Below, in pieces: positions 1-64,000 of a stretch of 64,000 nucleotides of DNA (its first letter is position 1; each line of letters opens with the position of its first letter). A program made the position numbers and the translations under genes. Location of the stretch: positions 4,329,570 to 4,393,569 of the forward strand of contig NZ_CP042906.1 of assembly GCF_008728855.1 (NCBI RefSeq), in the 5' to 3' direction. The notes under the pieces are model-generated. The model worked only from the letters and a program-made list of their open reading frames with translations. It was not told the origin of the DNA and made no database searches. Origin of the DNA: Hypericibacter terrae. GTDB lineage: Bacteria > Pseudomonadota > Alphaproteobacteria > Dongiales > Dongiaceae.

Positions 1-1
1 C

Positions 2-565
2 ACACACAGCGCGGCCGGCCTGTTCCTGCCGCTGGTGCTCCAGGTGGTGCATGGGGTGGGGCCCCTTGCCGCCGGCTACTTCACGGCGATTCTTGCCGTC
101 AGCTGGACCATCGCCTCGGTGGGGACCGCCAGCTGGAAGGGCCGCGCCGAAGTCCTGGCGCTGGTCTGGGGACCCGCCTTTGCCGCCATGGCCCTCGCCG
201 TGGTGGCGATCGGCCTGCCCTGGCTGCATCCGATTGCGATCGGCGCCTGCATGGCTGTCACGGGCCTGGGCATCGGCGCCTCGAGCCTGCATCTGACCGC
301 GGCCACGATGGCGGGAGCGCTGACGGGCGAGGAAGCCCGCACCGCCTCGACCATTCCCACGGTGCGCATGCTGGGCATCGCCTTCGGTTCCGCCAGCGCC
401 GGTCTGCTCGCCAATCTCGCGGGCCTGGCCAGCGGCATCACGCTCGCCAACGTCCAGGCGGCGGGCACGATCGTGATCGGCGCCGCCGCCGTCGCGGCGG
501 CCCTGGTGTTCCTGCTGGCGCTGCGCCTCCTGGTGCAGCGGCGCGTCGCGGCGCTCGCTGAATAG
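2..565 (+). CDS. MFS transporter, C-terminal part (5' end outside window)
   Basis: The reading frame is open from base 2 to the TAG at 563-565, so the gene begins upstream of the window; about 187 codons are present. The product is almost wholly hydrophobic Ala/Leu/Gly-rich segments separated by short polar turns (for example Trp-Lys-Gly-Arg near base 135), giving roughly five to six membrane helices, and it ends with a basic tail. This matches the second half of a 12-14 helix major facilitator exporter of the inner membrane. No substrate can be assigned from this half. The converging GST-like gene starts its stop codon 21 bases downstream. The family call rests on helix pattern and overall composition only. 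Confidence 0.7.
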   Translation, partial: THSAAGLFLPLVLQVVHGVGPLAAGYFTAILAVSWTIASVGTASWKGRAEVLALVWGPAFAAMALAVVAIGLPWLHPIAIGACMAVTGLGIGASSLHLTAATMAGALTGEEARTASTIPTVRMLGIAFGSASAGLLANLAGLASGITLANVQAAGTIVIGAAAVAAALVFLLALRLLVQRRVAALAE

Positions 566-586
566 GCAGGAATGTAGGCGGTTGCG

Positions 587-1234
587 TCAGGTTTGGGTCG
601 TTTGCGGTACCGTCTCCAGCATGGCCGGGCGCTTCAGGATGCTTTCCCACCAGGCCGTCAGCTTGGGCAGCCGCCCCATGATCACCTTGCCTTCGGGCGT
701 CTTCCCGAAAAAGCTGATCATCGGTGCTAGATAGAGGTCGGCAAGGCTGACGGCGCTGCCGACCAGGAAGCCGCCATCGGCCATCAGGCCTTCGACCACG
801 GTCAGGCAGTGCTGCGCTGGCCCGGCCGCCTTGCGCAGATCGGCAATATCGAGCTTCTGACCCAGGAAGGCTTCCTTGACGCGCAGCGTCACGATCTCGC
901 TGATGATCGGCCCATAGCCATGCATCTCGATGATCGAGACGAGCTGGTTCATCCGTGCGGCGTCCTTCTTGTCGGTCGGCTGGAGCTTCGGCCCCTTGAA
1001 GGCGTCGTCCACGTAGCGCGCGATGGCGCTGGTCTCGTAGAGAGTGAAGCCATCATGCACCAGGACAGGAACTTGCCCGAAAGGCTGCAACTTCAGGAAA
1101 TCCGGCTTGCGATTGACGCCGCGCAGGATATCCACGGGCTCCAGTTCGTAACCGACGCCCTTCTCGACCAGGCAGAGCCGGATCGTGCGCACCTGTGTGC
1201 TGTAGTCGGGACCGTGCAGGATCACTTTGGCCAT
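587..1234 (-). CDS. Glutathione S-transferase family protein
   Basis: 215 residues, the usual GST length. The N-terminal thioredoxin-like half carries YSTQVRTIRLCLVEKG in the position of the GSH-site helix, followed by FGQVPVLVHDG with the cis-proline and an E-T-S-A-I (ETSAIARYV) motif that binds the gamma-glutamyl group. The C-terminal all-helical half contains LADLYLAP, the conserved N-cap Asp region. The ATG at 1234 was preferred to an upstream in-frame start at 1300, because a purine-rich AAGGGGAAG lies 5' of it and the fold starts directly after (MAKVILHG). It is likely cytosolic and conjugates or reduces electrophiles; substrate unknown. It converges on the MFS gene. Confidence 0.88.
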   Translation of the reverse strand: MAKVILHGPDYSTQVRTIRLCLVEKGVGYELEPVDILRGVNRKPDFLKLQPFGQVPVLVHDGFTLYETSAIARYVDDAFKGPKLQPTDKKDAARMNQLVSIIEMHGYGPIISEIVTLRVKEAFLGQKLDIADLRKAAGPAQHCLTVVEGLMADGGFLVGSAVSLADLYLAPMISFFGKTPEGKVIMGRLPKLTAWWESILKRPAMLETVPQTTQT

Positions 1235-1393
1235 GGTCGCATCTTCCCCTTCGGTTTCGGTCCACCCCAGACCGCCGTCAGCGCCAGTTTTGGCGCGCAA
1301 AGCCTAAGAAGCTATTGCCATGGCGGTCAATTGCCGATCGGACGGGCAGGGATTAAACTTGGACCCTGCAGCAACGGCCTTCGGATCCGGGTC

Positions 1394-1693
1394 ATGGCCG
1401 ACAATTTCGACTTCCTGGACGCCGCCTCGGACGGCACCGCCCTCCAGACCCGCGATCGTCGCGCCGTGCGGATCGACAGGGTCGCGGCCGGCGAAGGCCT
1501 CATCTTCGGCGAGGTGCCGATGCATGGCGCCTGCTGCTGGCGTGCCGACGGCCGCTACAAGGAGGCGCCCTTCGGCGCTCCGGGTCCGCTCGATCTGGTG
1601 CCGCCGGCGGCCGGCAATGCCGCCGCCCAGCCGCGCGCCTCGCTCAAGGATGCGCTGGAGGATGGCGAGGGCCGCCCCTTCTGCTGCGACTGA
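1394..1693 (+). CDS. Hypothetical protein, 99 aa
   Basis: A 99-codon frame beginning MADNFDFLDA and ending GRPFCCD. It is rich in Asp, Arg, Ala and Pro, with a central IDRVAAGEG/LIFGEVPMHG stretch and a Cys-Cys pair near the middle (GACCW) and at the C-terminus. I do not recognise a family. It fills the otherwise empty space between the divergent GST gene and the glycosyltransferase-like gene. The longer in-frame extension back to 809 runs antisense to the GST gene and was not used. No strong Shine-Dalgarno is evident. It could be a conserved small regulatory or metal-binding protein, or a spurious frame. Confidence 0.5.
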   Translation: MADNFDFLDAASDGTALQTRDRRAVRIDRVAAGEGLIFGEVPMHGACCWRADGRYKEAPFGAPGPLDLVPPAAGNAAAQPRASLKDALEDGEGRPFCCD

Positions 1694-1720
1694 TCGGATG
1701 CCCCGGGAGGCGGCCATCGC

Positions 1721-2608
1721 TCAGCCGGTCGGCTTCACCACCTTGAAGCGCCAGGGCGCTCCCTCCTCGAAGATCACATAGCGCCCGATATAGCGGCGAT
1801 GGATATGACCGACCTCGAGGAAGTCGGCATTCTCGCGCGAGGGCTTGTAGGTCTCGAAGCAGCGCATGACGCCGAGGGTGGCGGCGCTTTCGAGCGCGCC
1901 GGCAAAGGCGTCGGAGCGGTCGAGGAAGTAATCCTGGGCCGCGAATTTGCGCATCTGCGCGTCGTTCAGGAAGAAGCAGCCGGCATGCGGATTGTTGACG
2001 CGCTGGAAGCCGATGCGCCGGTTGAAGGCCTTGCCCTCGATGCGCGGCCGCCGGGTGATGTCCTGATAGGGCTGGCTCAGCTCCGGCTTCGCCAGGTTGG
2101 CGTCGATATAGAGCTTGTGGATGCGATCGTCGATCGAGACCTCGTAACGATTGGGCTGCAGCACGGCGCGCTCGCCGCCGAGCGACTGGAACCAGGCCAG
2201 CTTGTCGAAGAACATCGGGTCGGGGACCAGCAGGTCGTCTTCCATGAAGCCATACCAGTCATACTGCCCCAGCCCGTCGCGCAGGACGGCGTGGGCCTCG
2301 TAGCCCAGCAGCATCGGCTGCGCCGAGGTCTCGTGCTGGCGGAACAGATTGGCCGGCAGGGCCGGGATCAGGTGATCGCTGCCGGTGGTGCAGAGCACGA
2401 TGTCGAGCCGGGCGCTGTTGGCGCCATTGGTCTCGTAGAGGCAGCGCCGCGGCGGATCGAGCAGGCCCTGGCGCGGGCCGAAATTCTGATGCAGCGCCGC
2501 CATGGCCTGCACCAGCGCGTCGATGCGGGGCTGTGGATCGGGCCGATGCGAACCGTAGAAGCCGTGGCTCGGCTTGTAGTAGTGGGGGATCGCGATCAGG
2601 ATCCGCAT
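1721..2608 (-). CDS. Putative glycosyltransferase-like protein (GT-A-like)
   Basis: 295 residues starting MRILIAIPHYYKPS, the beta-strand/loop opening typical of nucleotide-sugar-binding folds. The core contains YGFMEDDLLVPDP, an acidic E-D-D motif after a beta strand, in the place of the DxD metal-nucleotide-sugar site of GT-A enzymes. NPHAGCFFLNDAQM further on resembles the acceptor-side segment of such proteins. No signal peptide or membrane helix is seen, so it is probably cytosolic or peripherally membrane-bound. Start ATG at 2606-2608 with a purine-rich stretch upstream. Neighbours give no pathway. It could instead be a non-catalytic protein of the same fold; donor and acceptor cannot be named. 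Confidence 0.55.
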   Translation of the reverse strand: MRILIAIPHYYKPSHGFYGSHRPDPQPRIDALVQAMAALHQNFGPRQGLLDPPRRCLYETNGANSARLDIVLCTTGSDHLIPALPANLFRQHETSAQPMLLGYEAHAVLRDGLGQYDWYGFMEDDLLVPDPMFFDKLAWFQSLGGERAVLQPNRYEVSIDDRIHKLYIDANLAKPELSQPYQDITRRPRIEGKAFNRRIGFQRVNNPHAGCFFLNDAQMRKFAAQDYFLDRSDAFAGALESAATLGVMRCFETYKPSRENADFLEVGHIHRRYIGRYVIFEEGAPWRFKVVKPTG

Positions 2609-2758
2609 GACGTTTTCTTTCCGGGTGCCCCTGCCGAATCGCAGCCTTCCGCGGCCGCGGTGGCACTATAGCTTGCGCGCCGGCGATGCCGAAGGGTTCG
2701 GAAACGGGTGACGCCCGGCGAGGGAAAGAGTCAGGCGGCGGGAGAGAAGCGGAAGGGC

Positions 2759-2998
2759 TCAGCCCTTGACGTCAGTCTCGGGGCGATCGTCGCCCTTCGA
2801 CAATTCCTCATGCCAGTGGCCATCCTTGTCTTCGTAGGAGATGCCCGTGGTGTTGCCGGCGACCACCTGTTCCTTGGCCGCGCGCTCGGCCGCCCGGCGG
2901 GCGACATCGTGCGATTCGAAGGTCTCCGAGAACACCCCGTCGACCTGATAGGCCCAGCCGCCGTCATGCTGAACGATCTTGTAGGTGACTTTGGTCAT
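2759..2998 (-). CDS. DUF2188 domain protein
   Basis: 79 residues, nearly all one small domain: TKVTYKIVQHDGGWAYQVDG, then FSETFESHDVARRAAERAA, then GISYEDKDGHWHEE. The pattern of a Tyr-x-Val strand, Gly-Gly-Trp-Ala-Tyr turn, an Ala-rich helix with alternating Arg/Ala and a final Asp-Gly-x-Trp strand is that of the DUF2188 family. It is a cytosolic protein of unknown role, often found near stress genes. ATG at 2998 has GGAGAGACG just upstream. It is transcribed alone, with the cupin gene upstream on the same strand. Confidence 0.75.
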   Translation of the reverse strand: MTKVTYKIVQHDGGWAYQVDGVFSETFESHDVARRAAERAAKEQVVAGNTTGISYEDKDGHWHEELSKGDDRPETDVKG

Positions 2999-3087
2999 AC
3001 GTCTCTCCTGGCGAGGAAGGGGTCCATCATTGGCGGGCCGAAGCTCGAGCGCAAGTCGGCCGGGACGTTCCGGCGCCGCACCGACCC

Positions 3088-3561
3088 TCAGGTCTTGTCA
3101 TTCTCTCCGGCGGCATTCCGCTTTCGCGGATCGTCCGCCTCATCCACATAGTCGAGCCCGAGGGGGCCTTCGCCCGTGACCTGGGTGACGTACTCGCCGG
3201 ATTTCGCATAATGGAAATGGGCGGTATTCCCCGGCAGCACGACAACGCTCCCCGGCGGATAGGGTTTCAGCTTCTCACTGTCGAAATTCTCGCCGAGCCC
3301 GATATAGAACATTCCTGACATGACGGTATAGATCCGATCCTCGGGATGCGAATGCGGCAGGAGCTTCACGCCCGCGGGCACCTTGACGCGAACGACATAG
3401 GGGCCGGGCTTGCCGATGTCGCCGACCAGGACAGCCAGGCGGGCGGTCGCCGGAAATGCCGGGAACGACCGCCACTGGATGGCGTCGGGAACCAGTCCGC
3501 CGAAAACTTTCAGCGGCAGGCTGCCGGCGGGGGCGGACTCCGGCGCCTTGGCATGATCCAT
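3088..3561 (-). CDS. Cupin domain protein
   Basis: 157 residues with one cupin barrel. Motif 1 is LLPHSHPEDRIYTVMSG at about residues 67-83 (His70, His72, Glu74). Motif 2 is YPPGSVVVLPGNTAHFHYA at about 101-119 (His115/His117), enough ligands for a mononuclear metal site. An N-terminal segment (about residues 1-40) gives the usual extra strands. Single-domain cupins of this kind are metal-binding sensors, isomerases or dioxygenases; the substrate cannot be told. The start at 3561 has GAGAAAGGGACG upstream. The divergent LAL regulator at 3831 might share its promoter region. Confidence 0.75.
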   Translation of the reverse strand: MDHAKAPESAPAGSLPLKVFGGLVPDAIQWRSFPAFPATARLAVLVGDIGKPGPYVVRVKVPAGVKLLPHSHPEDRIYTVMSGMFYIGLGENFDSEKLKPYPPGSVVVLPGNTAHFHYAKSGEYVTQVTGEGPLGLDYVDEADDPRKRNAAGENDKT

Positions 3562-3830
3562 CGATCGTCCCTTTCTCCTGTGCGGCTATCGGCAAGCGCC
3601 GATCCTGTCGGCGCGGAGCGCTCGCCCAATGCGGTTTCTGGTCTCGCGGATCGCTGGACGTGCTCGGAGACCTCGATGCCGTCGCTCGCTTCACTTTCAG
3701 GCCTCATTGAACGCCCGGCCGGTGCGGCATGTCCATGATCTTGCAGGGGCCTGCATGACCTCACGCGAATTTGCGGGCTCATCCGGACGGGCGCCTATAA
3801 ACTGGCGGCTCTCCTCGAGATCCGCTTGGA

Positions 3831-6458
3831 ATGCCCATGGATCTGCTTGAACGCCAAGACGATCTGCAATTGCTCGGCCGCGCCCTGGATGACGCGGTCG
3901 CCGGTTGCGGGCGCATCGCGCTCGTCAGCGGCGAGGCCGGCATCGGCAAGACCTCCTTCGTCGAGCGCTTCCTCAACACCCGTGGTCGGGGGATGCAGGT
4001 CCTCAAGGGCAACTGCGATGCGCTGTTCACGCCGGCCCCGCTGGGCCCGCTCTACGACATCGCGCGCCAGTCGGACGGACCGCTGCTGTCGCAGCTCGAG
4101 AGCGACACTTCGCATGGAACCGTCTTCTCGACCCTGCTGGATCGGCTCCGCGGCTCGACCAGGCCCGTCCTCCTCGTCATCGAGGATGTCCATTGGGCCG
4201 ACGAGGCGACCTACGATCTGATCGTGTTTCTGAGCCGGCGCATCGCGCAGGCCAAGGTCCTGTTCATCCTGACCTACCGCGACGACGAGGTCGGGCCCAA
4301 GCATCCCTTGCGCGTGCTGCTGGGCGACCTGGCGATGCTGCGGACCGTAGTCCGCATCGAGCTGGCGCGCCTGACGATCGAGGCCGTCCGCACCCTGATC
4401 GCGGATCGGCCGATCGACCCCGCGTCGCTGCATGGGCAAACCTCGGGCAATCCCTTCTTCGTCACCGAGGTTCTCGCCCATGCGGGACGCGGGATCCCCA
4501 AGACGGTGCGCGATGCCGTGCTGGCGCGCGCGGCAAGACTGAGCGCTGCCGGCCGGCATGTCCTCGAGGCCGCTTCGGTGATCGGCGGCCGGATCGACCA
4601 TGCCGTCATGGACAAGATCCTCGGCGGCGAGGCCGAGGGCCTGGCCGAATGCATGAAGCTCGGCATGCTCGAGGCGACGGAGATCGGCGTGGCCTTCCGC
4701 CATGCGCTGGTGCGCGACGCGATCCTGTCGGACCTCGACTCCCGGCGGCTCCGGGAGTTGAACCGGATGGCACTCGACAGACTGCGAGGGGCCGGCGCCG
4801 GGCGCGGCGATCCGGTTCTCCTGGCGCATTGCGCGGAAGGGGCCGGCGACGGCGACGCCGTCATCGAGTTCGGAGGGGCCGCCGCGCGCGCGGCCGCCGC
4901 TGTCGGCGCTCATCGGGTGGCCGCCGCGCAATATCGACGCGTCCTCGGCTTCGCCGGCGCTCTGGCACCCGGCGATCGGGCGCCGCTGTTCGAGGCCTAT
5001 GCCGAGGAATGCGCCATCGTCGACGACCTGGCCGAAGCCAGCCATGCGCTGGGCGAGGCGGCCGAGCTGTGGCGACAGGCGGGCAATCGCCTCAAGGAAG
5101 GCGAGGCCCTCGCCGCTCTCGCCTGGCCCCTGGTCCGCGGTGGCCGAAACGCGGCGGCCGAAGAGTCGAGCCGTCGCGCGATCGAACTGCTCGAATCCCT
5201 GCCGCCGACGCGCCAGCTGGCCGCGGCCTATCGGATCCAGGCCCATCTGCGAATGCTCGACCGGGACCACCAGCTGGCGGTCCGCTTCGGCCGGAAGGCG
5301 ATCGAGCTGGCCACCCGCTTCCAGGACGATGCCACCCTCGCCGCCGCCGAGCTGGTCGTGGGATCGGCGATGCTGGTGACGGGAGACGAGGAGGGCCGGC
5401 CTCATCTGGATCGGAGCCTGGTCCTCGCCCGACAGGCCAATCTGGATTCGCTTGTCGGGCTCGCCTACCTCAATCTCGGCTCGTCCTATGGCGAGCAATA
5501 CCGGTTCGCCGAGGCGGAACGGCATCTCACCGAGGGGCTCGACTACACCGGCGATTGCGATCTGGACCATGCCGGCCATTACATGCGCGCCTGGCTCGCC
5601 CTGACCCGGCTCTATCAGGGACGCTGGAGCGAGGCCAGCGACCTCGCGACCGCCGTGGTCGAGCTCCCGCGCGTCGCCGCCGTCAGCCGGATCATGGCGC
5701 TGGCGGCGCTGGGCCGCGTGCGCGTCCGGCGCGGCGATCCCGGCGCCGCAGCGGCCCTCGACGAAGCGCTCGATCTGGCGCTGCAGACGAACACGCTGCA
5801 GCGCTTGGCGCCGGTGCGGGCCGCCCGCGCCGAAGCCGCCTGGCTTTCCGGAGAGCGCGAACGCGTCATGGTCGAAGCGACCGCGGTCTATGACCTCGCC
5901 ATCGGCCATCGCCACCGCTGGCATGCGGGCGAATTCTCCTTCTGGCGCTGGCGCGCGGGCGAGTCCGTTGCCGTGCCGGAATGGAGTGCCGCGCCGTTCC
6001 TGCTGCAGATCAAGGGCGATTGGCAGGGGGCGGCCGAGACATGGGAGCAACTGGGCTGCCCCTATGAGCAGGCCCGTGCGCTCGCCGATGGCGATGAAGC
6101 GGCCCGGCTGGCCGCCCTTGAGATCTTCGATCGGCTGGGCGCCGGCCCTGCGGCGGCCGCCCTTCGCCAGCTGATGCGCGGCGAGGGGGTACGCTGCATT
6201 CCGCGCGGTCCCCGGTCCAGCACGCGACGCAATCCGTTCGGGCTGACCGCGCGCGAGATGCAGATCCTGGGCTGCCTTTCCGATGGGCTTTCCAACGGTC
6301 GCATCGGGACGCAGCTCCATATCTCCCCCAAGACCGTCGATCACCATGTGTCAGCGGTGCTGGCCAAGATCGGCGCCTGCACGCGCGGCGAAGCCGCCCG
6401 CATCGCCCGCGAGCAGAACCTGCTGCCGCAAAATAGGGAGGTGACGGCCGCAAAATAG
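3831..6458 (+). CDS. LAL-type LuxR family regulator with N-terminal AAA ATPase
   Basis: 875 residues, the size of large ATP-binding LuxR (MalT-like) regulators. Walker A is GEAGIGKT at residues 34-41 and Walker B is VLLVIEDVHWAD at about 113-124. The middle (about 330-780) is Ala/Leu-rich helical repeat of TPR type. The C-terminus has a LuxR helix-turn-helix (GLTAREMQILGCLSDGLSN then ISPKTVDHHVSAVL) at about residues 800-862. ATP and an inducer are expected to control oligomerisation and DNA binding. A second in-frame ATG lies two codons in. The last codons lie inside a 15-bp direct repeat, and a DUF4242 gene follows about 90 bases on, a plausible target. Confidence 0.92.
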   Translation: MPMDLLERQDDLQLLGRALDDAVAGCGRIALVSGEAGIGKTSFVERFLNTRGRGMQVLKGNCDALFTPAPLGPLYDIARQSDGPLLSQLESDTSHGTVFSTLLDRLRGSTRPVLLVIEDVHWADEATYDLIVFLSRRIAQAKVLFILTYRDDEVGPKHPLRVLLGDLAMLRTVVRIELARLTIEAVRTLIADRPIDPASLHGQTSGNPFFVTEVLAHAGRGIPKTVRDAVLARAARLSAAGRHVLEAASVIGGRIDHAVMDKILGGEAEGLAECMKLGMLEATEIGVAFRHALVRDAILSDLDSRRLRELNRMALDRLRGAGAGRGDPVLLAHCAEGAGDGDAVIEFGGAAARAAAAVGAHRVAAAQYRRVLGFAGALAPGDRAPLFEAYAEECAIVDDLAEASHALGEAAELWRQAGNRLKEGEALAALAWPLVRGGRNAAAEESSRRAIELLESLPPTRQLAAAYRIQAHLRMLDRDHQLAVRFGRKAIELATRFQDDATLAAAELVVGSAMLVTGDEEGRPHLDRSLVLARQANLDSLVGLAYLNLGSSYGEQYRFAEAERHLTEGLDYTGDCDLDHAGHYMRAWLALTRLYQGRWSEASDLATAVVELPRVAAVSRIMALAALGRVRVRRGDPGAAAALDEALDLALQTNTLQRLAPVRAARAEAAWLSGERERVMVEATAVYDLAIGHRHRWHAGEFSFWRWRAGESVAVPEWSAAPFLLQIKGDWQGAAETWEQLGCPYEQARALADGDEAARLAALEIFDRLGAGPAAAALRQLMRGEGVRCIPRGPRSSTRRNPFGLTAREMQILGCLSDGLSNGRIGTQLHISPKTVDHHVSAVLAKIGACTRGEAARIAREQNLLPQNREVTAAK

Positions 6459-6470
6459 GGAAGTCCTCCC
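6425..6470. promoter_or_regulatory. 15-bp direct repeat and short inverted repeat before DUF4242 gene
   Basis: The 15-mer GCCGCAAAATAGGGA occurs exactly at 6425-6439 and again at 6447-6461, two helical turns apart (22 bp). The second copy runs into GGGA-AGTCC-TCCC (6458-6470), a short inverted repeat. The stop codon of the LAL regulator lies within copy two. Paired direct repeats at this distance are typical of regulator binding sites, so this may be the operator by which the regulator acts on the gene at 6548. It could also be a coincidental duplication inside the 3' end of the coding sequence. Confidence 0.4.
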
Positions 6471-6547
6471 GATGCGAACGGGCGCCCGCGTCGCCTAGCT
6501 TGGCCGCGCCATCATCGGCTCACCGCCGCAACCAGGAGAGACATCCC

Positions 6548-6820
6548 ATGCCCCGTTACCTCATCGAACGCAATTTCCCCAACGGCCTGGGCCTCGCGCC
6601 CAACCAGCAGGGATGCGACGCGGTCACGACCGTCGTGGCCAACAATGCCCAGCAGGGTGTCACCTGGATCCACTCCTACGTGACGACCGACAAGAAGAAG
6701 ACCTTCTGCATCTATGACGGTCCCACGCCGGAGGCCATCCGGAAGGTCGCCGAGCGCAACGGACTGCCGGTCGACCGCATCACCGAGGTTCGCGTGCTGG
6801 ATCCCTATTTCAACATGTAG
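6548..6820 (+). CDS. DUF4242 (SCO4226-type) protein
   Basis: 90 residues: MPRYLIERNFPNGLGL, then GVTWIHSYVTTDKKKTFCIYDGPTPEAIRKVAERNGLP (read in parts) and EVRVLDPYF. The order 'YLIER.F', 'V.W..SYV..D..K.FCIY', 'PEAIR..A...G.P' is that of the DUF4242 family, small ferredoxin-like proteins, one of which (SCO4226) binds nickel. ATG at 6548 follows an AGGAGAG Shine-Dalgarno at the right distance. An in-frame start at 6500 lacks one. It is cytosolic. Its position behind the LAL regulator and the direct repeats suggests control by that protein. Confidence 0.82.
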   Translation: MPRYLIERNFPNGLGLAPNQQGCDAVTTVVANNAQQGVTWIHSYVTTDKKKTFCIYDGPTPEAIRKVAERNGLPVDRITEVRVLDPYFNM

Positions 6821-6869
6821 GACCGGCCCGGACCCACTGCTCTCCCTCGTTCCCGCCTGCTATCTTCGT

Positions 6870-6902
6870 CACCCCTTCTCTCGGCATCCGAGAGAAGGGG
6901 TG
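6870..6902. terminator. Perfect 15-bp stem-loop after DUF4242 gene
   Basis: CACCCCTTCTCTCGG, a CAT loop, then CCGAGAGAAGGGGTG form a perfect 15-bp stem 49 bases after the stop at 6820. No T-run follows, so it may act as a Rho-independent terminator of weak type, an mRNA end protector, or a mobile palindromic repeat unit. Confidence 0.55.
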
Positions 6903-6983
6903 GCCGGATTCAGGCGCAAGAATCGGGACGCTTCGGCTCTCGGCTTGGCCTCTACTCGCGAGAGAATTCGAAGGAGCAGAGCG

Positions 6984-7505
6984 ATGGCGAAGAACCCCGC
7001 GCAGAAGGCCTATGTCTACAAGATGATGAAGTCTCCGGTGGGAGAGCTGAAGCTGATCGCCTCGAAGGACGGCCTGGCGGCGATCATGTGGGAGGACGAC
7101 TGGCGCGTGCGCCTGAACGTCGTCGCCGAGGACCGGAAGCATCCGGTTCTTCGCGAGACCGAGCGCCAGCTCAAGGAATATTTCGCCGGCCGGCGAAAGA
7201 CATTCGACCTGAAGCTCGATTTTGCGGGCACCCCTTTCCAGAAGAAGGTCTGGCAGGCGCTGCTCACCATTCCGTTCGGCGAGACCCGCTCCTACGCGCA
7301 GATCGCGAAGCAGGTCGGCAAGCCCAAGGCCGTGCGCGCGGTCGGCGCGGCCAATGGCAGAAATCCCATCTCCATCGTCGCCCCCTGCCACCGCGTGATC
7401 GGATCCTCCGGCGCCCTCACCGGCTACGCCGGCGGCCTCGAGGCGAAAGCCCATCTGCTAGGGCTGGAGGACGCGCTGCCCAAGACGCAGCATAAGGCGG
7501 CGTAG
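6984..7505 (+). CDS. ogt: Methylated-DNA-[protein]-cysteine S-methyltransferase
   Basis: 173 residues. The protein transfers the alkyl group from O6-alkylguanine in DNA to its own cysteine, restoring guanine in a single-use reaction. The C-terminal DNA-binding domain holds FQKKVWQALLTIPFGETRSY (about 85-104), GAANGRNP and the active-site PCHRVIG with Cys135; a Ribonuclease-H-like N-terminal domain precedes it (MKSPVGELKLIASKDGLAAI). ATG at 6984 is set by AAGGAG at 6971-6976. It stands alone between two palindromic elements. The symbol ogt is by family; whether it is of Ogt or Ada C-terminal lineage is not resolved. Confidence 0.92.
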   Translation: MAKNPAQKAYVYKMMKSPVGELKLIASKDGLAAIMWEDDWRVRLNVVAEDRKHPVLRETERQLKEYFAGRRKTFDLKLDFAGTPFQKKVWQALLTIPFGETRSYAQIAKQVGKPKAVRAVGAANGRNPISIVAPCHRVIGSSGALTGYAGGLEAKAHLLGLEDALPKTQHKAA

Positions 7506-7512
7506 CGTTTCG

Positions 7513-7652
7513 ATACCTCTATCCCCTCCCCCTTTGAGGGGGAGGGCAGGGAGGGGGTGGCCCGGTCCACGATCTCGTCAGGATGCGAAGGGGCCAATAC
7601 CGAGCAGCCCCCTCCCCAACCCTCCCCCAAAAGTTGGGGGAGGGGATTCTTC
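7513..7652. repeat. Intergenic palindromic repeat, copy 1
   Basis: Between ogt and the 3' end of radC lie two G/C-rich hairpins: CCCTCCCCCTTTGAGGGGGAGGG at the left (shown here in two halves around TTTGA) and CTCCCCCAAAAGTTGGGGGAG at the right, with a spacer between. The spacer contains 19 bases (7597-7615) that recur exactly, in reverse orientation, at 18399-18417 in the second copy. This marks it as a member of a dispersed repeat family placed between convergent genes, where it may serve as a bidirectional terminator. Confidence 0.7.
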
Positions 7653-7677
7653 ATTTTCTCAGCCCGCCGTCATCCAA

Positions 7678-8619
7678 TCACCGCGGCAGCTTGCCCGCCT
7701 GCCGCAGGCTGATATGCCCGCCAGGCCCCACGATCAGATGATCATGCAGCGCGATGCCGAGCGGCTCGGCCGCCCGCATGATCTCGCGCGTGATCTCGAT
7801 GTCGCCGGTCGAGGGCTTCAAGTTGCCGCTGGGGTGGTTGTGGACCAGCACCAGGCCGACCGCGCCCAGATTGAGCGCCCGCTGCAGGATCTGGCGCGGA
7901 TAGGCCGCGACCTCGTTGACGGTGCCGGTCTGCTGCAGTTCGTCGGCGATGAGCCCATGGCGCTGGTCGAGGAACAGCACGCGGAACTGCTCGATCGGGC
8001 TGTTGCCGATCACCGTGCGGCAATGTTTGGCGACCTTGTCGATCGAGTTGAGGATCGGGCGCTCCTTGAGCTCCTCGCGCCCGAGCCGCACGGCCATCTC
8101 GGCGATGGCGCGCAGATTGACGATGGTCGAGAGTTTCACCAGCTCGAAGCCGGCAAGCTCCTCGTCGCGCGCCGCCAGCACGCCGCCGAGACTGCCGAAC
8201 CGCTCCAGCAGCGCCTTGGCCAGCGGCTTGACGTCCTTGCGCTCGATCGTCGCAAAGAGCAGCAGCTCCAGCAGCTCGTAATCGGGCAAGGCGCCGAAAC
8301 CACCCTCCTTGGCGCGTTTGCGCAAGCGCTCGCGATGGCCCCAGTAATGCGGCCGGTTCGGTTTTTCCGGCGGCGGCCCTTCCGGAATCGGCAACAGCGC
8401 GGCCAGGCGCGCGGTCGGATTCTCCGCTTCGAACACCCAGACGCGCGCCAACTTGTCCCACTGGCCGCCGAGGTCCTGCAGGGCCTGGCGATGAGGATAA
8501 GTGTCGCCCTTGACCGCGAAGCGCTCCGTTGCGCCGCCCGGCATGGGCTCGACCGAAATGCCGATGCGCTCGAGCGCACCCGCTGCCCCCTCCCCGGTCG
8601 ATCCATCCCCCGCCGCCAT
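7678..8619 (-). CDS. radC: RadC-type JAB domain DNA repair protein with extra N-terminal domain
   Basis: 313 residues. The C-terminal JAB/MPN domain has the metalloprotease-like JAMM pattern His260-Asn-His262-Pro-Ser-Gly...Asp273. Upstream is the helix-hairpin-helix-like segment (PDYELLELLLF, FGSLGGVLAA) typical of RadC. Normal RadC is about 220-230 residues and starts at the HYWGHRERLRKRA segment (about residue 91). Here about 85 residues are added, holding a compact motif KGDTYPHRQALQDLGGQWD... ending VWVF at about 36-63. RadC's exact role in repair or recombination is unsettled. ATG at 8619 faces the arsR promoter. Confidence 0.88.
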   Translation of the reverse strand: MAAGDGSTGEGAAGALERIGISVEPMPGGATERFAVKGDTYPHRQALQDLGGQWDKLARVWVFEAENPTARLAALLPIPEGPPPEKPNRPHYWGHRERLRKRAKEGGFGALPDYELLELLLFATIERKDVKPLAKALLERFGSLGGVLAARDEELAGFELVKLSTIVNLRAIAEMAVRLGREELKERPILNSIDKVAKHCRTVIGNSPIEQFRVLFLDQRHGLIADELQQTGTVNEVAAYPRQILQRALNLGAVGLVLVHNHPSGNLKPSTGDIEITREIMRAAEPLGIALHDHLIVGPGGHISLRQAGKLPR

Positions 8620-8691
8620 GCCCGCAACGGTTGCGCGACCCGGCCCCGGGGGTCAAGCGGTGCTTGACGGGGGCGGTTTTCCTCTATATCA

Positions 8692-8719
8692 AACCATTCG
8701 GTTATATAACTAATTGGTT
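8692..8719. promoter_or_regulatory. 28-bp palindromic operator upstream of arsR-family gene
   Basis: A near-perfect dyad: outer arms AACCA and TGGTT, a perfect 10-bp core GTTATATAAC (8701-8710), four mismatched positions in between. It ends 8 bases before the ATG at 8728, where a winged-helix repressor would block its own transcription. AT-rich sequence here contrasts with the surrounding DNA. Probably bound by the ArsR-family protein it precedes. Confidence 0.65.
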
Positions 8720-8727
8720 CCATATAC

Positions 8728-9084
8728 ATGACCACCGACCGCCTCAGCCTCACCTTTGCGGCCCTCGCCGACCCGACCCGGCGCGCCATCCTCGCCCGTC
8801 TTGCCCGAGGCAAGGCCAGCGTGACGGAGCTGGCCAAGCCCTTCCCCATGAGCGGCCCTGCGGTCGCCAAGCATCTGAAGGTACTGGAGCGGGCCGGCCT
8901 CATCGTGCGCGGCCGTGAGGCGCAATGGCGTCCGAGCGAGCTTGAGGCCCGTCCGCTGAAAGACGCCGCCGACTGGCTCGAAGGCTACCGGCAGTTCTGG
9001 GAAGCCAGCTTCGACCGGCTCGAGAGTTACCTGAGCGAACTGCAGATGAAGGAGAGCAAGAATGGCCGCAGGAAAAAGCGCTGA
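8728..9084 (+). CDS. ArsR family transcriptional regulator
   Basis: 118 residues with a winged helix-turn-helix covering about 8-80: FAALADPTRRAILARLARG, VTELAKPFPMSGPAVAKHLK as the recognition helix, then ERAGLIVRGREAQWRPSEL as the wing. No cysteine pair for arsenite or metal is present, which puts it in the metal-independent group paired with AHSA1 proteins. The gene overlaps the next by 23 bp, so translation is coupled. Autoregulation through the palindrome just upstream is likely. The C-terminal helix (about 88-112) would form the dimer. Confidence 0.9.
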   Translation: MTTDRLSLTFAALADPTRRAILARLARGKASVTELAKPFPMSGPAVAKHLKVLERAGLIVRGREAQWRPSELEARPLKDAADWLEGYRQFWEASFDRLESYLSELQMKESKNGRRKKR

Positions 9085-9541
9085 AGCGATCGGCGAACCG
9101 GCCGATCGCGTCCTCGTCATCACGCGCGTCTTCGATGCGCCGCGCAGCCTCGTCTATCAGGCCTTCGCCGATCCGAAGCATGCGCTGAAATGGGGGGGCC
9201 CGCCCGATTACCCCGCGGTTCATGTCGAGGGCGATCTGCGGCCCGGCGGGAAATGGCGTACCTGCCTGCGCGCCCTCGATGGCAGCCGCGAGCTCTGGCA
9301 GGGCGGCGTCTATCGCGAAATCGTGCCGAACGAGCGGCTGGTCTACAGCTTCGCCTGGGACCAGGAAGATGGCAGCCCGGGTCCCGAAACCCTCGTCACC
9401 GTCACTTTCGCCGATCAGGGCCGCAAGACACTGGTGACCTTCCGCCAGGCCGTCTTCAACACCAAGGAAAACTGCGACGGGCATCGGAGAGGCTGGAACG
9501 GCGCATTCGACCGCCTGGCGGACCATGTCGCGCGGCGCTGA
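9062..9541 (+). CDS. SRPBCC/AHSA1 family protein
   Basis: 159 residues with a START-like (Bet v1-type) helix-grip fold: ITRVFDAPRSLVYQAFADP (about 20-38), WGGPPDYP, LRPGGKWRTCL, YREIVPNERLVYSFAW, and the last helix GWNGAFDRLADHV. This is the classic partner of ArsR regulators and is thought to bind a hydrophobic ligand or act in a stress response; no enzymatic function is proven for most members. The ATG lies inside the arsR coding sequence with GAAGGAGAGCAAG ahead of it. Cytosolic. Confidence 0.88.
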   Translation: MAAGKSAEAIGEPADRVLVITRVFDAPRSLVYQAFADPKHALKWGGPPDYPAVHVEGDLRPGGKWRTCLRALDGSRELWQGGVYREIVPNERLVYSFAWDQEDGSPGPETLVTVTFADQGRKTLVTFRQAVFNTKENCDGHRRGWNGAFDRLADHVARR

Positions 9542-9659
9542 ACGGCCATCGCGACGGCGGAGGCGAGCGATCAGCCAAGGGCCGGTTCCACGCCCCCGGT
9601 TGCGGCGGCACCGTCCCTGGCTAGAATGAGCCCCAGCGTCCCTTGAGAGAGCCGGTCCG

Positions 9660-9956
9660 ATGTGCTGCGCGCTTGCCGCCCTGCTCCTCGCTGCCCTGGC
9701 CGCCTGGCGGCGGATCTCCAGGGCCGCCTTCGATTGGCGGCCGCGGGTGCGATGGGTGGCGGCGGCCCTGGCTCTCGCCATCGCCACGGGGGAGGGCTCG
9801 GCCCTGGCGGCGCATCATCTAGGCCATTACGAAGCCCGCGCGACAGCCAACGACCGCAGCCTGCTCGCCGAGATCTGGGCGCAGCCGATCTGCAGCGGCA
9901 GCGCCTCGACCGGTCATGCGAGCCTGAGGGCCCCCGCCTATCTCGACCGGCGATAG
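9660..9956 (+). CDS. Hypothetical small membrane protein
   Basis: 98 codons. The N-terminus is a hydrophobic Ala/Leu stretch (CCALAALLLAALAAW), then a basic loop, then a second hydrophobic helix (VRWVAAALALAIATG), and the last part is polar. This looks like a one- or two-helix inner-membrane protein or a signal-anchored secreted protein. It overlaps the 3' end of the malic enzyme gene by 19 bases, converging. No family recognised; purine-rich GAGAGCCGG lies upstream. It may be spurious. Confidence 0.4.
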   Translation: MCCALAALLLAALAAWRRISRAAFDWRPRVRWVAAALALAIATGEGSALAAHHLGHYEARATANDRSLLAEIWAQPICSGSASTGHASLRAPAYLDRR

Positions 9957-11626
9957 GGACGATAGACCGGCTCCCAGCGTTTCGCCGCGATCAGCCGATC
10001 GAGTTCTTCATCCTCGAATCCGGCGCAAAGCCCGTCGGCCCGCGCCTGAAGCGCCACGGCCCGCGCGACGGCAACCGCAACATCGCGCAGGCCTTCGACC
10101 GGCGGCAGCAGCTTGGGATGCGCTTGCGTGGCTTTCGGTGCCAGCGCCGCCAGCGCCCTCGCCGCCGCGACGAACATGGCGTCGCTGATGCGCCGCGCGC
10201 CCACCGCATGCACGGCGAGCCCCACGCCCGGGAAAATATAGGCGTTGTTGGTCTGATTGACGGTGACCGGCTGGCCATCGATCACCACAGGCGGAAAGGG
10301 ACTCCCGGTCCCGATGAGCGCGCGGCCCCCGGTCCATCGCGCCAGATCGGCCGGCGTCGCCTCGCAGCGCGACAGGGGATTGGACAGCGGAAAGATCAGC
10401 GGCCGTTCGACCGAGTCCGCCATGCTGCGGATGATGTCCTCGGTGAAGGCCCCGGGCTGCCCCGAAACCCCGATCAGGACGGTGGGCCGCACATTGCGAA
10501 CGGTGTCGAGCAGGTCGATGCGATCGGGCCGCGCCAGCTGCCAGCCGGCGACGGCCGCGCGCGACTTCACGAAAGGCGCCTGGAAGCTCTGCAGATCGGC
10601 CATTCCTTCGACCAGGAGGCCATGGCGATCGACCGCGAAGAATCGGTCCTGCGCCTCCCGGCGCGTCAGCCCTTCATGGACCATCAGATCCAGCAGCATC
10701 CGGCCGATTCCGCTTCCGGCCGTGCCGGCGCCGAACAGGACGAAGCGCTGGTCGCAGAGCGATATCCCGCTGACCTTGGTGCCGGCCAGCAGGGTTGCCG
10801 CCGCGACCGCCGCGGTTCCCTGGATGTCGTCATTGAAGCTGCAGAGCCGGTCGCGATAGCGCTCGAGCAGGGGCCCTGCATTGACGCGGGCGAAATCCTC
10901 CCATTGCAGCAGCACCCGCGGCCAGCGCTTCGTCACCGCCGAGATGAAGGTCTCGATGAAGGCGTCATAGTCCGCCCCCCGCACCCGCTCATGCTTCCAG
11001 CCCATATAGAGCGGGTCGGCGATGCGCTCGGCATTGTCGGTGCCGGTGTCGAGCAGGATCGGCAGCGTCGTCGCGGGGTCGAGGCCGGCGCAGGCGGTAT
11101 AGATCGAGAGCTTGCCGATCGGGATCCCCATGCCGCCCGCTCCCTGGTCGCCGAGGCCGAGGATGCGCTCGCCGTCGCTCACCACGATGGTCTCGATCCT
11201 GTCGTAGCGGGGATGCGCCAGGATCTGGTTGATGATGTCGCGATGCGGCCAGCTCAGGAACAGCCCGCGCGGGAAATGCCAGTAGTGGCTGAACTGCTCG
11301 CAAGCCTGGCCGACGGTCGGCGTATAGATCAGCGGCAGCATCTCCGTGAGATGGCGCGTCAGCAGCGCATAGAACAGAGTCTCGTTCGCATCCTGCAGGC
11401 CCCGCAGGAAGACATAGCGATCGAGATCGCGCGTGAAGGCCCGCACCGCCTGCAGGCGCCGCGCGACCTGCGCATCGAGCGTGCCCACCCGCGGCGGCAG
11501 CAGCCCATGGAGCGAAAACGCCGTCCGTTCCTCGTCGGTGAAGGCCGTTCCCTTGTTCAGAAGCGGGTTGGTCAACAGAACGGCGCCCTCGATATCGACC
11601 TCGAGGGGAATCTGGTCGGAACTCAT
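9938..11626 (-). CDS. maeA: NAD-dependent malic enzyme
   Basis: 562 residues, the length of E. coli MaeA (SfcA). It oxidatively decarboxylates L-malate to pyruvate with NAD. Malic enzyme signatures are present: NKGTAFTDEERTAFSLHGLLPP near the start, YTPTVGQACEQFSH, ERILGLGDQGAGGMGIPIGK, WEDFARVNA, FNDDIQGTAAV, and the dinucleotide-binding FGAGTAGSGIG. GVSGQPGAFTEDII and FPLSNPLSRCEATP follow in the usual order. The ATG at 11626 (MSSDQIP) has AGAAGG upstream; the longer frame to 11740 runs through a decayed flavoenzyme fragment. Cytosolic and probably monocistronic. Confidence 0.93.
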   Translation of the reverse strand: MSSDQIPLEVDIEGAVLLTNPLLNKGTAFTDEERTAFSLHGLLPPRVGTLDAQVARRLQAVRAFTRDLDRYVFLRGLQDANETLFYALLTRHLTEMLPLIYTPTVGQACEQFSHYWHFPRGLFLSWPHRDIINQILAHPRYDRIETIVVSDGERILGLGDQGAGGMGIPIGKLSIYTACAGLDPATTLPILLDTGTDNAERIADPLYMGWKHERVRGADYDAFIETFISAVTKRWPRVLLQWEDFARVNAGPLLERYRDRLCSFNDDIQGTAAVAAATLLAGTKVSGISLCDQRFVLFGAGTAGSGIGRMLLDLMVHEGLTRREAQDRFFAVDRHGLLVEGMADLQSFQAPFVKSRAAVAGWQLARPDRIDLLDTVRNVRPTVLIGVSGQPGAFTEDIIRSMADSVERPLIFPLSNPLSRCEATPADLARWTGGRALIGTGSPFPPVVIDGQPVTVNQTNNAYIFPGVGLAVHAVGARRISDAMFVAAARALAALAPKATQAHPKLLPPVEGLRDVAVAVARAVALQARADGLCAGFEDEELDRLIAAKRWEPVYRPYRRSR

Positions 11627-11687
11627 GCGATCGCCTTCTGCCCTTGGGGGCCACCCGCTGAAACAGCGCACCGGCACGGGGTCCCCA

Positions 11688-11738
11688 TCAAAGCGCTCGC
11701 GGGTCCTTCGCGTCAAATCTTGCGATGGCCAGCGCGCC
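11688..11738 (-). pseudogene. Remnant of a DAO-family gene 3' end
   Basis: Reading leftwards to the TGA at 11688-11690 this piece encodes LAIARFDAKDPRAL-stop. The intact flavoenzyme gene at 12479-13780 ends LAVAKFDWEDRRGL-stop. By eye about 39 of 50 aligned bases are the same, with the stop codons in register. The similarity fades upstream of the Leu. This is best read as the leftover 3' end of a paralogous or tandemly duplicated gene, most of which has been lost; it sits between maeA and the DMSP-lyase-like cupin. Confidence 0.55.
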
Positions 11739-11779
11739 ACCGTGCCGACGGGGAGCGGGTCCCGCGAGGATTATCTGGC

Positions 11780-12427
11780 CTAAAGCTCCGCCGGAGGAAC
11801 AAAGGGACCCGACCTGACGAACACCACCTCGGAGTGCAGGTGGCTGGTCCAGAGCCAGACCGACAGCAGGGGCCGCTCGTTGGTCTGCATCGCGTGTCGG
11901 GCGCAAGATTTGTGATAGACGCTGTCGCCCGGCCGCACCGCGAACCAGGGTTTCATATCCACCTTCCAGTCGCCGTCGCCGCCGACGATCCAATAGCTTT
12001 CCTCCGCGAGATGAGCATGCGGCGGGTAGTAGGTGTCGGGCCCCTGCAGGCTGAAGCCCGCGCTGATCTTGTCCGAAGGCAGCAGCCCGCCCTCGCCGAT
12101 GATGACGGTGGCGGCGAAGTTCGGCATGAAGGCCGCCAGATCGGGCGCGGTCCAACGTTCCTTCGGGTTCATGAACCAGGTGACCTGGCCGGTCGCCGCG
12201 CTCAGCGCGCGACAGGCGCGATGAGAGGCCGAGCCCTGGAGCCCCGCATTGGCGCAGGCCGTTTCGAGATGCTGATCGACGACGGGGCAGCTCTGGGGCG
12301 CAGGCTCGTTCAGCCTGCCCGCCCAATCCACAGTCTCCAGGGCGAACCTCGCCGTCCGGGCCAAGGGTCCACCGGATGCGGCGGCAGCGGTGAAGATCCC
12401 GGCCATGGCTTCGATCAGCGGATTCAT
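11780..12427 (-). CDS. DMSP lyase-family cupin protein
   Basis: 215 residues. The C-terminal half is a cupin: DTYYPPHAHLAEESYWIVGG (131-150) followed by GDSVYHKSCARHAM, giving likely metal ligands His137, His139, Glu142 or Glu143 and His178. This arrangement, with a helical N-terminal domain of about 100 residues and the late Trp-rich strand LLSVWLWTSHL, is that of the DddL/DddQ dimethylsulfoniopropionate lyase family, which splits DMSP to dimethyl sulfide and acrylate. The neighbour is a DAO-type flavoenzyme, 51 bp upstream on the same strand, so the true substrate may be another betaine-like compound. The catalytic activity is inferred. Confidence 0.62.
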   Translation of the reverse strand: MNPLIEAMAGIFTAAAASGGPLARTARFALETVDWAGRLNEPAPQSCPVVDQHLETACANAGLQGSASHRACRALSAATGQVTWFMNPKERWTAPDLAAFMPNFAATVIIGEGGLLPSDKISAGFSLQGPDTYYPPHAHLAEESYWIVGGDGDWKVDMKPWFAVRPGDSVYHKSCARHAMQTNERPLLSVWLWTSHLHSEVVFVRSGPFVPPAEL

Positions 12428-12478
12428 CAGGCTCTCTCTCGTGAATTGGCGTAGGGCGACTGAGACAGGGAGACGCCG

Positions 12479-13780
12479 TCAGAGCCCGCGCCGGTCTTCC
12501 CAGTCGAATTTCGCGACGGCCAGCGGCCGGAACCAGGGCCAGCCCCGGTAATAGAATTTCGTCGGGAAGCCTTCTGCGTCGAAGGCGGTGCGGGCGTCGT
12601 TGGCCCGCAGGAGACGCTGGGCCAGTTTGTAGCCGAACCAGCTCCCCATCGGCACGCCGGCGAAGCAATAGCCCGCGCCGTAATGCATCCCGTCATGGCT
12701 GCCGATATGGGGCCACATGTCGAAGGTGGCGGCGCATTGCCCGGTCCAGACATGGGCGAGCCTGGCCGCTTTGAGGTCGGGCAGGATCTCGTCCATCCGC
12801 CCCTTGAGGCGCCGCGCCTTGGCCTTGAGATCGCGGGTCGGGCTGCCGGTGCGCCAGCCCAGCAGCAGCCGGTCCTGGTCCGGCGCGCGGCGCCAGTAAG
12901 TGAGGTTGTTGTTCCAATCGTGATAGGTGCGGTTGGTGGGCGCCACGCGATCCAGAAGCTCGCGCGGCAGGATCTCGGTCGCCACCATGAAGCCGTTGAA
13001 GGGAACCAGCCGGCGCTGCAGCCAGGGCGTGGCGCGTCCGGTATAGCCGTTGGTCGCGATCGCGACTTCGCGCGCCTTCAGACTCCCTCGCGCGGTCGTC
13101 ACCGTGAAGCCGCCGGCGTCGCGCGCGATGGCCGTCACGGCGGCGCGATCGTAAAGCCCGGCGCCGGCGCGCTCGGCCGCCGCGATCAGCCCGTTGACAT
13201 AGAGCCCCGGATGGATCGAGCCCATCTCGGGAATCATCACGCCGCCCTGGAACAAGTCGGAGCCCGTCTCGCGATGCTGTTCGGCCTTCGGCACCATGGC
13301 GAAATCGTCGCCCAGATGGCGCTGCTTGATGGCGAGCTCGCGCGCCATCCCGTCATAGTGCCGCGGGCTCAAGGCCGCCATGAAGCGGCCGCTGTGCCGC
13401 AGATGGCAGGAGATGCCCTCGCGTTCGACCAGCTCATAGACGAAATCATAGGCCGTGCGCGCATCGCGATAGATCGCAAGCGCGCCTTCGAGCCCGCGGG
13501 AATCGATCAGCGAGCTGAAGCTGTGCTTGAGGGTGCGGCCGACATAGCCGGCATTGCGCGAGCTCGCCCCCTCGCCCAGCCGCTGCGCCTCCAGGACCGC
13601 GACCTTGCGCCCGGCCCGCGCCAGGGTCAGGGCGGCGACCAGCCCGGTGAAGCCGGCGCCGACGATGGCGACATCGACCTGCGCCGGCAGCGCCTGAAGC
13701 GGCCGCTCCGGCCGCGGCGCAGCCTCCCACCAGTAAGGCGTCTCCTTGAATCCGGCCGCAAAGATGTCGTCGCCTGCCAT
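12479..13780 (-). CDS. FAD-dependent oxidoreductase, DAO family (PuuB/DadA-like)
   Basis: 433 residues. After a short lead the FAD-binding Rossmann motif is VDVAIVGAGFTGLVAALTLA (about 35-54), then LEAQRLGEGASSRNAGYVGR, the typical 'GxSxRNxG' segment. The substrate domain has LRHSGRFMAALSP and EMGSIHPGLYVNGL, and the end has HYGAGYCFAGVPMGSWFGYKLA, the second FAD contact. Members oxidise secondary or primary amines such as gamma-glutamylputrescine, sarcosine or D-amino acids to imines with O2 or the respiratory chain. GGGACGGGC precedes the ATG. It is probably co-transcribed with the DMSP-lyase-like cupin downstream. Confidence 0.85.
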   Translation of the reverse strand: MAGDDIFAAGFKETPYWWEAAPRPERPLQALPAQVDVAIVGAGFTGLVAALTLARAGRKVAVLEAQRLGEGASSRNAGYVGRTLKHSFSSLIDSRGLEGALAIYRDARTAYDFVYELVEREGISCHLRHSGRFMAALSPRHYDGMARELAIKQRHLGDDFAMVPKAEQHRETGSDLFQGGVMIPEMGSIHPGLYVNGLIAAAERAGAGLYDRAAVTAIARDAGGFTVTTARGSLKAREVAIATNGYTGRATPWLQRRLVPFNGFMVATEILPRELLDRVAPTNRTYHDWNNNLTYWRRAPDQDRLLLGWRTGSPTRDLKAKARRLKGRMDEILPDLKAARLAHVWTGQCAATFDMWPHIGSHDGMHYGAGYCFAGVPMGSWFGYKLAQRLLRANDARTAFDAEGFPTKFYYRGWPWFRPLAVAKFDWEDRRGL

Positions 13781-14044
13781 GCCCGTCCCTCCTGCCGTCC
13801 CGCTCTTCTAGCAGGGACGGTTGGGCATCGTCCATGTGCCCCGGCCATGCCGGTTCCGCTCTCATTCTTCGGCCTAGACCGAAGCAATAGAGGCGGACCG
13901 CCTTCGATCTTTCGAGTCATGCTGTGGCTTCCAGACACCCATGCATCTCGAGAGCAGCCACTATGCGCTTTACCGTGAAACGGAGCCGCATCTTCTAGGG
14001 CAAGATGCCGCGCCAATGATCGGGAATGCGAGAAGGAGTCTCAA

Positions 14045-14677
14045 ATGTTAGCCGTTATCTTCGAAGTCTGCCCGAAAGCCGGTCACTGGGACGACTATCT
14101 GGGATATGCCCGACTGCTGAAGCCGGAGCTGGAGGGAATCGACGGCTTCATCGAGAATGAGCGCTTCGCGAGCAAGCGCCGTGAAGGGTGGCTGGTTTCG
14201 CTCTCCACCTGGCGCGACGAGAAAGCCCTGGTCCGCTGGCGCACCCATGCGCTGCATCATGACGTGCAGATGAAGGGCCGAACGGAGGTGTTCCGCGACT
14301 ATCACTTGCGTGTCGGCGAGATCACCGCCGATACGCGCCTGCCGGCCGGCGCCGGATTGGAGCAGCAACGGTACGACGAAACCGCGGTCGGCAGCGCGAA
14401 GATCGCCGTTCTGACCGAGATACCGCTCGACCAGGCTGGTGCCGCAGAAGGGGCGGATCTGGCTGCGGTCGAATGGGATCTTTTCGAGAGCATTACCCGG
14501 CCGGGCCGAGCCCTGATCTTGAGTTTCTGGCGCAATGCGGAGGCCGCCGGCGGCTGGCTGGCACGGCCGGCGCTGCGGCAGCGGACGGTGCGGGTCATTC
14601 GCGACTACGGCATGTTCTCACGCGCCGAGGCCCCGCAATATTATCCTCCCATCTCCCCTGCCACGCCGCAGGAGTGA
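14045..14677 (+). CDS. Antibiotic biosynthesis monooxygenase (ABM) domain protein, two-domain
   Basis: 210 residues. The N-terminal half (1-100) is a dimeric alpha/beta-barrel ABM domain: MLAVIFEVCPKAGHWDDYL, LEGIDGFIENERFASKR, GWLVSLSTWRDEKALVRWR and VFRDYHLRVGEI. The second half (about 120-200) repeats the same plan in weaker form (KIAVLTEIPL, ALILSFWRNAEAAGGW, RVIRDYGMFSR), suggesting an internal duplication. Family members range from quinol monooxygenases to heme-degrading or purely structural proteins; the chemistry is not predictable. ATG follows GAGAAGGAGTCTCAA. Confidence 0.78.
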   Translation: MLAVIFEVCPKAGHWDDYLGYARLLKPELEGIDGFIENERFASKRREGWLVSLSTWRDEKALVRWRTHALHHDVQMKGRTEVFRDYHLRVGEITADTRLPAGAGLEQQRYDETAVGSAKIAVLTEIPLDQAGAAEGADLAAVEWDLFESITRPGRALILSFWRNAEAAGGWLARPALRQRTVRVIRDYGMFSRAEAPQYYPPISPATPQE

Positions 14678-14797
14678 CGCCGCTCGACGCTTGTCCGCAA
14701 AACTCTGCTAAACTTGCCGCTCGGGTCCGGCGGCCCGAGGTCTTGCGTATCGAACGCGCATCGCGTACCGCCGTGGGTCGGGGGACCAGGCGGATCG

Positions 14798-15712
14798 ATG
14801 AGTGCAAGTGGGTTCAATCGCCGCGACTACGCCAAGGGCGTCGCGGCCGTGCTGACTGCGACTTTGTTCTGGTCGCTCTCCGGTCTCTTCATCCGGGTCA
14901 TCCCGAACGCCGACGTCTGGCAGATCACGGCCGGGCGCGCGATCACCATGTCGCTGGGGCTGCTGCTGTTCCTGCTGGCGATCTATGGCCGCGGGACGTT
15001 TGCGCGCTTCCACAAGATTGACCGCTGGGCGCTCTTGGGTGCCGCCGGATTCTTCGCCGTCGGTTCCACGCTCTATATCGTGTCGCTGACCCTGGCCGGC
15101 ACCGCCAACGTCGCCTGCCTCTCCAATCTGACGCCGATCTTCGCCCCACTCCTGGCGCGCGTCGTCATCGGCGAGCGCACCGGACCCGCGACCTGGTTCG
15201 CGGCGGCGCTCGCGATCGCCGGAGTCTTCGTCGTGTTCGGCACCGACTTCACGCAAGGCAGCGCGCTCGGCAATGCGCTCTCGCTCGTGGTCGCCTTCTG
15301 CTTCGCGGCCCAGACCGTCTGGCTGCGGCGCTATCGCGACATCGACCTGGTCCCGGCCGTCTGCCTCGGCGGCATCGTGGTGTTCCTGGCGGTCGCGATC
15401 TTCCATGGCGGCCTCGCCATGTCGCTCGAGACCATGGCCTGGATCGCGCTGATGGGCTTCGTGCAGCTGGCCTTCCCGCTGGTTCTCTACACCCGCGCCG
15501 CGCGCTGGGTGCCCGCCGTGCAGCTCACGCTGTTCGCGCTGCTCGACGTGATCCTGAACCCGTTCTGGACCTGGCTCGTGGTGGACGAGCATCCGAGCCT
15601 GAACGCGGTCTTCGGCGGCCTGCTGATCCTGGCCGGGGTCCTCATCAGCGTGATCGCCGTGCGCAGAACCTTGCCCGGCACGCCCGCTCTCGAGCCCGTC
15701 GGCGAACGCTGA
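14798..15712 (+). CDS. DMT (EamA) family transporter
   Basis: 304 residues with about ten hydrophobic helices in two repeated halves of five, the EamA pattern: AAVLTATLFWSLSGLFIRVI (first helix), GAAGFFAVGSTLYIVSLTL, and a second repeat starting LVVAFCFAAQTVWLRRYR. Conserved LSNLTPIFAPLLARVVIGER and FALLDVILNPFWTWLVVDEH mark the two GE/DE-containing loops. Inner membrane; exporters of metabolites or amino acids, substrate unknown. The ATG at 14798 (MSASGF) was preferred to a frame extension to 14714. It converges with choline-sulfatase, five bases apart. Confidence 0.85.
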   Translation: MSASGFNRRDYAKGVAAVLTATLFWSLSGLFIRVIPNADVWQITAGRAITMSLGLLLFLLAIYGRGTFARFHKIDRWALLGAAGFFAVGSTLYIVSLTLAGTANVACLSNLTPIFAPLLARVVIGERTGPATWFAAALAIAGVFVVFGTDFTQGSALGNALSLVVAFCFAAQTVWLRRYRDIDLVPAVCLGGIVVFLAVAIFHGGLAMSLETMAWIALMGFVQLAFPLVLYTRAARWVPAVQLTLFALLDVILNPFWTWLVVDEHPSLNAVFGGLLILAGVLISVIAVRRTLPGTPALEPVGER

Positions 15713-15717
15713 CGCGC

Positions 15718-17256
15718 CTAGCGCCGCTCCGGCGGCGTCTCGACATGGGGCAGGCGCGAGCGATATTCGAGATCGTCCAGCTTCAAGTGATTGCGCATAT
15801 AGCTGACCGAAGCGTCGCGCATCGGCTGGAAGTCCCACGAGGTGTGCTTGCCGGTCATGAGCGCCGCCGCCACCATGCGCCGCCGCCGCTGACTCGCCAC
15901 GACGTCCTCGCGCAGGCGCGCCATGTCCCAGCGCTTCGCCGCCTCGGCGCGATAGGCCGCGAGTTTTCCCGCCCAGGCGGGATCCGCCGCCAGATTGCGG
16001 CGCTCCTGGCGGTCGCTGGCCAGATCGAACAGCTGATCGGGATCGGAGGGGGTCGTCACGAACTTCTCGCTGCCGCGGCGGATCATCGTCAGGGGCGCGA
16101 TGGCGCCTTCGCCCAGATATTCGCCGATGACCTCGTCATGGCCGCCGGTGCCGGAGAGATGCGGCAGCAGCGAGCGGCCGTCGATGGGGGCGGCGTAATC
16201 GGGACGCTGCCCGTCATGGGCGATCTCGGCCAAGGTCGGCAGCAGGTCGGCCAGCGACGTCGCCTCGCGCACGCGATGCGGCCGGAAGCCGCCGGCGCCC
16301 GCGACAATGAGGGGAATGCGGCAGGCATTCTCGTACCAGTTCATCTTGTACCAGAGCCCGCGCTCGCCCAGCATGTCGCCATGGTCGGCGGTCAGCAGGA
16401 CGATCGTCTCCTCGCCCAACCCAACCTCGTCCAGGGCCTGCAGCAATCTCCCCACCTGGTCGTCGACGAAGGCGATCGAGCCGTAATAGGCGCGCCGCGC
16501 GGCCCGGACATGCGCCTCGGTCATCTCGTAGCGATCCATGTCCGAGACATGGCGCAGCCGCCTGGCATGCGGATCGAGCGGCACGTCGCCGGCGCGTACC
16601 GCCGGCATATCGATGTCTTCGTCGCGATAGCGGTTCCAATGCTCCGGCAGGATCGCATAGGGGTCGTGCGGATGGGTCATCGAGACCACGAGGCAGAAGG
16701 GCCGCTCGTCGGTGCCGCGGGCGGCGTCGTGGATATAACGCCGCGCCGCATAGACGGTCTCTTCGTCGAAATCGAGCTGGTTCGAGCGCGTGCAAGGGCC
16801 GGCCTGAATCACCGAGAGCATGTTGTGATACCAGGAGGGCCGGGTCTCGAAATCCTCCCAATCCGGGAACCAGCCATAGTCGGCCGGATAGATATCGGTG
16901 GTGAGCCGCTCCTCGAAGCCATGGAGCTGGTCGGGCCCGCAGAAATGCATCTTGCCCGACAGCGCGGTGCGATAGCCGGCGCGGCGCAGATAATGCGCGA
17001 AGGTGGGGATGTCGGCGGCGAAGTCGGCCGCGTTGTCATAGGCGCCGATGCGCGACGGCAGCGCGCCCGCCATCATGCTGAAGCGCGAGGGCGCGCAGAG
17101 CGGGCTGTTGGTATAGAAATTCTCGAACAGCACCCCGCGCTCGGCCAGCCCGGAAATGTTCGGTGCCTTGACGACCTTGTGGCCATAGGCCGGCAGGAAG
17201 CTCGCCGCCATCTGGTCGGCCTGCAGGAACAGGATGTTGGGCTTGCGCTTCGCCAT
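15718..17256 (-). CDS. betC: Choline-sulfatase
   Basis: 512 residues, the length of S. meliloti BetC. It hydrolyses choline-O-sulfate to choline and sulfate, feeding glycine betaine synthesis. The sulfatase signature is SPLCAPSRFS with Cys54 in C-A-P-S-R (54-58), the residue matured to formylglycine; metal-binding Asp sits in NILFLQADQ. LLTADHGDMLGERGLWYK gives the distal metal/sulfate site. The C-terminal segment MTGKHTSWDFQPMRDAS and the region around RNHLK are typical of choline-sulfatases. No signal peptide is visible. A LysR gene is divergent 144 bp away. Confidence 0.9.
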   Translation of the reverse strand: MAKRKPNILFLQADQMAASFLPAYGHKVVKAPNISGLAERGVLFENFYTNSPLCAPSRFSMMAGALPSRIGAYDNAADFAADIPTFAHYLRRAGYRTALSGKMHFCGPDQLHGFEERLTTDIYPADYGWFPDWEDFETRPSWYHNMLSVIQAGPCTRSNQLDFDEETVYAARRYIHDAARGTDERPFCLVVSMTHPHDPYAILPEHWNRYRDEDIDMPAVRAGDVPLDPHARRLRHVSDMDRYEMTEAHVRAARRAYYGSIAFVDDQVGRLLQALDEVGLGEETIVLLTADHGDMLGERGLWYKMNWYENACRIPLIVAGAGGFRPHRVREATSLADLLPTLAEIAHDGQRPDYAAPIDGRSLLPHLSGTGGHDEVIGEYLGEGAIAPLTMIRRGSEKFVTTPSDPDQLFDLASDRQERRNLAADPAWAGKLAAYRAEAAKRWDMARLREDVVASQRRRRMVAAALMTGKHTSWDFQPMRDASVSYMRNHLKLDDLEYRSRLPHVETPPERR

Positions 17257-17400
17257 GGGCCTCGCTCCGGACAGGGGCCCTTCCCGACCGCCCTCGGCCA
17301 TCAAACTGATTTATGGCTCGAAGCCGCAGGAAAGCGCCCGATCCGGCAGTCTAGCGCGCCAAGTGCTTGACGCGGGAGCCTCCGCGGCGATGATAGGGTC

Positions 17401-18360
17401 ATGAATGAAACTAATGGCGAAAGCAGCGGCCGCCTGCCGCCCCTGCGCGGCCTGGTCACTTTCGAGATGGCGGCCCGGCTGGGCAGTTTCACCAAGGCTG
17501 CCGACACGCTGGGCTTGACCCAGCCGGCCGTCAGCCACCAGATCCGGCGGCTGGAGCAGCATCTGGGCCGCCCGCTTTTCCGGCGCGATCACCGGGGCAT
17601 CGCGCTGACCGAAGCGGGGGCGGCCCTCTTCGTCGCGGTCCAGCGCGGCCTCACCGGCATCGCCGAGGCGGTGCGCGAGATCCGCGGCACCACCGCCCAG
17701 CGGGTCGTCACCATCGCCGCCGACGTGGCGCTGGCAGGCCTCTGGCTGGTGCCGCGCCTCGCCGAGATCAAGGCGCTGCTGCCGACGGTCGAGCTGCGGA
17801 TCATCACCTCGCAATGGACCCAGAACATCAACGAGATCGGCGCCGATCTCGGCGTGCTCTTCGGCGACGGCGCCTGGTTCGGCACCCGCGCCCAGCTGCT
17901 GGTGGCGGAGTACGCCTTCCCGGTTTGCGCCCCCTCGCTGCTGAAGAACGGCAAGCGTTTCACATTGGAGGAGCTGCAGCGCCTGCCGCTCCTGCATCTC
18001 GAGATGCCGGGCCCGATCAAGGGGACGAGCGAGCCCTGGTTCAAATGGGAGAGCTGGTTTGCGGCCGCGGGCCTGCCCTACCGCCCGGAGCAGCCCGGCC
18101 TCTCCTTCAACAACTACACCCTGGCGATCCAGGCCGCGATCGCGGGCCAGGGGATTGCGCTGGGCTGGCGCCCGCTGGTGGAGCAGGTCATCTCCGCTGG
18201 CCAGCTCGTGCAATGCGCCGACAAATCCTGCAGCTCGGCGCGCGGCTACCACCTGCTCCTGCCGGGCCGCGGCATGCCCGGGCCCGAGGTCGAGCGGCTG
18301 ATCGACTGGCTCAAGATGGCAATGGCCGCCTCGCCGCCGATCCCGGCGCGCGACGGGTAA
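17401..18360 (+). CDS. LysR family regulator, probably of choline-sulfate use
   Basis: 319 residues. N-terminal winged HTH: LRGLVTFEMAARLGSFTKAA and LGLTQPAVSHQIRRLEQHLG (about 15-65), then RDHRGIALTEAGAALF. The co-inducer domain follows (VTIAADVALAGLWLVPRLAEI). The divergent arrangement with betC matches the choline-sulfate utilisation LysR factors that activate betC in the presence of substrate. A 144-bp intergenic stretch is shared. ATG at 17401 lies three bases before an in-frame-free second ATG; the first was kept because it fits the family's N-terminus. Confidence 0.85.
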   Translation: MNETNGESSGRLPPLRGLVTFEMAARLGSFTKAADTLGLTQPAVSHQIRRLEQHLGRPLFRRDHRGIALTEAGAALFVAVQRGLTGIAEAVREIRGTTAQRVVTIAADVALAGLWLVPRLAEIKALLPTVELRIITSQWTQNINEIGADLGVLFGDGAWFGTRAQLLVAEYAFPVCAPSLLKNGKRFTLEELQRLPLLHLEMPGPIKGTSEPWFKWESWFAAAGLPYRPEQPGLSFNNYTLAIQAAIAGQGIALGWRPLVEQVISAGQLVQCADKSCSSARGYHLLLPGRGMPGPEVERLIDWLKMAMAASPPIPARDG

Positions 18361-18370
18361 TTTTCTTATC

Positions 18371-18467
18371 TCCTCCCCCGCTTGCGGGGGAGGACTAAGG
18401 AGGGGGCTGCTCGGTATCAGACATCGCGCGGTCCTCTCCCTGGCCCTCTCCCGCAAGCGGGAGAGGG
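18371..18467. repeat. Intergenic palindromic repeat, copy 2
   Basis: Two strong hairpins: TCCTCCCCCGC-TT-GCGGGGGAGGA at 18371-18394 and CCCTCTCCCG-CAAG-CGGGAGAGGG at 18444-18467, with a spacer whose first 19 bases (18399-18417) match the reverse strand of copy 1 at 7597-7615. It lies between the convergent LysR and alcohol dehydrogenase genes and probably serves as their terminator. Confidence 0.72.
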
Positions 18468-18479
18468 GATGCGATTTTC

Positions 18480-19523
18480 TTACCCGATATCGAGGACCAC
18501 GCGGCCGACGATCTTGCCGCGGCGCATCCGGTCGAAGATCGCGTTCACGGCCTTGAGCGGCTGCTTCTCGATCTTGGCGCGGATCAGGCCGTTGGTGGCG
18601 AAGGCCACCGCCTCGTGCAGATCCAGGCGCGTGCCGACATTGGAGCCGCGCACCGACAATTCCCAATTGGTGATGGCCGAGATCGAGGTGCGGATCTCGT
18701 CGGCCTTGCCGCCCGGCAGCCCGATATAGGAGACCGTGCCGCCCGGCCGCAGCATGCGGATCGCCTGCTCGAACGCGCGGGTCGCGACCGCCGTCACGAT
18801 CGCGCCATGGGTCCCGCCGAGCTTCTCCTGGATCAGCTTGGCCGGGTCGTCCTTGCTGGCATCGGCCACGAACTCCGCGCCCAGCCGCCTGGCGAGTTTG
18901 AGCTTCTCTTCGGACACGTCGACCGCCGCGACCCGCATGCCCATGGCCCTCGCATATTGCACGGCAATATGGCCGAGGCCGCCGATGCCGACGATCGTGA
19001 CCCACTGGCCGGGGCGCGTGCTGGTCCGCTTGAGGCCGCGATAGGTGGTGACGCCGGCGCAGAGGATCGGCGCCATCTCATGCATGTCGATCCGCGGCGA
19101 GAGCTTCGCCACGAAGGCCGCCGGCGCCACCATATATTCGGCATAGCCGCCGGGCTTGCTGTAGCCGGTCGCCTCGCCCTTCTGGCAGATGGTCTCCATG
19201 CCGGCGAGGCAGAATTCGCAAACGCCGCAGGCGCTGAACATCCAGGGGACGCCCACCCGCTGCCCGACCTTGAAACCGGCGACGCCGGTGCCCAGCCCCG
19301 CCACGGTGCCCGCCACTTCATGGCCCGGGATCAGCGGCAAGACCGGTCCCGGATTCCAGTCGCCATCGACGGCATGCAGGTCGCTATGGCAGACGCCGCA
19401 GGCCACCACCTTGATCAGGATCTCGCCATGGCCGGGCTCGGGAATCGGCATGGCTTCGACCTTGAGTTTCTGGCGGAGCTTGCGCAGAACCGCCGCCTTC
19501 ATGCCGTTTGCTGCCCTGGCCAT
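18480..19523 (-). CDS. Zinc-dependent alcohol dehydrogenase (AdhA/AdhP type)
   Basis: 347 residues. MDR-family enzyme oxidising primary alcohols with NAD(P). Catalytic-zinc ligand Cys is in KVVACGVCHSDLHAVDG, with PLIPGHEVAGTV giving the His-Glu pair. The structural-zinc site is intact: FSACGVCEFCLAGMETIC has four cysteines in Cys-x2-Cys-x2-Cys-x7-Cys spacing. The Rossmann motif is VTIVGIGGLGHIAVQYARAMG. The ATG at 19523 has GGGAGGGACAG upstream; the longer frame to 19646 does not. Cytosolic. It is transcribed alone, divergent from a LuxR regulator, which may control it. Confidence 0.9.
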   Translation of the reverse strand: MARAANGMKAAVLRKLRQKLKVEAMPIPEPGHGEILIKVVACGVCHSDLHAVDGDWNPGPVLPLIPGHEVAGTVAGLGTGVAGFKVGQRVGVPWMFSACGVCEFCLAGMETICQKGEATGYSKPGGYAEYMVAPAAFVAKLSPRIDMHEMAPILCAGVTTYRGLKRTSTRPGQWVTIVGIGGLGHIAVQYARAMGMRVAAVDVSEEKLKLARRLGAEFVADASKDDPAKLIQEKLGGTHGAIVTAVATRAFEQAIRMLRPGGTVSYIGLPGGKADEIRTSISAITNWELSVRGSNVGTRLDLHEAVAFATNGLIRAKIEKQPLKAVNAIFDRMRRGKIVGRVVLDIG

Positions 19524-19675
19524 ATGCTGTCCCTCCCGGTTCGGGCCCTTCGCGGGCCGCCCTTCAGTGTCTTCGAAAGCGGATTCCCACCGGCTGAAAC
19601 CGCCGGCTCCGACCCGCAGCATATCGTCGCGCGCCGATGACGACATATCCCTAAAGCGGTAACGTCCCTGCCGCC

Positions 19676-20512
19676 ATGCGCTCTGCCAAAACGCCCAAGA
19701 CCTCGCGATCCAACCTGCTGCTCGGACAATGGAGCCGCGGCATGGGCGAACTCATCGACGCGCGCGGGCGCAGCGGTTTCGACCAGGTGCTGTGGCAGGC
19801 GGTGCGCCGGCTGGTCGACTTCGACTTCGTCATGACCTTTGCCTATCGCGGCCATGACCGGCCGCTGGCGCTGGGCGACACGCTCGATGCGCCACGTCGG
19901 CGGGTGATCGTGTCGGATTATCTCAACGGCCCCTATCTGCTGGACCCCTTCTTCCAGGCGACGCTCGATCAGGTGCGCAGCGGCGCTCACCGGCTGGCGG
20001 CGCTGGCGCCCGACCGCTTCCGGCAGAGCGAATATTGCCGCGCCCATTACGCTCGCACCCGGATCGGTGAAGAAGTCGGATTCTTCTTCGCGCTGGCCGA
20101 GGACGTGGTCGGCGTCACCTCCTTCGCGCGCTGGGCCGACAGCCCGCCGCTTTCGCGCGCCGACCTGCAATTGCTGCGCCTGATCGAGCCGGCGCTCCAG
20201 GCCATCTGCCAATGCCATTGGTCGCAAGTGGGACCGAGCTTCGCGCCCAAGAACGGGCCGTCCCCGCGCAGCGCCGCGGTCCCGCGAAGCGCGCCCTTTG
20301 CCCGCGCTTTCGAGCGCTTCGGCAAGCCGCTGTCGGCCCGCGAGCGACAGATCGTGACCCTCGTGCTCCAGGGCCATTCCACGGAATCGATCGCGCGCCA
20401 TCTCGATATCAGCCCAGGCACGGTGAAGATCCACCGCAAGAACATCTACCGGAAGCTCGCCATTTCGACCCAGGCGGAGCTGTTCGCGGCCTTTCTCGGC
20501 GCCATCGCCTGA
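19676..20512 (+). CDS. LuxR family transcriptional regulator
   Basis: 278 residues. The first 190 form an undefined sensory domain (GFDQVLWQAVRRLVDFDFVM, DYLNGPYLLDPFFQAT, GVTSFARWADSPPLSRADL). The C-terminal LuxR helix-turn-helix is LSARERQIVTLVLQGHSTES, then ISPGTVKIHRKNIYRKL (about 220-265). There is no receiver domain or clear acyl-homoserine-lactone site. It precedes the Pot-type transporter operon by 206 bp in the same direction, so it may regulate that operon, and it is divergent from the alcohol dehydrogenase. Confidence 0.82.
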   Translation: MRSAKTPKTSRSNLLLGQWSRGMGELIDARGRSGFDQVLWQAVRRLVDFDFVMTFAYRGHDRPLALGDTLDAPRRRVIVSDYLNGPYLLDPFFQATLDQVRSGAHRLAALAPDRFRQSEYCRAHYARTRIGEEVGFFFALAEDVVGVTSFARWADSPPLSRADLQLLRLIEPALQAICQCHWSQVGPSFAPKNGPSPRSAAVPRSAPFARAFERFGKPLSARERQIVTLVLQGHSTESIARHLDISPGTVKIHRKNIYRKLAISTQAELFAAFLGAIA

Positions 20513-20718
20513 TTCCGGTGTCATCCCCCAGGCGCGCCCCGCCTATATCCGGAGGGGTATGCCGCGGGCGGGAGCCCACCCCCTAGAATGGCGATCGGGA
20601 TGCGAGGGAGCGGCACGCAGCTCCGGCATCGGGGAGCGGGTTGACGGAACGCCCATTTGGCGAGCCGCGAACTCATTCAAGCAACAAGAACGACGACCAC
20701 TCACAGGGAAAGATCGAC

Positions 20719-21900
20719 ATGAGCAAGAGCTGGTACAGCGACCTGCCGCAATATTACCAACGCCAGATCAAGGCGATGGGCCTCGACGATGCCGGCATGA
20801 GCCGGCGCCGCGCGATGAAGGCCATGGCCGCCGCAGCGGGTGCCGCCGCCGCCGCGGGCCTGGTCAAGCCGGCCGCGGCCGCGGCCAATCTCAGCTATAT
20901 GTGCTGGGAAGGCTACAACGACCCGCGCATCATCGAGCCCTTCAAGAAGGCCAATGATTGCGACGTCTCGTTCGACCTGATCGTCGATTCTCCCGGCGGT
21001 TTCGCCAAGCTGCAGGCGGGCGCGTCGCGCGAGGTCGATATCGTCTCGACGGACATGCCCTGGGTCACCCGCATGGGACCCGCCGGCCTCGCCCTCGAGC
21101 TCGACCCCACCCAGTATGCCGACATCTATGCGACCTTCTATCCGCAGTTCCGCCCGCCCTTCGAGCCGCTGATCACCGACGGCAAGACCATCGGCGTCGC
21201 CACCCGCTGGGGTTGGGTCGGACCCTGCCTCAATCTCGATCACGACAAGCCCGAGGATTGGAAGACCTATGACGGCGTCTTCGATCCGAAGAACAAGGAC
21301 AAGATCTGCGTGATGGATTGGGGCGATTGGCCGATCCTGCCGATGGCTCTCCATGCCGGCGTCAATCCCTATGAGGAGCTCGACAAGAACGGCCTCGAGG
21401 AGGTGCGCAAGGTGCTGCGCGCCATGTTCAAGAACACCCGCACGCTCGTGGGCGACCTGACCCTGGCGCAGAAGGGCCTGCTCGACGGCTCGCTCAAATG
21501 CTGCGTCGGCTCCGGCTCCTACATGACGTCGGCCATGCGCAAGCAGGGCCACAAGAACATCCTCGCGGTCGTTCCTGAGCCCAAGAACGGGCTGAAGACG
21601 GGCATCATCTGGGTCGAGGCGACGGCGATCCTGAAGGAAACGGACCAGCCGGATCTTTCGCGCAAGCTCCTCAAGCATGTCGTCTCGAAGGAGAGCGGCA
21701 AGATCCTCTCGCTCCTCGACACCACCTCCAACGTTGTGACCAACGCAGAGGTCGAGAAGGAGTACACCGACGAGGAGAAGTCGATCCTCCAGGTCGATTA
21801 CATGTGGCACGCCTGGGACAACAGCCAGATGCACCGCATCGCGCCGAACATCGACGAGATGCTGGCGATCTGGCAGGAAGAACTGGCGGCGGCCCAGTAA
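20719..21900 (+). CDS. ABC transporter periplasmic binding protein, PotD/PotF-like
   Basis: 393 residues. Twin-arginine signal: GMSRRRAMKAMAAAAGAAAA (about 26-45) with cleavage near AAAA-N at about 56. The mature part starts LSYMCWEGYNDPRIIEPF, as in polyamine-type (family 1) binding proteins, then DIVSTDMPWVTRM and GVATRWGWVGPCLN. GSGSYMTSAMRKQGHKN and IWVEATAILKETD occur in the second lobe. It delivers ligand to the permeases encoded downstream. Polyamines are one option, but the nearby hydrolase leaves other cationic solutes open. ATG at 20719 follows ACAGGGAAAG. A strong hairpin separates it from the ATPase gene. Confidence 0.88.
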   Translation: MSKSWYSDLPQYYQRQIKAMGLDDAGMSRRRAMKAMAAAAGAAAAAGLVKPAAAAANLSYMCWEGYNDPRIIEPFKKANDCDVSFDLIVDSPGGFAKLQAGASREVDIVSTDMPWVTRMGPAGLALELDPTQYADIYATFYPQFRPPFEPLITDGKTIGVATRWGWVGPCLNLDHDKPEDWKTYDGVFDPKNKDKICVMDWGDWPILPMALHAGVNPYEELDKNGLEEVRKVLRAMFKNTRTLVGDLTLAQKGLLDGSLKCCVGSGSYMTSAMRKQGHKNILAVVPEPKNGLKTGIIWVEATAILKETDQPDLSRKLLKHVVSKESGKILSLLDTTSNVVTNAEVEKEYTDEEKSILQVDYMWHAWDNSQMHRIAPNIDEMLAIWQEELAAAQ

Positions 21901-21915
21901 TCCCGTTAGCGTCGC

Positions 21916-21949
21916 GGCGAGGCCGCTCCTCAGGCGGAGCGGCCTCGCC
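21916..21949 (+). terminator. Intra-operon stem-loop after binding protein gene
   Basis: A perfect 14-bp stem, GGCGAGGCCGCTCC, loop TCAGGC, GGAGCGGCCTCGCC, starts 15 bases after the stop and is followed by a pyrimidine-rich CTTTCCTTTCC. It likely attenuates transcription or protects the binding-protein mRNA, giving more binding protein than membrane components. Confidence 0.7.
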
Positions 21950-21996
21950 CTTTCCTTTCCCGCGAACCCACGGCGCGCCAGCCTTGACGGGAGCCC

Positions 21997-23118
21997 ATGG
22001 CCCGAACCGATACCCATGACGCCGATCTCCTCGAGATCGTCGACCTCAAGAAGAGCTTCGGTAGCTACGAGGCGCTGAAGGGCGTCTCGCTCACGGTCCG
22101 TCAGGGCGAGTTCATGGCCCTGGTCGGCCCCTCGGGCTGCGGCAAGACCACGCTCCTGAAGCATGTCGCGGGCTTCGAGGAACCGACCGCGGGAACCTTG
22201 CGCATCGACGGCAAGGAGATGGTGGGCGTACCGCCGGCGCAGCGTCCGACCAGCATGGTGTTCCAGCGCCTGGCGCTCTTCCCCCATATGACGGTGGCGC
22301 AGAATATCGGCTTCCCGCTGAAACTGCGGAAGATGGCGCATCCCGAGATCGAGGCGCGGGTGCGCGCCATGATCACGCTGATGGAGCTGCGTCCCGAATA
22401 TCTCGGCCGCTATCCGCGCCAGCTTTCGGGCGGCGAGCAGCAGCGCGTGGCGCTCGCCCGCTCGATGGTGTCCGAGCCCAAGCTTCTCCTGCTGGACGAG
22501 CCGCTCTCGGCGCTCGACGTCAAGCTCAAGAAGGTGCTGCAGGCCGAGCTCAAGCGGCTCCATCGCAGCCTCGGCGTGACCTTCCTCCATGTCACGCACG
22601 ACCTCGAGGAAGCGATGATGCTGGCCGACCGCATCTGCGTCATGCGCGCCGGCGAGATCCTGCAGATCGGCAGGCCCGACGACATCTATTACCGGCCCGC
22701 CAACGCCTTCGTCGCCGGCTTCATCGGCGAGACCAATCTCTTTCCGGTCGACATCACCTCGATCGAGGAATCGGGCGTCGGTTATCGCTCCGGCGAGATC
22801 CAGGACGCCACCAACCGCGTTCCTCGCGCGCTCGCCGCCAAGGTCCTCGCCGAGGGCGCCGCGCATATGATGGTGCGCCCGGAGCTGATCCACATCGCGC
22901 GCAGCGGCGTCTCCGGCGGCTTCGATTGCCGCCTTCCGGCGAGCATCACCGAGCTCTTCGTCAAGGGCGGCACGATCCAGTACCGGGCCCGATCGAGCCT
23001 GGGCCAGGACATCGTGTTCGAGATGCCCGGCACCTCGGAACGGCCCGCCGACATCGGCGACAAGGTCGAGCTCGGCTGGAACAAGGCCGACATCTTCCTC
23101 TTCTGCACCGAGGCCTGA
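21997..23118 (+). CDS. ABC transporter ATP-binding protein, PotA-like
   Basis: 373 residues. Walker A LVGPSGCGKTTLLKHVAGFE (about 46-65), the Q-loop at MVFQRLALFPHMTV, signature QLSGGEQQRVALARS, Walker B LLLLDEPLSALDVKLKK, and the H-loop LHVTHDLEEAM follow in order. A C-terminal TOBE/regulatory domain (about 240-373) contains MVRPELIHIAR. It powers import through the two permeases next to it. ATG at 21997 follows TGACGGGAGCCC. The permease gene starts two bases beyond its stop. Confidence 0.93.
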   Translation: MARTDTHDADLLEIVDLKKSFGSYEALKGVSLTVRQGEFMALVGPSGCGKTTLLKHVAGFEEPTAGTLRIDGKEMVGVPPAQRPTSMVFQRLALFPHMTVAQNIGFPLKLRKMAHPEIEARVRAMITLMELRPEYLGRYPRQLSGGEQQRVALARSMVSEPKLLLLDEPLSALDVKLKKVLQAELKRLHRSLGVTFLHVTHDLEEAMMLADRICVMRAGEILQIGRPDDIYYRPANAFVAGFIGETNLFPVDITSIEESGVGYRSGEIQDATNRVPRALAAKVLAEGAAHMMVRPELIHIARSGVSGGFDCRLPASITELFVKGGTIQYRARSSLGQDIVFEMPGTSERPADIGDKVELGWNKADIFLFCTEA

Positions 23119-23119
23119 G

Positions 23120-23989
23120 ATGGCGACGGAGGTCGAACGCAGCTGGCGCGATCCCGCCTTGATCGGCAAGGCCCTGCCGACCGTGCTGCTGCAGACGAGC
23201 TGCTTCCTGGCGCCGCTGCTGATGACCTTCCTGCTGACCTTCCAGAAGACCAAGAACTTTCAGCTCACCTGGGCGTGGAACCTCGATGTCTGGACCGACG
23301 TCTTCACCAAGCCGCATTACTGGACCATCCTGATCCATACGCTCGTCATGGCGGTAACCTGCACCGCCCTGTGCGTGGTGCTGTCGCTGCCGATCGCCTA
23401 TGCGCTGGCGACCCGCATGAAGCGCTTCGAGAATCACATCAAGATTCTCATCACCTTCGCCTTCCTGACGGACGCGACGCTCAAGACCTTCGGCTGGGTG
23501 CTGTTCCTCGATGCCCATGGGGCCGCGAATTATCTGCTGGAGCAGATCGGGTTCGCACCCGGCACGATCGCCATCCTCTTCACCGACTGGGCGACCATGC
23601 TGGGCATGGTCTATAGCCTGCTGGCCTTCACCATTTTCACGATCTATCTCTCGATCGACCAGATCGACCGCTCGCTGATCCTCGCCGCCTACGACGCCGG
23701 GGCCGGCAAGTTCCGCGCCTTCTGGGAGGTGACCCTGCCGCTCTGCCGCCCGGGCATCTGGGCCGGCGTGGTGCTGGTGTTCCTGCTGGCGGTCGGCGTC
23801 TTCCTCGAGCCCAAGGTGCTGGGCGGCGGCAAATCGCCGATGTCGGCCGAGCTGATCCGCCAGACCTTCGAAACCCGCGTGAACTGGCCCTTGGGCGCCG
23901 CCCTCACCTTCGTGCTGATGGCTGCGGCGGTGTTCTTCATCCTGCTGTTCAACCGGGTCTATTCGCTCAAGCGCTCGATGGTGGCCTGA
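23120..23989 (+). CDS. ABC transporter permease, PotB-like
   Basis: 289 residues with about six membrane helices. After a cytosolic lead the first helix is near residue 25-45 (SCFLAPLLMTFLLTF); TLVMAVTCTALCVVLSLPIAYA is the second. The EAA loop that docks on the ATPase is recognisable as LAAYDAGAGKFRAFWEVTLPLCRPG. ATG at 23120 follows the ATPase stop by one base and overlaps the next gene's ATG by one base (TGATG), showing translational coupling. Confidence 0.9.
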   Translation: MATEVERSWRDPALIGKALPTVLLQTSCFLAPLLMTFLLTFQKTKNFQLTWAWNLDVWTDVFTKPHYWTILIHTLVMAVTCTALCVVLSLPIAYALATRMKRFENHIKILITFAFLTDATLKTFGWVLFLDAHGAANYLLEQIGFAPGTIAILFTDWATMLGMVYSLLAFTIFTIYLSIDQIDRSLILAAYDAGAGKFRAFWEVTLPLCRPGIWAGVVLVFLLAVGVFLEPKVLGGGKSPMSAELIRQTFETRVNWPLGAALTFVLMAAAVFFILLFNRVYSLKRSMVA

Positions 23990-24804
23990 TGAACCACCGC
24001 CTCGAAGCCCGGCTCGTCGAAATCGTTCTCTACGGCTCGGTCGCGGCCGTCCTGGTATTCTTCTATCTCCCGATCTTCACGCTGATCGCATTCTCCTTCC
24101 ATGAGGGGCGCTATCTGACGCTGCCCTTCGACGGCTTTTCGCTCGACTGGTATGCGGCCCTGCTCGACAACCCCAACGCCAAGGGAGCGCTCGTCAATTC
24201 GACCGTGATCGCGCTCATCTCCATGGTGGCGAGCACGATCTTCGGCACCCTGGCCGGCATCGTGGCGGTGCGTTATCGCTTTCCGGGCAAGAAGCCCTTC
24301 CTCGCCCTGTCGGCTGCTCCCCTGGTATTCCCGCAACTGCTGCTCGGTATCGTGCTGCTGCTGTGGTTCTCGGTGCTGGGGCGCTGGCTCGATTTCAACA
24401 ACGGCGTCACGACGGCCATCATCGGACATGTGGTCTATATCACCCCCTTTGCCATGGTGATCGTCGCAGTCCAGGTGTTCAATTTCGACGCGACGCTCGA
24501 GGATGCGGCGCGCGACTGCGGTGCGGGCGACTGGGAGGTTTATCGCTACGTCACGATCCCGCTGCTTTGGCCCGGTATCTTCTCGGCCGCCATCTTTGCC
24601 TTCCTCCTGTCCTGGGGAAATTTCTACCTGACCTACAGCCTCGCCGGCTCGACCCGCACGCTGCCCACCTTTGTCTTCAGCGGCATCGCCACCGGTTCAT
24701 CGCCGCTCTATCCGGCGATGGCGACGGTCGTCTTCATTCCGGGTATCCTGCTGGTGATGCTGGCGGACGGCCTGCGCCGGCGGGCCGCCCGCGGCGGCGT
24801 CTGA
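23989..24804 (+). CDS. ABC transporter permease, PotC-like
   Basis: 271 residues, six predicted helices. It starts with a helix at about 12-35 (VLYGSVAAVLVFFYLPIFTL) and ALVNSTVIALISMVASTIFG follows. The EAA loop is LEDAARDCGAGDWEVYRYVT, then IPLLWPGIFSAAIFAFLLSW. It pairs with the PotB-like protein to form the channel. Its first codon overlaps the stop of the previous gene. A CocE/NonD hydrolase begins 31 bases after its stop, probably in the same transcript. Confidence 0.9.
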   Translation: MNHRLEARLVEIVLYGSVAAVLVFFYLPIFTLIAFSFHEGRYLTLPFDGFSLDWYAALLDNPNAKGALVNSTVIALISMVASTIFGTLAGIVAVRYRFPGKKPFLALSAAPLVFPQLLLGIVLLLWFSVLGRWLDFNNGVTTAIIGHVVYITPFAMVIVAVQVFNFDATLEDAARDCGAGDWEVYRYVTIPLLWPGIFSAAIFAFLLSWGNFYLTYSLAGSTRTLPTFVFSGIATGSSPLYPAMATVVFIPGILLVMLADGLRRRAARGGV

Positions 24805-24835
24805 CCGCTATTTCATTACCGGCCGACCCGAGGAC

Positions 24836-26842
24836 ATGATGACGGACCGTTTCCATAACACCGTGCGCGAGATCGAGAACGCCTGGATCGAGCTCAAGGA
24901 TGGCTGCCGCCTGGCGGCACGCATCTGGCTGCCGGAAGGCGCCGAAGCGAAGAAGGTGCCGGCCATTCTCGAATATCTCCCCTATCGCAAGCGCGACGGC
25001 ACCGCCGTGCGCGACCAGCTCACCCATCCCTATTTCGCGGCCCATGGCTATGCGTCCTTACGCGTCGACATGCGCGGCAACGGCGAATCCGACGGGGTGA
25101 TGCTGGACGAATATCTGAAGCAGGAGCAGGACGACGCGATCGAGGTGCTCGACTGGATCGCGCGCCAGCCCTGGTCGACCGGCAAGGTCGGCATGATCGG
25201 CATCTCCTGGGGCGGCTTCAACGGGCTTCAGGTCGCCGCACGGCGTCCCGAACCGCTGAAGGCCGTGGTCTCGATCTGCTCGACCGTGGATCGCTATGCC
25301 GACGACATCCATTACAAGGGCGGCTGCCAGCTCAACGAGAATCTCGGCTGGTCCTCGACCATGTTCGCCTATTCCTCGCGGCCCCCCGATCCGGCGCTGG
25401 TCGGCGACCGCTGGCGCGAGATCTGGATGGAGCGGCTCGAGAACGAGCCGTTGCTGATCAAGAACTGGCTGGAGCATCAGCGCCGCGACGAATACTGGAA
25501 ACATGGCTCGATCTGCGAGGACTGGAATTCGATCGAGGCGGCCGTGCTGGCCGTGGGCGGCTGGGCCGACGCCTATCGCAACGCGCCGCTCCAACTGGTC
25601 GCCCGTCTCAAGGCGCCCTGCAAGGCGCTGATCGGGCCCTGGCTGCATAAATATCCGCATTTCGCCGTGCCGGCGCCGCGCATCGGCTTCCTGCAGGAAT
25701 GCCTGCGCTGGTGGGACTACTGGCTCAAGGGGATCGATACCGGCGTGATGAAGGAGCCGGACGTGCGGGCCTATATGCAGGACAGCGTGCCCGCCAGCAC
25801 CTTCTACAAGGAACGGCCCGGCCGCTGGATCGCCGAACCCTCCTGGCCGTCGCCCCACATCAGGCCGCTGACCCTGGCGATGAATGCCAACGGTCTGGCG
25901 CCGCAGGCGGGACCCGAAACGCCGCTCGAGCTCGCCTCGCCGCAGACCACGGGCTCGGTCGGCGGCGAATATTGCGCCATCTGGCTGGGGCCGGAATCGC
26001 CGGGCGACCAGCGCGTCGACGATGCGGGCTCGCTCTGTTTCGACGGCGCGCCGCTGGCGGCGCCGCTCGAAATCTTCGGCACGCCCGAGATCGAGCTCGA
26101 GCTCGCGATCGACAAGCCGCAGGGCTTCGTCTGCGTCCGGCTCTGCGATGTCTGGCCCGACGGCCAGTCGGTCCGGGTGAGCTACGGTTTCCTCAACCTC
26201 GCCCATCGCAACAGCCACGAGCATCCGAGCCCGGTGCCCGTGGGTCAGCGGCTCAAGGTGAAGGTCAAGCTCGACGACTGCGCCCATGCCTTCCGCCAGG
26301 GCAACCGGCTGCGCATTGCTGTCTCGACCAGCTACTGGCCGATGATCTGGCCCTCGCCCGAGCGGGTGCATCTCACGCTCCAGGCCGGAAAATGCCGGGC
26401 GATCCTGCCCGAGCGCCCGCACCGGGCCGAGACCGCCCCCCATTTCGAGCCGCCCGACAGCGCCCCGCCGCTCAAGCTCGAAACCGTGCGGCCAGGATCG
26501 AATGTCCGCCGCCTCGAGCAGGATCTGGGCTCGGGCGAATGGAAGCTGGTGATCGAGGACGATTTCGGCGAGACGCGCGACACCACCCATGGCCTCGTCA
26601 GCGGCGGCGCCGGCCGCGAGACTTGGCGGGTCCATCCCGACGATCCGCTGCAGGCCGTGGGCGAGACCCATTGGACCATGACCGTGTCGCGACCCGGATG
26701 GTCGACCCGGACCGAGACCTACTGCCGGCTGCGGGCCGATCGCACCCGGTTCTTCCTGGAAGGGCGGCTCGAGGCCTATGAAGGCGACAAGCTGGTGCTC
26801 GAGCGCGAATGGAAGAGCGAGCATCCGCGCGAGATGATGTGA
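24836..26842 (+). CDS. CocE/NonD family hydrolase (X-Pro dipeptidyl-peptidase-like)
   Basis: 668 residues. The N-terminal alpha/beta-hydrolase domain has the nucleophile elbow GMIGISWGGFNGLQVAA (about 121-137, Ser in G-I-S-W-G), YFAAHGYASLRVDMRGNGES as the conserved 'DxRGxGxS' region, and a later Asp/His pair (LIGPWLHKYPH). The C-terminal X-Pro dipeptidyl-peptidase jelly-roll domain (about 370-590) has SVRVSYGFLNLAHRN and LRIAVSTSYWPMIWPSP. Members hydrolyse acyl esters and amides. It is longer than CocE by about 100 residues at the C-terminus. No signal peptide, so its substrate is probably brought in by the importer encoded just upstream. Confidence 0.87.
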   Translation: MMTDRFHNTVREIENAWIELKDGCRLAARIWLPEGAEAKKVPAILEYLPYRKRDGTAVRDQLTHPYFAAHGYASLRVDMRGNGESDGVMLDEYLKQEQDDAIEVLDWIARQPWSTGKVGMIGISWGGFNGLQVAARRPEPLKAVVSICSTVDRYADDIHYKGGCQLNENLGWSSTMFAYSSRPPDPALVGDRWREIWMERLENEPLLIKNWLEHQRRDEYWKHGSICEDWNSIEAAVLAVGGWADAYRNAPLQLVARLKAPCKALIGPWLHKYPHFAVPAPRIGFLQECLRWWDYWLKGIDTGVMKEPDVRAYMQDSVPASTFYKERPGRWIAEPSWPSPHIRPLTLAMNANGLAPQAGPETPLELASPQTTGSVGGEYCAIWLGPESPGDQRVDDAGSLCFDGAPLAAPLEIFGTPEIELELAIDKPQGFVCVRLCDVWPDGQSVRVSYGFLNLAHRNSHEHPSPVPVGQRLKVKVKLDDCAHAFRQGNRLRIAVSTSYWPMIWPSPERVHLTLQAGKCRAILPERPHRAETAPHFEPPDSAPPLKLETVRPGSNVRRLEQDLGSGEWKLVIEDDFGETRDTTHGLVSGGAGRETWRVHPDDPLQAVGETHWTMTVSRPGWSTRTETYCRLRADRTRFFLEGRLEAYEGDKLVLEREWKSEHPREMM

Positions 26843-26845
26843 GCC

Positions 26846-27769
26846 TCAGGCTCTGAGCGGCTTGATGGCGCGGGCCTGGGCCTCGATCCAGGCCTGCAGC
26901 AGCTGGGTCGCGGGCGAAGCCGGTCGGTTCATCGGCAGCAGCTGATAATACCCCCCGGCGGCGGGCACGCTGCCGGGGACCGCCTGCACCAGCGTCCCGC
27001 GGGTCAGGTGATCGGTGATGAGGCCCCGCCAGCCGAGCATGACGCCGTGGCTTTCGACCGCGGCCTGCATCGCCATCATGTAGTTGTTGAAGCGTTCGGA
27101 ACGGCCGCGCGCCGGCTCGGTGATGCCCATCTTGGCGAACCAGATCGGCCAGGTCTCCCAGCTGCGATTGTCGCTCTCGGTATGGATCAGGCGTTCCGCC
27201 AGCAGATCCGCCGGCCGCTTCATCTCGGGCCGCTCGGCCCGGTAGCTGGGGCTGCAGACCGGGATGATGTCGTCGCCGAACAGCAGGGTCGAAGCATAGC
27301 CCGGCCAGTCGCCGGGCCCGTAGAGCACCACCAGGTCGAGATCGTCCTCGAGCCGGTCGACCAGCCGGTCCGCCACGATATAGCGCAGCGCGATATCGGG
27401 ATTGGCGACGCTGAAGCTGGGAATCCGCGGCATCAGCCAGAGCGAGGCGAAGGCGATCGTGGAGCCGACAGTGACCTGGCGTGGATCGGAACCCACCGCC
27501 AGCTCGCGGCAGGCCTGGCCGATCTGGCTCAACCCGTCGAACAGCGCGCGATGCAGCGTGACCCCCTGGGGCGTCAGCCGCACCCGGCGATGGAACCGTT
27601 CGAACAACGCGCAGCCCAGATGTTCTTCCAGCTTGCGCACCTGCCGGCTGATGGCGGCCACGGTGACGTTGAGTTCGGCCGCCGCCAGGGTGATGGACTG
27701 ATGGCGGGCTGCGGCCTCGAACGCCACGAGGCTGTTGGCAGGCGGCAGCTGAGGGTCAGACTGGGCCAT
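26846..27769 (-). CDS. LysR family regulator (GcvA-like)
   Basis: 307 residues. HTH: NSLVAFEAAARHQSITLAAA then LNVTVAAISRQVRKLEEHLG (about 12-60). The effector domain begins VTVGSTIAFASLWLMPRI. It resembles GcvA-type LysR proteins. It sits tail-to-tail with the hydrolase, three bases apart, and head-to-head with the long leader of the first Dpp/Opp operon. The 23-bp shared motif begins 19 bases upstream of its ATG, an expected place for its own operator, so it is the best candidate to control both tandem importers. Confidence 0.88.
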   Translation of the reverse strand: MAQSDPQLPPANSLVAFEAAARHQSITLAAAELNVTVAAISRQVRKLEEHLGCALFERFHRRVRLTPQGVTLHRALFDGLSQIGQACRELAVGSDPRQVTVGSTIAFASLWLMPRIPSFSVANPDIALRYIVADRLVDRLEDDLDLVVLYGPGDWPGYASTLLFGDDIIPVCSPSYRAERPEMKRPADLLAERLIHTESDNRSWETWPIWFAKMGITEPARGRSERFNNYMMAMQAAVESHGVMLGWRGLITDHLTRGTLVQAVPGSVPAAGGYYQLLPMNRPASPATQLLQAWIEAQARAIKPLRA

Positions 27770-27787
27770 AAACTCAGGTCAATCAAA

Positions 27788-27810
27788 CATTGATATTTTT
27801 GGGAGTTTAC
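27788..27810. promoter_or_regulatory. 23-bp motif shared by both Dpp/Opp leaders, copy A
   Basis: CATTGATATTT, then TTGGGA, then GTTTAC; it differs from copy B at 33663 in two positions of 23. It contains TTGATA, which could serve as a -35 element reading right. It may be a LysR binding site. Read as codons from the TTG it would give MIF-L-GVY-C-RIAA, also matching copy B with several synonymous changes, so a coding explanation is not excluded. Confidence 0.5.
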
Positions 27811-28054
27811 TGCCGAATAGCGGCCATGCAAGTTTGGCATATCGTAAATAAATATTCGGGCGCGAACAGGGCCGGCGGGCGGGCTCGAGGCCTTGGATCA
27901 GGCCCGTGGGATCGGCTTCATGAGGGTCGGAAACGGGAGCCGGTGTCGGCGCGCTGGCCTTCCCGACCTGCCATCGCTGGCGCGGAAAAGCCCCGAATTT
28001 TGCCGGAGATGCCGCTTGGGGCCGTCATGATCGGCCGGTAAGACGTCAATCATG

Positions 28055-28159
28055 CTGTGGCAACGGGAAAGCCCGTGCCATAGTTCGCCTCAAATAATAA
28101 GCCGCTCGTGGGAGTGCGGCACTCGGATGAACCCCACCGAAGCATGGGAGGCTTCAATG
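28055..28159 (+). ncRNA. Candidate cis-regulatory RNA, copy A
   Basis: Three elements line up with copy B at 33917-34026. P1: CTGTGGC (28055-28061) pairs with GCCATAG (28077-28083), extended by ACGGG-AAAG-CCCGT. P2: GCCGC (28101-28105), 10-base loop, GCGGC (28116-28120). GTGGG in the P2 loop (28108-28112) can pair with CCCAC at 28133-28137 to make a pseudoknot. P3: GAAGC-ATGGGAG-GCTTC (28139-28155) with the Shine-Dalgarno in the loop. An ATG follows at 28157. Spacing from P2 to the pseudoknot strand is 11 bases, as in copy B. Function as a riboswitch is inferred. Confidence 0.5.
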
Positions 28160-28246
28160 ATCGACTTCGGACATCGGTGCGCGACAACCGCGAACCGCCG
28201 GCAGGCCCGCATCCTGGGTTCGGCCGCGCGGCGAGCTTCGGCTTGA
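28157..28246 (+). CDS. Possible 29-codon leader ORF
   Basis: The ATG stands where the binding-protein start codon stands in copy B, one base after the P3 hairpin and five after GGGAGG. The frame reads MIDFGHRCATTANRRQARIL and ends RRASA, 29 residues, basic, with no similarity to the binding proteins. The real binding-protein gene starts 309 bases later. It might be a leader peptide whose translation reports on the RNA element, or an accidental frame left where an older gene start was displaced. Confidence 0.3.
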   Translation: MIDFGHRCATTANRRQARILGSAARRASA

Positions 28247-28534
28247 CTCGCGCCCTCGCGAGCAAGATCGCCTTTCCGGCCCTCTAGCCCGGTCTGACGA
28301 TCCGTCGAATGCCGATTCGTCTCATGCACGATCTAACGATGCACGACGTCTTGGTTCGCCGCGGCTTTCACCCTGCTGCGCTCTCGATCGGGCCGATGGG
28401 CCGGAACGGAACCGCAGGGCCGCAGGAACCGAAGGCCGGCATCTCCGCACGCGACGCTGTCGCCGCCGGAGATTGCCGGTCGAGGAAGAACTGACCGCCG
28501 GTTGGACATGGTGCCCTTCCGGTTTGGCCGAAAA

Positions 28535-28551
28535 TCGATGGGAGATATCGA
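28535..28551 (+). promoter_or_regulatory. Hairpin enclosing the Shine-Dalgarno of the first binding-protein gene
   Basis: TCGAT, 7-base loop GGGAGAT, ATCGA. The loop carries the Shine-Dalgarno for the ATG at 28555. Stem length and loop length are the same as in the P3 hairpins at 28139 and 34003, although the stem sequence differs. It may weaken or tune translation initiation. A 5-bp stem can arise by chance. Confidence 0.4.
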
Positions 28552-28554
28552 GCA

Positions 28555-30141
28555 ATGAATGAATGGGAACGGCTCCAACAGGCAGCCCTGACGGGCAGGG
28601 CCAGCCGACGTGAGTTCCTGCGCGGCGCGGCTGCGCTGGGCATCACGACCGCGCTCAGCAGCGGAATCATGGTGAAGGCGGGTTGGGCCGCCGAACCGAA
28701 GAAGGGCGGCACCCTTCGCATGGGCATGGAAGGCGGCTCGCCCAGCGATTCGCTCGATCCGCGCACCTACGCGGACTCGGTCATGATCGCGGCGTCGCTC
28801 GCCGTCATGAACTGTCTGATCGAGTTCGACACCGCCGGCAATCCGACGGGCGAGCTGTTCGAAAGCTGGGACGTGAAGCCCGGCGCCGCCGAATGGGTCT
28901 TCAATGTCCGCCAGGGCATCAAGTTCTCGAACGGCAAGACGCTCGACGCCGAAGACTGCATCTACTCGATCCAGATCCATCGCGGCGAGACCAAGTCGCC
29001 GGCCAAGGGCATCCTCGAGCAGATCAAGGAGATCAAGGCCCTGTCGCCGACCCAGGTCGGCATCACCCTCTCTTCCGGCAATGCCGACTTCCCGGTCATC
29101 CTCGGCGACTACCATCTCGTGGTGGTGCCGAAGGATTTCACCGACTGGCAGAAGCCGATCGGCACCGGCGCCTACACGCTCGAGAGCTTCGAGCCGGGTG
29201 TGCGCCTGGTCTTCAAGAACCGCGGCGATTACTGGAAGCCCGGCCGCGGCAATTTCGACACGGTCGAGCTGCGCAACATCCAGGACGTTGCGGCCCGCAC
29301 GGCGGCCCTGCAGTCGGGTGAAGTCGATGCGGTCAACCGCCTCGATGCCCGCACCGTGAAGCTGCTGATGCAGGACCCGAACCTCAACGTCGTCCGCACC
29401 AAGGGCACCGGCAACCGCTTCTGCTTCGTGACCCGCGTGACCGACAAGCCGTTTGACAACAAGGATCTGCGCACCGCCCTGAAGTGGGGCATCGATCGCG
29501 AGAAGATCATCGAATCCGTCTATAACGGCTATGCCGTCCCGGGCAACGATCACAATCTCGACGCGCTCAATCCCTTCTACAACACCGAGATGCCGCAGCG
29601 GAAATACGATCCGGAAAAGGCGGCGTTCTTCTTCAAGAAGGCGGGGCTCCCCGCCAACACCGCGATCGAGCTGCAGACCTCGGAAGGCGCCTGGGGCTCG
29701 GCCGTCGACTGTGCCTCGCTCTATCAGCAGGCGCTCAAGAAGGCCGGCATCAATCTCGACGTGAAGAAGGTGTCCGCCGACGGCTACTGGGACAATGTGT
29801 GGCTGAAGGTGCCCTTCTGCGCCGTGTATTGGGGCCGCCGCATGTCCGCCGACCAGGCCTTCACCCAGGTCTTCGGCGAGGCGTCCGACTGGAACGACAC
29901 GAACTGGAAGGTTCCGGAGTTCCAGAAGCTGATCAAGGACGCCCGCATCGAAACCGACCAGGCGAAGCGCAAGGAGATGTACTGGAAGGCCCAGGAGATG
30001 ATCGCCGACGACGACGGCTTCATCTGCTTCGCCATCACGGACTATCTCGACGGCTACTCGAAGAAGGTCATGGGCAACGAGCCGCACGCTCGCTACGACC
30101 TGAACGACAACCGTATCGCCGAAAAGGGCTGGTTCGCGTAA
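28555..30141 (+). CDS. ABC transporter substrate-binding protein, family 5 (Dpp/Opp type)
   Basis: 528 residues. Tat signal with SRREFL at 17-22 and a hydrophobic stretch AAALGITTALSSGIMV; cleavage near GWA-AE at about 46. The mature protein starts EPKKGGTLRMGMEGGSPSD, typical of family 5, then WVFNVRQGIKFSNGKTLDAE and IGTGAYTLESFEPGVRLVFK. DLRTALKWGIDREKIIESVY is the conserved hinge region. It binds peptides or similar oligomeric solutes in the periplasm. Folded export by Tat suggests a cofactor or fast folding. A paralogue is at 34024 with the same N-terminal spacing. Start at 28555; a second in-frame ATG follows one codon later. Confidence 0.92.
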   Translation: MNEWERLQQAALTGRASRREFLRGAAALGITTALSSGIMVKAGWAAEPKKGGTLRMGMEGGSPSDSLDPRTYADSVMIAASLAVMNCLIEFDTAGNPTGELFESWDVKPGAAEWVFNVRQGIKFSNGKTLDAEDCIYSIQIHRGETKSPAKGILEQIKEIKALSPTQVGITLSSGNADFPVILGDYHLVVVPKDFTDWQKPIGTGAYTLESFEPGVRLVFKNRGDYWKPGRGNFDTVELRNIQDVAARTAALQSGEVDAVNRLDARTVKLLMQDPNLNVVRTKGTGNRFCFVTRVTDKPFDNKDLRTALKWGIDREKIIESVYNGYAVPGNDHNLDALNPFYNTEMPQRKYDPEKAAFFFKKAGLPANTAIELQTSEGAWGSAVDCASLYQQALKKAGINLDVKKVSADGYWDNVWLKVPFCAVYWGRRMSADQAFTQVFGEASDWNDTNWKVPEFQKLIKDARIETDQAKRKEMYWKAQEMIADDDGFICFAITDYLDGYSKKVMGNEPHARYDLNDNRIAEKGWFA

Positions 30142-30183
30142 TCCAGCTCAACTGAAATCACTGCCAATCCCGGGGGCGACCTC

Positions 30184-31131
30184 ATGCTTCGATTGATCTT
30201 AAGTCGGGTCGCCCTCGGGCTTGTTACGCTGCTTGCCGTCAGCCTTCTGATTTTCATCGCAACCGAAGTGCTGCCGGGCGACGTCGCCAGCGCGGTCCTG
30301 GGCCAGGGCGCCACGCCCGAGACGCTGGCGGTCTTCCGGCATGAGCTCGGCCTCGACCGGCCGGCCTATGTCCGCTACCTCGAATGGCTCTTCAACGCGC
30401 TGCGCGGCGACTTCGGCGTCGCCCTCACCAACAAGCGCGATATCGTCGCCTCGATCTCGCCCAAGTTCGACAACACCATGTTCCTCGCGGGCTACGCCGC
30501 GCTGATCGCGGTGCCGCTCGCGGTCGGGCTCGGGATCGTCGCCGCGATCAACGAGGGGAAATGGATCGATCGGGCCGCCAATATCGTGTCGCTGGCGGCC
30601 ATCTCCTTCCCCGAATTCTTCATTGCCTACGTCCTGATCCTGTTTCTGGCCGTGCGGGCCCACTGGTTCCCGGTCCTCTCGACGGTATTCTCCGACATGA
30701 GCCTGGGCCAGCGCCTCTATGTGGTGGCGCTGCCCGCGGTCACCCTCACCATGCTGGTGACGGCGCATATGCTGCGCATGACCCGGTCCTCGGTGCTGTC
30801 GATCATGTCGCAGCCCTATATCGAGATGGCGTTCCTGAAGGGGCTGAAACGATCGCGCGTGGTCTTCGTCCATGCGCTCCCCAATGCCGCGGCCCCGATC
30901 ATCACCGTGATCGCCCTCAACCTCGCCTATCTGATCGTCGGCGTGGTCGTGATCGAGACCGTGTTCGTCTATCCGGGCATCGGGCAGTTCATGGTCGACG
31001 GCGTGACCAAGCGCGACCTGCCGGTCGTGCAGGCCTGCGGCCTGGTCTTCGCCGGCGCCTTCGTCATTCTCAACACGATCGCGGACGTGCTGGCCATTCT
31101 GGTCAATCCAAGACTGCGTAAGGCACGGTAG
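30184..31131 (+). CDS. ABC transporter permease, DppB type
   Basis: 315 residues with six helices. MLRLILSRVALGLVTLLAVS is the first helix with the basic lead of DppB proteins; the long periplasmic loop contains LGLDRPAYVRYLEWL. The EAA motif region is YIEMAFLKGLKRSRVVFVHA, followed by LPNAAAPIITVIALNLAYLI. It forms half of the import channel with the DppC-type protein. ATG at 30184 follows CCCGGGGGCGACCTC. Next gene starts 11 bases after its stop. Confidence 0.92.
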   Translation: MLRLILSRVALGLVTLLAVSLLIFIATEVLPGDVASAVLGQGATPETLAVFRHELGLDRPAYVRYLEWLFNALRGDFGVALTNKRDIVASISPKFDNTMFLAGYAALIAVPLAVGLGIVAAINEGKWIDRAANIVSLAAISFPEFFIAYVLILFLAVRAHWFPVLSTVFSDMSLGQRLYVVALPAVTLTMLVTAHMLRMTRSSVLSIMSQPYIEMAFLKGLKRSRVVFVHALPNAAAPIITVIALNLAYLIVGVVVIETVFVYPGIGQFMVDGVTKRDLPVVQACGLVFAGAFVILNTIADVLAILVNPRLRKAR

Positions 31132-31142
31132 GGGCGGGGCAA

Positions 31143-31976
31143 ATGCGGATCTTCGGATATAAGCCGACTGTCTCGGCCTGGGTCGGAATCGTCATCGTCG
31201 GCATTTTCGTCTTCGCCGCCATCTTCGCGCCCTGGATCGCGCCCTATGGCGAAGCGGATTCGGTCTCCGAGACCTGGAGCCCCGCCTCGGCCGATTTCTG
31301 GCTGGGGACCGACAATATCGGCCGCGACCTGCTCTCGCGCGTGATCTATGGCGCGCGCACCACGATCGGCGTGGCCCTGGTCACGACCGTCCTCTCCTTC
31401 ATGCTCGGCACCACCGCCGGGCTGCTTGCGGCGGTGAGCGGGAAGGTCGTCGACCAGGTGCTGTCGCGCATCGTCGACGTCATGCTCTCGATCCCTCTGC
31501 TGGTCTTTGCCTTGATGATCCTGTCGATGTTCGGCTCGTCGCTCGGCACCCTCGTCCTGACGATCGCGATCCTCGATTCGACCCGCGTCTTCCGGCTGGC
31601 GCGCTCGGTGGCGGTGAATATCGCGGTCCTCGACTATGTCGAGGTCGCGCGCCTGCGCGGCGAAGGACTGCCCTGGATTATCCGCCGCGAGGTCCTGCCC
31701 AACGCCATGCCGCCGATGATCTCGGAGTTCGGCCTGCGCTTCTGCTTCAACTTCCTCTTCGTCGCCGGCTTGAGCTTCCTCGGCCTCGGGATCCAGCCGC
31801 CGCTGGCCGACTGGGGCGGGATGGTGCGCGACAATGCGCGCGCCATCGGCTTCGGCCTGCCGGCGCCGATCTGGCCCGCTCTCGCCATCGCGCTGATGAC
31901 CATCGGCGTCAATCTGATCGTCGACTGGATCCTGTCGATCAATGCCCGGCCATCCGGCGCCTCGGCGGAGATGTGA
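31143..31976 (+). CDS. ABC transporter permease, DppC type
   Basis: 277 residues. First helix VSAWVGIVIVGIFVFAAIFA, then the family-typical FWLGTDNIGRDLLSRVIYGA with the conserved 'G-T-D-x-x-G-R-D' loop. The EAA region is YVEVARLRGEGLPWIIRREV and ends LSFLGLGIQPPLADWGGM. The last bases overlap the ATPase start by four (the GTG at 31973 lies in GATGTGA), showing coupling. Inner membrane. Confidence 0.92.
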   Translation: MRIFGYKPTVSAWVGIVIVGIFVFAAIFAPWIAPYGEADSVSETWSPASADFWLGTDNIGRDLLSRVIYGARTTIGVALVTTVLSFMLGTTAGLLAAVSGKVVDQVLSRIVDVMLSIPLLVFALMILSMFGSSLGTLVLTIAILDSTRVFRLARSVAVNIAVLDYVEVARLRGEGLPWIIRREVLPNAMPPMISEFGLRFCFNFLFVAGLSFLGLGIQPPLADWGGMVRDNARAIGFGLPAPIWPALAIALMTIGVNLIVDWILSINARPSGASAEM

Positions 31977-33595
31977 ACCCCGTGACCGAATCAGTCCTCA
32001 AGATCACGAATCTCCGGATCGAATCGATCCATGGCGCCGTCCTGGTCGACAATGTCTCGCTGGAGCTGAAGCGGGGCGAGGTGCTGGGGCTGATCGGCGA
32101 AAGCGGCGCCGGGAAATCCACCATCGGCCTCGGCTCGATGGTCTATGCGCGCGCGGGCTGCCGGATCACCGGCGGCACGGTCGAGATCGACGGCGAGAGC
32201 GTGCGCGATCTCTCGGCGGACGGTCGGCGCGATCTCCGCGGCAAGCGCATCGCCTATATCGCCCAGAGCGCCGCGGCCTCGTTCAACCCCGCCTATCGCA
32301 TCATCGACCAGGTCTGCGAGATGCCCGTCAAGCATGGCCTGATGAGCAAGCCCGAGGCGCGCGCCTGGGCCGTCGAGCTGTTCAAGGCGCTCGATCTGCC
32401 GGATCCGGAGAAGTTCGGGAACCGCTATCCCCATCAGGCGTCGGGCGGCCAGCTGCAGCGCGCCATGACTGCCATGGCGATGTCCTGCCGCCCCGATATC
32501 CTGGTGTTCGACGAACCCACCACGGCCCTCGACGTGACGACGCAGATCGAGGTCCTGGCGCTGATCAAGAAGCTGATCCAGAACTACAACACGGCCGCCC
32601 TCTACATCACCCACGATCTCGCCGTGGTCGCCCAGGTGGCCGACCGGATCATGGTGCTGCGCCACGGCAAGATGGTGGAGCTGGGCGCCACCAAGCAGAT
32701 CCTGCTGGCACCGACCACCGATTACGCGCGCGCCCTGGTGTCGGAGCGCAAGGCCGCCGACAAGCTCTCGGTCGAAGCCGAGACCGTCCATGGCGAGCCG
32801 CTGCTCAATGTGCAGGACGTTGTCGGACAGTATGAGCATTTCATCGCGGTCAAGAACGTCACCATCTCGGTGGCGAAGGGCGAGACCGTGGCCGTGGTCG
32901 GCGAATCCGGCTCCGGCAAGAGCTCGCTGGCCCGCCTCATCGTCGGCCTCCTGCCGCGCAAATCGGGTTCCGTGCGGTTCGGCGGCGAGGAGCTGCCGCC
33001 GGCCCTCAAGCAGCGCAGCAAAGACAATCTTCGCCGGATCCAGTTCATCTATCAGCAGCCGGACGTCGCCCTCAATCCGCGCCAGACGATCGGCGAAGTC
33101 ATCGGCCGCCCGATCAAGTTCTATTTCAACCATCCGTCGGCGGAGGTGAAGCGGCGCGTCGCCCAGCTGCTGAAGCAGGTGGGGCTGCCGGAGGACTATG
33201 CGAAGCGTCTGACGACGGCCCTGTCCGGCGGCCAGAAGCAGCGCGTCTGCATCGCGCGCGCGCTCGCGGCCGAGCCGGACCTCATCATCTGCGACGAGCC
33301 GACCTCGGCGCTCGACCAGCTGGTGGCCGAAGACATCCTGAAGCTCCTGAAGAAGCTGCAGGACGAACTCGGCGTGGCCTATCTCTTCATCACCCACGAT
33401 CTCGGCATCGTGCGCCGGATCGCGCATCGAACCGCCGTCATGTTGCGCGGCGAGATCGTGGATCAGGGACCGACGCCGAGGCTCTTCTCGCCGCCATTCC
33501 ATCCCTATACCGAGCGCCTGCTCTCCTCGGTGCCGGAGATGCGCACCGAGTGGCTCGATGAACTCCTCAGCAAACGGGCACGGAAGGCGGGATAG
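31973..33595 (+). CDS. ABC transporter ATP-binding protein, fused DppD-DppF type
   Basis: 540 residues containing two complete nucleotide-binding domains in one chain. Domain 1 (about 1-265): Walker [14 protein letters not shown], signature [14 protein letters not shown], Walker [20 protein letters not shown]. Domain 2 (about 275-540): Walker [19 protein letters not shown], signature [16 protein letters not shown], Walker B LIICDEPTSALDQLVAED. Both have D-loops and H-loops (ITHDLAVVA, ITHDLGIV), so both sites look active. In most bacteria these are separate DppD and DppF proteins. Starts GTG at 31973 inside the permease gene. Confidence 0.93.
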   Translation: MNPVTESVLKITNLRIESIHGAVLVDNVSLELKRGEVLGLIGESGAGKSTIGLGSMVYARAGCRITGGTVEIDGESVRDLSADGRRDLRGKRIAYIAQSAAASFNPAYRIIDQVCEMPVKHGLMSKPEARAWAVELFKALDLPDPEKFGNRYPHQASGGQLQRAMTAMAMSCRPDILVFDEPTTALDVTTQIEVLALIKKLIQNYNTAALYITHDLAVVAQVADRIMVLRHGKMVELGATKQILLAPTTDYARALVSERKAADKLSVEAETVHGEPLLNVQDVVGQYEHFIAVKNVTISVAKGETVAVVGESGSGKSSLARLIVGLLPRKSGSVRFGGEELPPALKQRSKDNLRRIQFIYQQPDVALNPRQTIGEVIGRPIKFYFNHPSAEVKRRVAQLLKQVGLPEDYAKRLTTALSGGQKQRVCIARALAAEPDLIICDEPTSALDQLVAEDILKLLKKLQDELGVAYLFITHDLGIVRRIAHRTAVMLRGEIVDQGPTPRLFSPPFHPYTERLLSSVPEMRTEWLDELLSKRARKAG

Positions 33596-33631
33596 CGAAG
33601 GCGAGCGGAGCAGGATTTCAGGCGACCGGAA

Positions 33632-33653
33632 CCCCTCGCTCATCGAGCGGGGG
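33632..33653 (+). terminator. Stem-loop after first Dpp/Opp operon
   Basis: CCCTCGCTC, loop ATC, GAGCGGGGG form a 9-bp stem with one T-G pair, 36 bases after the ATPase stop and 9 bases before the 23-bp motif of the next leader. No T-run follows. It may end the first operon's transcript or partly insulate the second promoter. Confidence 0.45.
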
Positions 33654-33662
33654 CCAGCCGGT

Positions 33663-33685
33663 CATTGATATTTATGGGTGTTTAC
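33663..33685. promoter_or_regulatory. 23-bp motif shared by both Dpp/Opp leaders, copy B
   Basis: CATTGATATTT, ATGGGT, GTTTAC; 21 of 23 bases equal copy A. TTGATA (33665-33670) with TAAGAA 16 bases further on (33687-33692) could be a sigma-70-type promoter. It lies 361 bases before the binding-protein ATG, about the same distance as copy A lies before its ATG at 28157. The rest of the leader up to about 33915 has no clear feature. Confidence 0.55.
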
Positions 33686-33916
33686 CTAAGAATTGCCGCC
33701 GGCCGGTTCAGCCTGGCGCCGACCTTCGAGACGCGGCGGCAGGCAGACGGCATTCGGGACAAGTCGAAGCCGCCGGAGGCGATTTCCATCGGGAGAGAGC
33801 ATAGCGGGACATGTCGCGCCTCGTCCCAAGGTCTGCCGGGCCGGACATTCCGGCCTTGCGCACCGGGACCGCGGGGGAGGATGAAGCGAATCTCGCGATC
33901 CTGTAATGCCATGGCG

Positions 33917-34026
33917 CTATGGTCCTCGGGATGCTCGTGGCATAGTCATTTCAAGTCATAAGCTGCCGCCAGTGGGGGTGCGGCGGTCCATCGAACCCCA
34001 CCGAAGCAAGGGAGGCTTCCGCTATG
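33917..34026 (+). ncRNA. Candidate cis-regulatory RNA, copy B
   Basis: P1: CTATG (33917-33921) with CATAG (33941-33945); copy A has a G-U pair where this copy has A-U. P2: GCCGC (33965-33969), loop CAGTGGGGGT, GCGGC (33980-33984). GTGGGG in the loop (33972-33977) is complementary to CCCCAC at 33996-34001, giving a 6-bp pseudoknot. P3: GAAGC-AAGGGAG-GCTTC (34003-34019); its loop is the Shine-Dalgarno for the ATG at 34024. Ligand-dependent folding would then decide ribosome access. No known riboswitch consensus was recognised. Based on two copies and hand pairing. Confidence 0.55.
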
Positions 34027-35616
34027 AGCGAACTCGAATATTGGAAATCGCGGCTTGCGGGCGGCAAAGTCAGCCGTCGTGAATTCATCGGCCGCGCCGC
34101 GGCCCTCGGCCTGACGACGGCGCTGGCGACCACGCTCGCCAGCAAGATCTCCGGCGCGGAGCCCAAGAAAGGCGGTTCGGCGAAATTCGGCCTGGCCCAT
34201 GGCGCCACCACAGACTCTCTCGACCCGGGCACCTGGCCCGATACCTTCACCCAGACCTCGTTCTGGGGCTCGACCTGCAACGGCCTCACCGACATCGATA
34301 CCAAAGGCAACATCGTCGGCGACCTGGCCGAAACCATGGAACCCTCGAAGGGCGCGACCGAGTGGATCTTCAAGCTCCGCAAGGGCGTCACGTTCCACAA
34401 CGGCAAGAATCTGACCTCGGCCGACGTCCTCGCTTCGTTCAATCATCACCGGGCCGAGAATTCCAAGTCGGCCGTGAAGTCGGTCCTCGCTCCGATCGCC
34501 GACATCAAGGCCGACGGCGCGGACACGGTCGTCTTCACGCTCAAGGATGCCAGCGCCGATTTCCCCTACCTGACCAGCGACTATCACATCCCCATCCTGC
34601 CGGCGAAGGACGACGGCACCCTCGACTGGCAGTCGGGCATCGGCACCGGCGCATTCATTCTCGAGAAGTTCGAGCCGGGCGTCTCCGCCAAGGAGAAGCG
34701 CAATCCCAATTACCATAAATCGGGACTTCCCTATTTCGACGAGGTCGAGTTCCTGGCGCTGACCGACGTGACGGCGCGGACCAACGCGCTCACCACGGGC
34801 GAAGTGCAGTTCATCGGCCGCTGCGATCTGAAGACCCTCAACCTGCTTCAGCGCAACAAGGATCTCGAGATCGACGAGGTCACCGGCTATGGCCATTACG
34901 TGCTGCCGATGGACACCACTCAGAAGCCGTTCGACGACGTGAACGTCCGGACGGCGCTCAAATACGCGCTCGACCGGGAAGAGGTGGTCAAGAAGATCTT
35001 CCTCGGCCACGCCACTGTCGGCAACGACAACCCGATCGCGCCGACCATCAAATACGCGATCCAGCCGGAACCGAAGTACAGCTATGACGTCGACAAGGCG
35101 AAGTTCTACCTGAAGAAGTCCGGACTCTCCTCGCTCAAGGTCGATCTCTCGGTCGCCGATGCCGCCTTCGACGGCGCCGTCGATACCGGCGTTCTCTTCA
35201 AAAATAGCGCCGCCAAGGCCGGCATCGACATCAATGTCGTGCGCGAACCCAACGACGGCTACTGGGACAATGTCTGGCTGAAGAAGGGCTGGTGCGCGTC
35301 CTATTGGAGCGGCCGGCCGACCTGCGACTGGATGTTCTCGACGGCTTATGCCGCCGGTGCGGCGTGGAACGAGACACATTGGAACAACGCGAGGTTCAAC
35401 CAACTGCTGGTCGCGGCCCGCGGGGAGACGGACGACAAGAAGCGCGCGACGATGTATGCGGAGATGCAGCAGATCACGCATGACGATGGCGGCGTGATCG
35501 TCCTGGTCTTCAATAACTATGTGAGCGCCCACTCGAAGAAAGTGGCTCACAACACGCTCGCCTCGAACTGGGAGAATGACGGCCTGAGAATGGCCGAGCG
35601 TTGGTGGTTCACCTGA
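34024..35616 (+). CDS. ABC transporter substrate-binding protein, family 5 (paralogue)
   Basis: 530 residues, paralogue of the protein at 28555. Tat signal SRREFI at 17-22, hydrophobic AAALGLTTALATTLAS, cleavage near SGA-E at about 45. Mature start EPKKGGSAKFGLAHGATTDS; WIFKLRKGVTFHNGKNLTSA and GIGTGAFILEKFEPGV match the paralogue. NVRTALKYALDREEVVKKIF is the hinge segment. It supplies the importer encoded at 35766-39298. Divergence from its twin in the binding lobe (SYWSGRPTCDWMFSTAY) suggests a different ligand. Translation starts immediately behind the RNA candidate. Confidence 0.92.
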   Translation: MSELEYWKSRLAGGKVSRREFIGRAAALGLTTALATTLASKISGAEPKKGGSAKFGLAHGATTDSLDPGTWPDTFTQTSFWGSTCNGLTDIDTKGNIVGDLAETMEPSKGATEWIFKLRKGVTFHNGKNLTSADVLASFNHHRAENSKSAVKSVLAPIADIKADGADTVVFTLKDASADFPYLTSDYHIPILPAKDDGTLDWQSGIGTGAFILEKFEPGVSAKEKRNPNYHKSGLPYFDEVEFLALTDVTARTNALTTGEVQFIGRCDLKTLNLLQRNKDLEIDEVTGYGHYVLPMDTTQKPFDDVNVRTALKYALDREEVVKKIFLGHATVGNDNPIAPTIKYAIQPEPKYSYDVDKAKFYLKKSGLSSLKVDLSVADAAFDGAVDTGVLFKNSAAKAGIDINVVREPNDGYWDNVWLKKGWCASYWSGRPTCDWMFSTAYAAGAAWNETHWNNARFNQLLVAARGETDDKKRATMYAEMQQITHDDGGVIVLVFNNYVSAHSKKVAHNTLASNWENDGLRMAERWWFT

Positions 35617-35638
35617 CCGCAGCCGGAACCGGAACTGC

Positions 35639-35669
35639 GACGGGCCGATCCTCTCGAGGAGGGCCCGTC
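35639..35669 (+). terminator. Stem-loop between binding protein and permease genes
   Basis: GACGGGCC and GGCCCGTC (8 bp) enclose a second small stem TCCT/AGGA. It lies 22 bases after the binding-protein stop with no T-run after it. As in the Pot-type operon, it probably stabilises the binding-protein mRNA or attenuates read-through. Confidence 0.5.
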
Positions 35670-35712
35670 CAACCGGTTTGATGAAGGGCAGCATCGGGGA
35701 GGAGCGCTCGCG

Positions 35713-35769
35713 ATGAGCGATGTCGACATCAACCGGCCTATGGTGCAGGCAAAGGAACCTCGGGCGTGA
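35713..35769 (+). CDS. Possible 18-codon upstream ORF coupled to permease gene
   Basis: ATG at 35713 preceded by GGGAGGAGCGCTCGCG, reading MSDVDINRPMVQAKEPRA and stopping at TGA 35767-35769, which overlaps the GTG start of the permease gene (GTGA). A good Shine-Dalgarno is here, whereas none is obvious just before the GTG, so ribosomes may reach the permease start by finishing this short frame. It could be a leader peptide or a simple coupling device. Not related to any known protein. Confidence 0.4.
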   Translation: MSDVDINRPMVQAKEPRA

Positions 35770-36749
35770 ACGCCGTTCTGAGGACGGTGCTGCAGCGGCT
35801 GGGGCTGGGCCTCGTTACCCTGTTCATCGTCTCGATCATCATCTTCACGGCGATCGAGATGCTGCCGGGAAATTTCGCGAAGGCCATTCTCGGTCAATCT
35901 GCCACGCCCGAGACGGTGGCCGCCTTCGAAAAGCAGATCGGCTTGGACAAGCCGCCGGTCGAGCGCTATTTCGACTGGATCGGCGGCGTGCTCCTTCACG
36001 GCGACTTCGGCATCTCCTTCGCCAGCGCCGGCAGCCTGGGCGGCGGCAGCGCGCGCACGGTCATGGAAGTGATCGGGCCCCGCCTGGAGAACACGCTTTT
36101 TCTTGCCGTTTTCGCCGCCTTGATCGCGGTGCCACTGGCGCTGGCGCTGGGAATGCTGGCGGCACTCTACCGCAACAGCCTGTTCGATCGCCTCGTGAAT
36201 CTGATCACCCTGACGTCGATCTCGGTGCCGGAGTTTTTCGTCGCCTACATCCTGATGCTGTTTCTGTCCGTCAAGTTTCAGATCTTCTCCTCGCTCGCCA
36301 CCGTCTCGCCGGATACGCCGTTCCTGGAGCATATCGAGAAATGCGCCTTGCCGACGATGACGCTTGTGCTGGTCATCGTCGCGCATATGATGCGCATGAC
36401 CCGGGCGGCGATCATCAATCTTCTCTCGAGCCCCTATATCGAGATGGCCAGGCTCAAGGGCCTGTCGCCTGCGCGCATCATCTATCGTCATGCCCTGCCC
36501 AATGCCTGGGCGCCGATTGCCAACGTCATCGCCGTCAACCTCGCCTATCTCGTGGTCGGCGTGGTGGTGGTCGAGGTCGTGTTCACCTACCCCGGCATCG
36601 GACAGCTGATGGTCAACGCGGTCTCGAGCCGTGACATCCCGGTGGTGCAGGCCTGCGCGCTCATCTTCGCGGCGACTTACATCGTGCTCAACCTGATCGC
36701 CGACGTCGCGGCGATCGTCACCAACCCCAGACTGCTGCACCCCCGATGA
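35766..36749 (+). CDS. ABC transporter permease, DppB type (second operon)
   Basis: 327 residues, six helices, paralogue of the protein at 30184. MNAVLRTVLQRLGLGLVTLF opens it; the periplasmic loop holds IGLDKPPVERYFDWIGGVLL. EAA region YIEMARLKGLSPARIIYRHA, then LPNAWAPIANVIAVNLAYLV. Start is GTG at 35766, shared with the stop of an 18-codon frame. A longer frame upstream is not available. Its end overlaps the next gene by four bases (ATGA). Confidence 0.9.
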   Translation: MNAVLRTVLQRLGLGLVTLFIVSIIIFTAIEMLPGNFAKAILGQSATPETVAAFEKQIGLDKPPVERYFDWIGGVLLHGDFGISFASAGSLGGGSARTVMEVIGPRLENTLFLAVFAALIAVPLALALGMLAALYRNSLFDRLVNLITLTSISVPEFFVAYILMLFLSVKFQIFSSLATVSPDTPFLEHIEKCALPTMTLVLVIVAHMMRMTRAAIINLLSSPYIEMARLKGLSPARIIYRHALPNAWAPIANVIAVNLAYLVVGVVVVEVVFTYPGIGQLMVNAVSSRDIPVVQACALIFAATYIVLNLIADVAAIVTNPRLLHPR

Positions 36750-37633
36750 CCGCGAGCACCCAAAAGGACCCCGGCTTGTCGTCCGGCCGGTTGCCGCGAA
36801 GCCCGCTCCAGTCGGCGTGGCAGAACCTGAAAAAGGCGCCGCTGACCGCCTGGTTCGGCATCATCGTGATCGCGTTCTACCTGATCCTGGCGCTGTTCGC
36901 CCCGGTGATCGCGCCTTACGGCGAGGCGGAGATCGTCGGTAACCAGTTCGATCCCTGGAGCAGCCAGTTCGTCTTCGGCACCGACCAGCTCGGCCGCGAC
37001 ATGCTATCCCGTCTGATCTTCGGCGCGCGCAACACGATCGGGATCGCCGTCGTGACGACGGGGCTCGCCTTCACGATCGGAGGCATTCTCGGCCTTCTTG
37101 CCTCGATCCTGGGAGGCTGGGTCGATCAGTTGCTGGGCCGGCTGGTGGATGTGCTGATGGCCATCCCGCAGCTCATCTTCGCGCTGGTCCTGCTGTCCAT
37201 ATTCGGCTCGTCGATTCCCAACCTGATCATAATTATCGCCGTCCTCGATTCGACCCGCGTGTTCCGCCTTACGCGCGCAGTCGCGATGAACATCGTGGTG
37301 CTCGATTTCGTGGAGGCCGCGAAACTGCAGGGCGAGAAACTCGGCTGGATCATGTCGCGCGAGATCCTGCCCAACATCCTGCCGCCGCTGGTCGCGGAGT
37401 TCGGCCTGCGCTTCTGCTTCGTGTTCCTGACGGTCGCGGCGCTCTCCTTCCTCGGCCTCGGCATCCAGCCGCCGACGGCCGACTGGGGTTCGATGGTTCG
37501 CGAGAACGCCACGCTGATCAATTATGGCGACATCACGCCGCTGCTGCCCGCCGGCAGCATTGCGCTGCTGACGGTCGCGGTCAATTTCGTCGTCGACTGG
37601 TTCCTGCACAAAACCAGTGGTTTGAAGGAATAG
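36746..37633 (+). CDS. ABC transporter permease, DppC type (second operon)
   Basis: 295 residues; about 30 residues of cytosolic lead (SPLQSAWQNLKKAPLTAWFG) precede the first helix. FVFGTDQLGRDMLSRLIFGA carries the family loop. The EAA region is FVEAAKLQGEKLGWIMSREI and LSFLGLGIQPPTADWGSM ends the conserved part. Six helices, inner membrane. Overlaps the previous gene by ATGA; the ATPase gene starts six bases after its stop. Confidence 0.92.
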   Translation: MTASTQKDPGLSSGRLPRSPLQSAWQNLKKAPLTAWFGIIVIAFYLILALFAPVIAPYGEAEIVGNQFDPWSSQFVFGTDQLGRDMLSRLIFGARNTIGIAVVTTGLAFTIGGILGLLASILGGWVDQLLGRLVDVLMAIPQLIFALVLLSIFGSSIPNLIIIIAVLDSTRVFRLTRAVAMNIVVLDFVEAAKLQGEKLGWIMSREILPNILPPLVAEFGLRFCFVFLTVAALSFLGLGIQPPTADWGSMVRENATLINYGDITPLLPAGSIALLTVAVNFVVDWFLHKTSGLKE

Positions 37634-37639
37634 GCGCCC

Positions 37640-39298
37640 GTGCAAGTCAAAGCGAAGCCCGGCAGCGCCGGCGATATCCTGCTTGAGATTCGCGGCCTCA
37701 GGGTCGAGGGCCAGAGCGACGAGGTCTGGCACGAGATCGTCAAGGGCGTGGGCCTGACATTGCGCCGCGGCGAGGTGCTGGGCCTCATCGGCGAATCCGG
37801 CGCCGGCAAATCGACCATCGGCCTCGCCGCCATGGGCTATACCAAGCCCGGCTGCCGCATCTCGGCGGGCACCATCATGTTCGACGGCGTCGATCTGGCC
37901 AAGGCGACCGAGCAGGCGAAGCGCAAGCTCTGGGGACCGCGGCTCTCCTATGTCGCGCAGTCGGCGGCGGCCTCCTTCAACCCGGCGCACCGGCTGATCG
38001 AGCAATATGCCGAAATCCCAGTCAGTCACGGCATCATGAGTGAGACCGACGCCCGGAAAGAGGCCGTCGATCTGTTCCGGCGGCTGCGCCTGCCCGACCC
38101 CGAGCATATCGGCGCGCGCTATCCCCACCAGGTGTCCGGCGGCCAGCTGCAGCGGGCCATGACGGCGATGGCTATGTCCTGCCATCCCGACCTGATCGTG
38201 TTCGACGAGCCGACCACGGCGCTCGACGTCACCACCCAGATCGAGGTGCTGGCCGCGATCAAGGACGTGGTGCGCCAGCTCCACACCGCCGCGATCTATA
38301 TCTCGCACGACCTGGCCGTGGTCGCGCAGATGGCCGACCGGATCATGGTGCTGCGCTATGGCGAGCTGGTCGAGGAGGCCCCGACCGGTCAGATGCTGTC
38401 GAACCCGCAGCAGGCCTACACCAAATCGCTCTGGGCGGTGCGCTCGCTGCACAAGAAGGAAGACCCCACCGGCGAGAACATCCTGCGGATCCAGAATGTC
38501 GATGCCAGCTACGGCAATGCGGTCAAGGTGCTGCATGACGTCTCGGTCGACCTGCCGCACGGGCGCACCGTCGCCGTGGTCGGCGAATCCGGTTCAGGGA
38601 AATCGACGTTGGCGCGCGTCATCACCGGTCTCCTGCCGCCGAGCAAGGGCTCGGTGATCTTCGACGGCAAGCCTCTCCCGCCGGCCCTGAAGAACCGGTC
38701 GAAGGACATGCTGCGCCGGCTGCAGATGATCTATCAGAGCCCGGACACGGCGCTCAATCCGCGCCGGCGCGTGCGCGACATCATCGGCCGGCCGCTGCAG
38801 CATCACCTGGGTCTGCGCGGTTCCGCGCGCGACAAGCGGGTGGTCGAGCTGCTGGAAATGATCGAGCTCGACCGCCGTTTCCTGGACCGCCTCCCCAGCG
38901 AGCTCTCGGGCGGGCAGAAGCAGCGGGTCTGCATCGCTCGCGCGCTGGCCGTCGAGCCCGATCTCATCATCTGCGACGAAGTCACCTCGGCGCTGGACCA
39001 GATCGTCGCCGAGGGCATCCTCAAGCTGCTGCTGCGCCTGCAGAAGGAGCTCGGCGTCTCCTACCTCTATATCACCCACGATCTCGCGACCGTGAAGGCG
39101 ATCGCCGACTGGGTCGTGGTGATGCATCAGGGCAAGGTGGTGCAGCAGGGCCCGAAGGAGCAGGTGCTGAAGCCGCCGCATCATCCCTATACCGAGCTGC
39201 TGCTGTCCTCCGTCCCCGAGATGGATCCGCGCTGGCTCGACGGGCTTCTGGCTCGACGCGCGGCCGCGGCCTCTGCCAAGATGGCGCCCGTCGCCTGA
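37640..39298 (+). CDS. ABC transporter ATP-binding protein, fused DppD-DppF type (second operon)
   Basis: 552 residues, two nucleotide-binding domains as in the paralogue at 31973. Domain 1: [55 protein letters not shown]. Domain 2: [36 protein letters not shown]. In the second Walker B the usual Asp-Glu-Pro-Thr reads [13 protein letters not shown], with Val for Pro, a mild departure. The GTG at 37640 is the only start near the previous stop. Together with the two permeases it forms the second importer. Confidence 0.92.
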
Positions 39299-39322
39299 AC
39301 GGCGGGAGGGACTGGTTCAATC

Positions 39323-40264
39323 ATGGATATCCGGGCGCGCCTCGATCCGGAAATGCTGGCGGCCCTGGCCGAGAGCCAGCGGCTCTATGGCGGCGAGACC
39401 TTCGACCTGCAGGACCTTCCGGCGGCGCGCGAGGTCTATGCGCGCGAGCGCCGCTTCTGGAACAGCGACGGCCCCGCTCTCGCCGAGGTTCGGGATTTTT
39501 CGATTCCGGGGCCCTATGGCGCCGTGCCGCTGCGGCTCTATCGCCCCGCTACCGAGGGTCTGTTGCCGGCCCTCGTCTACCTCCATGGCGGGGGGTACGT
39601 CCTGGGCGACCTCAACACCCATGACCGCATCATGCGGCTCTTTGCGGTTCGATCGGGCGCCGCGGTCGTCGGCGTCGATTACCGGCTGGCGCCCGAGCAC
39701 AAGTTCCCGGTTCAGCTCGAGGAGATCGCGGCAGCCCTCGACTGGCTCGCCGACGAAGGACGGAGTGCCGGTATCGATGCAGCCCGGCTGGCGCTCGGTG
39801 GCGATTCCGCCGGCGCCCATCTGTCGCTCGGGACCGCCATTGCTTTCAAGGGCAGGAGCCCGCGCATCAGCGGCATGCTGCTCTACTATGGCAGCTTCGG
39901 TCTCGGCGACTCGCTGTCGATGCGGGTCTGCGCCAACGATCTCGACGGGGTGAAGCCGTCCGATCTCGCTTTCTACCGGAATGCCTATCTTCGAGGGCCG
40001 CGTGACCGCGAGGATCAGCGCCTCGACTGCCTCTCGGCCGATCTCGCCGGCCTGCCGCCCGCCTATGTCCTGGCGCTCGAGCTCGACACGTTGCGCGACG
40101 ACAGCCTGGCGCTGGTCGAGTTGCTGACCCGTGCCGGCGTTGCCTGCCGGCTCACGCGCCATGACGGCGTCCTGCATGGCTATCTGCATTACAGCCGTGT
40201 GATTCCCAAGGCGATGCAGGCGATCGAAGAGGGCGCGACCGCCTTGCGCGGCTGGCTGTTCTGA
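39323..40264 (+). CDS. Alpha/beta hydrolase, hormone-sensitive lipase family
   Basis: 313 residues. Oxyanion motif LVYLHGGGYVLGDL (HGGG at about 91-94) and nucleophile elbow LALGGDSAGAHLSLG (GDSAG, Ser at about 160) place it in the HSL (bacterial family IV) esterases. Catalytic Asp is in YVLALELDTLRDD and His in GVLHGYLHYSR. It has no signal peptide and acts in the cytosol on small esters or lactones. It is the last gene of the second importer operon, 24 bases after the ATPase, which suggests that the imported molecule is an ester. Confidence 0.88.
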   Translation: MDIRARLDPEMLAALAESQRLYGGETFDLQDLPAAREVYARERRFWNSDGPALAEVRDFSIPGPYGAVPLRLYRPATEGLLPALVYLHGGGYVLGDLNTHDRIMRLFAVRSGAAVVGVDYRLAPEHKFPVQLEEIAAALDWLADEGRSAGIDAARLALGGDSAGAHLSLGTAIAFKGRSPRISGMLLYYGSFGLGDSLSMRVCANDLDGVKPSDLAFYRNAYLRGPRDREDQRLDCLSADLAGLPPAYVLALELDTLRDDSLALVELLTRAGVACRLTRHDGVLHGYLHYSRVIPKAMQAIEEGATALRGWLF

Positions 40265-40309
40265 AATTCCGGTACGGCGCCTGACCTCGATGTCGCACCG
40301 CCCGGCTTA

Positions 40310-40366
40310 GGAAACCCGCGGGTTTCCGTAACAGGCTGATTCGGTCCGGAGATTTCCCCAGGGAAA
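40310..40366. promoter_or_regulatory. Pair of palindromes upstream of tolC-family gene
   Basis: A perfect 18-bp palindrome GGAAACCCGCGGGTTTCC at 40310-40327 is followed by TTTCCC-CA-GGGAAA at 40353-40366, and GGAAACCCGC recurs directly at 40362-40371. They lie 117-173 bases before the ATG at 40483. There is no T-run, so an operator for a dimeric repressor is more likely than a terminator, though the first could also end the hydrolase transcript. Confidence 0.45.
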
Positions 40367-40482
40367 CCCGCCCAAAACCCGGCCGGCGCCCCGCTTGGAG
40401 AGAATCCCGGTTTGCTTAACCATTTCCCCCGGGCATAATCGCGCCAATCGCAAATACGCTAAAAACGTAGGAAATCCCCCAC

Positions 40483-41886
40483 ATGCCCAGCCGTCGCGCC
40501 CGCCTTTCCAGGCCCGCCGTTCGATCGCTGTCCGGCCTGCTGTCGATGGCCTTCGCCCTGTTGCTCGCGACGGGTCCGAGCCATCCGGCGTTCGCCGCGG
40601 ACACGCTGTTGGACGCCCTGGCCAAAGCCTATAACAACAATCCCCAGCTCCAGGCCGCGCGCGCGCAGTTGCGGGCGACCGATGAAGGCGTCCCGCAGGC
40701 CAAGTCCGGCTGGCGCCCCACGGTCACGGCGACCGGCGATGTCGGCGAGGCCTGGGCCAACAATTACCCGGGGCTGCAATCGCCAAGCGACTATCAGCCG
40801 CGCGGCGTCGATCTCGAGGTCACCCAACCGCTCTATACCGGCGAGCGTACGCCGTCAGCCTTGCGCCAGGCTGAAAGCCTGGTGCTGGCGCAGCGCTCGG
40901 TCCTGACCTCGGCGGAGCAGACCGTGCTGCAATCGGCCGTGACCGCCTATATGAACGTGGTCCAGGCCGTCGCCGTGCTCGAGCTCAATACCAACCAGGA
41001 AGCGGTCATCCGGCGCGACCTGGAAGCGACCCGCACGCGCTTCGAAGTCGGCGAGCTGACCAAGACGGACGTGGCCCAGGCCGAAGCGAGCCTTGCCGGT
41101 GCCACCGCCGCCCGCATCCAGTCGGAAGGCCTGTTGGCCGCGGCCCGTGCCGCCTATGCCAACGTGATCGGCGAGAACCCGGGAACCCTGGTGCAGCCGC
41201 CACCTCTTACCGGGCTTCCCGCAAGCCAGGAAGAGGTTGTCGCTGGCTCGGAGGATGCCCCGACCGTGACCGCCGCCAAATATAACGAGCAGGCAGCGCA
41301 CGACGGTATCGATGTCGCCTTCAGCCAGATCATGCCCTTCCTCAACATCGTCGGCACTGCGGGCATGTCGGATGACGCCAATGCCGCCAACACAGGGCGG
41401 AATTCGGCGTCCATCATGCTGCAGCTGACCGTGCCCCTCTATCAGGCCGGCCTGCCCGCGGCCGATGTCCGTCAGTCGAAGCAGGTCGCGGCCCAGCGCC
41501 GCCAGGAGCTCGAGAACGAGCGCCGCTTCGCCATTCAGACGGCGGTCCAATCCTGGTCGGCGCTGCAGACGGCGCGCGCGCAGATCAGTTCCTTCGTCGA
41601 GCAGGTCCGCGCCAACAAGGTCGCCCTCGAGGGCGTCCGGCTCGAGGCCAATGTCGGCGCCCGGACGGTGCTCGATATCCTGGACGCCGAGCAGGCCTAT
41701 CTGAATTCCCAGGTCAGTCTCGTGACCGCGCAGCGCGACGAGGTGGTTGCGGCCTATGCCGTCGAAGCCGCGGTCGGCAGGCTGACCGCGCGCGATCTGG
41801 CGCTGCCGGTCGAGTATTACGACGTCGAGGCCTACTACAACGAAGTCCACGACAAGTTCTGGGGCTTCGGCACCAAGACGCAATAG
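40483..41886 (+). CDS. TolC family outer membrane efflux protein
   Basis: 467 residues. Signal peptide: basic start then LLSMAFALLLATGPSHPAFA, cleavage after Ala38. The mature protein begins DTLLDALAKAYNNNPQLQAA, the standard TolC/BepC opening. Two internally similar halves of coiled-coil and beta strand follow: GVDLEVTQPLYTGERTPSAL with TDVAQAEASLAGATAARI, and ASIMLQLTVPLYQAGLPAAD with TVLDILDAEQAYLNSQVSLV. It forms the trimeric outer-membrane duct for type I secretion or RND/MFS efflux. No partner pump is adjacent. Confidence 0.93.
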   Translation: MPSRRARLSRPAVRSLSGLLSMAFALLLATGPSHPAFAADTLLDALAKAYNNNPQLQAARAQLRATDEGVPQAKSGWRPTVTATGDVGEAWANNYPGLQSPSDYQPRGVDLEVTQPLYTGERTPSALRQAESLVLAQRSVLTSAEQTVLQSAVTAYMNVVQAVAVLELNTNQEAVIRRDLEATRTRFEVGELTKTDVAQAEASLAGATAARIQSEGLLAAARAAYANVIGENPGTLVQPPPLTGLPASQEEVVAGSEDAPTVTAAKYNEQAAHDGIDVAFSQIMPFLNIVGTAGMSDDANAANTGRNSASIMLQLTVPLYQAGLPAADVRQSKQVAAQRRQELENERRFAIQTAVQSWSALQTARAQISSFVEQVRANKVALEGVRLEANVGARTVLDILDAEQAYLNSQVSLVTAQRDEVVAAYAVEAAVGRLTARDLALPVEYYDVEAYYNEVHDKFWGFGTKTQ

Positions 41887-41894
41887 GAGCATCG

Positions 41895-41924
41895 GTCCGG
41901 CGTCGGCCCCAGCCGACGCCGGAC
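41895..41924 (+). terminator. 13-bp stem-loop after tolC-family gene
   Basis: GTCCGGCGTCGGC, loop CCCA, GCCGACGCCGGAC, a perfect 13-bp stem beginning nine bases after the stop. No T-run. The rest of the 315-base gap to the universal stress protein gene holds the FNR-like box and otherwise nothing recognised. Confidence 0.6.
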
Positions 41925-42060
41925 AGCCTGCCGAACGGATGCGGGTCCCCTCGGCATTGCCACGGCCCCGGATAATCGCCGCCCGAACGCGCGACCTATC
42001 CCTTTGATCAGGATAGGTTTCCTACGCGCCAACCCCGCCTCGCCCAAAACCCTGGCGGGA

Positions 42061-42074
42061 TTGCTTCAGATCAA
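42061..42074. promoter_or_regulatory. FNR/FixK-like box upstream of universal stress protein gene
   Basis: TTGCTTCAGATCAA fits TTGNN-N4-NNCAA, with a perfect right half-site ATCAA and the left half TTGCT. A further half-site TTGATCAGG is at 42004. It lies 128 bases before the ATG at 42202. Universal stress genes in alphaproteobacteria are often induced by low oxygen through this regulator family. The match is incomplete. Confidence 0.4.
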
Positions 42075-42201
42075 TTCGTCTTTCCCAAACCGTGTCCATA
42101 GTCACGCTGTGATTGGGCGAGAGCGACAGCGCTCGTCGATTCGTCGCCCGGCATCGACCGTTTATGGCGATGGACAACCAGAGAGAATGGGAGAGACCGC
42201 A

Positions 42202-42633
42202 ATGCCCATGAAGATTCTATGCGCGACCGACGGCTCGAAGTCTTCCGAAAAGGCGGTTGCCTGCGCGATCGACCTCGCTCAAGGGACCGGCGCTCAGCTA
42301 TCGCTGCTGCTCGTCAACATGGTGCCGACCGACCGCATGAGTCATTCGCATTTCTGGGATCAACAACTGGTCGACGCCGCCAACGCGCAAATGAGCGCAC
42401 AACTCGCGCCGGCAATAAGGGCGCTGAAAGCGGCCGGCCTGACAAAGGCCGACAGCGTCGTTGTCTCGGGAAGCAATGCCGCAGACGCGATCGTCTCCTA
42501 TGCCGACGAGAACAAGTTCGACCATATCGTCGTGGGTTCGTCGATCAGAAATGCCATGGAGCGGCTCCTGGTCGGCTCGACGGCGACCGCAGTCGTTACG
42601 CGGGCCCATTGCCCGGTGACTGTCGCCCGATAA
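42202..42633 (+). CDS. Universal stress protein (UspA family)
   Basis: 143 residues, one Usp domain. MKILCATDGSKSSEKAVACA is the first strand and helix; the C-terminus holds the ATP-binding signature G-S-(S)-I-R-N-A-M-E-R-L-L-V-G-S-T, matching the 'G-2x-G-9x-G-S/T' pattern in spirit, then HCPVTVAR. ATG at 42202 with GGGAGAG nine bases upstream; the longer frame to 42004 starts at TTG with no ribosome site. Cytosolic protein that helps survival in stationary phase, hypoxia or energy stress. Confidence 0.88.
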   Translation: MPMKILCATDGSKSSEKAVACAIDLAQGTGAQLSLLLVNMVPTDRMSHSHFWDQQLVDAANAQMSAQLAPAIRALKAAGLTKADSVVVSGSNAADAIVSYADENKFDHIVVGSSIRNAMERLLVGSTATAVVTRAHCPVTVAR

Positions 42634-42727
42634 TCCCGCGCGCCGAAATAAGAGCATCCCCGGGGGCATTGCGGCGTCGCTCATCAGGATTTTCCTGGAT
42701 GACCGCATAGGGTAGCCTTGCGGGCCC

Positions 42728-43474
42728 ATGACCCAATCTCGCCTCTCCATCGTCGTGCCTTATCGCGACCGGGCCGAGCAGCTCGCGCGATTCCTCCCCC
42801 ATATGACCGTCTATTTTCAACGGGACAAGATCGACAAGAGCCAACCCCTTCGAATTACGGTGGTCGAGCAGGAAGCGGGGCGCCCCTTCAATATCGGCGC
42901 CTTGCGCAATGTCGGCTTCCTGCTGACCGAGGCGAACTGCGAGCAGGTCTGCTTCCACGACGTGGACTATCTGCCGATCTGGGCCGATTACCGCCCGGTC
43001 GACCGGCCGACTCGGCTGCTCTGGTACGGGGCCGAGAAAGTGAAGATCGAAGGCTCCGCCAATCTCGTCGTCGAACACGATCCGAAAAAATATTTCGGCG
43101 GCGTGGTGATGTTTCCGGCCGCCCTCTTCCGCCGCCTCAATGGCTATGGCAACGGCTATTGGGGCTGGGGCTATGAGGATACCGATATGCGGATCCGCTG
43201 CCGGGCGGAGGGGATTGCCCTGGGTTATCGCGACGGGACCTTCGAATCCCTGGTCCACCGCAGCAACGGCTTCGACACCGACGGGAAGCCGAGCCCCGCG
43301 CATCTGGCCAACCGGCGGCGCTGCCAGATCAACGCCAAGGCGATCCGGGACCGCCAGGCTCACCGCGAAGAGGGGCTGAACAGCCTGCGCTTCGACATGC
43401 TCGAGCGCGGCCCCCTGCTCGATCCCACGGGCGCCCCCTACCCCCACGCCGAACGGGTCTTGGTCCGCCTCTGA
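42728..43474 (+). CDS. Beta-1,4-galactosyltransferase-like glycosyltransferase (GT7-like)
   Basis: 248 residues. Motifs of the animal beta4GalT/GT7 fold occur in order: VPYRDR (10-15), FNIGALRNVG (54-63), FHDVDYLP with the metal-binding D-V-D (76-83), FGGVVMF (123-129) and GYWGWGYEDTDM (143-154). These form the UDP-sugar/Mn and acceptor sites, so activity is probable. No membrane anchor, so it acts in the cytosol, maybe on a lipid-linked or protein acceptor. Two further glycosyltransferase-like genes follow in the same direction. Confidence 0.8.
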   Translation: MTQSRLSIVVPYRDRAEQLARFLPHMTVYFQRDKIDKSQPLRITVVEQEAGRPFNIGALRNVGFLLTEANCEQVCFHDVDYLPIWADYRPVDRPTRLLWYGAEKVKIEGSANLVVEHDPKKYFGGVVMFPAALFRRLNGYGNGYWGWGYEDTDMRIRCRAEGIALGYRDGTFESLVHRSNGFDTDGKPSPAHLANRRRCQINAKAIRDRQAHREEGLNSLRFDMLERGPLLDPTGAPYPHAERVLVRL

Positions 43475-43600
43475 GGGCAGCCCGGGCTGATCCGCCCTTC
43501 CCGCCTTTGCGATCCATTATGGATTCCATGTTAGGATTCCAATCGGGTAGGGGGCTCGACCGCCCGCGGACGTCAGCCTGCGGCGACGGCCGGGTCGGAA

Positions 43601-44710
43601 ATGATCGGGGGAATCTTGCCGACACGATGCCTGTTTTATGCCTCGAACGGTCATGGCCTGGGCCATCTGATCCGGACCCTGGCGGTTGCCCGCGCCCTGC
43701 GCGCCAGCAAGCCCGACCTCGACATCATGTTCGTGACCAACTCCGAAGCCTGCCAACTGGCCTGGCGCGAAGGCTTTCAGGTGGTGAAGCTGCTTTCGCC
43801 GCCCGCGAACTTCATGGATCTGGATATTCCCGCCCGTGAGGAGCTTCGCCGGATCAACCGCGGCATCGTCTATGCGGTGCTGAAGGGCTTCACACCCGAT
43901 CTCGTCGTGGTCGACTTCTTTCCCTTGGGACAGATCGGCGACATGATGCCGCTTCATTCGCATGCGGCCCGCAAGGTCTTCATCGCCCGCGAGCGCAATG
44001 CCGCCGCCGAGATCGCCACCCATGCCCCGCTGATCGAGAGCCTGTACAACCTCGTGCTGATCCCGCATCAGGCGAGCGAGGTGGATGGCCGCAAACCCGC
44101 CAATGTGAAGACCGTCTACACGGGCGCGATCATGATCCGATCGCGCGACGAGGCCCTGTCGCGCGAGCAGGCCCGCGCCCGCCTCGGACTGGCCCCCGAC
44201 GCATTCACGGTCTTCATCGGCTTCGGCGGCGGCGGCAATCCCGCCTATGACACGGTTCAGCAATGGGTGCTGGAACATGCGGGGGCGGCCCGGAACTGGA
44301 CCTTCGCGGTGGCGCGACCGCCTCTGTTGCGCAGCCAGTCCACGGTGGCGCCGCAAGGCGCGACGAAGGAGATCAGTTACATGCCGATGGCGGAATGCTG
44401 GACCGCCTTCGATGCGGCCATCTCCACTCTCGGCTACAACAGCACGGCCGAGCTCCTGCATCATGGCGTTCCCACCATCTTCGTCGAGCTCGCGGGCGGT
44501 CTCGACGACTGGGCGAAGCGCGCCGGGCGCATCGCGAACGCGGATGCCGGCCTGCCGATCAAGGCGTTCGATACCGAAGGGCTCCAGCTGCAGCTCGAGC
44601 AGCTCGCCGACCCGGCGCGCCGGCAGACGCTCGCCGGCAACGCCCGCAACCTGGTGCCCGCCAACGGCGCGCGGCTCGCCGCCGACGCGATCCTGGAGAT
44701 CGCCCCATGA
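43601..44710 (+). CDS. Glycosyltransferase, MurG/GT28-like
   Basis: 369 residues, GT-B fold. Opening RCLFYASNGHGLGHLIRTLA gives the glycine-rich loop of MurG-like enzymes; VVVDFFPLGQIGDMMPL ends the first domain. The second domain has TVFIGFGGGGNPAYDTV, and the donor-binding ISYMPMAECWTAFDAAISTL, with NSTAELLHHGVPTIFVELAG as the sugar-nucleotide signature. No signal peptide. ATG at 43601. Its TGA overlaps an ATG (44707), the start of a 27-codon frame that leads into the next gene. Confidence 0.8.
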   Translation: MIGGILPTRCLFYASNGHGLGHLIRTLAVARALRASKPDLDIMFVTNSEACQLAWREGFQVVKLLSPPANFMDLDIPAREELRRINRGIVYAVLKGFTPDLVVVDFFPLGQIGDMMPLHSHAARKVFIARERNAAAEIATHAPLIESLYNLVLIPHQASEVDGRKPANVKTVYTGAIMIRSRDEALSREQARARLGLAPDAFTVFIGFGGGGNPAYDTVQQWVLEHAGAARNWTFAVARPPLLRSQSTVAPQGATKEISYMPMAECWTAFDAAISTLGYNSTAELLHHGVPTIFVELAGGLDDWAKRAGRIANADAGLPIKAFDTEGLQLQLEQLADPARRQTLAGNARNLVPANGARLAADAILEIAP

Positions 44711-44782
44711 CGCTGCCAGGATCGGCGCGCGCGGAGTCGATGAGATTCCCGGCTCCTCCCGGGCGGCCGCGACAGCCCGATC

Positions 44783-46018
44783 TTGTCTAAACCCACCGCA
44801 GCGCCCCGGCGCATCGTCCTGACCGACAACGGACTGCACCAGCAGATCGGTCATCACACCCATTTCGCGCGGGGCATGGCGCGCCTGCTGGCCGCGAGCC
44901 AGCGCCCCTTTCTGGTCCTGGCCCATCGCTCCATGGAACCGGCACTGGCAGCGCCGCCGCTCGAGGCCCGGCCGGTCTTCGAGTTGCGATTGAACGAGTT
45001 CCTGACCGAGGGCGATGGTTTCGATCGTCTCTGGAACGATTATGAGATCGGCGCGCGGCGTTTTGCGGAAGGCCTGGCCGGCTCCGGCCTGGAACCCCAG
45101 GAGGACGATCTGCTCTGGATCCCCACCGCGCGCGCGCGCGAGATCGCGGGCCTCGCCGACTGGCTGAAGACCCGGCCGCAGCGGCCGCGCGTCGCCCTGG
45201 GGTTCCATTCCCTGTTGCGCCCAGTCGAGCCTGGAACGGTGGCGGGCCTCGTCCATCGCCTGGCGGGCAGAGAGCTCGTGACCGCCGTCGGCAAGGACCG
45301 CATCTTCGCCTTCGCCACCAACAAGCCGCTCGCGGTGAGGCTGACCCACGCGATGGGACTACCCGTGATGACGGCACCGCTGCCGCATTTCTACGAGACG
45401 GCGGCGGCGGCGGATGCCCTTCCCTATCTGCCGGCGGGCGACGGTCCGCTGGTCGCCTGTCTCGGCATGCAGCGGCAGGACAAGCGCTTCACCGAATGGC
45501 CTGCCATCATCGAGCAGGCACATCGCCGCCGTTCCGACCTCCGCTTCCTGGTCCAGGTCGGCGCAGGAGAGATCAGTTCTTCTTTTGCTGCGCTCGAGAG
45601 CAATCCTCGCATTCGCCTGGTGCGCGGTTATCTCGACGACCGGACCTTCGCCGGCCTGATCGAGGCGAGCGATCTTCTGCTACTGCCCTATAAGCCGGAA
45701 CGCTATGTCGAGCGGATTTCGGGACCCTTCGTCTTCGGTGCGGTCTATGGCACTCCCTCGGTCGTGCCGGCACGGAGCTGGATGGCCGAACGCATTGCAG
45801 AGGGACGAGGAGTCGGCGTCACCTATGACGGCGACGATGCGGCGCTGGTCGAGGCGCTGGCTCATGCGGCCGACGACCTGCCCAACCTGAGGGCGCAGGC
45901 GGCGGGGATCATGAAGGACTGGCGGACCTGGGACGCCCGGGCCCTGATCGGCATCGCGCTTCATTGGTGCGCCGGCCGCAGCCTCCAGGATTTCAAGCGC
46001 GGCGCAGCCGCGACCTGA
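44783..46018 (+). CDS. Putative glycosyltransferase, GT-B type
   Basis: 411 residues. The opening RRIVLTDNGLHQQIGHHTHF resembles a GT-B N-terminal strand and acceptor loop; the second half has PLVACLGMQRQDKRFTEWPA, FLVQVGAGEISSSF, and EASDLLLLPYKPERYVERIS with a terminal GTPSVVPARSW, like family 1 glycosyltransferases. TTG at 44783 was chosen because no ATG or GTG exists between the previous stop and the start of the fold. A frame from ATG 44707 runs 27 codons (MTLPGSARAES...) and stops at 44788-44790, overlapping this start in another frame, so a frameshift or a small leader frame is possible. Confidence 0.6.
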   Translation: MSKPTAAPRRIVLTDNGLHQQIGHHTHFARGMARLLAASQRPFLVLAHRSMEPALAAPPLEARPVFELRLNEFLTEGDGFDRLWNDYEIGARRFAEGLAGSGLEPQEDDLLWIPTARAREIAGLADWLKTRPQRPRVALGFHSLLRPVEPGTVAGLVHRLAGRELVTAVGKDRIFAFATNKPLAVRLTHAMGLPVMTAPLPHFYETAAAADALPYLPAGDGPLVACLGMQRQDKRFTEWPAIIEQAHRRRSDLRFLVQVGAGEISSSFAALESNPRIRLVRGYLDDRTFAGLIEASDLLLLPYKPERYVERISGPFVFGAVYGTPSVVPARSWMAERIAEGRGVGVTYDGDDAALVEALAHAADDLPNLRAQAAGIMKDWRTWDARALIGIALHWCAGRSLQDFKRGAAAT

Positions 46019-46102
46019 CCATCCGGCCGCCTTGATCCTGATCCCTTCAATTCAATAAGATGGTCGGCCATTGCCATTCAATCGCAACTGGAGGCTGCAT
46101 AC

Positions 46103-46156
46103 ATGGTTAATCGATATCACCAACAGTTCATTGAGATGGTTGTGCACCGATCGTAA
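46103..46156 (+). CDS. Possible 17-codon peptide gene
   Basis: ATG at 46103 has CTGGAGG nine bases upstream and reads MVNRYHQQFIEMVVHRS to a TAA at 46154-46156. The surrounding sequence is AT-richer than the neighbours. It lies 36 bases before the secreted Gly/Asn-rich protein gene. It may be a leader peptide or chance; no family known. Confidence 0.3.
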   Translation: MVNRYHQQFIEMVVHRS

Positions 46157-46192
46157 GATCGCACCCGTGACTTCAACAAGGGAGGACTTCCC

Positions 46193-46408
46193 ATGAAGAA
46201 AATTTTGGCGTGTGCATCTGCGGCCCTGATCGTTCTATCGCTGGCGGCGGCGCCGGCCATGGCTGGAGGCGGCAAGAGTGGCGATGCCCCGGGTCATGGC
46301 GGCGGCGGATCCGGCAATTCCGACAGCAACAATGGCGGTGTCTCGGGTGCCAACGGCAACCAAGGCAACGACAAGGACGTGGGCAATGCCGGCCCGGGCG
46401 GCGAATAG
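46193..46408 (+). CDS. Small secreted Gly/Asn-rich protein
   Basis: 71 residues. Signal peptide MKKILACASAALIVLSLAAA with cleavage after PAMA at about residue 24. The mature 47 residues are almost entirely Gly, Asn, Ser and Asp (GGGKSGDAPGHGGGG, NSDSNNGGVSGANGN, NGNQGNDKDVGNAG), low-complexity and probably unstructured. GGGAGG lies eight bases before the ATG and a strong terminator follows, so expression is probably high. Possible roles are a cell-surface, matrix or metal-binding peptide; not recognised as a family. Confidence 0.75.
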   Translation: MKKILACASAALIVLSLAAAPAMAGGGKSGDAPGHGGGGSGNSDSNNGGVSGANGNQGNDKDVGNAGPGGE

Positions 46409-46456
46409 GGCCGAGCGACGCCGCAGGATCGGTCTTTCAGACCGATGACTTTTCTT

Positions 46457-46490
46457 GTGGGCCTCGGGAAACCGGGGCCCACTTTCGTTT
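46457..46490 (+). terminator. Rho-independent terminator after secreted protein gene
   Basis: GTGGGCCTCGG, loop GAAA, CCGGGGCCCAC, followed by TTTCGTTT. The stem has 10 or more pairs with one mismatch and a GAAA tetraloop, 48 bases after the stop codon. Confidence 0.8.
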
Positions 46491-46563
46491 AGGCGCCCCG
46501 CGCCGCTTCATCCCTCGATGCCAGCGACATCGGTCGCGCTGAGCAGTCCTTCGGGCGCTCAGC

Positions 46564-47004
46564 TCAATCGCTCACGGCCGTTTCGCACTGCACCGGCTCT
46601 CCGGCACGACAAACGCTGGCGTAGCGCTGGGAGTAACCCGCCTGGATCGGCAGCAGCGGAACCTGTCCCCGGCTCGCCGCGGAATCACCGGGCGCGCTGC
46701 AGAATATATTCTCGATCATCATCAGGCGCTGTCCGTCCGCACGCGGGATATAGAGCGCGCCATCCGCAGCCTGGCGATGGAGCTGCACGGTCTTCGACCC
46801 GCTCTGTCCGATCATCCCCAGATCCTGGGTCACCCAATGTCCGAAATTGATCATGCAATGGATCGGGTCCGATCCTTTATTGACGATCGTCAAGGAGACG
46901 GGCACATCGGCGGCACTCTCGTTCGGCATGCTGCAGGACGCCATCGCGAGCGACAGCAGGACCGCCGTCGCGGCGCGGGTCGTTGAGCCAGCGGGAAGCC
47001 CCAT
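46564..47004 (-). CDS. Putative lipoprotein
   Basis: 146 residues. N-terminus MGLPAGSTTRAATAVLLSLA then AMASC, a lipobox-like M-A-S-C with Cys24 as the expected lipidated residue. The mature part has VPVSLTIVNKGSDPIHCMIN and FGHWVTQDLGMIG, a beta-rich Ig-like start, and three more cysteines (FCSAPGD, ASVCRAG, VQCETA) that may form disulfides. It probably sits in the outer or inner membrane facing the periplasm. No function recognised; single gene converging with the secreted protein gene. Confidence 0.6.
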   Translation of the reverse strand: MGLPAGSTTRAATAVLLSLAMASCSMPNESAADVPVSLTIVNKGSDPIHCMINFGHWVTQDLGMIGQSGSKTVQLHRQAADGALYIPRADGQRLMMIENIFCSAPGDSAASRGQVPLLPIQAGYSQRYASVCRAGEPVQCETAVSD

Positions 47005-47062
47005 GTTAGCCTCGTCCTCGTTCGATCGTGGCGGTCGCGCGTCTCACGCGGGGGAGCGGCGG

Positions 47063-47608
47063 ATGATTTTGCGCAAGACGCTTTTCGTCAAGGAGACGAT
47101 GCTGGCCGAAGCCGGCAGCCCGGCCGTCCGTCCGATCACGCGGGTCGCCGCGATCGCCATCCTCCAGAACAGCTTCGCCGGGCTCGGCGTGCAGGATCTC
47201 TCGCCGATGTTCGATCTCGGCCTGAAGCTCGGCGAGGAGCTGATGCCGCAGGCCGTGGCGATGCTCTCGCAGCCGGCCATGGCCTATGGCAAGGCCGCGA
47301 TCGTCGGCGTCGAGGGCGATCTCGAGCATGCCGCGGCGATCCTGCATCCCAAGCTGGGCAAGCCGATGCGCGCGGCGGTCGGCGGCGGCGAAGCCATCAT
47401 CCCCTCGACCACCAAGGTCGCGACGGCCGGCACGCTGATCGATGTGCCGCTCGGCAACAAGGACAATGTCTGGTCCTTCGACGAGCTCGACACCATGACC
47501 GTCTGCGTCGCCGATGCACCACGCCCGCGCGAGATCCTGGTCGTCATGGCGGTCAGCGACGGCGGCCGGCCCAACCCGCGCGTCGGCAAGGGCCGCTCGG
47601 TCGTCTGA
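47063..47608 (+). CDS. DUF1185 / amino acid synthesis family protein
   Basis: 181 residues. MILRKTLFVKETMLAEAGSP, then PITRVAAIAILQNSFAG, and LGEELMPQAVAMLSQPA; AYGKAAIVGVEGDLEHAAAI and AVGGGEAIIPSTTKVATAG carry the conserved Gly-rich parts of the AA_synth family. Family biochemistry is not settled; genes of this kind often sit beside catabolic or amidohydrolase loci. ATG at 47063 follows GGGGAGCGGCGG. It converges on the pyridoxine 4-oxidase gene, 32 bases away, at the edge of the B6 locus. Confidence 0.78.
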   Translation: MILRKTLFVKETMLAEAGSPAVRPITRVAAIAILQNSFAGLGVQDLSPMFDLGLKLGEELMPQAVAMLSQPAMAYGKAAIVGVEGDLEHAAAILHPKLGKPMRAAVGGGEAIIPSTTKVATAGTLIDVPLGNKDNVWSFDELDTMTVCVADAPRPREILVVMAVSDGGRPNPRVGKGRSVV

Positions 47609-47640
47609 TCCCCAAGCGGCCAGGCCCCAGCCCTGAAAAC

Positions 47641-49194
47641 TCATGCCCAGGTCGCCGGCGCCAGCGGCGGCCGGCCCCGCAGCAGATCGCTCGCCCGTTC
47701 CGCGAGGGCGATGATGGCGGCATTGACCGGTCCCGTCGTGATGCGGGGAATGACCGACGCATCGACGACATGAAGCCCCCCGATCCCCCGCAGGGCGAGC
47801 TCCGGCGTCACCACCGCTTCCGCGTCCGTTCCCATCCGGCAGGTCCCGACCGGGTGATGATGCGTGTAGGCGGCCCGGGCCAGGAACGCCCGGCGATCCG
47901 CCTCGCTGCGGCACTGCTGTCCCGGCAGCAGCTCCGCCTCGCGCCAATCCGCCAGCGACCTGGCGCCGCCGACCGCCTGCGCCCGCTCCAGCGCATCGAG
48001 ATAGGCCCGCCGGTCATATTCCTCTGCCAGATAGTTCGGATCGATCAGCGGTGCCACCTTCGCGTCCGCCGAGGCGAGCCGGAGAGACCCACGGCTCCGC
48101 GGCTGCGTGAACCCGAACATCAGCGTGTAGGCTTCGCCGAAGGCCGGCGCCGGGAAGCACTCCGTCACCGCCGGCGCGATGACGCAGGCCAGCACCAGCT
48201 CGGGTGCGGACCCTGCACCGGACCGCTCGATATACATGAGCGATTCCGAGTTCTGGTAGCGCGAGGGCGGCACCGGGCGGCGTGCGCGATAGACATTGCC
48301 GCCCGAGAGGAGATGGTCATGCAGGTTGTGCCCCACACCCGGCAGATCCAGCCGCACCGGGATGCCCAGCGACTTCAGCTCGTCGGCGGGCCCGATGCCG
48401 GCGCGCAGCAGCAGCGTGGGCGAAGCGATGGCGCCGGTTGCCAACAGCACGCCGCGCTCGGCCGCGATCCGTTCGATGCCCTCGGGCCCTTGGAGTTCGA
48501 CGCCGCGGCAATGCCGCTGACCTTCGAATCTCAGCCCGCGAATCTCGTGCCGCTCCAGCAGGTGGAGATTGGGACGCGCCAGCACGTCGGGCGTCAGATA
48601 GGCATCGGCCGTGCTCTGGCGCCTTCCCTCCTTGATCGTGAGGCTGTTGAGCGTCGGACCGGCCATCCGCGGACCGTTGTGCTCGGGCGTCGGCGTCAGG
48701 CCGATCTCCTCCCCGGCCGCCATATAGGCGCGTGTGATCGGGTGCGGATCGCTCGGCGTCATCAGGCTGACGGGACCGCCCTGCCCGTGATAGGGCGATG
48801 CGCCGCGATCCCAGTCCTCGGAGCGGATGAAATAGGGCAGCAGATCGCGATAGCCCCAGCCGGCGGCGCCGACCGCCACCCAGGCATCGAAATCGCTGGG
48901 ATGCCCGCGCACATGGGCCATGGCGTTGATGGTGCTGGAGCCGCCCCGCACGCGGCCGCGGGCCCAGGCATGGACGCGATTGGCCGTGTGGCGCTGCGGC
49001 ACCGTCGCGTAGTTCCAGTCGATCGCGGTGCCCTGCAGTGCCGGCCAGGCCCGCGGCACGCCGACCTGGGGGTCGGTCGGCGCGCCGCCGGCCTCGACCA
49101 GCGCGACCGAGACGGCCGGATCCTCGCTCAGCCTCGCCGCCAATACCGAGCCCGCCGTCCCCGCACCCAGGATGATCCAATCAAAGGTTCGCAA
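47641..49194 (-). CDS. pno: Pyridoxine 4-oxidase (GMC oxidoreductase)
   Basis: 517 residues. It oxidises pyridoxine to pyridoxal with O2, forming H2O2, the first step of B6 catabolism. FAD motif DWIILGAGTAGSVLAARLSE (5-24); GMC signatures HAWARGRVRGGSSTINAMAH and GAIASPTLLLRAGIGPADEL; active-site His in THHHPVGTCRMG near the C-terminus. Stretches such as RRPVPPSRYQNSESLMYIER and ECFPAPAFGEAYTLMFGF match the M. loti enzyme closely from memory, beyond general GMC likeness. Start is TTG at 49194 after GAGGGGAACCA; the frame could be longer. Divergent from the transaminase gene. Confidence 0.85.
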   Translation of the reverse strand: MRTFDWIILGAGTAGSVLAARLSEDPAVSVALVEAGGAPTDPQVGVPRAWPALQGTAIDWNYATVPQRHTANRVHAWARGRVRGGSSTINAMAHVRGHPSDFDAWVAVGAAGWGYRDLLPYFIRSEDWDRGASPYHGQGGPVSLMTPSDPHPITRAYMAAGEEIGLTPTPEHNGPRMAGPTLNSLTIKEGRRQSTADAYLTPDVLARPNLHLLERHEIRGLRFEGQRHCRGVELQGPEGIERIAAERGVLLATGAIASPTLLLRAGIGPADELKSLGIPVRLDLPGVGHNLHDHLLSGGNVYRARRPVPPSRYQNSESLMYIERSGAGSAPELVLACVIAPAVTECFPAPAFGEAYTLMFGFTQPRSRGSLRLASADAKVAPLIDPNYLAEEYDRRAYLDALERAQAVGGARSLADWREAELLPGQQCRSEADRRAFLARAAYTHHHPVGTCRMGTDAEAVVTPELALRGIGGLHVVDASVIPRITTGPVNAAIIALAERASDLLRGRPPLAPATWA

Positions 49195-49337
49195 TGGTTC
49201 CCCTCGGGCCCTCGCCCTGATGACGCCGTGAAATGAGTTGTGATATTGTCCGATCGCGCAAGGGGCCGCCACAAGGCCGAGCACAAAAAATGGGCCGATA
49301 ACGGCTCGCGCGACGCAAATCCGGGAGGGGAACCATC

Positions 49338-50510
49338 ATGGCCACCAAGGAACCTATCATCACATTGTCGGCCGGTCCGGTGGCTGCCTACCCGGCCGTC
49401 ATGCGCGCGCTGTCGAGACCAATCGGGTACGACTATGACCGTCACTTCCTCGAATTCTACGAGGCGGTGAACCGGAAGGTCACCCAGGCCCTGCGCAGCA
49501 GCTCCCCGGCGCTGATCCTCCATTTCGAGCCTGCCCCCGGCCTCGAGGCCGCGGCGGCCTCCCTGATCGGTCCCGACGACGTCGTGCTGAACCTCGCCTC
49601 GGGCGTCTATGGCAAGGGCTTCGGCTACTGGTCGGCGCGTTACAACAAGGAGCTGGTCGAGATCGAGGTGCCCTACAACGAGGCGATCGACCCGGCCCAG
49701 GTCGAGGCGGCCTTCAAGAAGCGCCCCGACATCAAGGTCGTCTCGGTCGTCCACCACGACACGCCGTCGGGCACCATGAACCCGGTCAAGGAGATCGGCC
49801 AGATCGTGCGCAAGCATAACGCGCTGATGCTGGTCGACGCGGTCTCCTCCTGGGGCGGCATGGATATCCATCCCGAGGAAAGCTGCGCCGACATCTTCGT
49901 GACCGGCCCCGGCAAATGCCTGGGCGGCGCGCCGGGCCTCACCATCATGGCGGTCAACGACCGGGCCTGGAAACATATGGAGGCGAACCCGAAGGCGCCC
50001 CGCGCCTCGGTCCTGAGCCTGCTGGATTGGAAGGACGCCTGGCGCCAGGACAAGCCCTTCCCCTTCACCCCCTCGGTCGCCGAGGTGAACGGGCTCGACG
50101 GCGCCATCGATCTTTATCTGGCCGAGGGTCCCGAGACCGTGTGGAAGCGCCATGCGCTGACCGCCAAGGCCTGCCGTGCCGGCATCAAGGCCATGGGCCT
50201 GTCGCTCTGGGCAGCGCGCGAGGAGATCGCCTCGCCGACCTGCACCGCCGTGCGCGTGCCGGACGGCCTCAAGGACGACGACATCCTGGCCGCCGCCCGC
50301 TCGCTCTATGGCGTGGTGTTCTCGTCCGGCCGCGGCGAAACCAAGGGCAAGCTCATCCGCATCGGCCATATGGGCCTGGTGGCCGAGCCGATCTATGCGG
50401 TGGTCGCGGTGACCGCCTTCGGCGGCGCCCTCAAGAAACTGGGCCGCAAGGTCGATGTCGGGGCCGGCGTCACCGCCGCCACCGCCGTGATCGACCAGGC
50501 GCGCGCCTGA
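49338..50510 (+). CDS. ppat: Pyridoxamine-pyruvate transaminase
   Basis: 390 residues, aminotransferase class V fold. It converts pyridoxamine and pyruvate to pyridoxal and L-alanine, and uses its substrate instead of PLP. Signatures shared with the M. loti enzyme: VVLNLASGVYGKGFGYWSAR, VEIEVPYNEAIDP, VHHDTPSGTMNP, LVDAVSSWGGMD, then TGPGKCLGGAPGL with Lys193 as the expected Schiff-base lysine, DKPFPFTPSVAEVNGLD and VVFSSGRGETKGKLIRIGHM. ATG at 49338 after GGGAGGGGAACCATC. It is followed 43 bases on by pyridoxal 4-dehydrogenase. Confidence 0.92.
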   Translation: MATKEPIITLSAGPVAAYPAVMRALSRPIGYDYDRHFLEFYEAVNRKVTQALRSSSPALILHFEPAPGLEAAAASLIGPDDVVLNLASGVYGKGFGYWSARYNKELVEIEVPYNEAIDPAQVEAAFKKRPDIKVVSVVHHDTPSGTMNPVKEIGQIVRKHNALMLVDAVSSWGGMDIHPEESCADIFVTGPGKCLGGAPGLTIMAVNDRAWKHMEANPKAPRASVLSLLDWKDAWRQDKPFPFTPSVAEVNGLDGAIDLYLAEGPETVWKRHALTAKACRAGIKAMGLSLWAAREEIASPTCTAVRVPDGLKDDDILAAARSLYGVVFSSGRGETKGKLIRIGHMGLVAEPIYAVVAVTAFGGALKKLGRKVDVGAGVTAATAVIDQARA

Positions 50511-50553
50511 CCCTCAATCCAGCGAACCATTCTTCTCAAGGGAGATTTCGAGC

Positions 50554-51294
50554 ATGAAGCGTTTCGACGGCCGCGTGGCCATCGTCACCGGCGCGGCCCA
50601 GGGCATCGGCAAGGCCGTGGCGCTGCGCCTCGGCCAGGAGGGCGCCCTGGTGGTCGCCGCCGACATCAACGGCAAGGGCGCGGAAGCGACGGCCAGGGAG
50701 ATCGGCGGCAAATCCTTCGGCATCGCGACCGACATCGGCGACCCCGCCTCGGTCACGGCGCTGCACAAGGCCGCGATCGACAAGGGCGGCAAGCTCGATA
50801 TCACCGTCAATGTCGCGGCGATCGTGCCTTTCGTCGCCTGGGACGCGCTCACCTTCGAGGAATGGCGCCGCATCATGCGCGTCAATGTCGACGGGCTCTT
50901 CCTCATGTGCCGCGCCAGCTCCGATCTGATGCGCAAAGGGGGCTATGGCCGCATCGTCAATTTCTGCTCGAACTCGATCTTCGCCGGCACGCCCAACATG
51001 GCGCATTACGTCGCCTCCAAGGGCGCCGTGCTGACCTTCACCCGTGCGCTCGCGACCGAACTCGGCGGCTACAAGATCACCGTCAACTCGATCGCGCCGG
51101 GCTTGACCGACACCGAGGGCGTGCAGAAGACCGACCACAAGAACGCCTTCGAGTTCGTCGAGATGCTGCAGGCGATCAAGGGCCGCGGCACCCCCGACGA
51201 CATCGTCCCCGCCGTCGCGTTCCTCGCGTCGGAGGAAGCGCACTGGGTTACGGGCCAGTGCCTCGCCGTCGACGCCGGCATGGTGCGGTGGTAG
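50554..51294 (+). CDS. pldh: Pyridoxal 4-dehydrogenase (SDR family)
   Basis: 246 residues. It oxidises pyridoxal to 4-pyridoxolactone with NAD. Short-chain dehydrogenase features: VTGAAQGIGKAVAL (11-24), Tyr152 and Lys156 in HYVASKGAV, and Ser139/141 in FCSNSIFAG. The Asn-Asn-Ala-Gly of typical SDRs reads NVAAIVPFVAWD, as in the M. loti enzyme (VPFVAWD). ALATELGGYKITVNSIAPGL and AFEFVEMLQAIKGRG also agree with that enzyme. ATG at 50554 after AAGGGAGATTTCGAGC. Forms an operon with the transaminase. Confidence 0.9.
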   Translation: MKRFDGRVAIVTGAAQGIGKAVALRLGQEGALVVAADINGKGAEATAREIGGKSFGIATDIGDPASVTALHKAAIDKGGKLDITVNVAAIVPFVAWDALTFEEWRRIMRVNVDGLFLMCRASSDLMRKGGYGRIVNFCSNSIFAGTPNMAHYVASKGAVLTFTRALATELGGYKITVNSIAPGLTDTEGVQKTDHKNAFEFVEMLQAIKGRGTPDDIVPAVAFLASEEAHWVTGQCLAVDAGMVRW

Positions 51295-51311
51295 GGCAAC
51301 AGCTTCACTTT

Positions 51312-51498
51312 CCTCTCCACCCGCTTTAGCGGGGGGAGAGGGTTGCGAAGGCTTAGGTGAGACCGAAGGTCGAACCTTAGCCGAAGCTGGGAGAGGTGGG
51401 TCCTTCTTGCGCGCACACCCTCTCCCAGCTCCGAGTAAGTCTCCGCTTCGCTCCGACTAACTCTTCGCAGCCCTCCCCCTCACTACGTGAAGGGGAGG
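51312..51498. repeat. Composite palindromic repeat between pldh and lactonase genes
   Basis: Three hairpin blocks: CCTCTCC...CCGCTTTAGCGG...GGAGAGG at 51312-51341, a nested GGCTTAGGT / GACC-GAA-GGTC / ACCTTAGCC block at about 51350-51382, and CCTCCCCCTCAC-TAC-GTGAAGGGGAGG at about 51473-51498. It separates the convergent pldh and 4-pyridoxolactonase genes and probably ends both transcripts. The blocks are richer and more varied than copies 1 and 2. Confidence 0.6.
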
Positions 51499-51538
51499 AA
51501 AGAAAACTGAAAATGATTCCGACGAGCGGAAGCGCCGC

Positions 51539-52345
51539 CTATGAATAGAACCCCGGCGCCTTCACATAGTTCGGGAAGCTGTCCGGGTCGTGGCTGTAGA
51601 ACAGCTCGGCATTGTGCTTCTCGGCCAGTTGCTTCAGGCGATGCATCGACTTCAGGCTCGCCGTCGGGTCGAGATGGAAGCTCGAGATGCAGTTCATATC
51701 CATGTTCTTCTGGCTGTAGCAGGCATCGGCCGTGAACAGCATCGGGCGGCGGTTCTTGAGCTCGACCATCAGGCTGTAATGGCCGGCGGTGTGGCCTGGC
51801 GTCTCCAGGAGCCACATGCCTTTCGCGAGCTCCTGATCGCCGGTCACGGTCTCGAATTTCGGCGTGTACATGTCGAGCGCCGGCTCGGCCGGCAGCGCCT
51901 TGCCCGCCTTCTTCGCCAGCTCGGGCGCGAAGGTCATGTCCGAATAGCCCAGATGCTCGAAGGGCTGGTGGTTGGTCGAGGCCTCGAGTTCCTTCGCGTG
52001 GCAGACGGTGCAGGCCTTGCTCAGATGCTTGTTCCCGCCGCAATGATCGAAGTGGTAGTGCGAGTTGATCACATAATTGATGTCGGTCGGCTTGAGCCCG
52101 ATCTTGGCGAGCGCGCCCGGGATGGTCTGTTCCGGCGCCTGTATCGGCTTCTCGAAGGGCAGGACCCGCATCACATGGGCATGGTCGTAGCCCGTATCGA
52201 AGATGTAGCGGCCGTCCTGATGCTCGATCAGCACCGCATAGCAGGGGAAGCGAAGCTCGCCGCCGGGCCCACGGTTCCAGAACGCATGGAACCCGTCGAT
52301 CACCAGCGAGCCGCCGTCGAGAATGTAAACCTTGGTGTCCGTCAT
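51539..52345 (-). CDS. 4-Pyridoxolactonase
   Basis: 268 residues, metallo-beta-lactamase fold. It opens 4-pyridoxolactone to 4-pyridoxate. Zinc motif HYHFDH at 96-101, then further ligands in TPGHTAGHYSL and FTADACYSQK. The opening MTDTKVYILDGGSLVIDGFH and the stretches WNRGPGGE, VLPFEKPIQ and QPFEHLGYSD match the M. loti enzyme from memory nearly residue for residue. No signal peptide. It is the last gene of a run that includes the BMP-type importer. ATG at 52345 after GAGGACGAGGCG. Confidence 0.92.
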   Translation of the reverse strand: MTDTKVYILDGGSLVIDGFHAFWNRGPGGELRFPCYAVLIEHQDGRYIFDTGYDHAHVMRVLPFEKPIQAPEQTIPGALAKIGLKPTDINYVINSHYHFDHCGGNKHLSKACTVCHAKELEASTNHQPFEHLGYSDMTFAPELAKKAGKALPAEPALDMYTPKFETVTGDQELAKGMWLLETPGHTAGHYSLMVELKNRRPMLFTADACYSQKNMDMNCISSFHLDPTASLKSMHRLKQLAEKHNAELFYSHDPDSFPNYVKAPGFYS

Positions 52346-52427
52346 CGCCTCGTCCTCCCTCTCTCGCGACCCCGCCCCTTCTTAGGGCCTGTCCGGCCCT
52401 CCGGGCGGTTCTCTTTGACTTCCAATT

Positions 52428-53363
52428 CTAGCGCTCGCCACGCACATAGGGCAGTCCCAAGGCCGCCGGCAGCACGCTGTGGCGGCCGAAGATCACCAGC
52501 ACCAGGATCACCATGGCGAAGGGCAGCATCTGCACCACATCGGTCGGGATGTTGAGCCCCGCCACCTGGAGTGCCGTGGTCATGGCCAGGCTGATGCCGA
52601 AGATGAGGGCTCCCAGCAGTACCCAATAGGGTTTGCCCCGCGCCAGCATGGCCAGCACGATGCCGATGAAGCCCGCGCCGTTGGTCATGAAGGGCACGAA
52701 CAGCCCGGCGCCGACATTGGCGAGATAGGCGCCGCCCATGCCGGCCAGGAACCCCGTCGCCAGCACGGCGCCCACCCGGGTCGCCACCACGCTGACGCCG
52801 GCCGCGTCGAGCGCGCCGGGCTTGCTGCCCGCAGCCTCGAGATTGAGCCCGACATCGCTGTGCTTGTAGAGCCAGCCTACGGCGAAGGTCGCGGCCACGA
52901 TCAGATAGACGATGAGATTGTGGTGGAACAGCGCCGGCCCCAGCACCGGGATCTCGCTGAGGCCCGGGATCTCCAGCACCGGCGCCTTCTCCAGCCGCGG
53001 ATAGGAGCGAGCGAACTGGAAGTGATGGAGGAGTGCCGTCAGTCCCTCCGCGCCCAGGGTCAGGCCGATGCCGATCACGATCTGGTTCATGCCGAGCCGC
53101 ACGCAGAGCAGCGCCATCAGCGCCGCCACCAGCATGCCGCCCAGCCCGCCGAAGACGAAGCCCAGCGCGAAGGAGCCCGTATAGAAGGCGGCGACGAAGC
53201 CGGTATAGGCGCCGAACAGCATCATGCCTTCGATGCCGATATTAAGCACGCCGGCCTTCTCCGAGATCTGCTCGCCCAGCCCCACGAACAGCAGCGGCAC
53301 GCCGGCCGTGATCGCGCCGAACAGGAGCGAGGTCAGGAAGGGTTCGGTGAAGAGACCGTGCAT
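52428..53363 (-). CDS. BMP-type ABC transporter permease (second)
   Basis: 311 residues with about eight to nine helices. Start MHGLFTEPFLTSLLFGAITA; the family-typical QISEKAGVLNIGIEGMMLFG follows at about 30-52 (the 'E-K-A/S-G-V-L-N-I-G-I-E-G-M' signature of nucleoside/BMP-type permeases). GLFVPFMTNGAGFIGIVLAM and ARGKPYWVLLGALIFGIS are near the end. It is four bases downstream of the first permease, in the same operon as the lactonase. Confidence 0.9.
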   Translation of the reverse strand: MHGLFTEPFLTSLLFGAITAGVPLLFVGLGEQISEKAGVLNIGIEGMMLFGAYTGFVAAFYTGSFALGFVFGGLGGMLVAALMALLCVRLGMNQIVIGIGLTLGAEGLTALLHHFQFARSYPRLEKAPVLEIPGLSEIPVLGPALFHHNLIVYLIVAATFAVGWLYKHSDVGLNLEAAGSKPGALDAAGVSVVATRVGAVLATGFLAGMGGAYLANVGAGLFVPFMTNGAGFIGIVLAMLARGKPYWVLLGALIFGISLAMTTALQVAGLNIPTDVVQMLPFAMVILVLVIFGRHSVLPAALGLPYVRGER

Positions 53364-53367
53364 CGGA

Positions 53368-54462
53368 TCAGCTCTTGGTCCGGGCCTGGCGGCGATGATC
53401 GAGATATTCGACCAGCGCCAGGAAGATCAGCAGCAGCGCCACCAGCACCAGCGTATAGAAGGTCGGCACGCCCAGCCGCACCGCGGCGCTCTCGCCGCCG
53501 ACCTGCAGCACCGCGAAGAACATGACGAAGGCGATCGTGGCGATGCCATGGAACCGCGCCAGGAAGACGAGCGGCACGACGAGCAGCCCGAACGAGGGAT
53601 TCCAGTCGGCGCGCACCGAGCCCCAGACGCCCAGGATGTCGACGGCGCCGCCGAGCCCGACCAGGCCGGCGCTGATGGCGAAGGTCGCGTAGGTGAGCAG
53701 CCCGACATTGAGCCCCGCATGGATGGCGGCGCGCGGATTGGCGCCGACCACACAGAGCTTGAGGCCGAAGGAGGTGCGGGTCATGACGAAATGCACGATC
53801 AGCACCGCGGCGAGCGCGATCAGGATGCCGCTATGGATGGTGCTGCCGAAGAGCCGCGGCAGCCGGTCCTCGACGGGGAGCGTGTGGGTCTGCGGCACGG
53901 TGGTGCCGGGATCGAAGAACAGCAGCTTCACCAGCACATTGGCGAAGCTGACGCCGAGGAAGCTCATCATCAGCGTGCTGATGATCTCGTTGATGCCGTA
54001 GCGGACCTTGAGGAAGGCCGGGATCAGCGACCAGGCCGCGCCGACGAGACCCGCCACGACGAAGCAGAGCAGGATCGTCAGCCAGTCCGGGATCGTGCCG
54101 ATGAGGGCCGGCCCCAGGGCCGCCGTGACCACGGCCGAGAGCAGGAACTGCCCGTCGGCGCCCAGATTCCAGATGCCGGCCCGGAAGGCCACGATCAGCC
54201 CCGCCGCGATCATGAGCAGCGGCGCCATGCGGGTGATGGTCGCCTGCAAGCCCAGCCAGCTGAACAGGCCGCGCCGGATCACATAGGCGTAATAGTCCAG
54301 GGGATCGGTGCCGAGCAGCAGCAGGATCCCGGCGCCGACCAGGAGGGCCAGCAGGATCGGCAGCAGAAATCGCGCGATCGCCGCCGCCAGCGCGCGGGCG
54401 CGGCCGGCCATCAGCGAAGGCGGCAGCCCGGGGCTGCGCGCCGCTTCCGGACTGGCACTCAT
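53368..54462 (-). CDS. BMP-type ABC transporter permease (first)
   Basis: 364 residues, about ten helices. Start MSASPEAA chosen at 54462, whose ATG overlaps the stop of the ATPase (ATGA); upstream frame to 54633 is antisense to nothing and lies inside the ATPase gene, so it was not used. Helices include FLLPILLALLVGAGILLLLG; FRAGIWNLGADGQFLLSAV is the conserved family segment, and SALVGAAWSLIPAFLKVRYG (approximate) precedes GINEIISTLMMSFLGVSF. Inner membrane channel half. Confidence 0.9.
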   Translation of the reverse strand: MSASPEAARSPGLPPSLMAGRARALAAAIARFLLPILLALLVGAGILLLLGTDPLDYYAYVIRRGLFSWLGLQATITRMAPLLMIAAGLIVAFRAGIWNLGADGQFLLSAVVTAALGPALIGTIPDWLTILLCFVVAGLVGAAWSLIPAFLKVRYGINEIISTLMMSFLGVSFANVLVKLLFFDPGTTVPQTHTLPVEDRLPRLFGSTIHSGILIALAAVLIVHFVMTRTSFGLKLCVVGANPRAAIHAGLNVGLLTYATFAISAGLVGLGGAVDILGVWGSVRADWNPSFGLLVVPLVFLARFHGIATIAFVMFFAVLQVGGESAAVRLGVPTFYTLVLVALLLIFLALVEYLDHRRQARTKS

Positions 54463-56042
54463 GCCGCTTCGGCTCCCGTCATCAAGAGGCCGATCCGACG
54501 CTCCGCATTGCCCTCGTTGGGCACGATGCCCGTGAGCCGGCCGCGGAACATCACCGCGATCCGGTCCGAAAGCTCGAGCAGCTCGTCGAGCTCGGTCGAG
54601 ATCAGGACCGTCGCCAGGCCGCGCTCGGCGCATTCGGCGATGCGGTCGCGCGCCAGGCGGATGTTGTGCAGATCGAGGCCATAGGTCGGCTTGTTGAAGA
54701 TGACCAGCCGGCTGGCGCCGTTGAGCTCGCGCGCCAGCAGCGCCTTCTGGATATTGCCGCCCGAGAGCCGGCCGATCGGCGTGCGCTCCGAGGGCGTGCG
54801 GATATCGTGGCGCTTGATGGTGTCGCGCGCCTGGCCATGGATCAGATTCCAGCGGCTGATGCCCTGCTGCCAGAGCGGCGGCGCGCCGATCTCCTTCATC
54901 ACCAGATTGGTCGCAACCGAGAAGGCACCCACCGTCCCCTCGCCCAGCCGCTCGTCGGTGATGTAGCGGAAGCCGCGGCGCCGGCGCGCGGCGACGCCCT
55001 CATGCGTCAGGTCGTGGCCGTCATAGAGGAGCGAGCCCGAGGCGGCCGGCCGCTGCCCCGCCAGGAACTCGGCCAGATGCTTCTGGCCGTTGCCGTCGAC
55101 GCCCGCGATCCCCAGCACCTCGCCGGGCCAGAGCTCGAAGCTGACGCCGGAGAGCGGACATTCGCCGCGATCGGCGACGGTGGAGATGTCCTTCGCCACC
55201 AGGATCGGCGGCTTGGAGCGATCGGCCTTGGGGACCCGCTTCAGATGGCCGCCGCGGCCGAGCAGGGTTTCGGCGTCGCGGCTGTCGGCCTTCTGCCCGC
55301 CGAACATGAGCCGCAGCACCTCGTCGGTGATCTGCGCCTCGGTCAGCGATTTCAGCCGCGCCTTGTCGAGCTGGCCCGCGAAGCGGCCCAGCCGGAGCAC
55401 CGAGATGCGGTCGCCGAACTCGTAGGCCTCGGCCAGCTTGTGGGTGATGAAGATGATGGCGACACCCTTGTCGCGCAGCCGCTTCATCACCTCGCCCAGG
55501 TCGCGCACGCCGAGCGGCGTCAGCATCGAGGTGGGCTCGTCGAGGATCAGGACGTTCTCGCCGCGCCACAGCGCGCGCATGATCTCGACCTGCTGCTGCT
55601 CGCCCAACGCCAGCCTGCCGACCTGCGCGTCGGGATCGAGCGTCACGCCCAGGAGATCCGACAATTCCTTGAAACGCTTGAGGACCGGGGCCCGGTCCAG
55701 GAGCCGCCAGCGCGGGCCGCCCAGCATGAGGTTTTCGATGACGGTCAATGTGGGCACCAGCAGCACATGCTGGAACACCGTGCCGATCCCGAGATCGAGG
55801 CTCTCGCGCGGCGAGCCGATCCGCACCGGCTTGCCCTTGACCTGGATCTCGCCGGAATCGGGCTGCTGCATGCCGGCCAGCATGCCGATCAGGGTCGATT
55901 TGCCGGCGCCGTTCTCGCCCAGCAGCACATGGATCTCGCCCGGCAGGAAGTCGATCGAGACGTCGTCGTTGGCGACGACGCCGGGAAAGCGCTTGGTGAC
56001 GGATCGCACCGATATGGCTGTTCCCGGCGTCGCCCCTTGCAT
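54459..56042 (-). CDS. BMP-type ABC transporter ATP-binding protein (two NBDs)
   Basis: 527 residues with two fused nucleotide-binding domains. NBD1: Walker A LLGENGAGKSTLIGMLAG, signature RLALGEQQQVEIMRALW, Walker B VLILDEPTSMLTP. NBD2 has a degenerate Walker A (GVDGNGQKHL, lacking Gly-Lys-Ser/Thr), the signature GRLSGGNIQKALLARELNG, and a non-canonical Walker B VIFNKPTYGLD, where Gln or Glu and Arg are usual. This asymmetry is normal for the family. ATG at 56042 was preferred to an adjoining TTG; it is 16 bases after the binding-protein stop. Confidence 0.9.
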   Translation of the reverse strand: MQGATPGTAISVRSVTKRFPGVVANDDVSIDFLPGEIHVLLGENGAGKSTLIGMLAGMQQPDSGEIQVKGKPVRIGSPRESLDLGIGTVFQHVLLVPTLTVIENLMLGGPRWRLLDRAPVLKRFKELSDLLGVTLDPDAQVGRLALGEQQQVEIMRALWRGENVLILDEPTSMLTPLGVRDLGEVMKRLRDKGVAIIFITHKLAEAYEFGDRISVLRLGRFAGQLDKARLKSLTEAQITDEVLRLMFGGQKADSRDAETLLGRGGHLKRVPKADRSKPPILVAKDISTVADRGECPLSGVSFELWPGEVLGIAGVDGNGQKHLAEFLAGQRPAASGSLLYDGHDLTHEGVAARRRRGFRYITDERLGEGTVGAFSVATNLVMKEIGAPPLWQQGISRWNLIHGQARDTIKRHDIRTPSERTPIGRLSGGNIQKALLARELNGASRLVIFNKPTYGLDLHNIRLARDRIAECAERGLATVLISTELDELLELSDRIAVMFRGRLTGIVPNEGNAERRIGLLMTGAEAA

Positions 56043-56057
56043 CAACGCACCCGATTC

Positions 56058-57119
56058 TTACTGGGCCGTGCCGATGTCGACCGAGGTCATCAACTTGCGG
56101 ACGTCTTCCGCGTTGAAGACCGGGGTCAGCTTGACCTTGCCGTCGATGATGTCCTTGCGGACCGCCATGACGGAGTTCCACACATCGTCGGGGATGTGCT
56201 TGGTGTGCAGCAGCTGGCAGGAATCGTCCGCCACCTGGATCGAGTAATGCTTGGTGCCGAAGGTGCCGGCCTTCAGGTCATCGACCATCGCGCTGAACAC
56301 GGGCACCAGGTTCCAGACCACGGAGGACAGGAGATGGCCCTTGTCGATCGGGGTCTTGTCGCCGATCACGTCGATGAACCACACCGGGCCGCCATTGGTG
56401 GCCTTGGTCGTCTCGGTCGCTTCCATCATGCCGAAGCTGGCACCGTCGCCCTGGCCGAAGATGATGTCGGCGCCGGCGGCGATGACGGACTCGGTGACGC
56501 GACGGCCACCGGCGGCATCGGAATAGGCGGCCGGCCCGATCACGGCATAGATCAGCTTGATGTCCTTCTTGACCGACTTCGCCCCTTCCGCGAAACCCGC
56601 CGACTGCGAGTTCCAGCTCGGGGGCTCGCCGGAGGTAACGATGCCGAGCGCACCGGTCTTGGTCATCTTCGCGGCCAGCACGCCGGCCAGATAGGCGCCT
56701 TCATGGCCGCTCAGCGTGTAGTCGGCGATCAGGCCGGGGACATTGGCGTCGGGACGATCGACGATCGCCACCGGCACCTTGGTCTCCGCCGCGATCTCGG
56801 GCGCGGCCTGGTTATAGCCCGAAGCATGGGCGATCATCAGGCTGACGCCGTCGCCGGCGAGCTCGCGCAGCTGCGGACGCACATCGCCATAGCCCAGGCC
56901 TTCGGCCGGGACGAATTTGATGCCGTACTTCGCCGCAACCGCCTTGCCGGCGTCGATCGCCTGCTGGTTCCAGCCGTAATCCGTGCCCTGCTCCGGTGTC
57001 AGGACCGCAATGCTCGTCACCTCGGCGGCGCCGGCGCCGCCGGCGAAGCCTACGCCCAGGGCCAGCGCGGCCGCGACGGGCGTCAAGCGAATCACATTAT
57101 TCAGCGATGTCCATTTCAT
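56058..57119 (-). CDS. BMP family ABC transporter substrate-binding protein
   Basis: 353 residues. Signal peptide with VAAALALGVGFAGGAGAA, cleavage near GA-A-E at about 32; no lipobox cysteine, so it is free in the periplasm rather than a lipoprotein like PnrA. The mature protein begins EVTSIAVLTPEQGTDYGWNQ, typical of BMP (PF02608) proteins; LMIAHASGYNQAAPEIA and IADYTLSGHEGAYLAGVLAA are conserved ligand-lobe parts, with GIVTSGEPPSWNSQSAGFAE. BMP proteins bind nucleosides, riboflavin or related ring compounds; here B6 vitamers are suspected from the operon. Confidence 0.9.
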   Translation of the reverse strand: MKWTSLNNVIRLTPVAAALALGVGFAGGAGAAEVTSIAVLTPEQGTDYGWNQQAIDAGKAVAAKYGIKFVPAEGLGYGDVRPQLRELAGDGVSLMIAHASGYNQAAPEIAAETKVPVAIVDRPDANVPGLIADYTLSGHEGAYLAGVLAAKMTKTGALGIVTSGEPPSWNSQSAGFAEGAKSVKKDIKLIYAVIGPAAYSDAAGGRRVTESVIAAGADIIFGQGDGASFGMMEATETTKATNGGPVWFIDVIGDKTPIDKGHLLSSVVWNLVPVFSAMVDDLKAGTFGTKHYSIQVADDSCQLLHTKHIPDDVWNSVMAVRKDIIDGKVKLTPVFNAEDVRKLMTSVDIGTAQ

Positions 57120-57238
57120 GGGGTTAGTTCCTCCCTATCGAATTAGCACCCAGTTGCAAACGCGCTCTTCTTATTCCGGCCCGAACGTCCCCGTTTGATC
57201 TCCCGGGGTTGCCGCGCCGCCGATCCCCGATCCGGGGA

Positions 57239-58153
57239 CTAGTCCTCCAACGCCTTGCGGACGGCCACCAACCGGCGTGCCCGCTGGCTCTGAAGCTCAC
57301 TGATCTTCGCCGGCGTGTAGTCGAAGATGCCGCCGCCGGTCTTGATGCCCAGTTTGCCCGCCGCGGTCCGTGCCGTCACATAGGGACTGACATCGCCGCG
57401 CGCGCAGAGTTCCTTGTTCAGATAGCTGCCGACCGACTGGTAGATGTCGAGGCCGGCCATGTCGAGCAGCGCCATCGGCCCCACCACCGAGAGCTTGTAG
57501 CCGATGCCCCAGGAGACGCAGGCATCGAGCCCTTCGGGGTCGATCACCCCTTGTTCGACGAGATCCAGGCATTCGCGCATGACCGCATAGAGCACGCGGT
57601 TCTCGACGAAGCCCGGCACGTCCTTCTTGACCAGGATCGGAATCAGCCCGAGGCCCTTCACGAAACTGGTCATCCAGCTCACGGTCGCGGGCGCCGTCTC
57701 CCGGCCCGCCACCACCTCGATGATCGGGATGATGTGGGGCGGGTTCGACCAATGCATGCCGACCACGCGACCCGGCGCCGAATTGCCGGCCTGGAGCTTG
57801 GTGATCGGGATGCCGGAGGTGTCGGAGGCTATCACGCAATCCCCGCTCACCAGCCGGTCGATCTCGCCCAGGACCTGCGTCTTCAGCTCGAGCTTCTCCG
57901 GCACATTCTCGATGACCAGCTCGGCCCCTTGGAGAGCCGCCGCCAGATCGGCATGGATGGCAACCTCGCCCGCCGCGCGGTCCGCCATGCCCAGGGTCGT
58001 CAGCACGCCAGTCGCCGTCTTGATGCTCTGCGGCGCCTTGGCGCGCTGCTCGGGCGACAGGTCGAAGGCAGCCACGGTCATGCCGGCGCGCGTCAGCACC
58101 GCCGCGATGCCCGGCCCCATGGTCCCCAGACCGATGAGCGCAACCCTGGTCAT
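57239..58153 (-). CDS. 3-hydroxyacyl-CoA dehydrogenase-like enzyme, probable 5-formyl-3-hydroxy-2-methylpyridine-4-carboxylate 5-dehydrogenase
   Basis: 304 residues. Rossmann motif ALIGLGTMGPGIAA (5-18). The distinctive region VIASDTSGIPITKLQAG and GMHWSNPPHIIPIIEV (with His134) agrees from memory with the M. loti enzyme that oxidises the 5-formyl group in the 4-pyridoxate branch; typical acyl-CoA enzymes have HFFNP here. VKKDVPGFVENRVLYA and CVSWGIGYKLSVVGPMALLD also match it. Cytosolic. It lies upstream of the BMP importer genes in the same direction, 119 bases away. Substrate is inferred from likeness and context. Confidence 0.82.
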   Translation of the reverse strand: MTRVALIGLGTMGPGIAAVLTRAGMTVAAFDLSPEQRAKAPQSIKTATGVLTTLGMADRAAGEVAIHADLAAALQGAELVIENVPEKLELKTQVLGEIDRLVSGDCVIASDTSGIPITKLQAGNSAPGRVVGMHWSNPPHIIPIIEVVAGRETAPATVSWMTSFVKGLGLIPILVKKDVPGFVENRVLYAVMRECLDLVEQGVIDPEGLDACVSWGIGYKLSVVGPMALLDMAGLDIYQSVGSYLNKELCARGDVSPYVTARTAAGKLGIKTGGGIFDYTPAKISELQSQRARRLVAVRKALED

Positions 58154-58233
58154 GATGTGATCGTCTGCCCCCTTCCGGACGCGGGCGCCGGCCTTGTCTG
58201 GCCGGTCGCCCCCGCCGTTCTCCTGTTACGCGA

Positions 58234-58833
58234 TCAGCCCGCGACGGCTTTCTTGAAGGCCGGCCGCGCCATACATTTCTCCCGCCAGGCCCGCAGCGCC
58301 GCGAGCGGCGGATGCTCGATCGGAAAATCGAGGCAGCGGGTGATGATGGTGCCGAGCGCGAAGTCGGCCAGCGTCATCTCCTTGCCCGCGACCCAGGCCT
58401 TGCCCGCCATCGCGTTGTCCAGAATCTGGAGCTGGGCGATCAGCTCCTTGCTGTCGGCCGCCCAGCTGGCGCCGCGTTCGGCCGCCGGCTTCTTGGCGTC
58501 CTTGAAGATCGAGAGATAGGGCCCGTTGAGCGCGGCGAGCTGCCAGTCCATCCAGCGCTCCACCTCGCTGCGCGCCGCGGGATCGCTCGGATAGAACTTG
58601 CCGCCATTCTTGTTGGCGAGATAGCGCAGGATCGTGTTCGATTCCCACACGATCGTGCCGTTGTCGTCCAGGGTCGGCACCTTGCCGTTGGGATTGAGCT
58701 TCAGATAGTCGCCGCCGGTGTTGTTGAACTGGCGGCCGTAATCCTCGCGCTTGTAGGGCAGGGCCAGCTCTTCCAGCAGCCACACCACCTTCTGCACATT
58801 GCCCGACGTCCCGCGTCCCAGAACCTTCAGCAT
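58234..58833 (-). CDS. Glutathione S-transferase family protein
   Basis: 199 residues. N-terminal thioredoxin fold: MLKVLGRGTSGNVQKVVWLL (the Gly-Arg-x-x-Ser/Gly-N site), NPNGKVPTLDDNGTIVWESN giving the cis-Pro and the Glu-Ser-Asn gamma-glutamyl contact, then ILRYLAN. C-terminal helical domain: ERWMDWQLAALNG and MTLADFALGTIITRCLDFPI. It is a cytosolic GST; whether it isomerises or conjugates is unknown. The position in a B6-linked gene run suggests a role in handling a reactive catabolic intermediate, as maleylpyruvate isomerases do. Confidence 0.87.
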   Translation of the reverse strand: MLKVLGRGTSGNVQKVVWLLEELALPYKREDYGRQFNNTGGDYLKLNPNGKVPTLDDNGTIVWESNTILRYLANKNGGKFYPSDPAARSEVERWMDWQLAALNGPYLSIFKDAKKPAAERGASWAADSKELIAQLQILDNAMAGKAWVAGKEMTLADFALGTIITRCLDFPIEHPPLAALRAWREKCMARPAFKKAVAG

Positions 58834-58887
58834 TGTCCAATCCCCGCCCTGTCTCGTTGTTTCCGCGAAATCCGACCGCCGGCCGCC

Positions 58888-59268
58888 TCAGCGCAGCGGC
58901 TTGTAGGCGATCGCATCCATCTCGATCTTGCAGCTGATGACCGCGCGCGCCTCGACCGTCGTGCGCGCGACGCGGCCCTCGGCGAAAAACTCCTTGAAGA
59001 CGCCGTTATAGCGGCCGAAATCCCGCGCGTCTTCCAGATAGACGGTGATCTTCACCACGTCGGAAAGATCGGCGCCCTCGAGGGCCAGGATCCGCCGGAT
59101 CGATTCGAGCGTCCAGCGCGTCTCTTCCTCGATATTGCCGACGCACATATTGCCCTGCTCGTCCTTGGCCACTTGCCCCGAGACGAAGATGTAGTCGCCG
59201 GCCCGCACCGCCGGATGGAACGGCAGGTTGGGGTTCTTCTTTCCGATCGGCTTGATGGCGTCGTTCAT
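58888..59268 (-). CDS. RidA/YjgF family protein
   Basis: 126 residues, one RidA domain of the trimeric YjgF fold. Conserved: PNLPFHPAVRAGDYIFVSGQ, then GNIEEETRWTLESIRRIL and the C-terminal EARAVISCKIEMDAIAY containing the Arg/Glu pair of the active cleft (RTTVEARAV for the usual R-x-x-V-E/Q). RidA proteins hydrolyse reactive enamine/imine intermediates to ketones and ammonia, protecting PLP enzymes. In a pyridine-ring degradation run it may act on a ring-derived enamine. ATG at 59268. Confidence 0.88.
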   Translation of the reverse strand: MNDAIKPIGKKNPNLPFHPAVRAGDYIFVSGQVAKDEQGNMCVGNIEEETRWTLESIRRILALEGADLSDVVKITVYLEDARDFGRYNGVFKEFFAEGRVARTTVEARAVISCKIEMDAIAYKPLR

Positions 59269-59275
59269 GATGATC

Positions 59276-60403
59276 TCAAAGCACCGAGGTTTCGACGATG
59301 TCGACGCCGCGCTGGCGGTCGATCAGATAGAGCAGCCCGCGACTGTCCATGGTCACGTCGTTCGACGAGGCCAGCTCGAAGCCCTCCGGCGGATCGGGTT
59401 CGAAGAACGCGATCTCCTTGGGCGCGAAGGGATCGGCGATGTCGAGGATGCGCAGGCCCTTGGCGAACCAGGCGAAGGGAATGATCGTTCCCTTGAAGCG
59501 CTCCGAGGGCTGATGGCAGCCGCGCATCGGCGGCTGCGGCGCGCCGTCCGGATCGACCCCCTCGACCTGGAAGGTCGAGATCGGGATCGGCAGATGCTCG
59601 TTGGTGATGTCGTAGATCCAGGTGAAGGCCGGCGCCGCCGGCCAGAGCTTCGCCACATCCTCGTCGGCCACCACCATCACCTTGCGGCCCTTGAGCGGCT
59701 CGGGGATCGCAAGGCAGGTGTGGGTCGGATGCGGGAAGGTCGGCGAGGTGTTGACGCCGGAAATCGCCTTCGGCTTCGACATGTCGGAGATATCGAGGAT
59801 GTAGAAGCCGTGATGCCAGTAGCTGACATAGAGCCGGTCGCCGACCCTCAAGGGGTGATGGCAGCGCGGCGGCGTCCAGTTGTCCCAGGGATAGTCCTCG
59901 CCGCCGGCCTTCCACTGGCCCGGAATCCACCAGCGGCCGACCTCCTCCGGTTTTGCCGGATCCTTGAGGTCGAGGATCATCGCGATGTTGCCGATATAGC
60001 CTTCCGCCGTCGGCGAGATATAGGCGTAGCGGCCGTCGAAATCGTAGCGATGCACGCCCTTGCCGTGGGTGCGCCATTTGGTGATCAGCTTCGGCTCGGC
60101 CGGCTTCGACACGTCATAGATGCCGAGACCGCCGCCGAACTCCGCCACGCCGTCCGTGCCCTGGCGCTCGTGATTGACGATCATGATGTCGTTGGCGACG
60201 CGCACCTTGTGCGAATGCCATCCGGCCGGCAGCTCGACCTTGGTCAGGATCTTCGGCCGCGCCGGATCGGCGACATCGACGATGGTCGTGCCGGTCGGCT
60301 GGCGCATATGGCCGATATAGAGCGTCGTGCCATCGACCCAGACCTGGCCGCCGCCCGGACAGTCGATATGCGCCAGTTGCTTGGTGTTCTTCGTGCGCGC
60401 CAT
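59276..60403 (-). CDS. LVIVD-repeat beta-propeller protein
   Basis: 375 residues. Repeated 'x-Val-Asp-Val/Ile-x-D-P-x-x-P' blades: TTIVDVADPARPKILTKVEL, GIYDVSKPAEPKLITKWRT, MILDLKDPAKPEEVGRWW, YILDISDMSKPKAISGVN, RILDIADPFAPKEIAFFEP, as in the LVIVD family. The paired CHHP and CHQPSE segments could bind a metal, similar to selenium-binding-like lactonases. No signal peptide is seen. It is co-directional with the RidA and bicupin genes, seven bases before the RidA gene. Enzymatic role not known. Confidence 0.75.
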   Translation of the reverse strand: MARTKNTKQLAHIDCPGGGQVWVDGTTLYIGHMRQPTGTTIVDVADPARPKILTKVELPAGWHSHKVRVANDIMIVNHERQGTDGVAEFGGGLGIYDVSKPAEPKLITKWRTHGKGVHRYDFDGRYAYISPTAEGYIGNIAMILDLKDPAKPEEVGRWWIPGQWKAGGEDYPWDNWTPPRCHHPLRVGDRLYVSYWHHGFYILDISDMSKPKAISGVNTSPTFPHPTHTCLAIPEPLKGRKVMVVADEDVAKLWPAAPAFTWIYDITNEHLPIPISTFQVEGVDPDGAPQPPMRGCHQPSERFKGTIIPFAWFAKGLRILDIADPFAPKEIAFFEPDPPEGFELASSNDVTMDSRGLLYLIDRQRGVDIVETSVL

Positions 60404-60477
60404 GGTGAGGAGAAAGCCAGCCGATCATGCGGGATTGAGAGAAAGCGTGGAACTCGGACGTCGCGGCGCCCGCCCCG

Positions 60478-61620
60478 TCAGACGATGCGATAGACCTCGC
60501 CGGAAGGCCTGCGCCCATGCTTCTGATAGAGCGCCAGCGCCTTGAGGGTGGGCTCGTCGGAGGCCACGAACAGGATCGCCGGGTCCTTGGGCGAGCTGTT
60601 CACATGCTCGCACCATTCGCCGCCCGGCACCGCGAAGGTGTCGAACCGCTCCCAACTGAGCTGCTTGCCGCCGACGATGCTGTAGCCGCTGCCCTCGAAG
60701 GGCGCGCAGAGCAGGCTGGCATTCTGCTTCAGGGGCATCGTCTTCTCGCCGGGCCGCAGCATCTGCGCGAAGAAGGTGATGGTTTTGTAGACCGGGCCGC
60801 CGGTGGTCGGATCGACATACTCGATCATCAGCGCCTCATGAGGATCGCCGTCCCAGTTGCGGAACTTCTCCAGGAGCTCGCGCATCATGTCCCAGCGATA
60901 GACATACATGGGCGAGGCGGCACCTGTGCCGCGGTCGTGCGAGAGGAAGCGTGGCATCAGCCCGCCATGGCCGTAGGCGCGCTGCGAATAGTCGGCCGGG
61001 AAGCGCTCGGTCTGGACCTGCTTCTTGATGCGCTCGCCCTTCACCTCTTCGTGATAGTCATGCTCGAAATAGGTGGCGTTCAGCACCTCGGTCAGCGGCA
61101 GATCGAGCACGCTCAGATTGATCGCCGGGTCGTCGCCCTTGTTGCCATGATTGTGCCAGGTGTCGTGCGGCGTCAGCACCATGTCGCCCGGGCCGAACAC
61201 GATGTTCTCGCCTTCGACGCCGGTGAAGTTCGACTTGCCGGTCAGGCCGAAGCGGATCGCGTTGGGCGAATGGCGGTGCGGCGGCATGATCTCGTGGGGA
61301 TCGTTGAGCCGGTAGGCCGTGTACATGGTGGTGACGGTGGCCCGGCGCGGCGCCAGACCGGGATTGACCAGGATCAGCGAGCGGCGCTCGGAGGATTCCA
61401 TCGTGATGAGCTCGGCCGAGCGATGCAGCAGCGGCTCGATGGCGCTCTTGAACTTCCAGACATAGGGGATCGCCTTCTTCTTGTCCTTCACCTGGCTGTC
61501 CAGGTCTTCGATGCTGCCGGGCTGCATCGCCCAGAACGGCGCCATGCAGCGCTCGAACACATCGGCATGGAGCTGATCCATGGCCGCCTTGCGGTTATCA
61601 CCCTCGACCCTGACCGTCAT
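60478..61620 (-). CDS. Gentisate 1,2-dioxygenase-like bicupin
   Basis: 380 residues, two cupin domains, the usual gentisate dioxygenase size. Iron ligands in the first cupin: HRH at 115-117 (IMPPHRHSPNAIRFGLTG) and the His in PHDTWHNHG (152-158), matching the His-His-His triad of the family. The second cupin (about 270-375) is MLRPGEKTMPLKQNASLL and FAVPGGEWCEHVN, with the degenerate site common there. Enzymes of this family cleave the ring of gentisate or related hydroxylated aromatic acids. ATG at 61620 after GGGAGTGGAAG. It heads the minus-strand run that continues into the B6 genes. Confidence 0.82.
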   Translation of the reverse strand: MTVRVEGDNRKAAMDQLHADVFERCMAPFWAMQPGSIEDLDSQVKDKKKAIPYVWKFKSAIEPLLHRSAELITMESSERRSLILVNPGLAPRRATVTTMYTAYRLNDPHEIMPPHRHSPNAIRFGLTGKSNFTGVEGENIVFGPGDMVLTPHDTWHNHGNKGDDPAINLSVLDLPLTEVLNATYFEHDYHEEVKGERIKKQVQTERFPADYSQRAYGHGGLMPRFLSHDRGTGAASPMYVYRWDMMRELLEKFRNWDGDPHEALMIEYVDPTTGGPVYKTITFFAQMLRPGEKTMPLKQNASLLCAPFEGSGYSIVGGKQLSWERFDTFAVPGGEWCEHVNSSPKDPAILFVASDEPTLKALALYQKHGRRPSGEVYRIV

Positions 61621-61727
61621 TCTTCCACTCCCTGCCCCGGGGCGTCGGTGTCCCAAGGCGATTCTTCCTGCGGAGACCGCCTCGTACGGCCCGGCTCGAA
61701 CCAATTGCCGCACAAGTGGTTCATATT

Positions 61728-61756
61728 GTTACGCAAACACTAGCGGCGGCCGTAAC
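61728..61756. promoter_or_regulatory. Inverted repeat between the bicupin and GntR genes
   Basis: GTTACG (61728-61733) and CGTAAC (61751-61756) with flanking TTG/CAA. It lies in the 410-base gap between the divergent bicupin (ATG 61620) and GntR (ATG 62031) genes. A GntR-type repressor may bind here. A second weak dyad, ACCA...TGGT, is at about 61973-61991. No other structure was recognised in this gap. Confidence 0.35.
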
Positions 61757-62030
61757 CAATCGTCAAGTTTGATTCTGATGCCTGATCCATTTGGAACGGT
61801 GGCATTCCCAGCCCTTCGGAACAGCGCTTGGGGAGCTCGCTCGGCTGCAACGTCGTGTCGCCGGAGATCCGCCCGAGGCGCCACGGCAGCCGCGCGGCGG
61901 GCGCCCGGAAGCGCCGGGACCAATCGCGGCGTCGCCTCGGCCGGGGAGAACCGCCTTGACGTGCGGCGCAAACCATTTTAGTCAATTGGTACCGCCTTCG
62001 CGACGGGGGCCAATCCGGATCCGAGACGCC

Positions 62031-62750
62031 ATGGAAGCCTATGAGCAGACCGCAGCCAGACTGCGCCAACTGATTTCCGACGGGGGTATCGGCGAGGACG
62101 GGCGCATTCCGCCCGAACGGGTGCTGGCGAGCGAGCTCGGCGTGGGCCGCCGCTCCTTGCGCCGCGCTCTCGACATTCTCGAGAGCGAAGGCCGCATCTC
62201 GCGCCAGCAGGGGCGGGGCACCTTCGTTCAGGCTTCACCCTTCGCCTCCGCGACCGCGGGCAGCGAGGTGCTCGACAACATCCTCGAACATACCAATCCG
62301 CAGGAAGTGATCGAGCTGCGCCTGGCGACCGAGCCGGTGATCGCGCGGCTGGCGGCGCTGCGCGCCTCGCAATGCGACATCAAGAAGCTGCAGCGGCTGG
62401 CGGCCGAGACCCGGGCCGCCGCGGGCGCGGAGAGCTACGAGCAGGCCGACCAGGCCTTCCATCGCGCCATCGTCGAAGCCTCGCGCAATGCGCTCTTCCT
62501 CGCCGTGTTCGACGCCGTCGGCGCCTCGCGGCGCGACGAAGCCTGGCGCCGCATCGGCGAGAACGCCCATTGCTACAAGCGCCAGGCCGTCCATGCGGAT
62601 TTCCACATGGAGATCGTGGCCGCCATCGCGGCGCGCGACGGCGAACGCGCCCAGACGGCGATGTACCGCCATCTGAGCGATATCCAGCAGCATATCCTGC
62701 GCCACGCCTTCTCGCTGCACGCGCTGCCGGCGGCCGCGCCCGCCAATTAG
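62031..62750 (+). CDS. GntR family regulator with FCD domain
   Basis: 239 residues. Winged HTH in the first 70: YEQTAARLRQLISDGGIGED, GRIPPERVLASELGVGRRSL (recognition helix) and QQGRGTFVQ. The FCD effector domain (about 85-225): PQEVIELRLATEPVIARLAA, DQAFHRAIVEASRNALFLAV with the metal-binding Asp/His, and HADFHMEIVAAIAARDGERA containing His. These FadR-type regulators usually repress the catabolic genes next to them and release with an acid metabolite. Divergent from the bicupin gene, so a repressor of the 61.6-51.5 kb run is likely. Confidence 0.87.
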   Translation: MEAYEQTAARLRQLISDGGIGEDGRIPPERVLASELGVGRRSLRRALDILESEGRISRQQGRGTFVQASPFASATAGSEVLDNILEHTNPQEVIELRLATEPVIARLAALRASQCDIKKLQRLAAETRAAAGAESYEQADQAFHRAIVEASRNALFLAVFDAVGASRRDEAWRRIGENAHCYKRQAVHADFHMEIVAAIAARDGERAQTAMYRHLSDIQQHILRHAFSLHALPAAAPAN

Positions 62751-63176
62751 GCGCGGCCCCCGGCTTAAGCTCCGAGGGGCGGGTCGATGCGGGCTCGGTG
62801 ACGGTGAGATGGCTCGCCGCGAGCTCGTCACCCCAGGCCCCAATATCCCGACATTGCCGGCCGGCCTCCGAACCCGATCGAGATCGAGGACGAAGCGGAT
62901 CCGCTCCCTCTCGAGGACTTGGTTCTCACCGCGGCCAGCCAATCCTGCGCAAGGCGCTGCTTCTCCCCTGGGGGTTTCGCACCCCGCCCCGTTGCTTTAA
63001 CCGGCTCATTGGGCTCAAATAATGGGCAGAGTGAGAACCCGAGCGGTTAAAATGCGGGCAGCGGCGCAACGAGCGAAGCATCCCGCACCTTGTCCCTACA
63101 GCGGAATCATCCGGAATTGGAATGAAGGCGCCGAAGCGCCAAGGGATTGCCTGAATGGCGCTTTGGGGAGGTGGCC
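62751..63176. other. Intergenic region with a long inverted repeat
   Basis: 426 bases without a convincing gene. It contains TTTAACCG (62996-63003) and CGGTTAAA (63044-63051), arms of 8 bp extended with one bulge to about 11, enclosing 40 bases that include two ATGGGC-like pieces. GGGGTTTCGCACCCC is just before it. The region precedes an AraC gene whose base composition looks lower in GC than the rest. Confidence 0.5.
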
Positions 63177-64000
63177 ATGCAGACCATTTTCGACAGCAAG
63201 ACTCTGCCCGTGGCGAAGCGCCGCGAAGCCTGGCAGGACGCGATCTGCGAGATCTATTTGCGGGTGGATTGCGCGATCAAGCCGCAAACGGACTATGACG
63301 GCTTTGTCCGTGAGACGCGACTTGGCGGGATAACGCTTACTGACACACTTGGCTCGCCTCAGATTGTGCAGCGTCACAAGCGCCATATCGCGCGCATCGA
63401 GAAGGATTGCTATTACATGGGCTTGGTGCAGCGCGGCATCGGGCAAATCCGGCAAGCCGGTTCATTGCTGACCCTGCATCCTGGCCGCGGCGCGCTTTAT
63501 TATGCGAGCGAGCCGTACGAGATACGATGCGACGACACGATGCATTGCTTCTGGATCGAGATCCCGCGCCAGGTCTTCGCTGATCGCTTCGATTCGGGGC
63601 ATCCGCCGCTCACCGCGCATCTCAATTCAAGCCGTGGTCTTGGTCGGATCGCCGTCGAATTTTGCGGCGCGTTGATCTCCGAAACGGCCAGTCTCGATCC
63701 GCAAACGCGGGAAAGGCTCGGCGAGCAGTTGATGGACATCCTCGCCCTCGCCATGAGCGCGGAACCCGACCGGCAGCCTGCGGACGAATTCAATCTGAAG
63801 CTCGCCCGCCTGCGGTCGGTGAAGAGCTACATCGAAGCCCATTTGAGCGATCCCGACCTGACCTTGAGAAGAATCGCGGCTCAGAACGGCATCTCGTTGC
63901 GCTACCTCCACCAGCTTTTCCGTCCGACGAACATGTCGGTCACCGAGTGGCTGCGGCTGCGACGATTGCAGCACAGCTACGACCTGCTGGCTTCGCCGCG
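63177..64000 (+). CDS. AraC family transcriptional regulator (3' end outside window)
   Basis: The frame opens at ATG 63177 with GGGGAGGTGG upstream and stays open to the last base, so the 3' end is missing; about 274 codons are seen. The N-terminal part (about 1-190) is an AraC-binding-like domain (MQTIFDSKTLPVAKRREAWQ at the start, then YYMGLVQRGIGQIRQAGS and HCFWIEIPRQVFADRF). The C-terminal HTH begins RSVKSYIEAHLSDPDLTLRR and ISLRYLHQLFRPTNMSVTEW, the first AraC helix-turn-helix. Target unknown; no catabolic gene is next to it inside the window. Confidence 0.85.
   Translation, partial: MQTIFDSKTLPVAKRREAWQDAICEIYLRVDCAIKPQTDYDGFVRETRLGGITLTDTLGSPQIVQRHKRHIARIEKDCYYMGLVQRGIGQIRQAGSLLTLHPGRGALYYASEPYEIRCDDTMHCFWIEIPRQVFADRFDSGHPPLTAHLNSSRGLGRIAVEFCGALISETASLDPQTRERLGEQLMDILALAMSAEPDRQPADEFNLKLARLRSVKSYIEAHLSDPDLTLRRIAAQNGISLRYLHQLFRPTNMSVTEWLRLRRLQHSYDLLASP

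Follow-up and report, generated by a model that had tools for sequence, protein, structure and literature searches.

The window, i.e., the whole stretch of 64,000 nt of the Hypericibacter terrae genome that was analysed, carried two genes for family 5 extracellular solute-binding proteins on the forward strand. SBP1 (28555..30141, +) lay beyond a LysR-family regulator gene on the reverse strand (26846..27769, −), which was divergent from the SBP1 side leader described below. SBP2 (34024..35616, +) carried a twin-arginine signal (SRREF) and headed a dpp-like operon, both features being recognized by eye. The two proteins matched GsiB-, NikA- and DppA-type models far below the cut-offs, and their PDB relatives (YliB, DppA, a nickel-binding protein, AgaA and others) settled no substrate. 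A peptide- or ester-like ligand had been put forward in the earlier note, and nothing was found in support of it. Further transport and hydrolase genes flanked the region: positions 20641-26842 held an operon for an SBP_bac_8 protein and, as judged by eye, an ATPase and a pair of permeases, whose last gene, just before the LysR gene, encoded a CocE/NonD-type hydrolase, while an Abhydrolase_3 esterase was encoded at 39323-40264, downstream of the SBP2 operon.

Immediately upstream of SBP2 lay a conserved leader RNA candidate, hereafter element A (33917..34026, +), with its 3' end on the SBP2 ATG at 34024. Its proposed fold began with P1 (33917..33945), a weakly supported helix between CTATG (33917-33921) and CATAG (33941-33945), followed by an A-rich strand, TCAAGTCATAA (33951..33961), which is unpaired in this fold. 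The P2 hairpin (33965..33984) joined GCCGC (33965-33969) to GCGGC (33980-33984) across a 10-nt loop, in which GTGGG(G) at 33972-33977 could pair with CCCCAC at 33996-34001 to give a putative H-type pseudoknot (33972..34001), with an 11-nt linker between P2 and CCCCAC. P3 (34003..34019) paired GAAGC (34003-34007) with GCTTC (34015-34019) and closed a 7-nt loop of the form NNGGGAG (AAGGGAG in A) that held most of the Shine-Dalgarno (SD) sequence GGGAGG at 34010-34015. All of these features were on the forward strand.

A second copy, element B (28055..28159, +), repeated the spacings of A, with GCCGC at 28101, GTGGG at 28108, GCGGC at 28116, the 11-nt linker, CCCCAC at 28132, GAAGC at 28139 and an ATG at 28157. 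For both copies, direct reading of the sequence bore out the described stems and loops, the linker and the match between linker and P2 loop, and also the claim that at least five pseudoknot pairs are maintained in the second one, five being present in B versus six in A. When the conserved 3' block, CCCACCGAAGCNNGGGAGGCTTC, was searched across the window with up to three mismatches, only the A and B sites were recovered, and none appeared in 100 shuffles. The description of the element as covering the start codon of a binding-protein gene holds for A, which ended on the SBP2 ATG; B did not reach the ATG of its intact neighbour SBP1 at 28555 and ended instead on the ATG of a 29-codon ORF (28157..28246, +), 398 nt upstream.

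Homologues beyond the window, for which the earlier note had called, were found in a sister species. A blastn search with A in 17 genomes of the family gave matches in two, both of the same genus, and yielded copy C in the other of them (G014). A covariance model built from A, B and C (R1), which gave its training sequences A and B 116 and 122 bits, then recognized a fourth copy, D, in G014 with 75 bits (E 1.8e-13), D being outside the training set. Copy C was located upstream of the SBP2 ortholog of G014 (74% protein identity) and D between the LysR gene and SBP1; A and C, like B and D, are therefore positional pairs.

The distribution of the element was narrow, its copies being confined to one genus (two genomes) within all the genomes searched. 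At the level of the order, represented by the same 17 genomes, R1 was positive in two and in 0/15 of the other family genomes, and a model of all four copies (R3) gave hits in 5/17 at E≤1, comprising the two genus genomes and three matches of 18-21 bits that had no CCCCAC. Class and phylum samples, which overlapped, were run with stricter filters and evidently did not include the sister genome. With R1, the class sample yielded 3/385 positive genomes, namely the own genome and two with matches of 28.5 and 26.3 bits antisense in long ORFs, while R3 yielded 4/385, the own genome and three with 28.5, 27.0 and 25.4 bits, of which the 25.4-bit match fell within a long ORF. The phylum sample yielded 2/398 with R1, the own genome and one with a 28.7-bit match (L132) not inside a long ORF; this candidate shared P2 and part of the A-rich strand but had no CCCCAC, and was discarded as a chance match. 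The class and phylum matches outside the own genome, none above 28.7 bits, were all taken for chance, the best non-genus match in the 385- and 398-genome samples having 28.7 bits versus 75 bits for D.

Searches directed at genes related to SBP2 gave the same picture. From 327 loci found, 79 distinct ones were retained, and R1 detected no element in the 77 scanned (best score 16.3 bits); L026 and L047 were excluded as they begin inside the gene, three loci (L073, L077 and L086) had leaders shorter than 100 nt, and the leaders of L012-L060 were also examined by eye. R1 detected no element at 28 SBP loci from family genomes, where the top score was 13.8 bits, the searches of plasmids and phages gave no match, and a pattern scan of viral contigs returned 15 stretches, none of which R1 recognized at E≤1. 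During this survey, a different conserved leader, CAGGCGCCACGCA..GGGAGGGCC..TGATGCGG, was seen within 190 nt before the SBP match in Dongia deserti and three MAGs (L018, L019, L022 and L032); on visual inspection, this leader may include a short uORF preceded by an SD. Another family genome carried tandem SBP2-like genes (G009:C44:292446-295763).

The element also agreed with the earlier statement that it belongs to no recognized class. Rfam 15 (4227 models) gave no match over the whole window at gathering score and none in the B leader (27750-28250) at E≤10, while the A leader (33640-34100) gave sub-threshold matches only at E≤10: mir-762 (22.9 of 80 bits), Pyrobac-1 (15.7 of 40) and, on the minus strand, ar14 (13.4 of 58.8). 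No description of the element was met in the literature found, including the accessible part of PMC11109978.

Each copy was accompanied by a second conserved sequence further upstream. A promoter- or operator-like motif, ATTGATATTTATGGGTGTTTAC (33664..33685, +), preceded A, where it scored as a sigma-70-like site (TTGATA-17-AAGAAT), and a matching 22-nt motif (27789..27810, +) lay between the LysR gene and B, where no site passed the sigma-70-like promoter scan. Searched as ATTGATATTTNTNNGNGTTTAC with at most two mismatches, the motif occurred exactly twice per genome in both genomes, each time 231-358 nt before a copy of the element, and a reversed control gave none; the sites in the sister species were at L011:2414 and L011:8361. 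At three mismatches, other genomes of the family gave five single matches, and the control columns gave five too. The motif in the C leader forms a dyad (AAATATCAATCAACGATTGATATTT).

Comparison of the two species showed the element to be an island of conservation in diverged leaders. Identity per column was 0.70 between the A and C elements and 0.73 between those of B and D, versus 0.16-0.41 in five shuffles each. The spacers from motif to element reached 0.28 in A/C (five shuffles, 0.19-0.29) and 0.45 in B/D (five shuffles, 0.28-0.40), and the DNA behind the B/D elements reached 0.52 (shuffles, 0.24-0.40). On the same scale, the genes of the two genomes had identities of 0.91 for SBP1, 0.83 for LysR and 0.78 for SBP2. 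The core of the element contained 44 columns invariant across the four copies, with CAA and ATAA of the A-rich strand unchanged in 4/4, and conservation extended to the SD; past P3, it dropped in B/D and continued into the gene in A/C. Judged from these alignments, interspecies conservation of the element is above chance. The B core was no closer to A (55/70 positions) than to C (56/71) or D (53/71), and its P1 region was nearest to that of D (26/30, versus 20 with A), so that recent conversion within the genome is not apparent; with the leaders diverged as well, the conservation is read as selective. The claim that conserved islands persist under constraint in diverged leaders was thereby upheld. 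A second conserved island, GGACATGGTGCCC..CGGTTTGGCCGAAA, stood directly 5' of the SBP1 start in both species (28505-28545 and L011:3120-3165), again in diverged surroundings.

The sequences behind B and D suggest what these copies once preceded. In its own frame, the 29-aa product of the short ORF behind B had no similarity to the SBP2 N-terminus, its score being reached by 445/500 shuffles, but frame 2 of the same DNA matched that N-terminus at a level reached by 0/500 shuffles (8/500 for SBP1). At the DNA level, a stretch at 28220..28272 (+), frame-shifted with respect to the short ORF, resembled the SBP2 5' end (0/300 shuffles; 3/300 with SBP2 of G014). The corresponding ORF behind D (37 aa) scored 61 against the N-terminus of SBP2 from the window and 52 against that of G014 (0/2000 shuffles each), whereas its score against SBP1 was reached by 238/2000 shuffles; D and the C gene had no match at the DNA level (151/300 shuffles). 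A probable decayed start of an SBP2-type gene is thus present in both species, at 28157-28300 for B and L011:2779-2892 for D, with the leader elements intact. Most likely, B and D represent the leader and gene-start remnants of an SBP2-type gene whose coding part has decayed, as the residual similarity suggests, and a duplication is likely. That the element has stayed intact while the coding part decayed suggests that it is still active at B and D, perhaps influencing the SBP1 operon by way of the short ORF.

The evidence for the fold was of a different kind from that for constraint. P2, the pseudoknot and P3 comprised five pairs each, and all 15 were kept in 4/4 copies, those of P2 and P3 being invariant. 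D retained CCCCAC despite a linker of 12 versus 11 nt and a following gap of 2 versus 1 nt; the MAFFT alignment set this block one column off, so that two pseudoknot pairs seem unpaired there, and locating the strings showed the blocks to be intact. Loop lengths of 2, 2-3 and 11-12 nt fit an H-type pseudoknot. The covariation that had been proposed as support for P1, P2 and the pseudoknot was nil, with two-sided changes in 0/22 pairs and a score of 0.076 that was equalled by 500/500 shuffles (0.068 in a control slid by +3). Because P2, the pseudoknot and P3 were invariant, this is missing information and not a contradiction of the fold. Folding energies relative to shuffles were uneven: z values for the whole element were +1.21 (A), +1.14 (C), −2.75 (B) and −2.04 (D), and those for the core were +1.59 (A), −0.50 (B), −0.34 (C) and −2.45 (D), only D standing out. 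The combination of P2, pseudoknot and P3 arose in 1-6 per 5000 dinucleotide shuffles of each copy and in 118/25,572 real 70-mers of the window (0.46%, A and B included), which makes the rarity of the fold moderate and suggestive only. Taken as a model, the fold is plausible.

The element is a real, constrained leader that, among the genomes searched, is restricted to one genus and most likely controls translation. The more specific reading that we prefer, a genus-specific cis-acting leader RNA that governs how translation of the operon for the SBP2 transporter is initiated, is held at about even chance. The data show four conserved copies, their co-occurrence with the upstream motif, an SD within the element and its absence from Rfam; from these we infer RNA to be the acting form and, with it, a putative fold, a putative direction of the switch and possibly a ligand. 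Transcription would probably start at the common TTGATA-type promoter, some 230-360 nt upstream, and no terminator-like sites were found in 33590-34060 or 27760-28600. The CCCCAC strand finds a complement in the P2 loop and an imperfect one in the SD region, and may have two partners, the GTGGG of the P2 loop (pseudoknot) and GGGAGG of the SD region. In the ON state, the pseudoknot would form and hold CCCCAC away, leaving the SD free in the small P3 loop; in the OFF state, without the pseudoknot, CCCC would assist in burying the SD. A small molecule, a protein or an ion may tip this balance. At B and D, a second promoter and leader copy would stand before a decayed SBP2-type start upstream of SBP1 and may act via the short ORF.

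Folding predictions were partly in line with such a switch. In pseudoknot-free folding, the SD was largely paired in B and D and to a lesser extent in A, and pairing with CCCC was predicted in A, B and D. Since a G-rich strand is apt to be released in any case once a C-rich one is blocked, the SD opening predicted when the pseudoknot strands were blocked and P2 was forced is a hypothesis and not evidence of function: the opening of the SD GGG changed from 0.11/0.09/0.23 to 1.0 in B, from 0.01 to 1.0 in D and from 0.55/0.10/0.46 to 0.72/0.58/0.61 in A, and C showed no rise, its first two G going from 0.10/0.08 to 0.03/0.04. By simple energy sums that include no pseudoknot penalty, the state with P2, P3 and pseudoknot was more stable than the best pseudoknot-free fold by about 3 kcal/mol in A, B and C, and less stable by about 5 kcal/mol in D.

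Four other explanations were weighed. A metabolite riboswitch, in which an aptamer is built from the A-rich strand and the pseudoknot and access to the SD of a substrate-uptake operon depends on a ligand, would account for a compact pseudoknot and an invariant A-rich strand beside the SD, as well as for the transporter binding-protein gene downstream. As far as the available text of PMC9373788 goes, SAM-II riboswitches govern translation in an alphaproteobacterium. The absence of covariation, the very narrow distribution and the lack of any Rfam match or sign of a ligand weigh against a riboswitch, which we consider unlikely. The layout of a translational riboswitch ascribed to the locus stands in part: a conserved leader element does end on the SD and ATG, but covariation is nil and P1 is broken in A and D, and a riboswitch is one possibility among several. 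More speculative, and decidedly unlikely, is a new genus-restricted riboswitch class in which the H-type pseudoknot would serve as an anti-sequestor: a ligand would stabilise the helix between CCCCAC and the P2 loop and so free the SD of a peptide-type transporter operon, and the second copy, having outlived its own gene, would now act via the short ORF that remains ahead of another transporter operon.

Another explanation is an element recognized as DNA or by a protein, in which CATAGT and the A-rich strand form a promoter or operator or the site of an RNA-binding protein, and the hairpins downstream are ordinary 5' UTR. Over its seven pairs, P1 was paired in 26/28 cells; three pairs had one-sided, wobble-compatible changes, and there were two breaks, G.G at pair 6 in A and G.A at pair 4 in D. 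The A-U/G-U difference between A and B that had been noted in this stem is present, but it is wobble-compatible only and compensates nothing. The right arm was more conserved than the left, and the right arm with its next base (columns 25-30, CATAGT) was invariant while the left arm varied, a pattern that sequence recognition fits better than a helix; the uncompensated P1 and the LysR gene adjoining B and D point the same way. Against this, a separate conserved promoter-like motif already lies 231-358 nt upstream of every copy, and conservation continues through the hairpins and the SD toward the ATG. This explanation, too, is fairly improbable.

A leader peptide (uORF) conserved at the protein level, as in the ilvB-II motif, would find a parallel in a motif-like leader that, in the portion of PMC10272879 consulted, proved to carry a uORF. 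One frame was open through B, C and D with similar peptides, and differences at codon positions 1, 2 and 3 numbered 3, 3 and 8 between B and C and 4, 6 and 9 between C and D, with an excess at the third position; they were 4, 6 and 1 between B and D, which counts against a peptide. No start/stop pair recurred in all four copies and the frame was broken in A, so the uORF was rejected as very unlikely. A passive relic, in which a duplication took in the promoter, the leader and the start of the gene and divergence of the copies has yet to set in, would agree with the probable decayed SBP2-type start behind B and D, but the spacers of both positional pairs align barely or not and no recent within-genome conversion was seen between copies, so that the two-species comparison largely refutes it and leaves it very unlikely.

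Rare lineage-specific leader RNAs are of the type missed by covariation-based discovery, because they have too few relatives. Two species with two loci each provide four copies in diverged leaders, which is enough for constraint and not for the fold. If the switch is real, it would add a compact pseudoknot controller of peptide-type transporters, and B and D, which seemingly outlived their gene, would offer a natural test of action at a distance.

Among known systems, the ilvB-II motif is likewise a conserved leader of narrow taxonomic range that came from a structured-RNA search, according to the part of PMC10272879 available. Unlike ilvB-II and leader-peptide attenuators, the four copies here share no conserved start codon with an in-frame stop. 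The pnuC motif, as presented in the accessible text of PMC8632094, is a candidate translational element with a pseudoknot involving the RBS region. There, as far as that text goes, the pseudoknot partner is the RBS itself, whereas here the partner of CCCCAC would be the P2 loop, and CCCCAC may be in competition with whatever pairs with the RBS. The odc1 motif, in the same partial source (PMC8632094), is an alphaproteobacterial leader with a hairpin, a loop pseudoknot and an RBS within the structure that is tied to the choice of translation start; its loop pairs with the 5' end of the motif, its RBS lies in the P1 stem, and it has two tandem UUG starts and an 11-aa uORF. In the present element, the loop has its partner in the 3' linker, the start codon is ATG and no uORF is common to the copies, so that it falls outside the definition of odc1.

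The element resembles the SAM-II riboswitch as a compact pseudoknot in alphaproteobacterial leaders that would control the SD. The SAM-II riboswitch (Rfam RF00521) has an H-type pseudoknot. It was not listed for either leader in the Rfam scans at E≤10, and it differs in its genes, which belong to methionine biosynthesis, whereas those here encode transporters; here, moreover, the hairpin loop that holds the SD is located past the pseudoknot. In Sinorhizobium meliloti metA, the start codon served by the SD of the riboswitch is 74 nt further downstream, as described in the available part of PMC9373788, and by analogy this case may provide a precedent for B and D acting at a distance.
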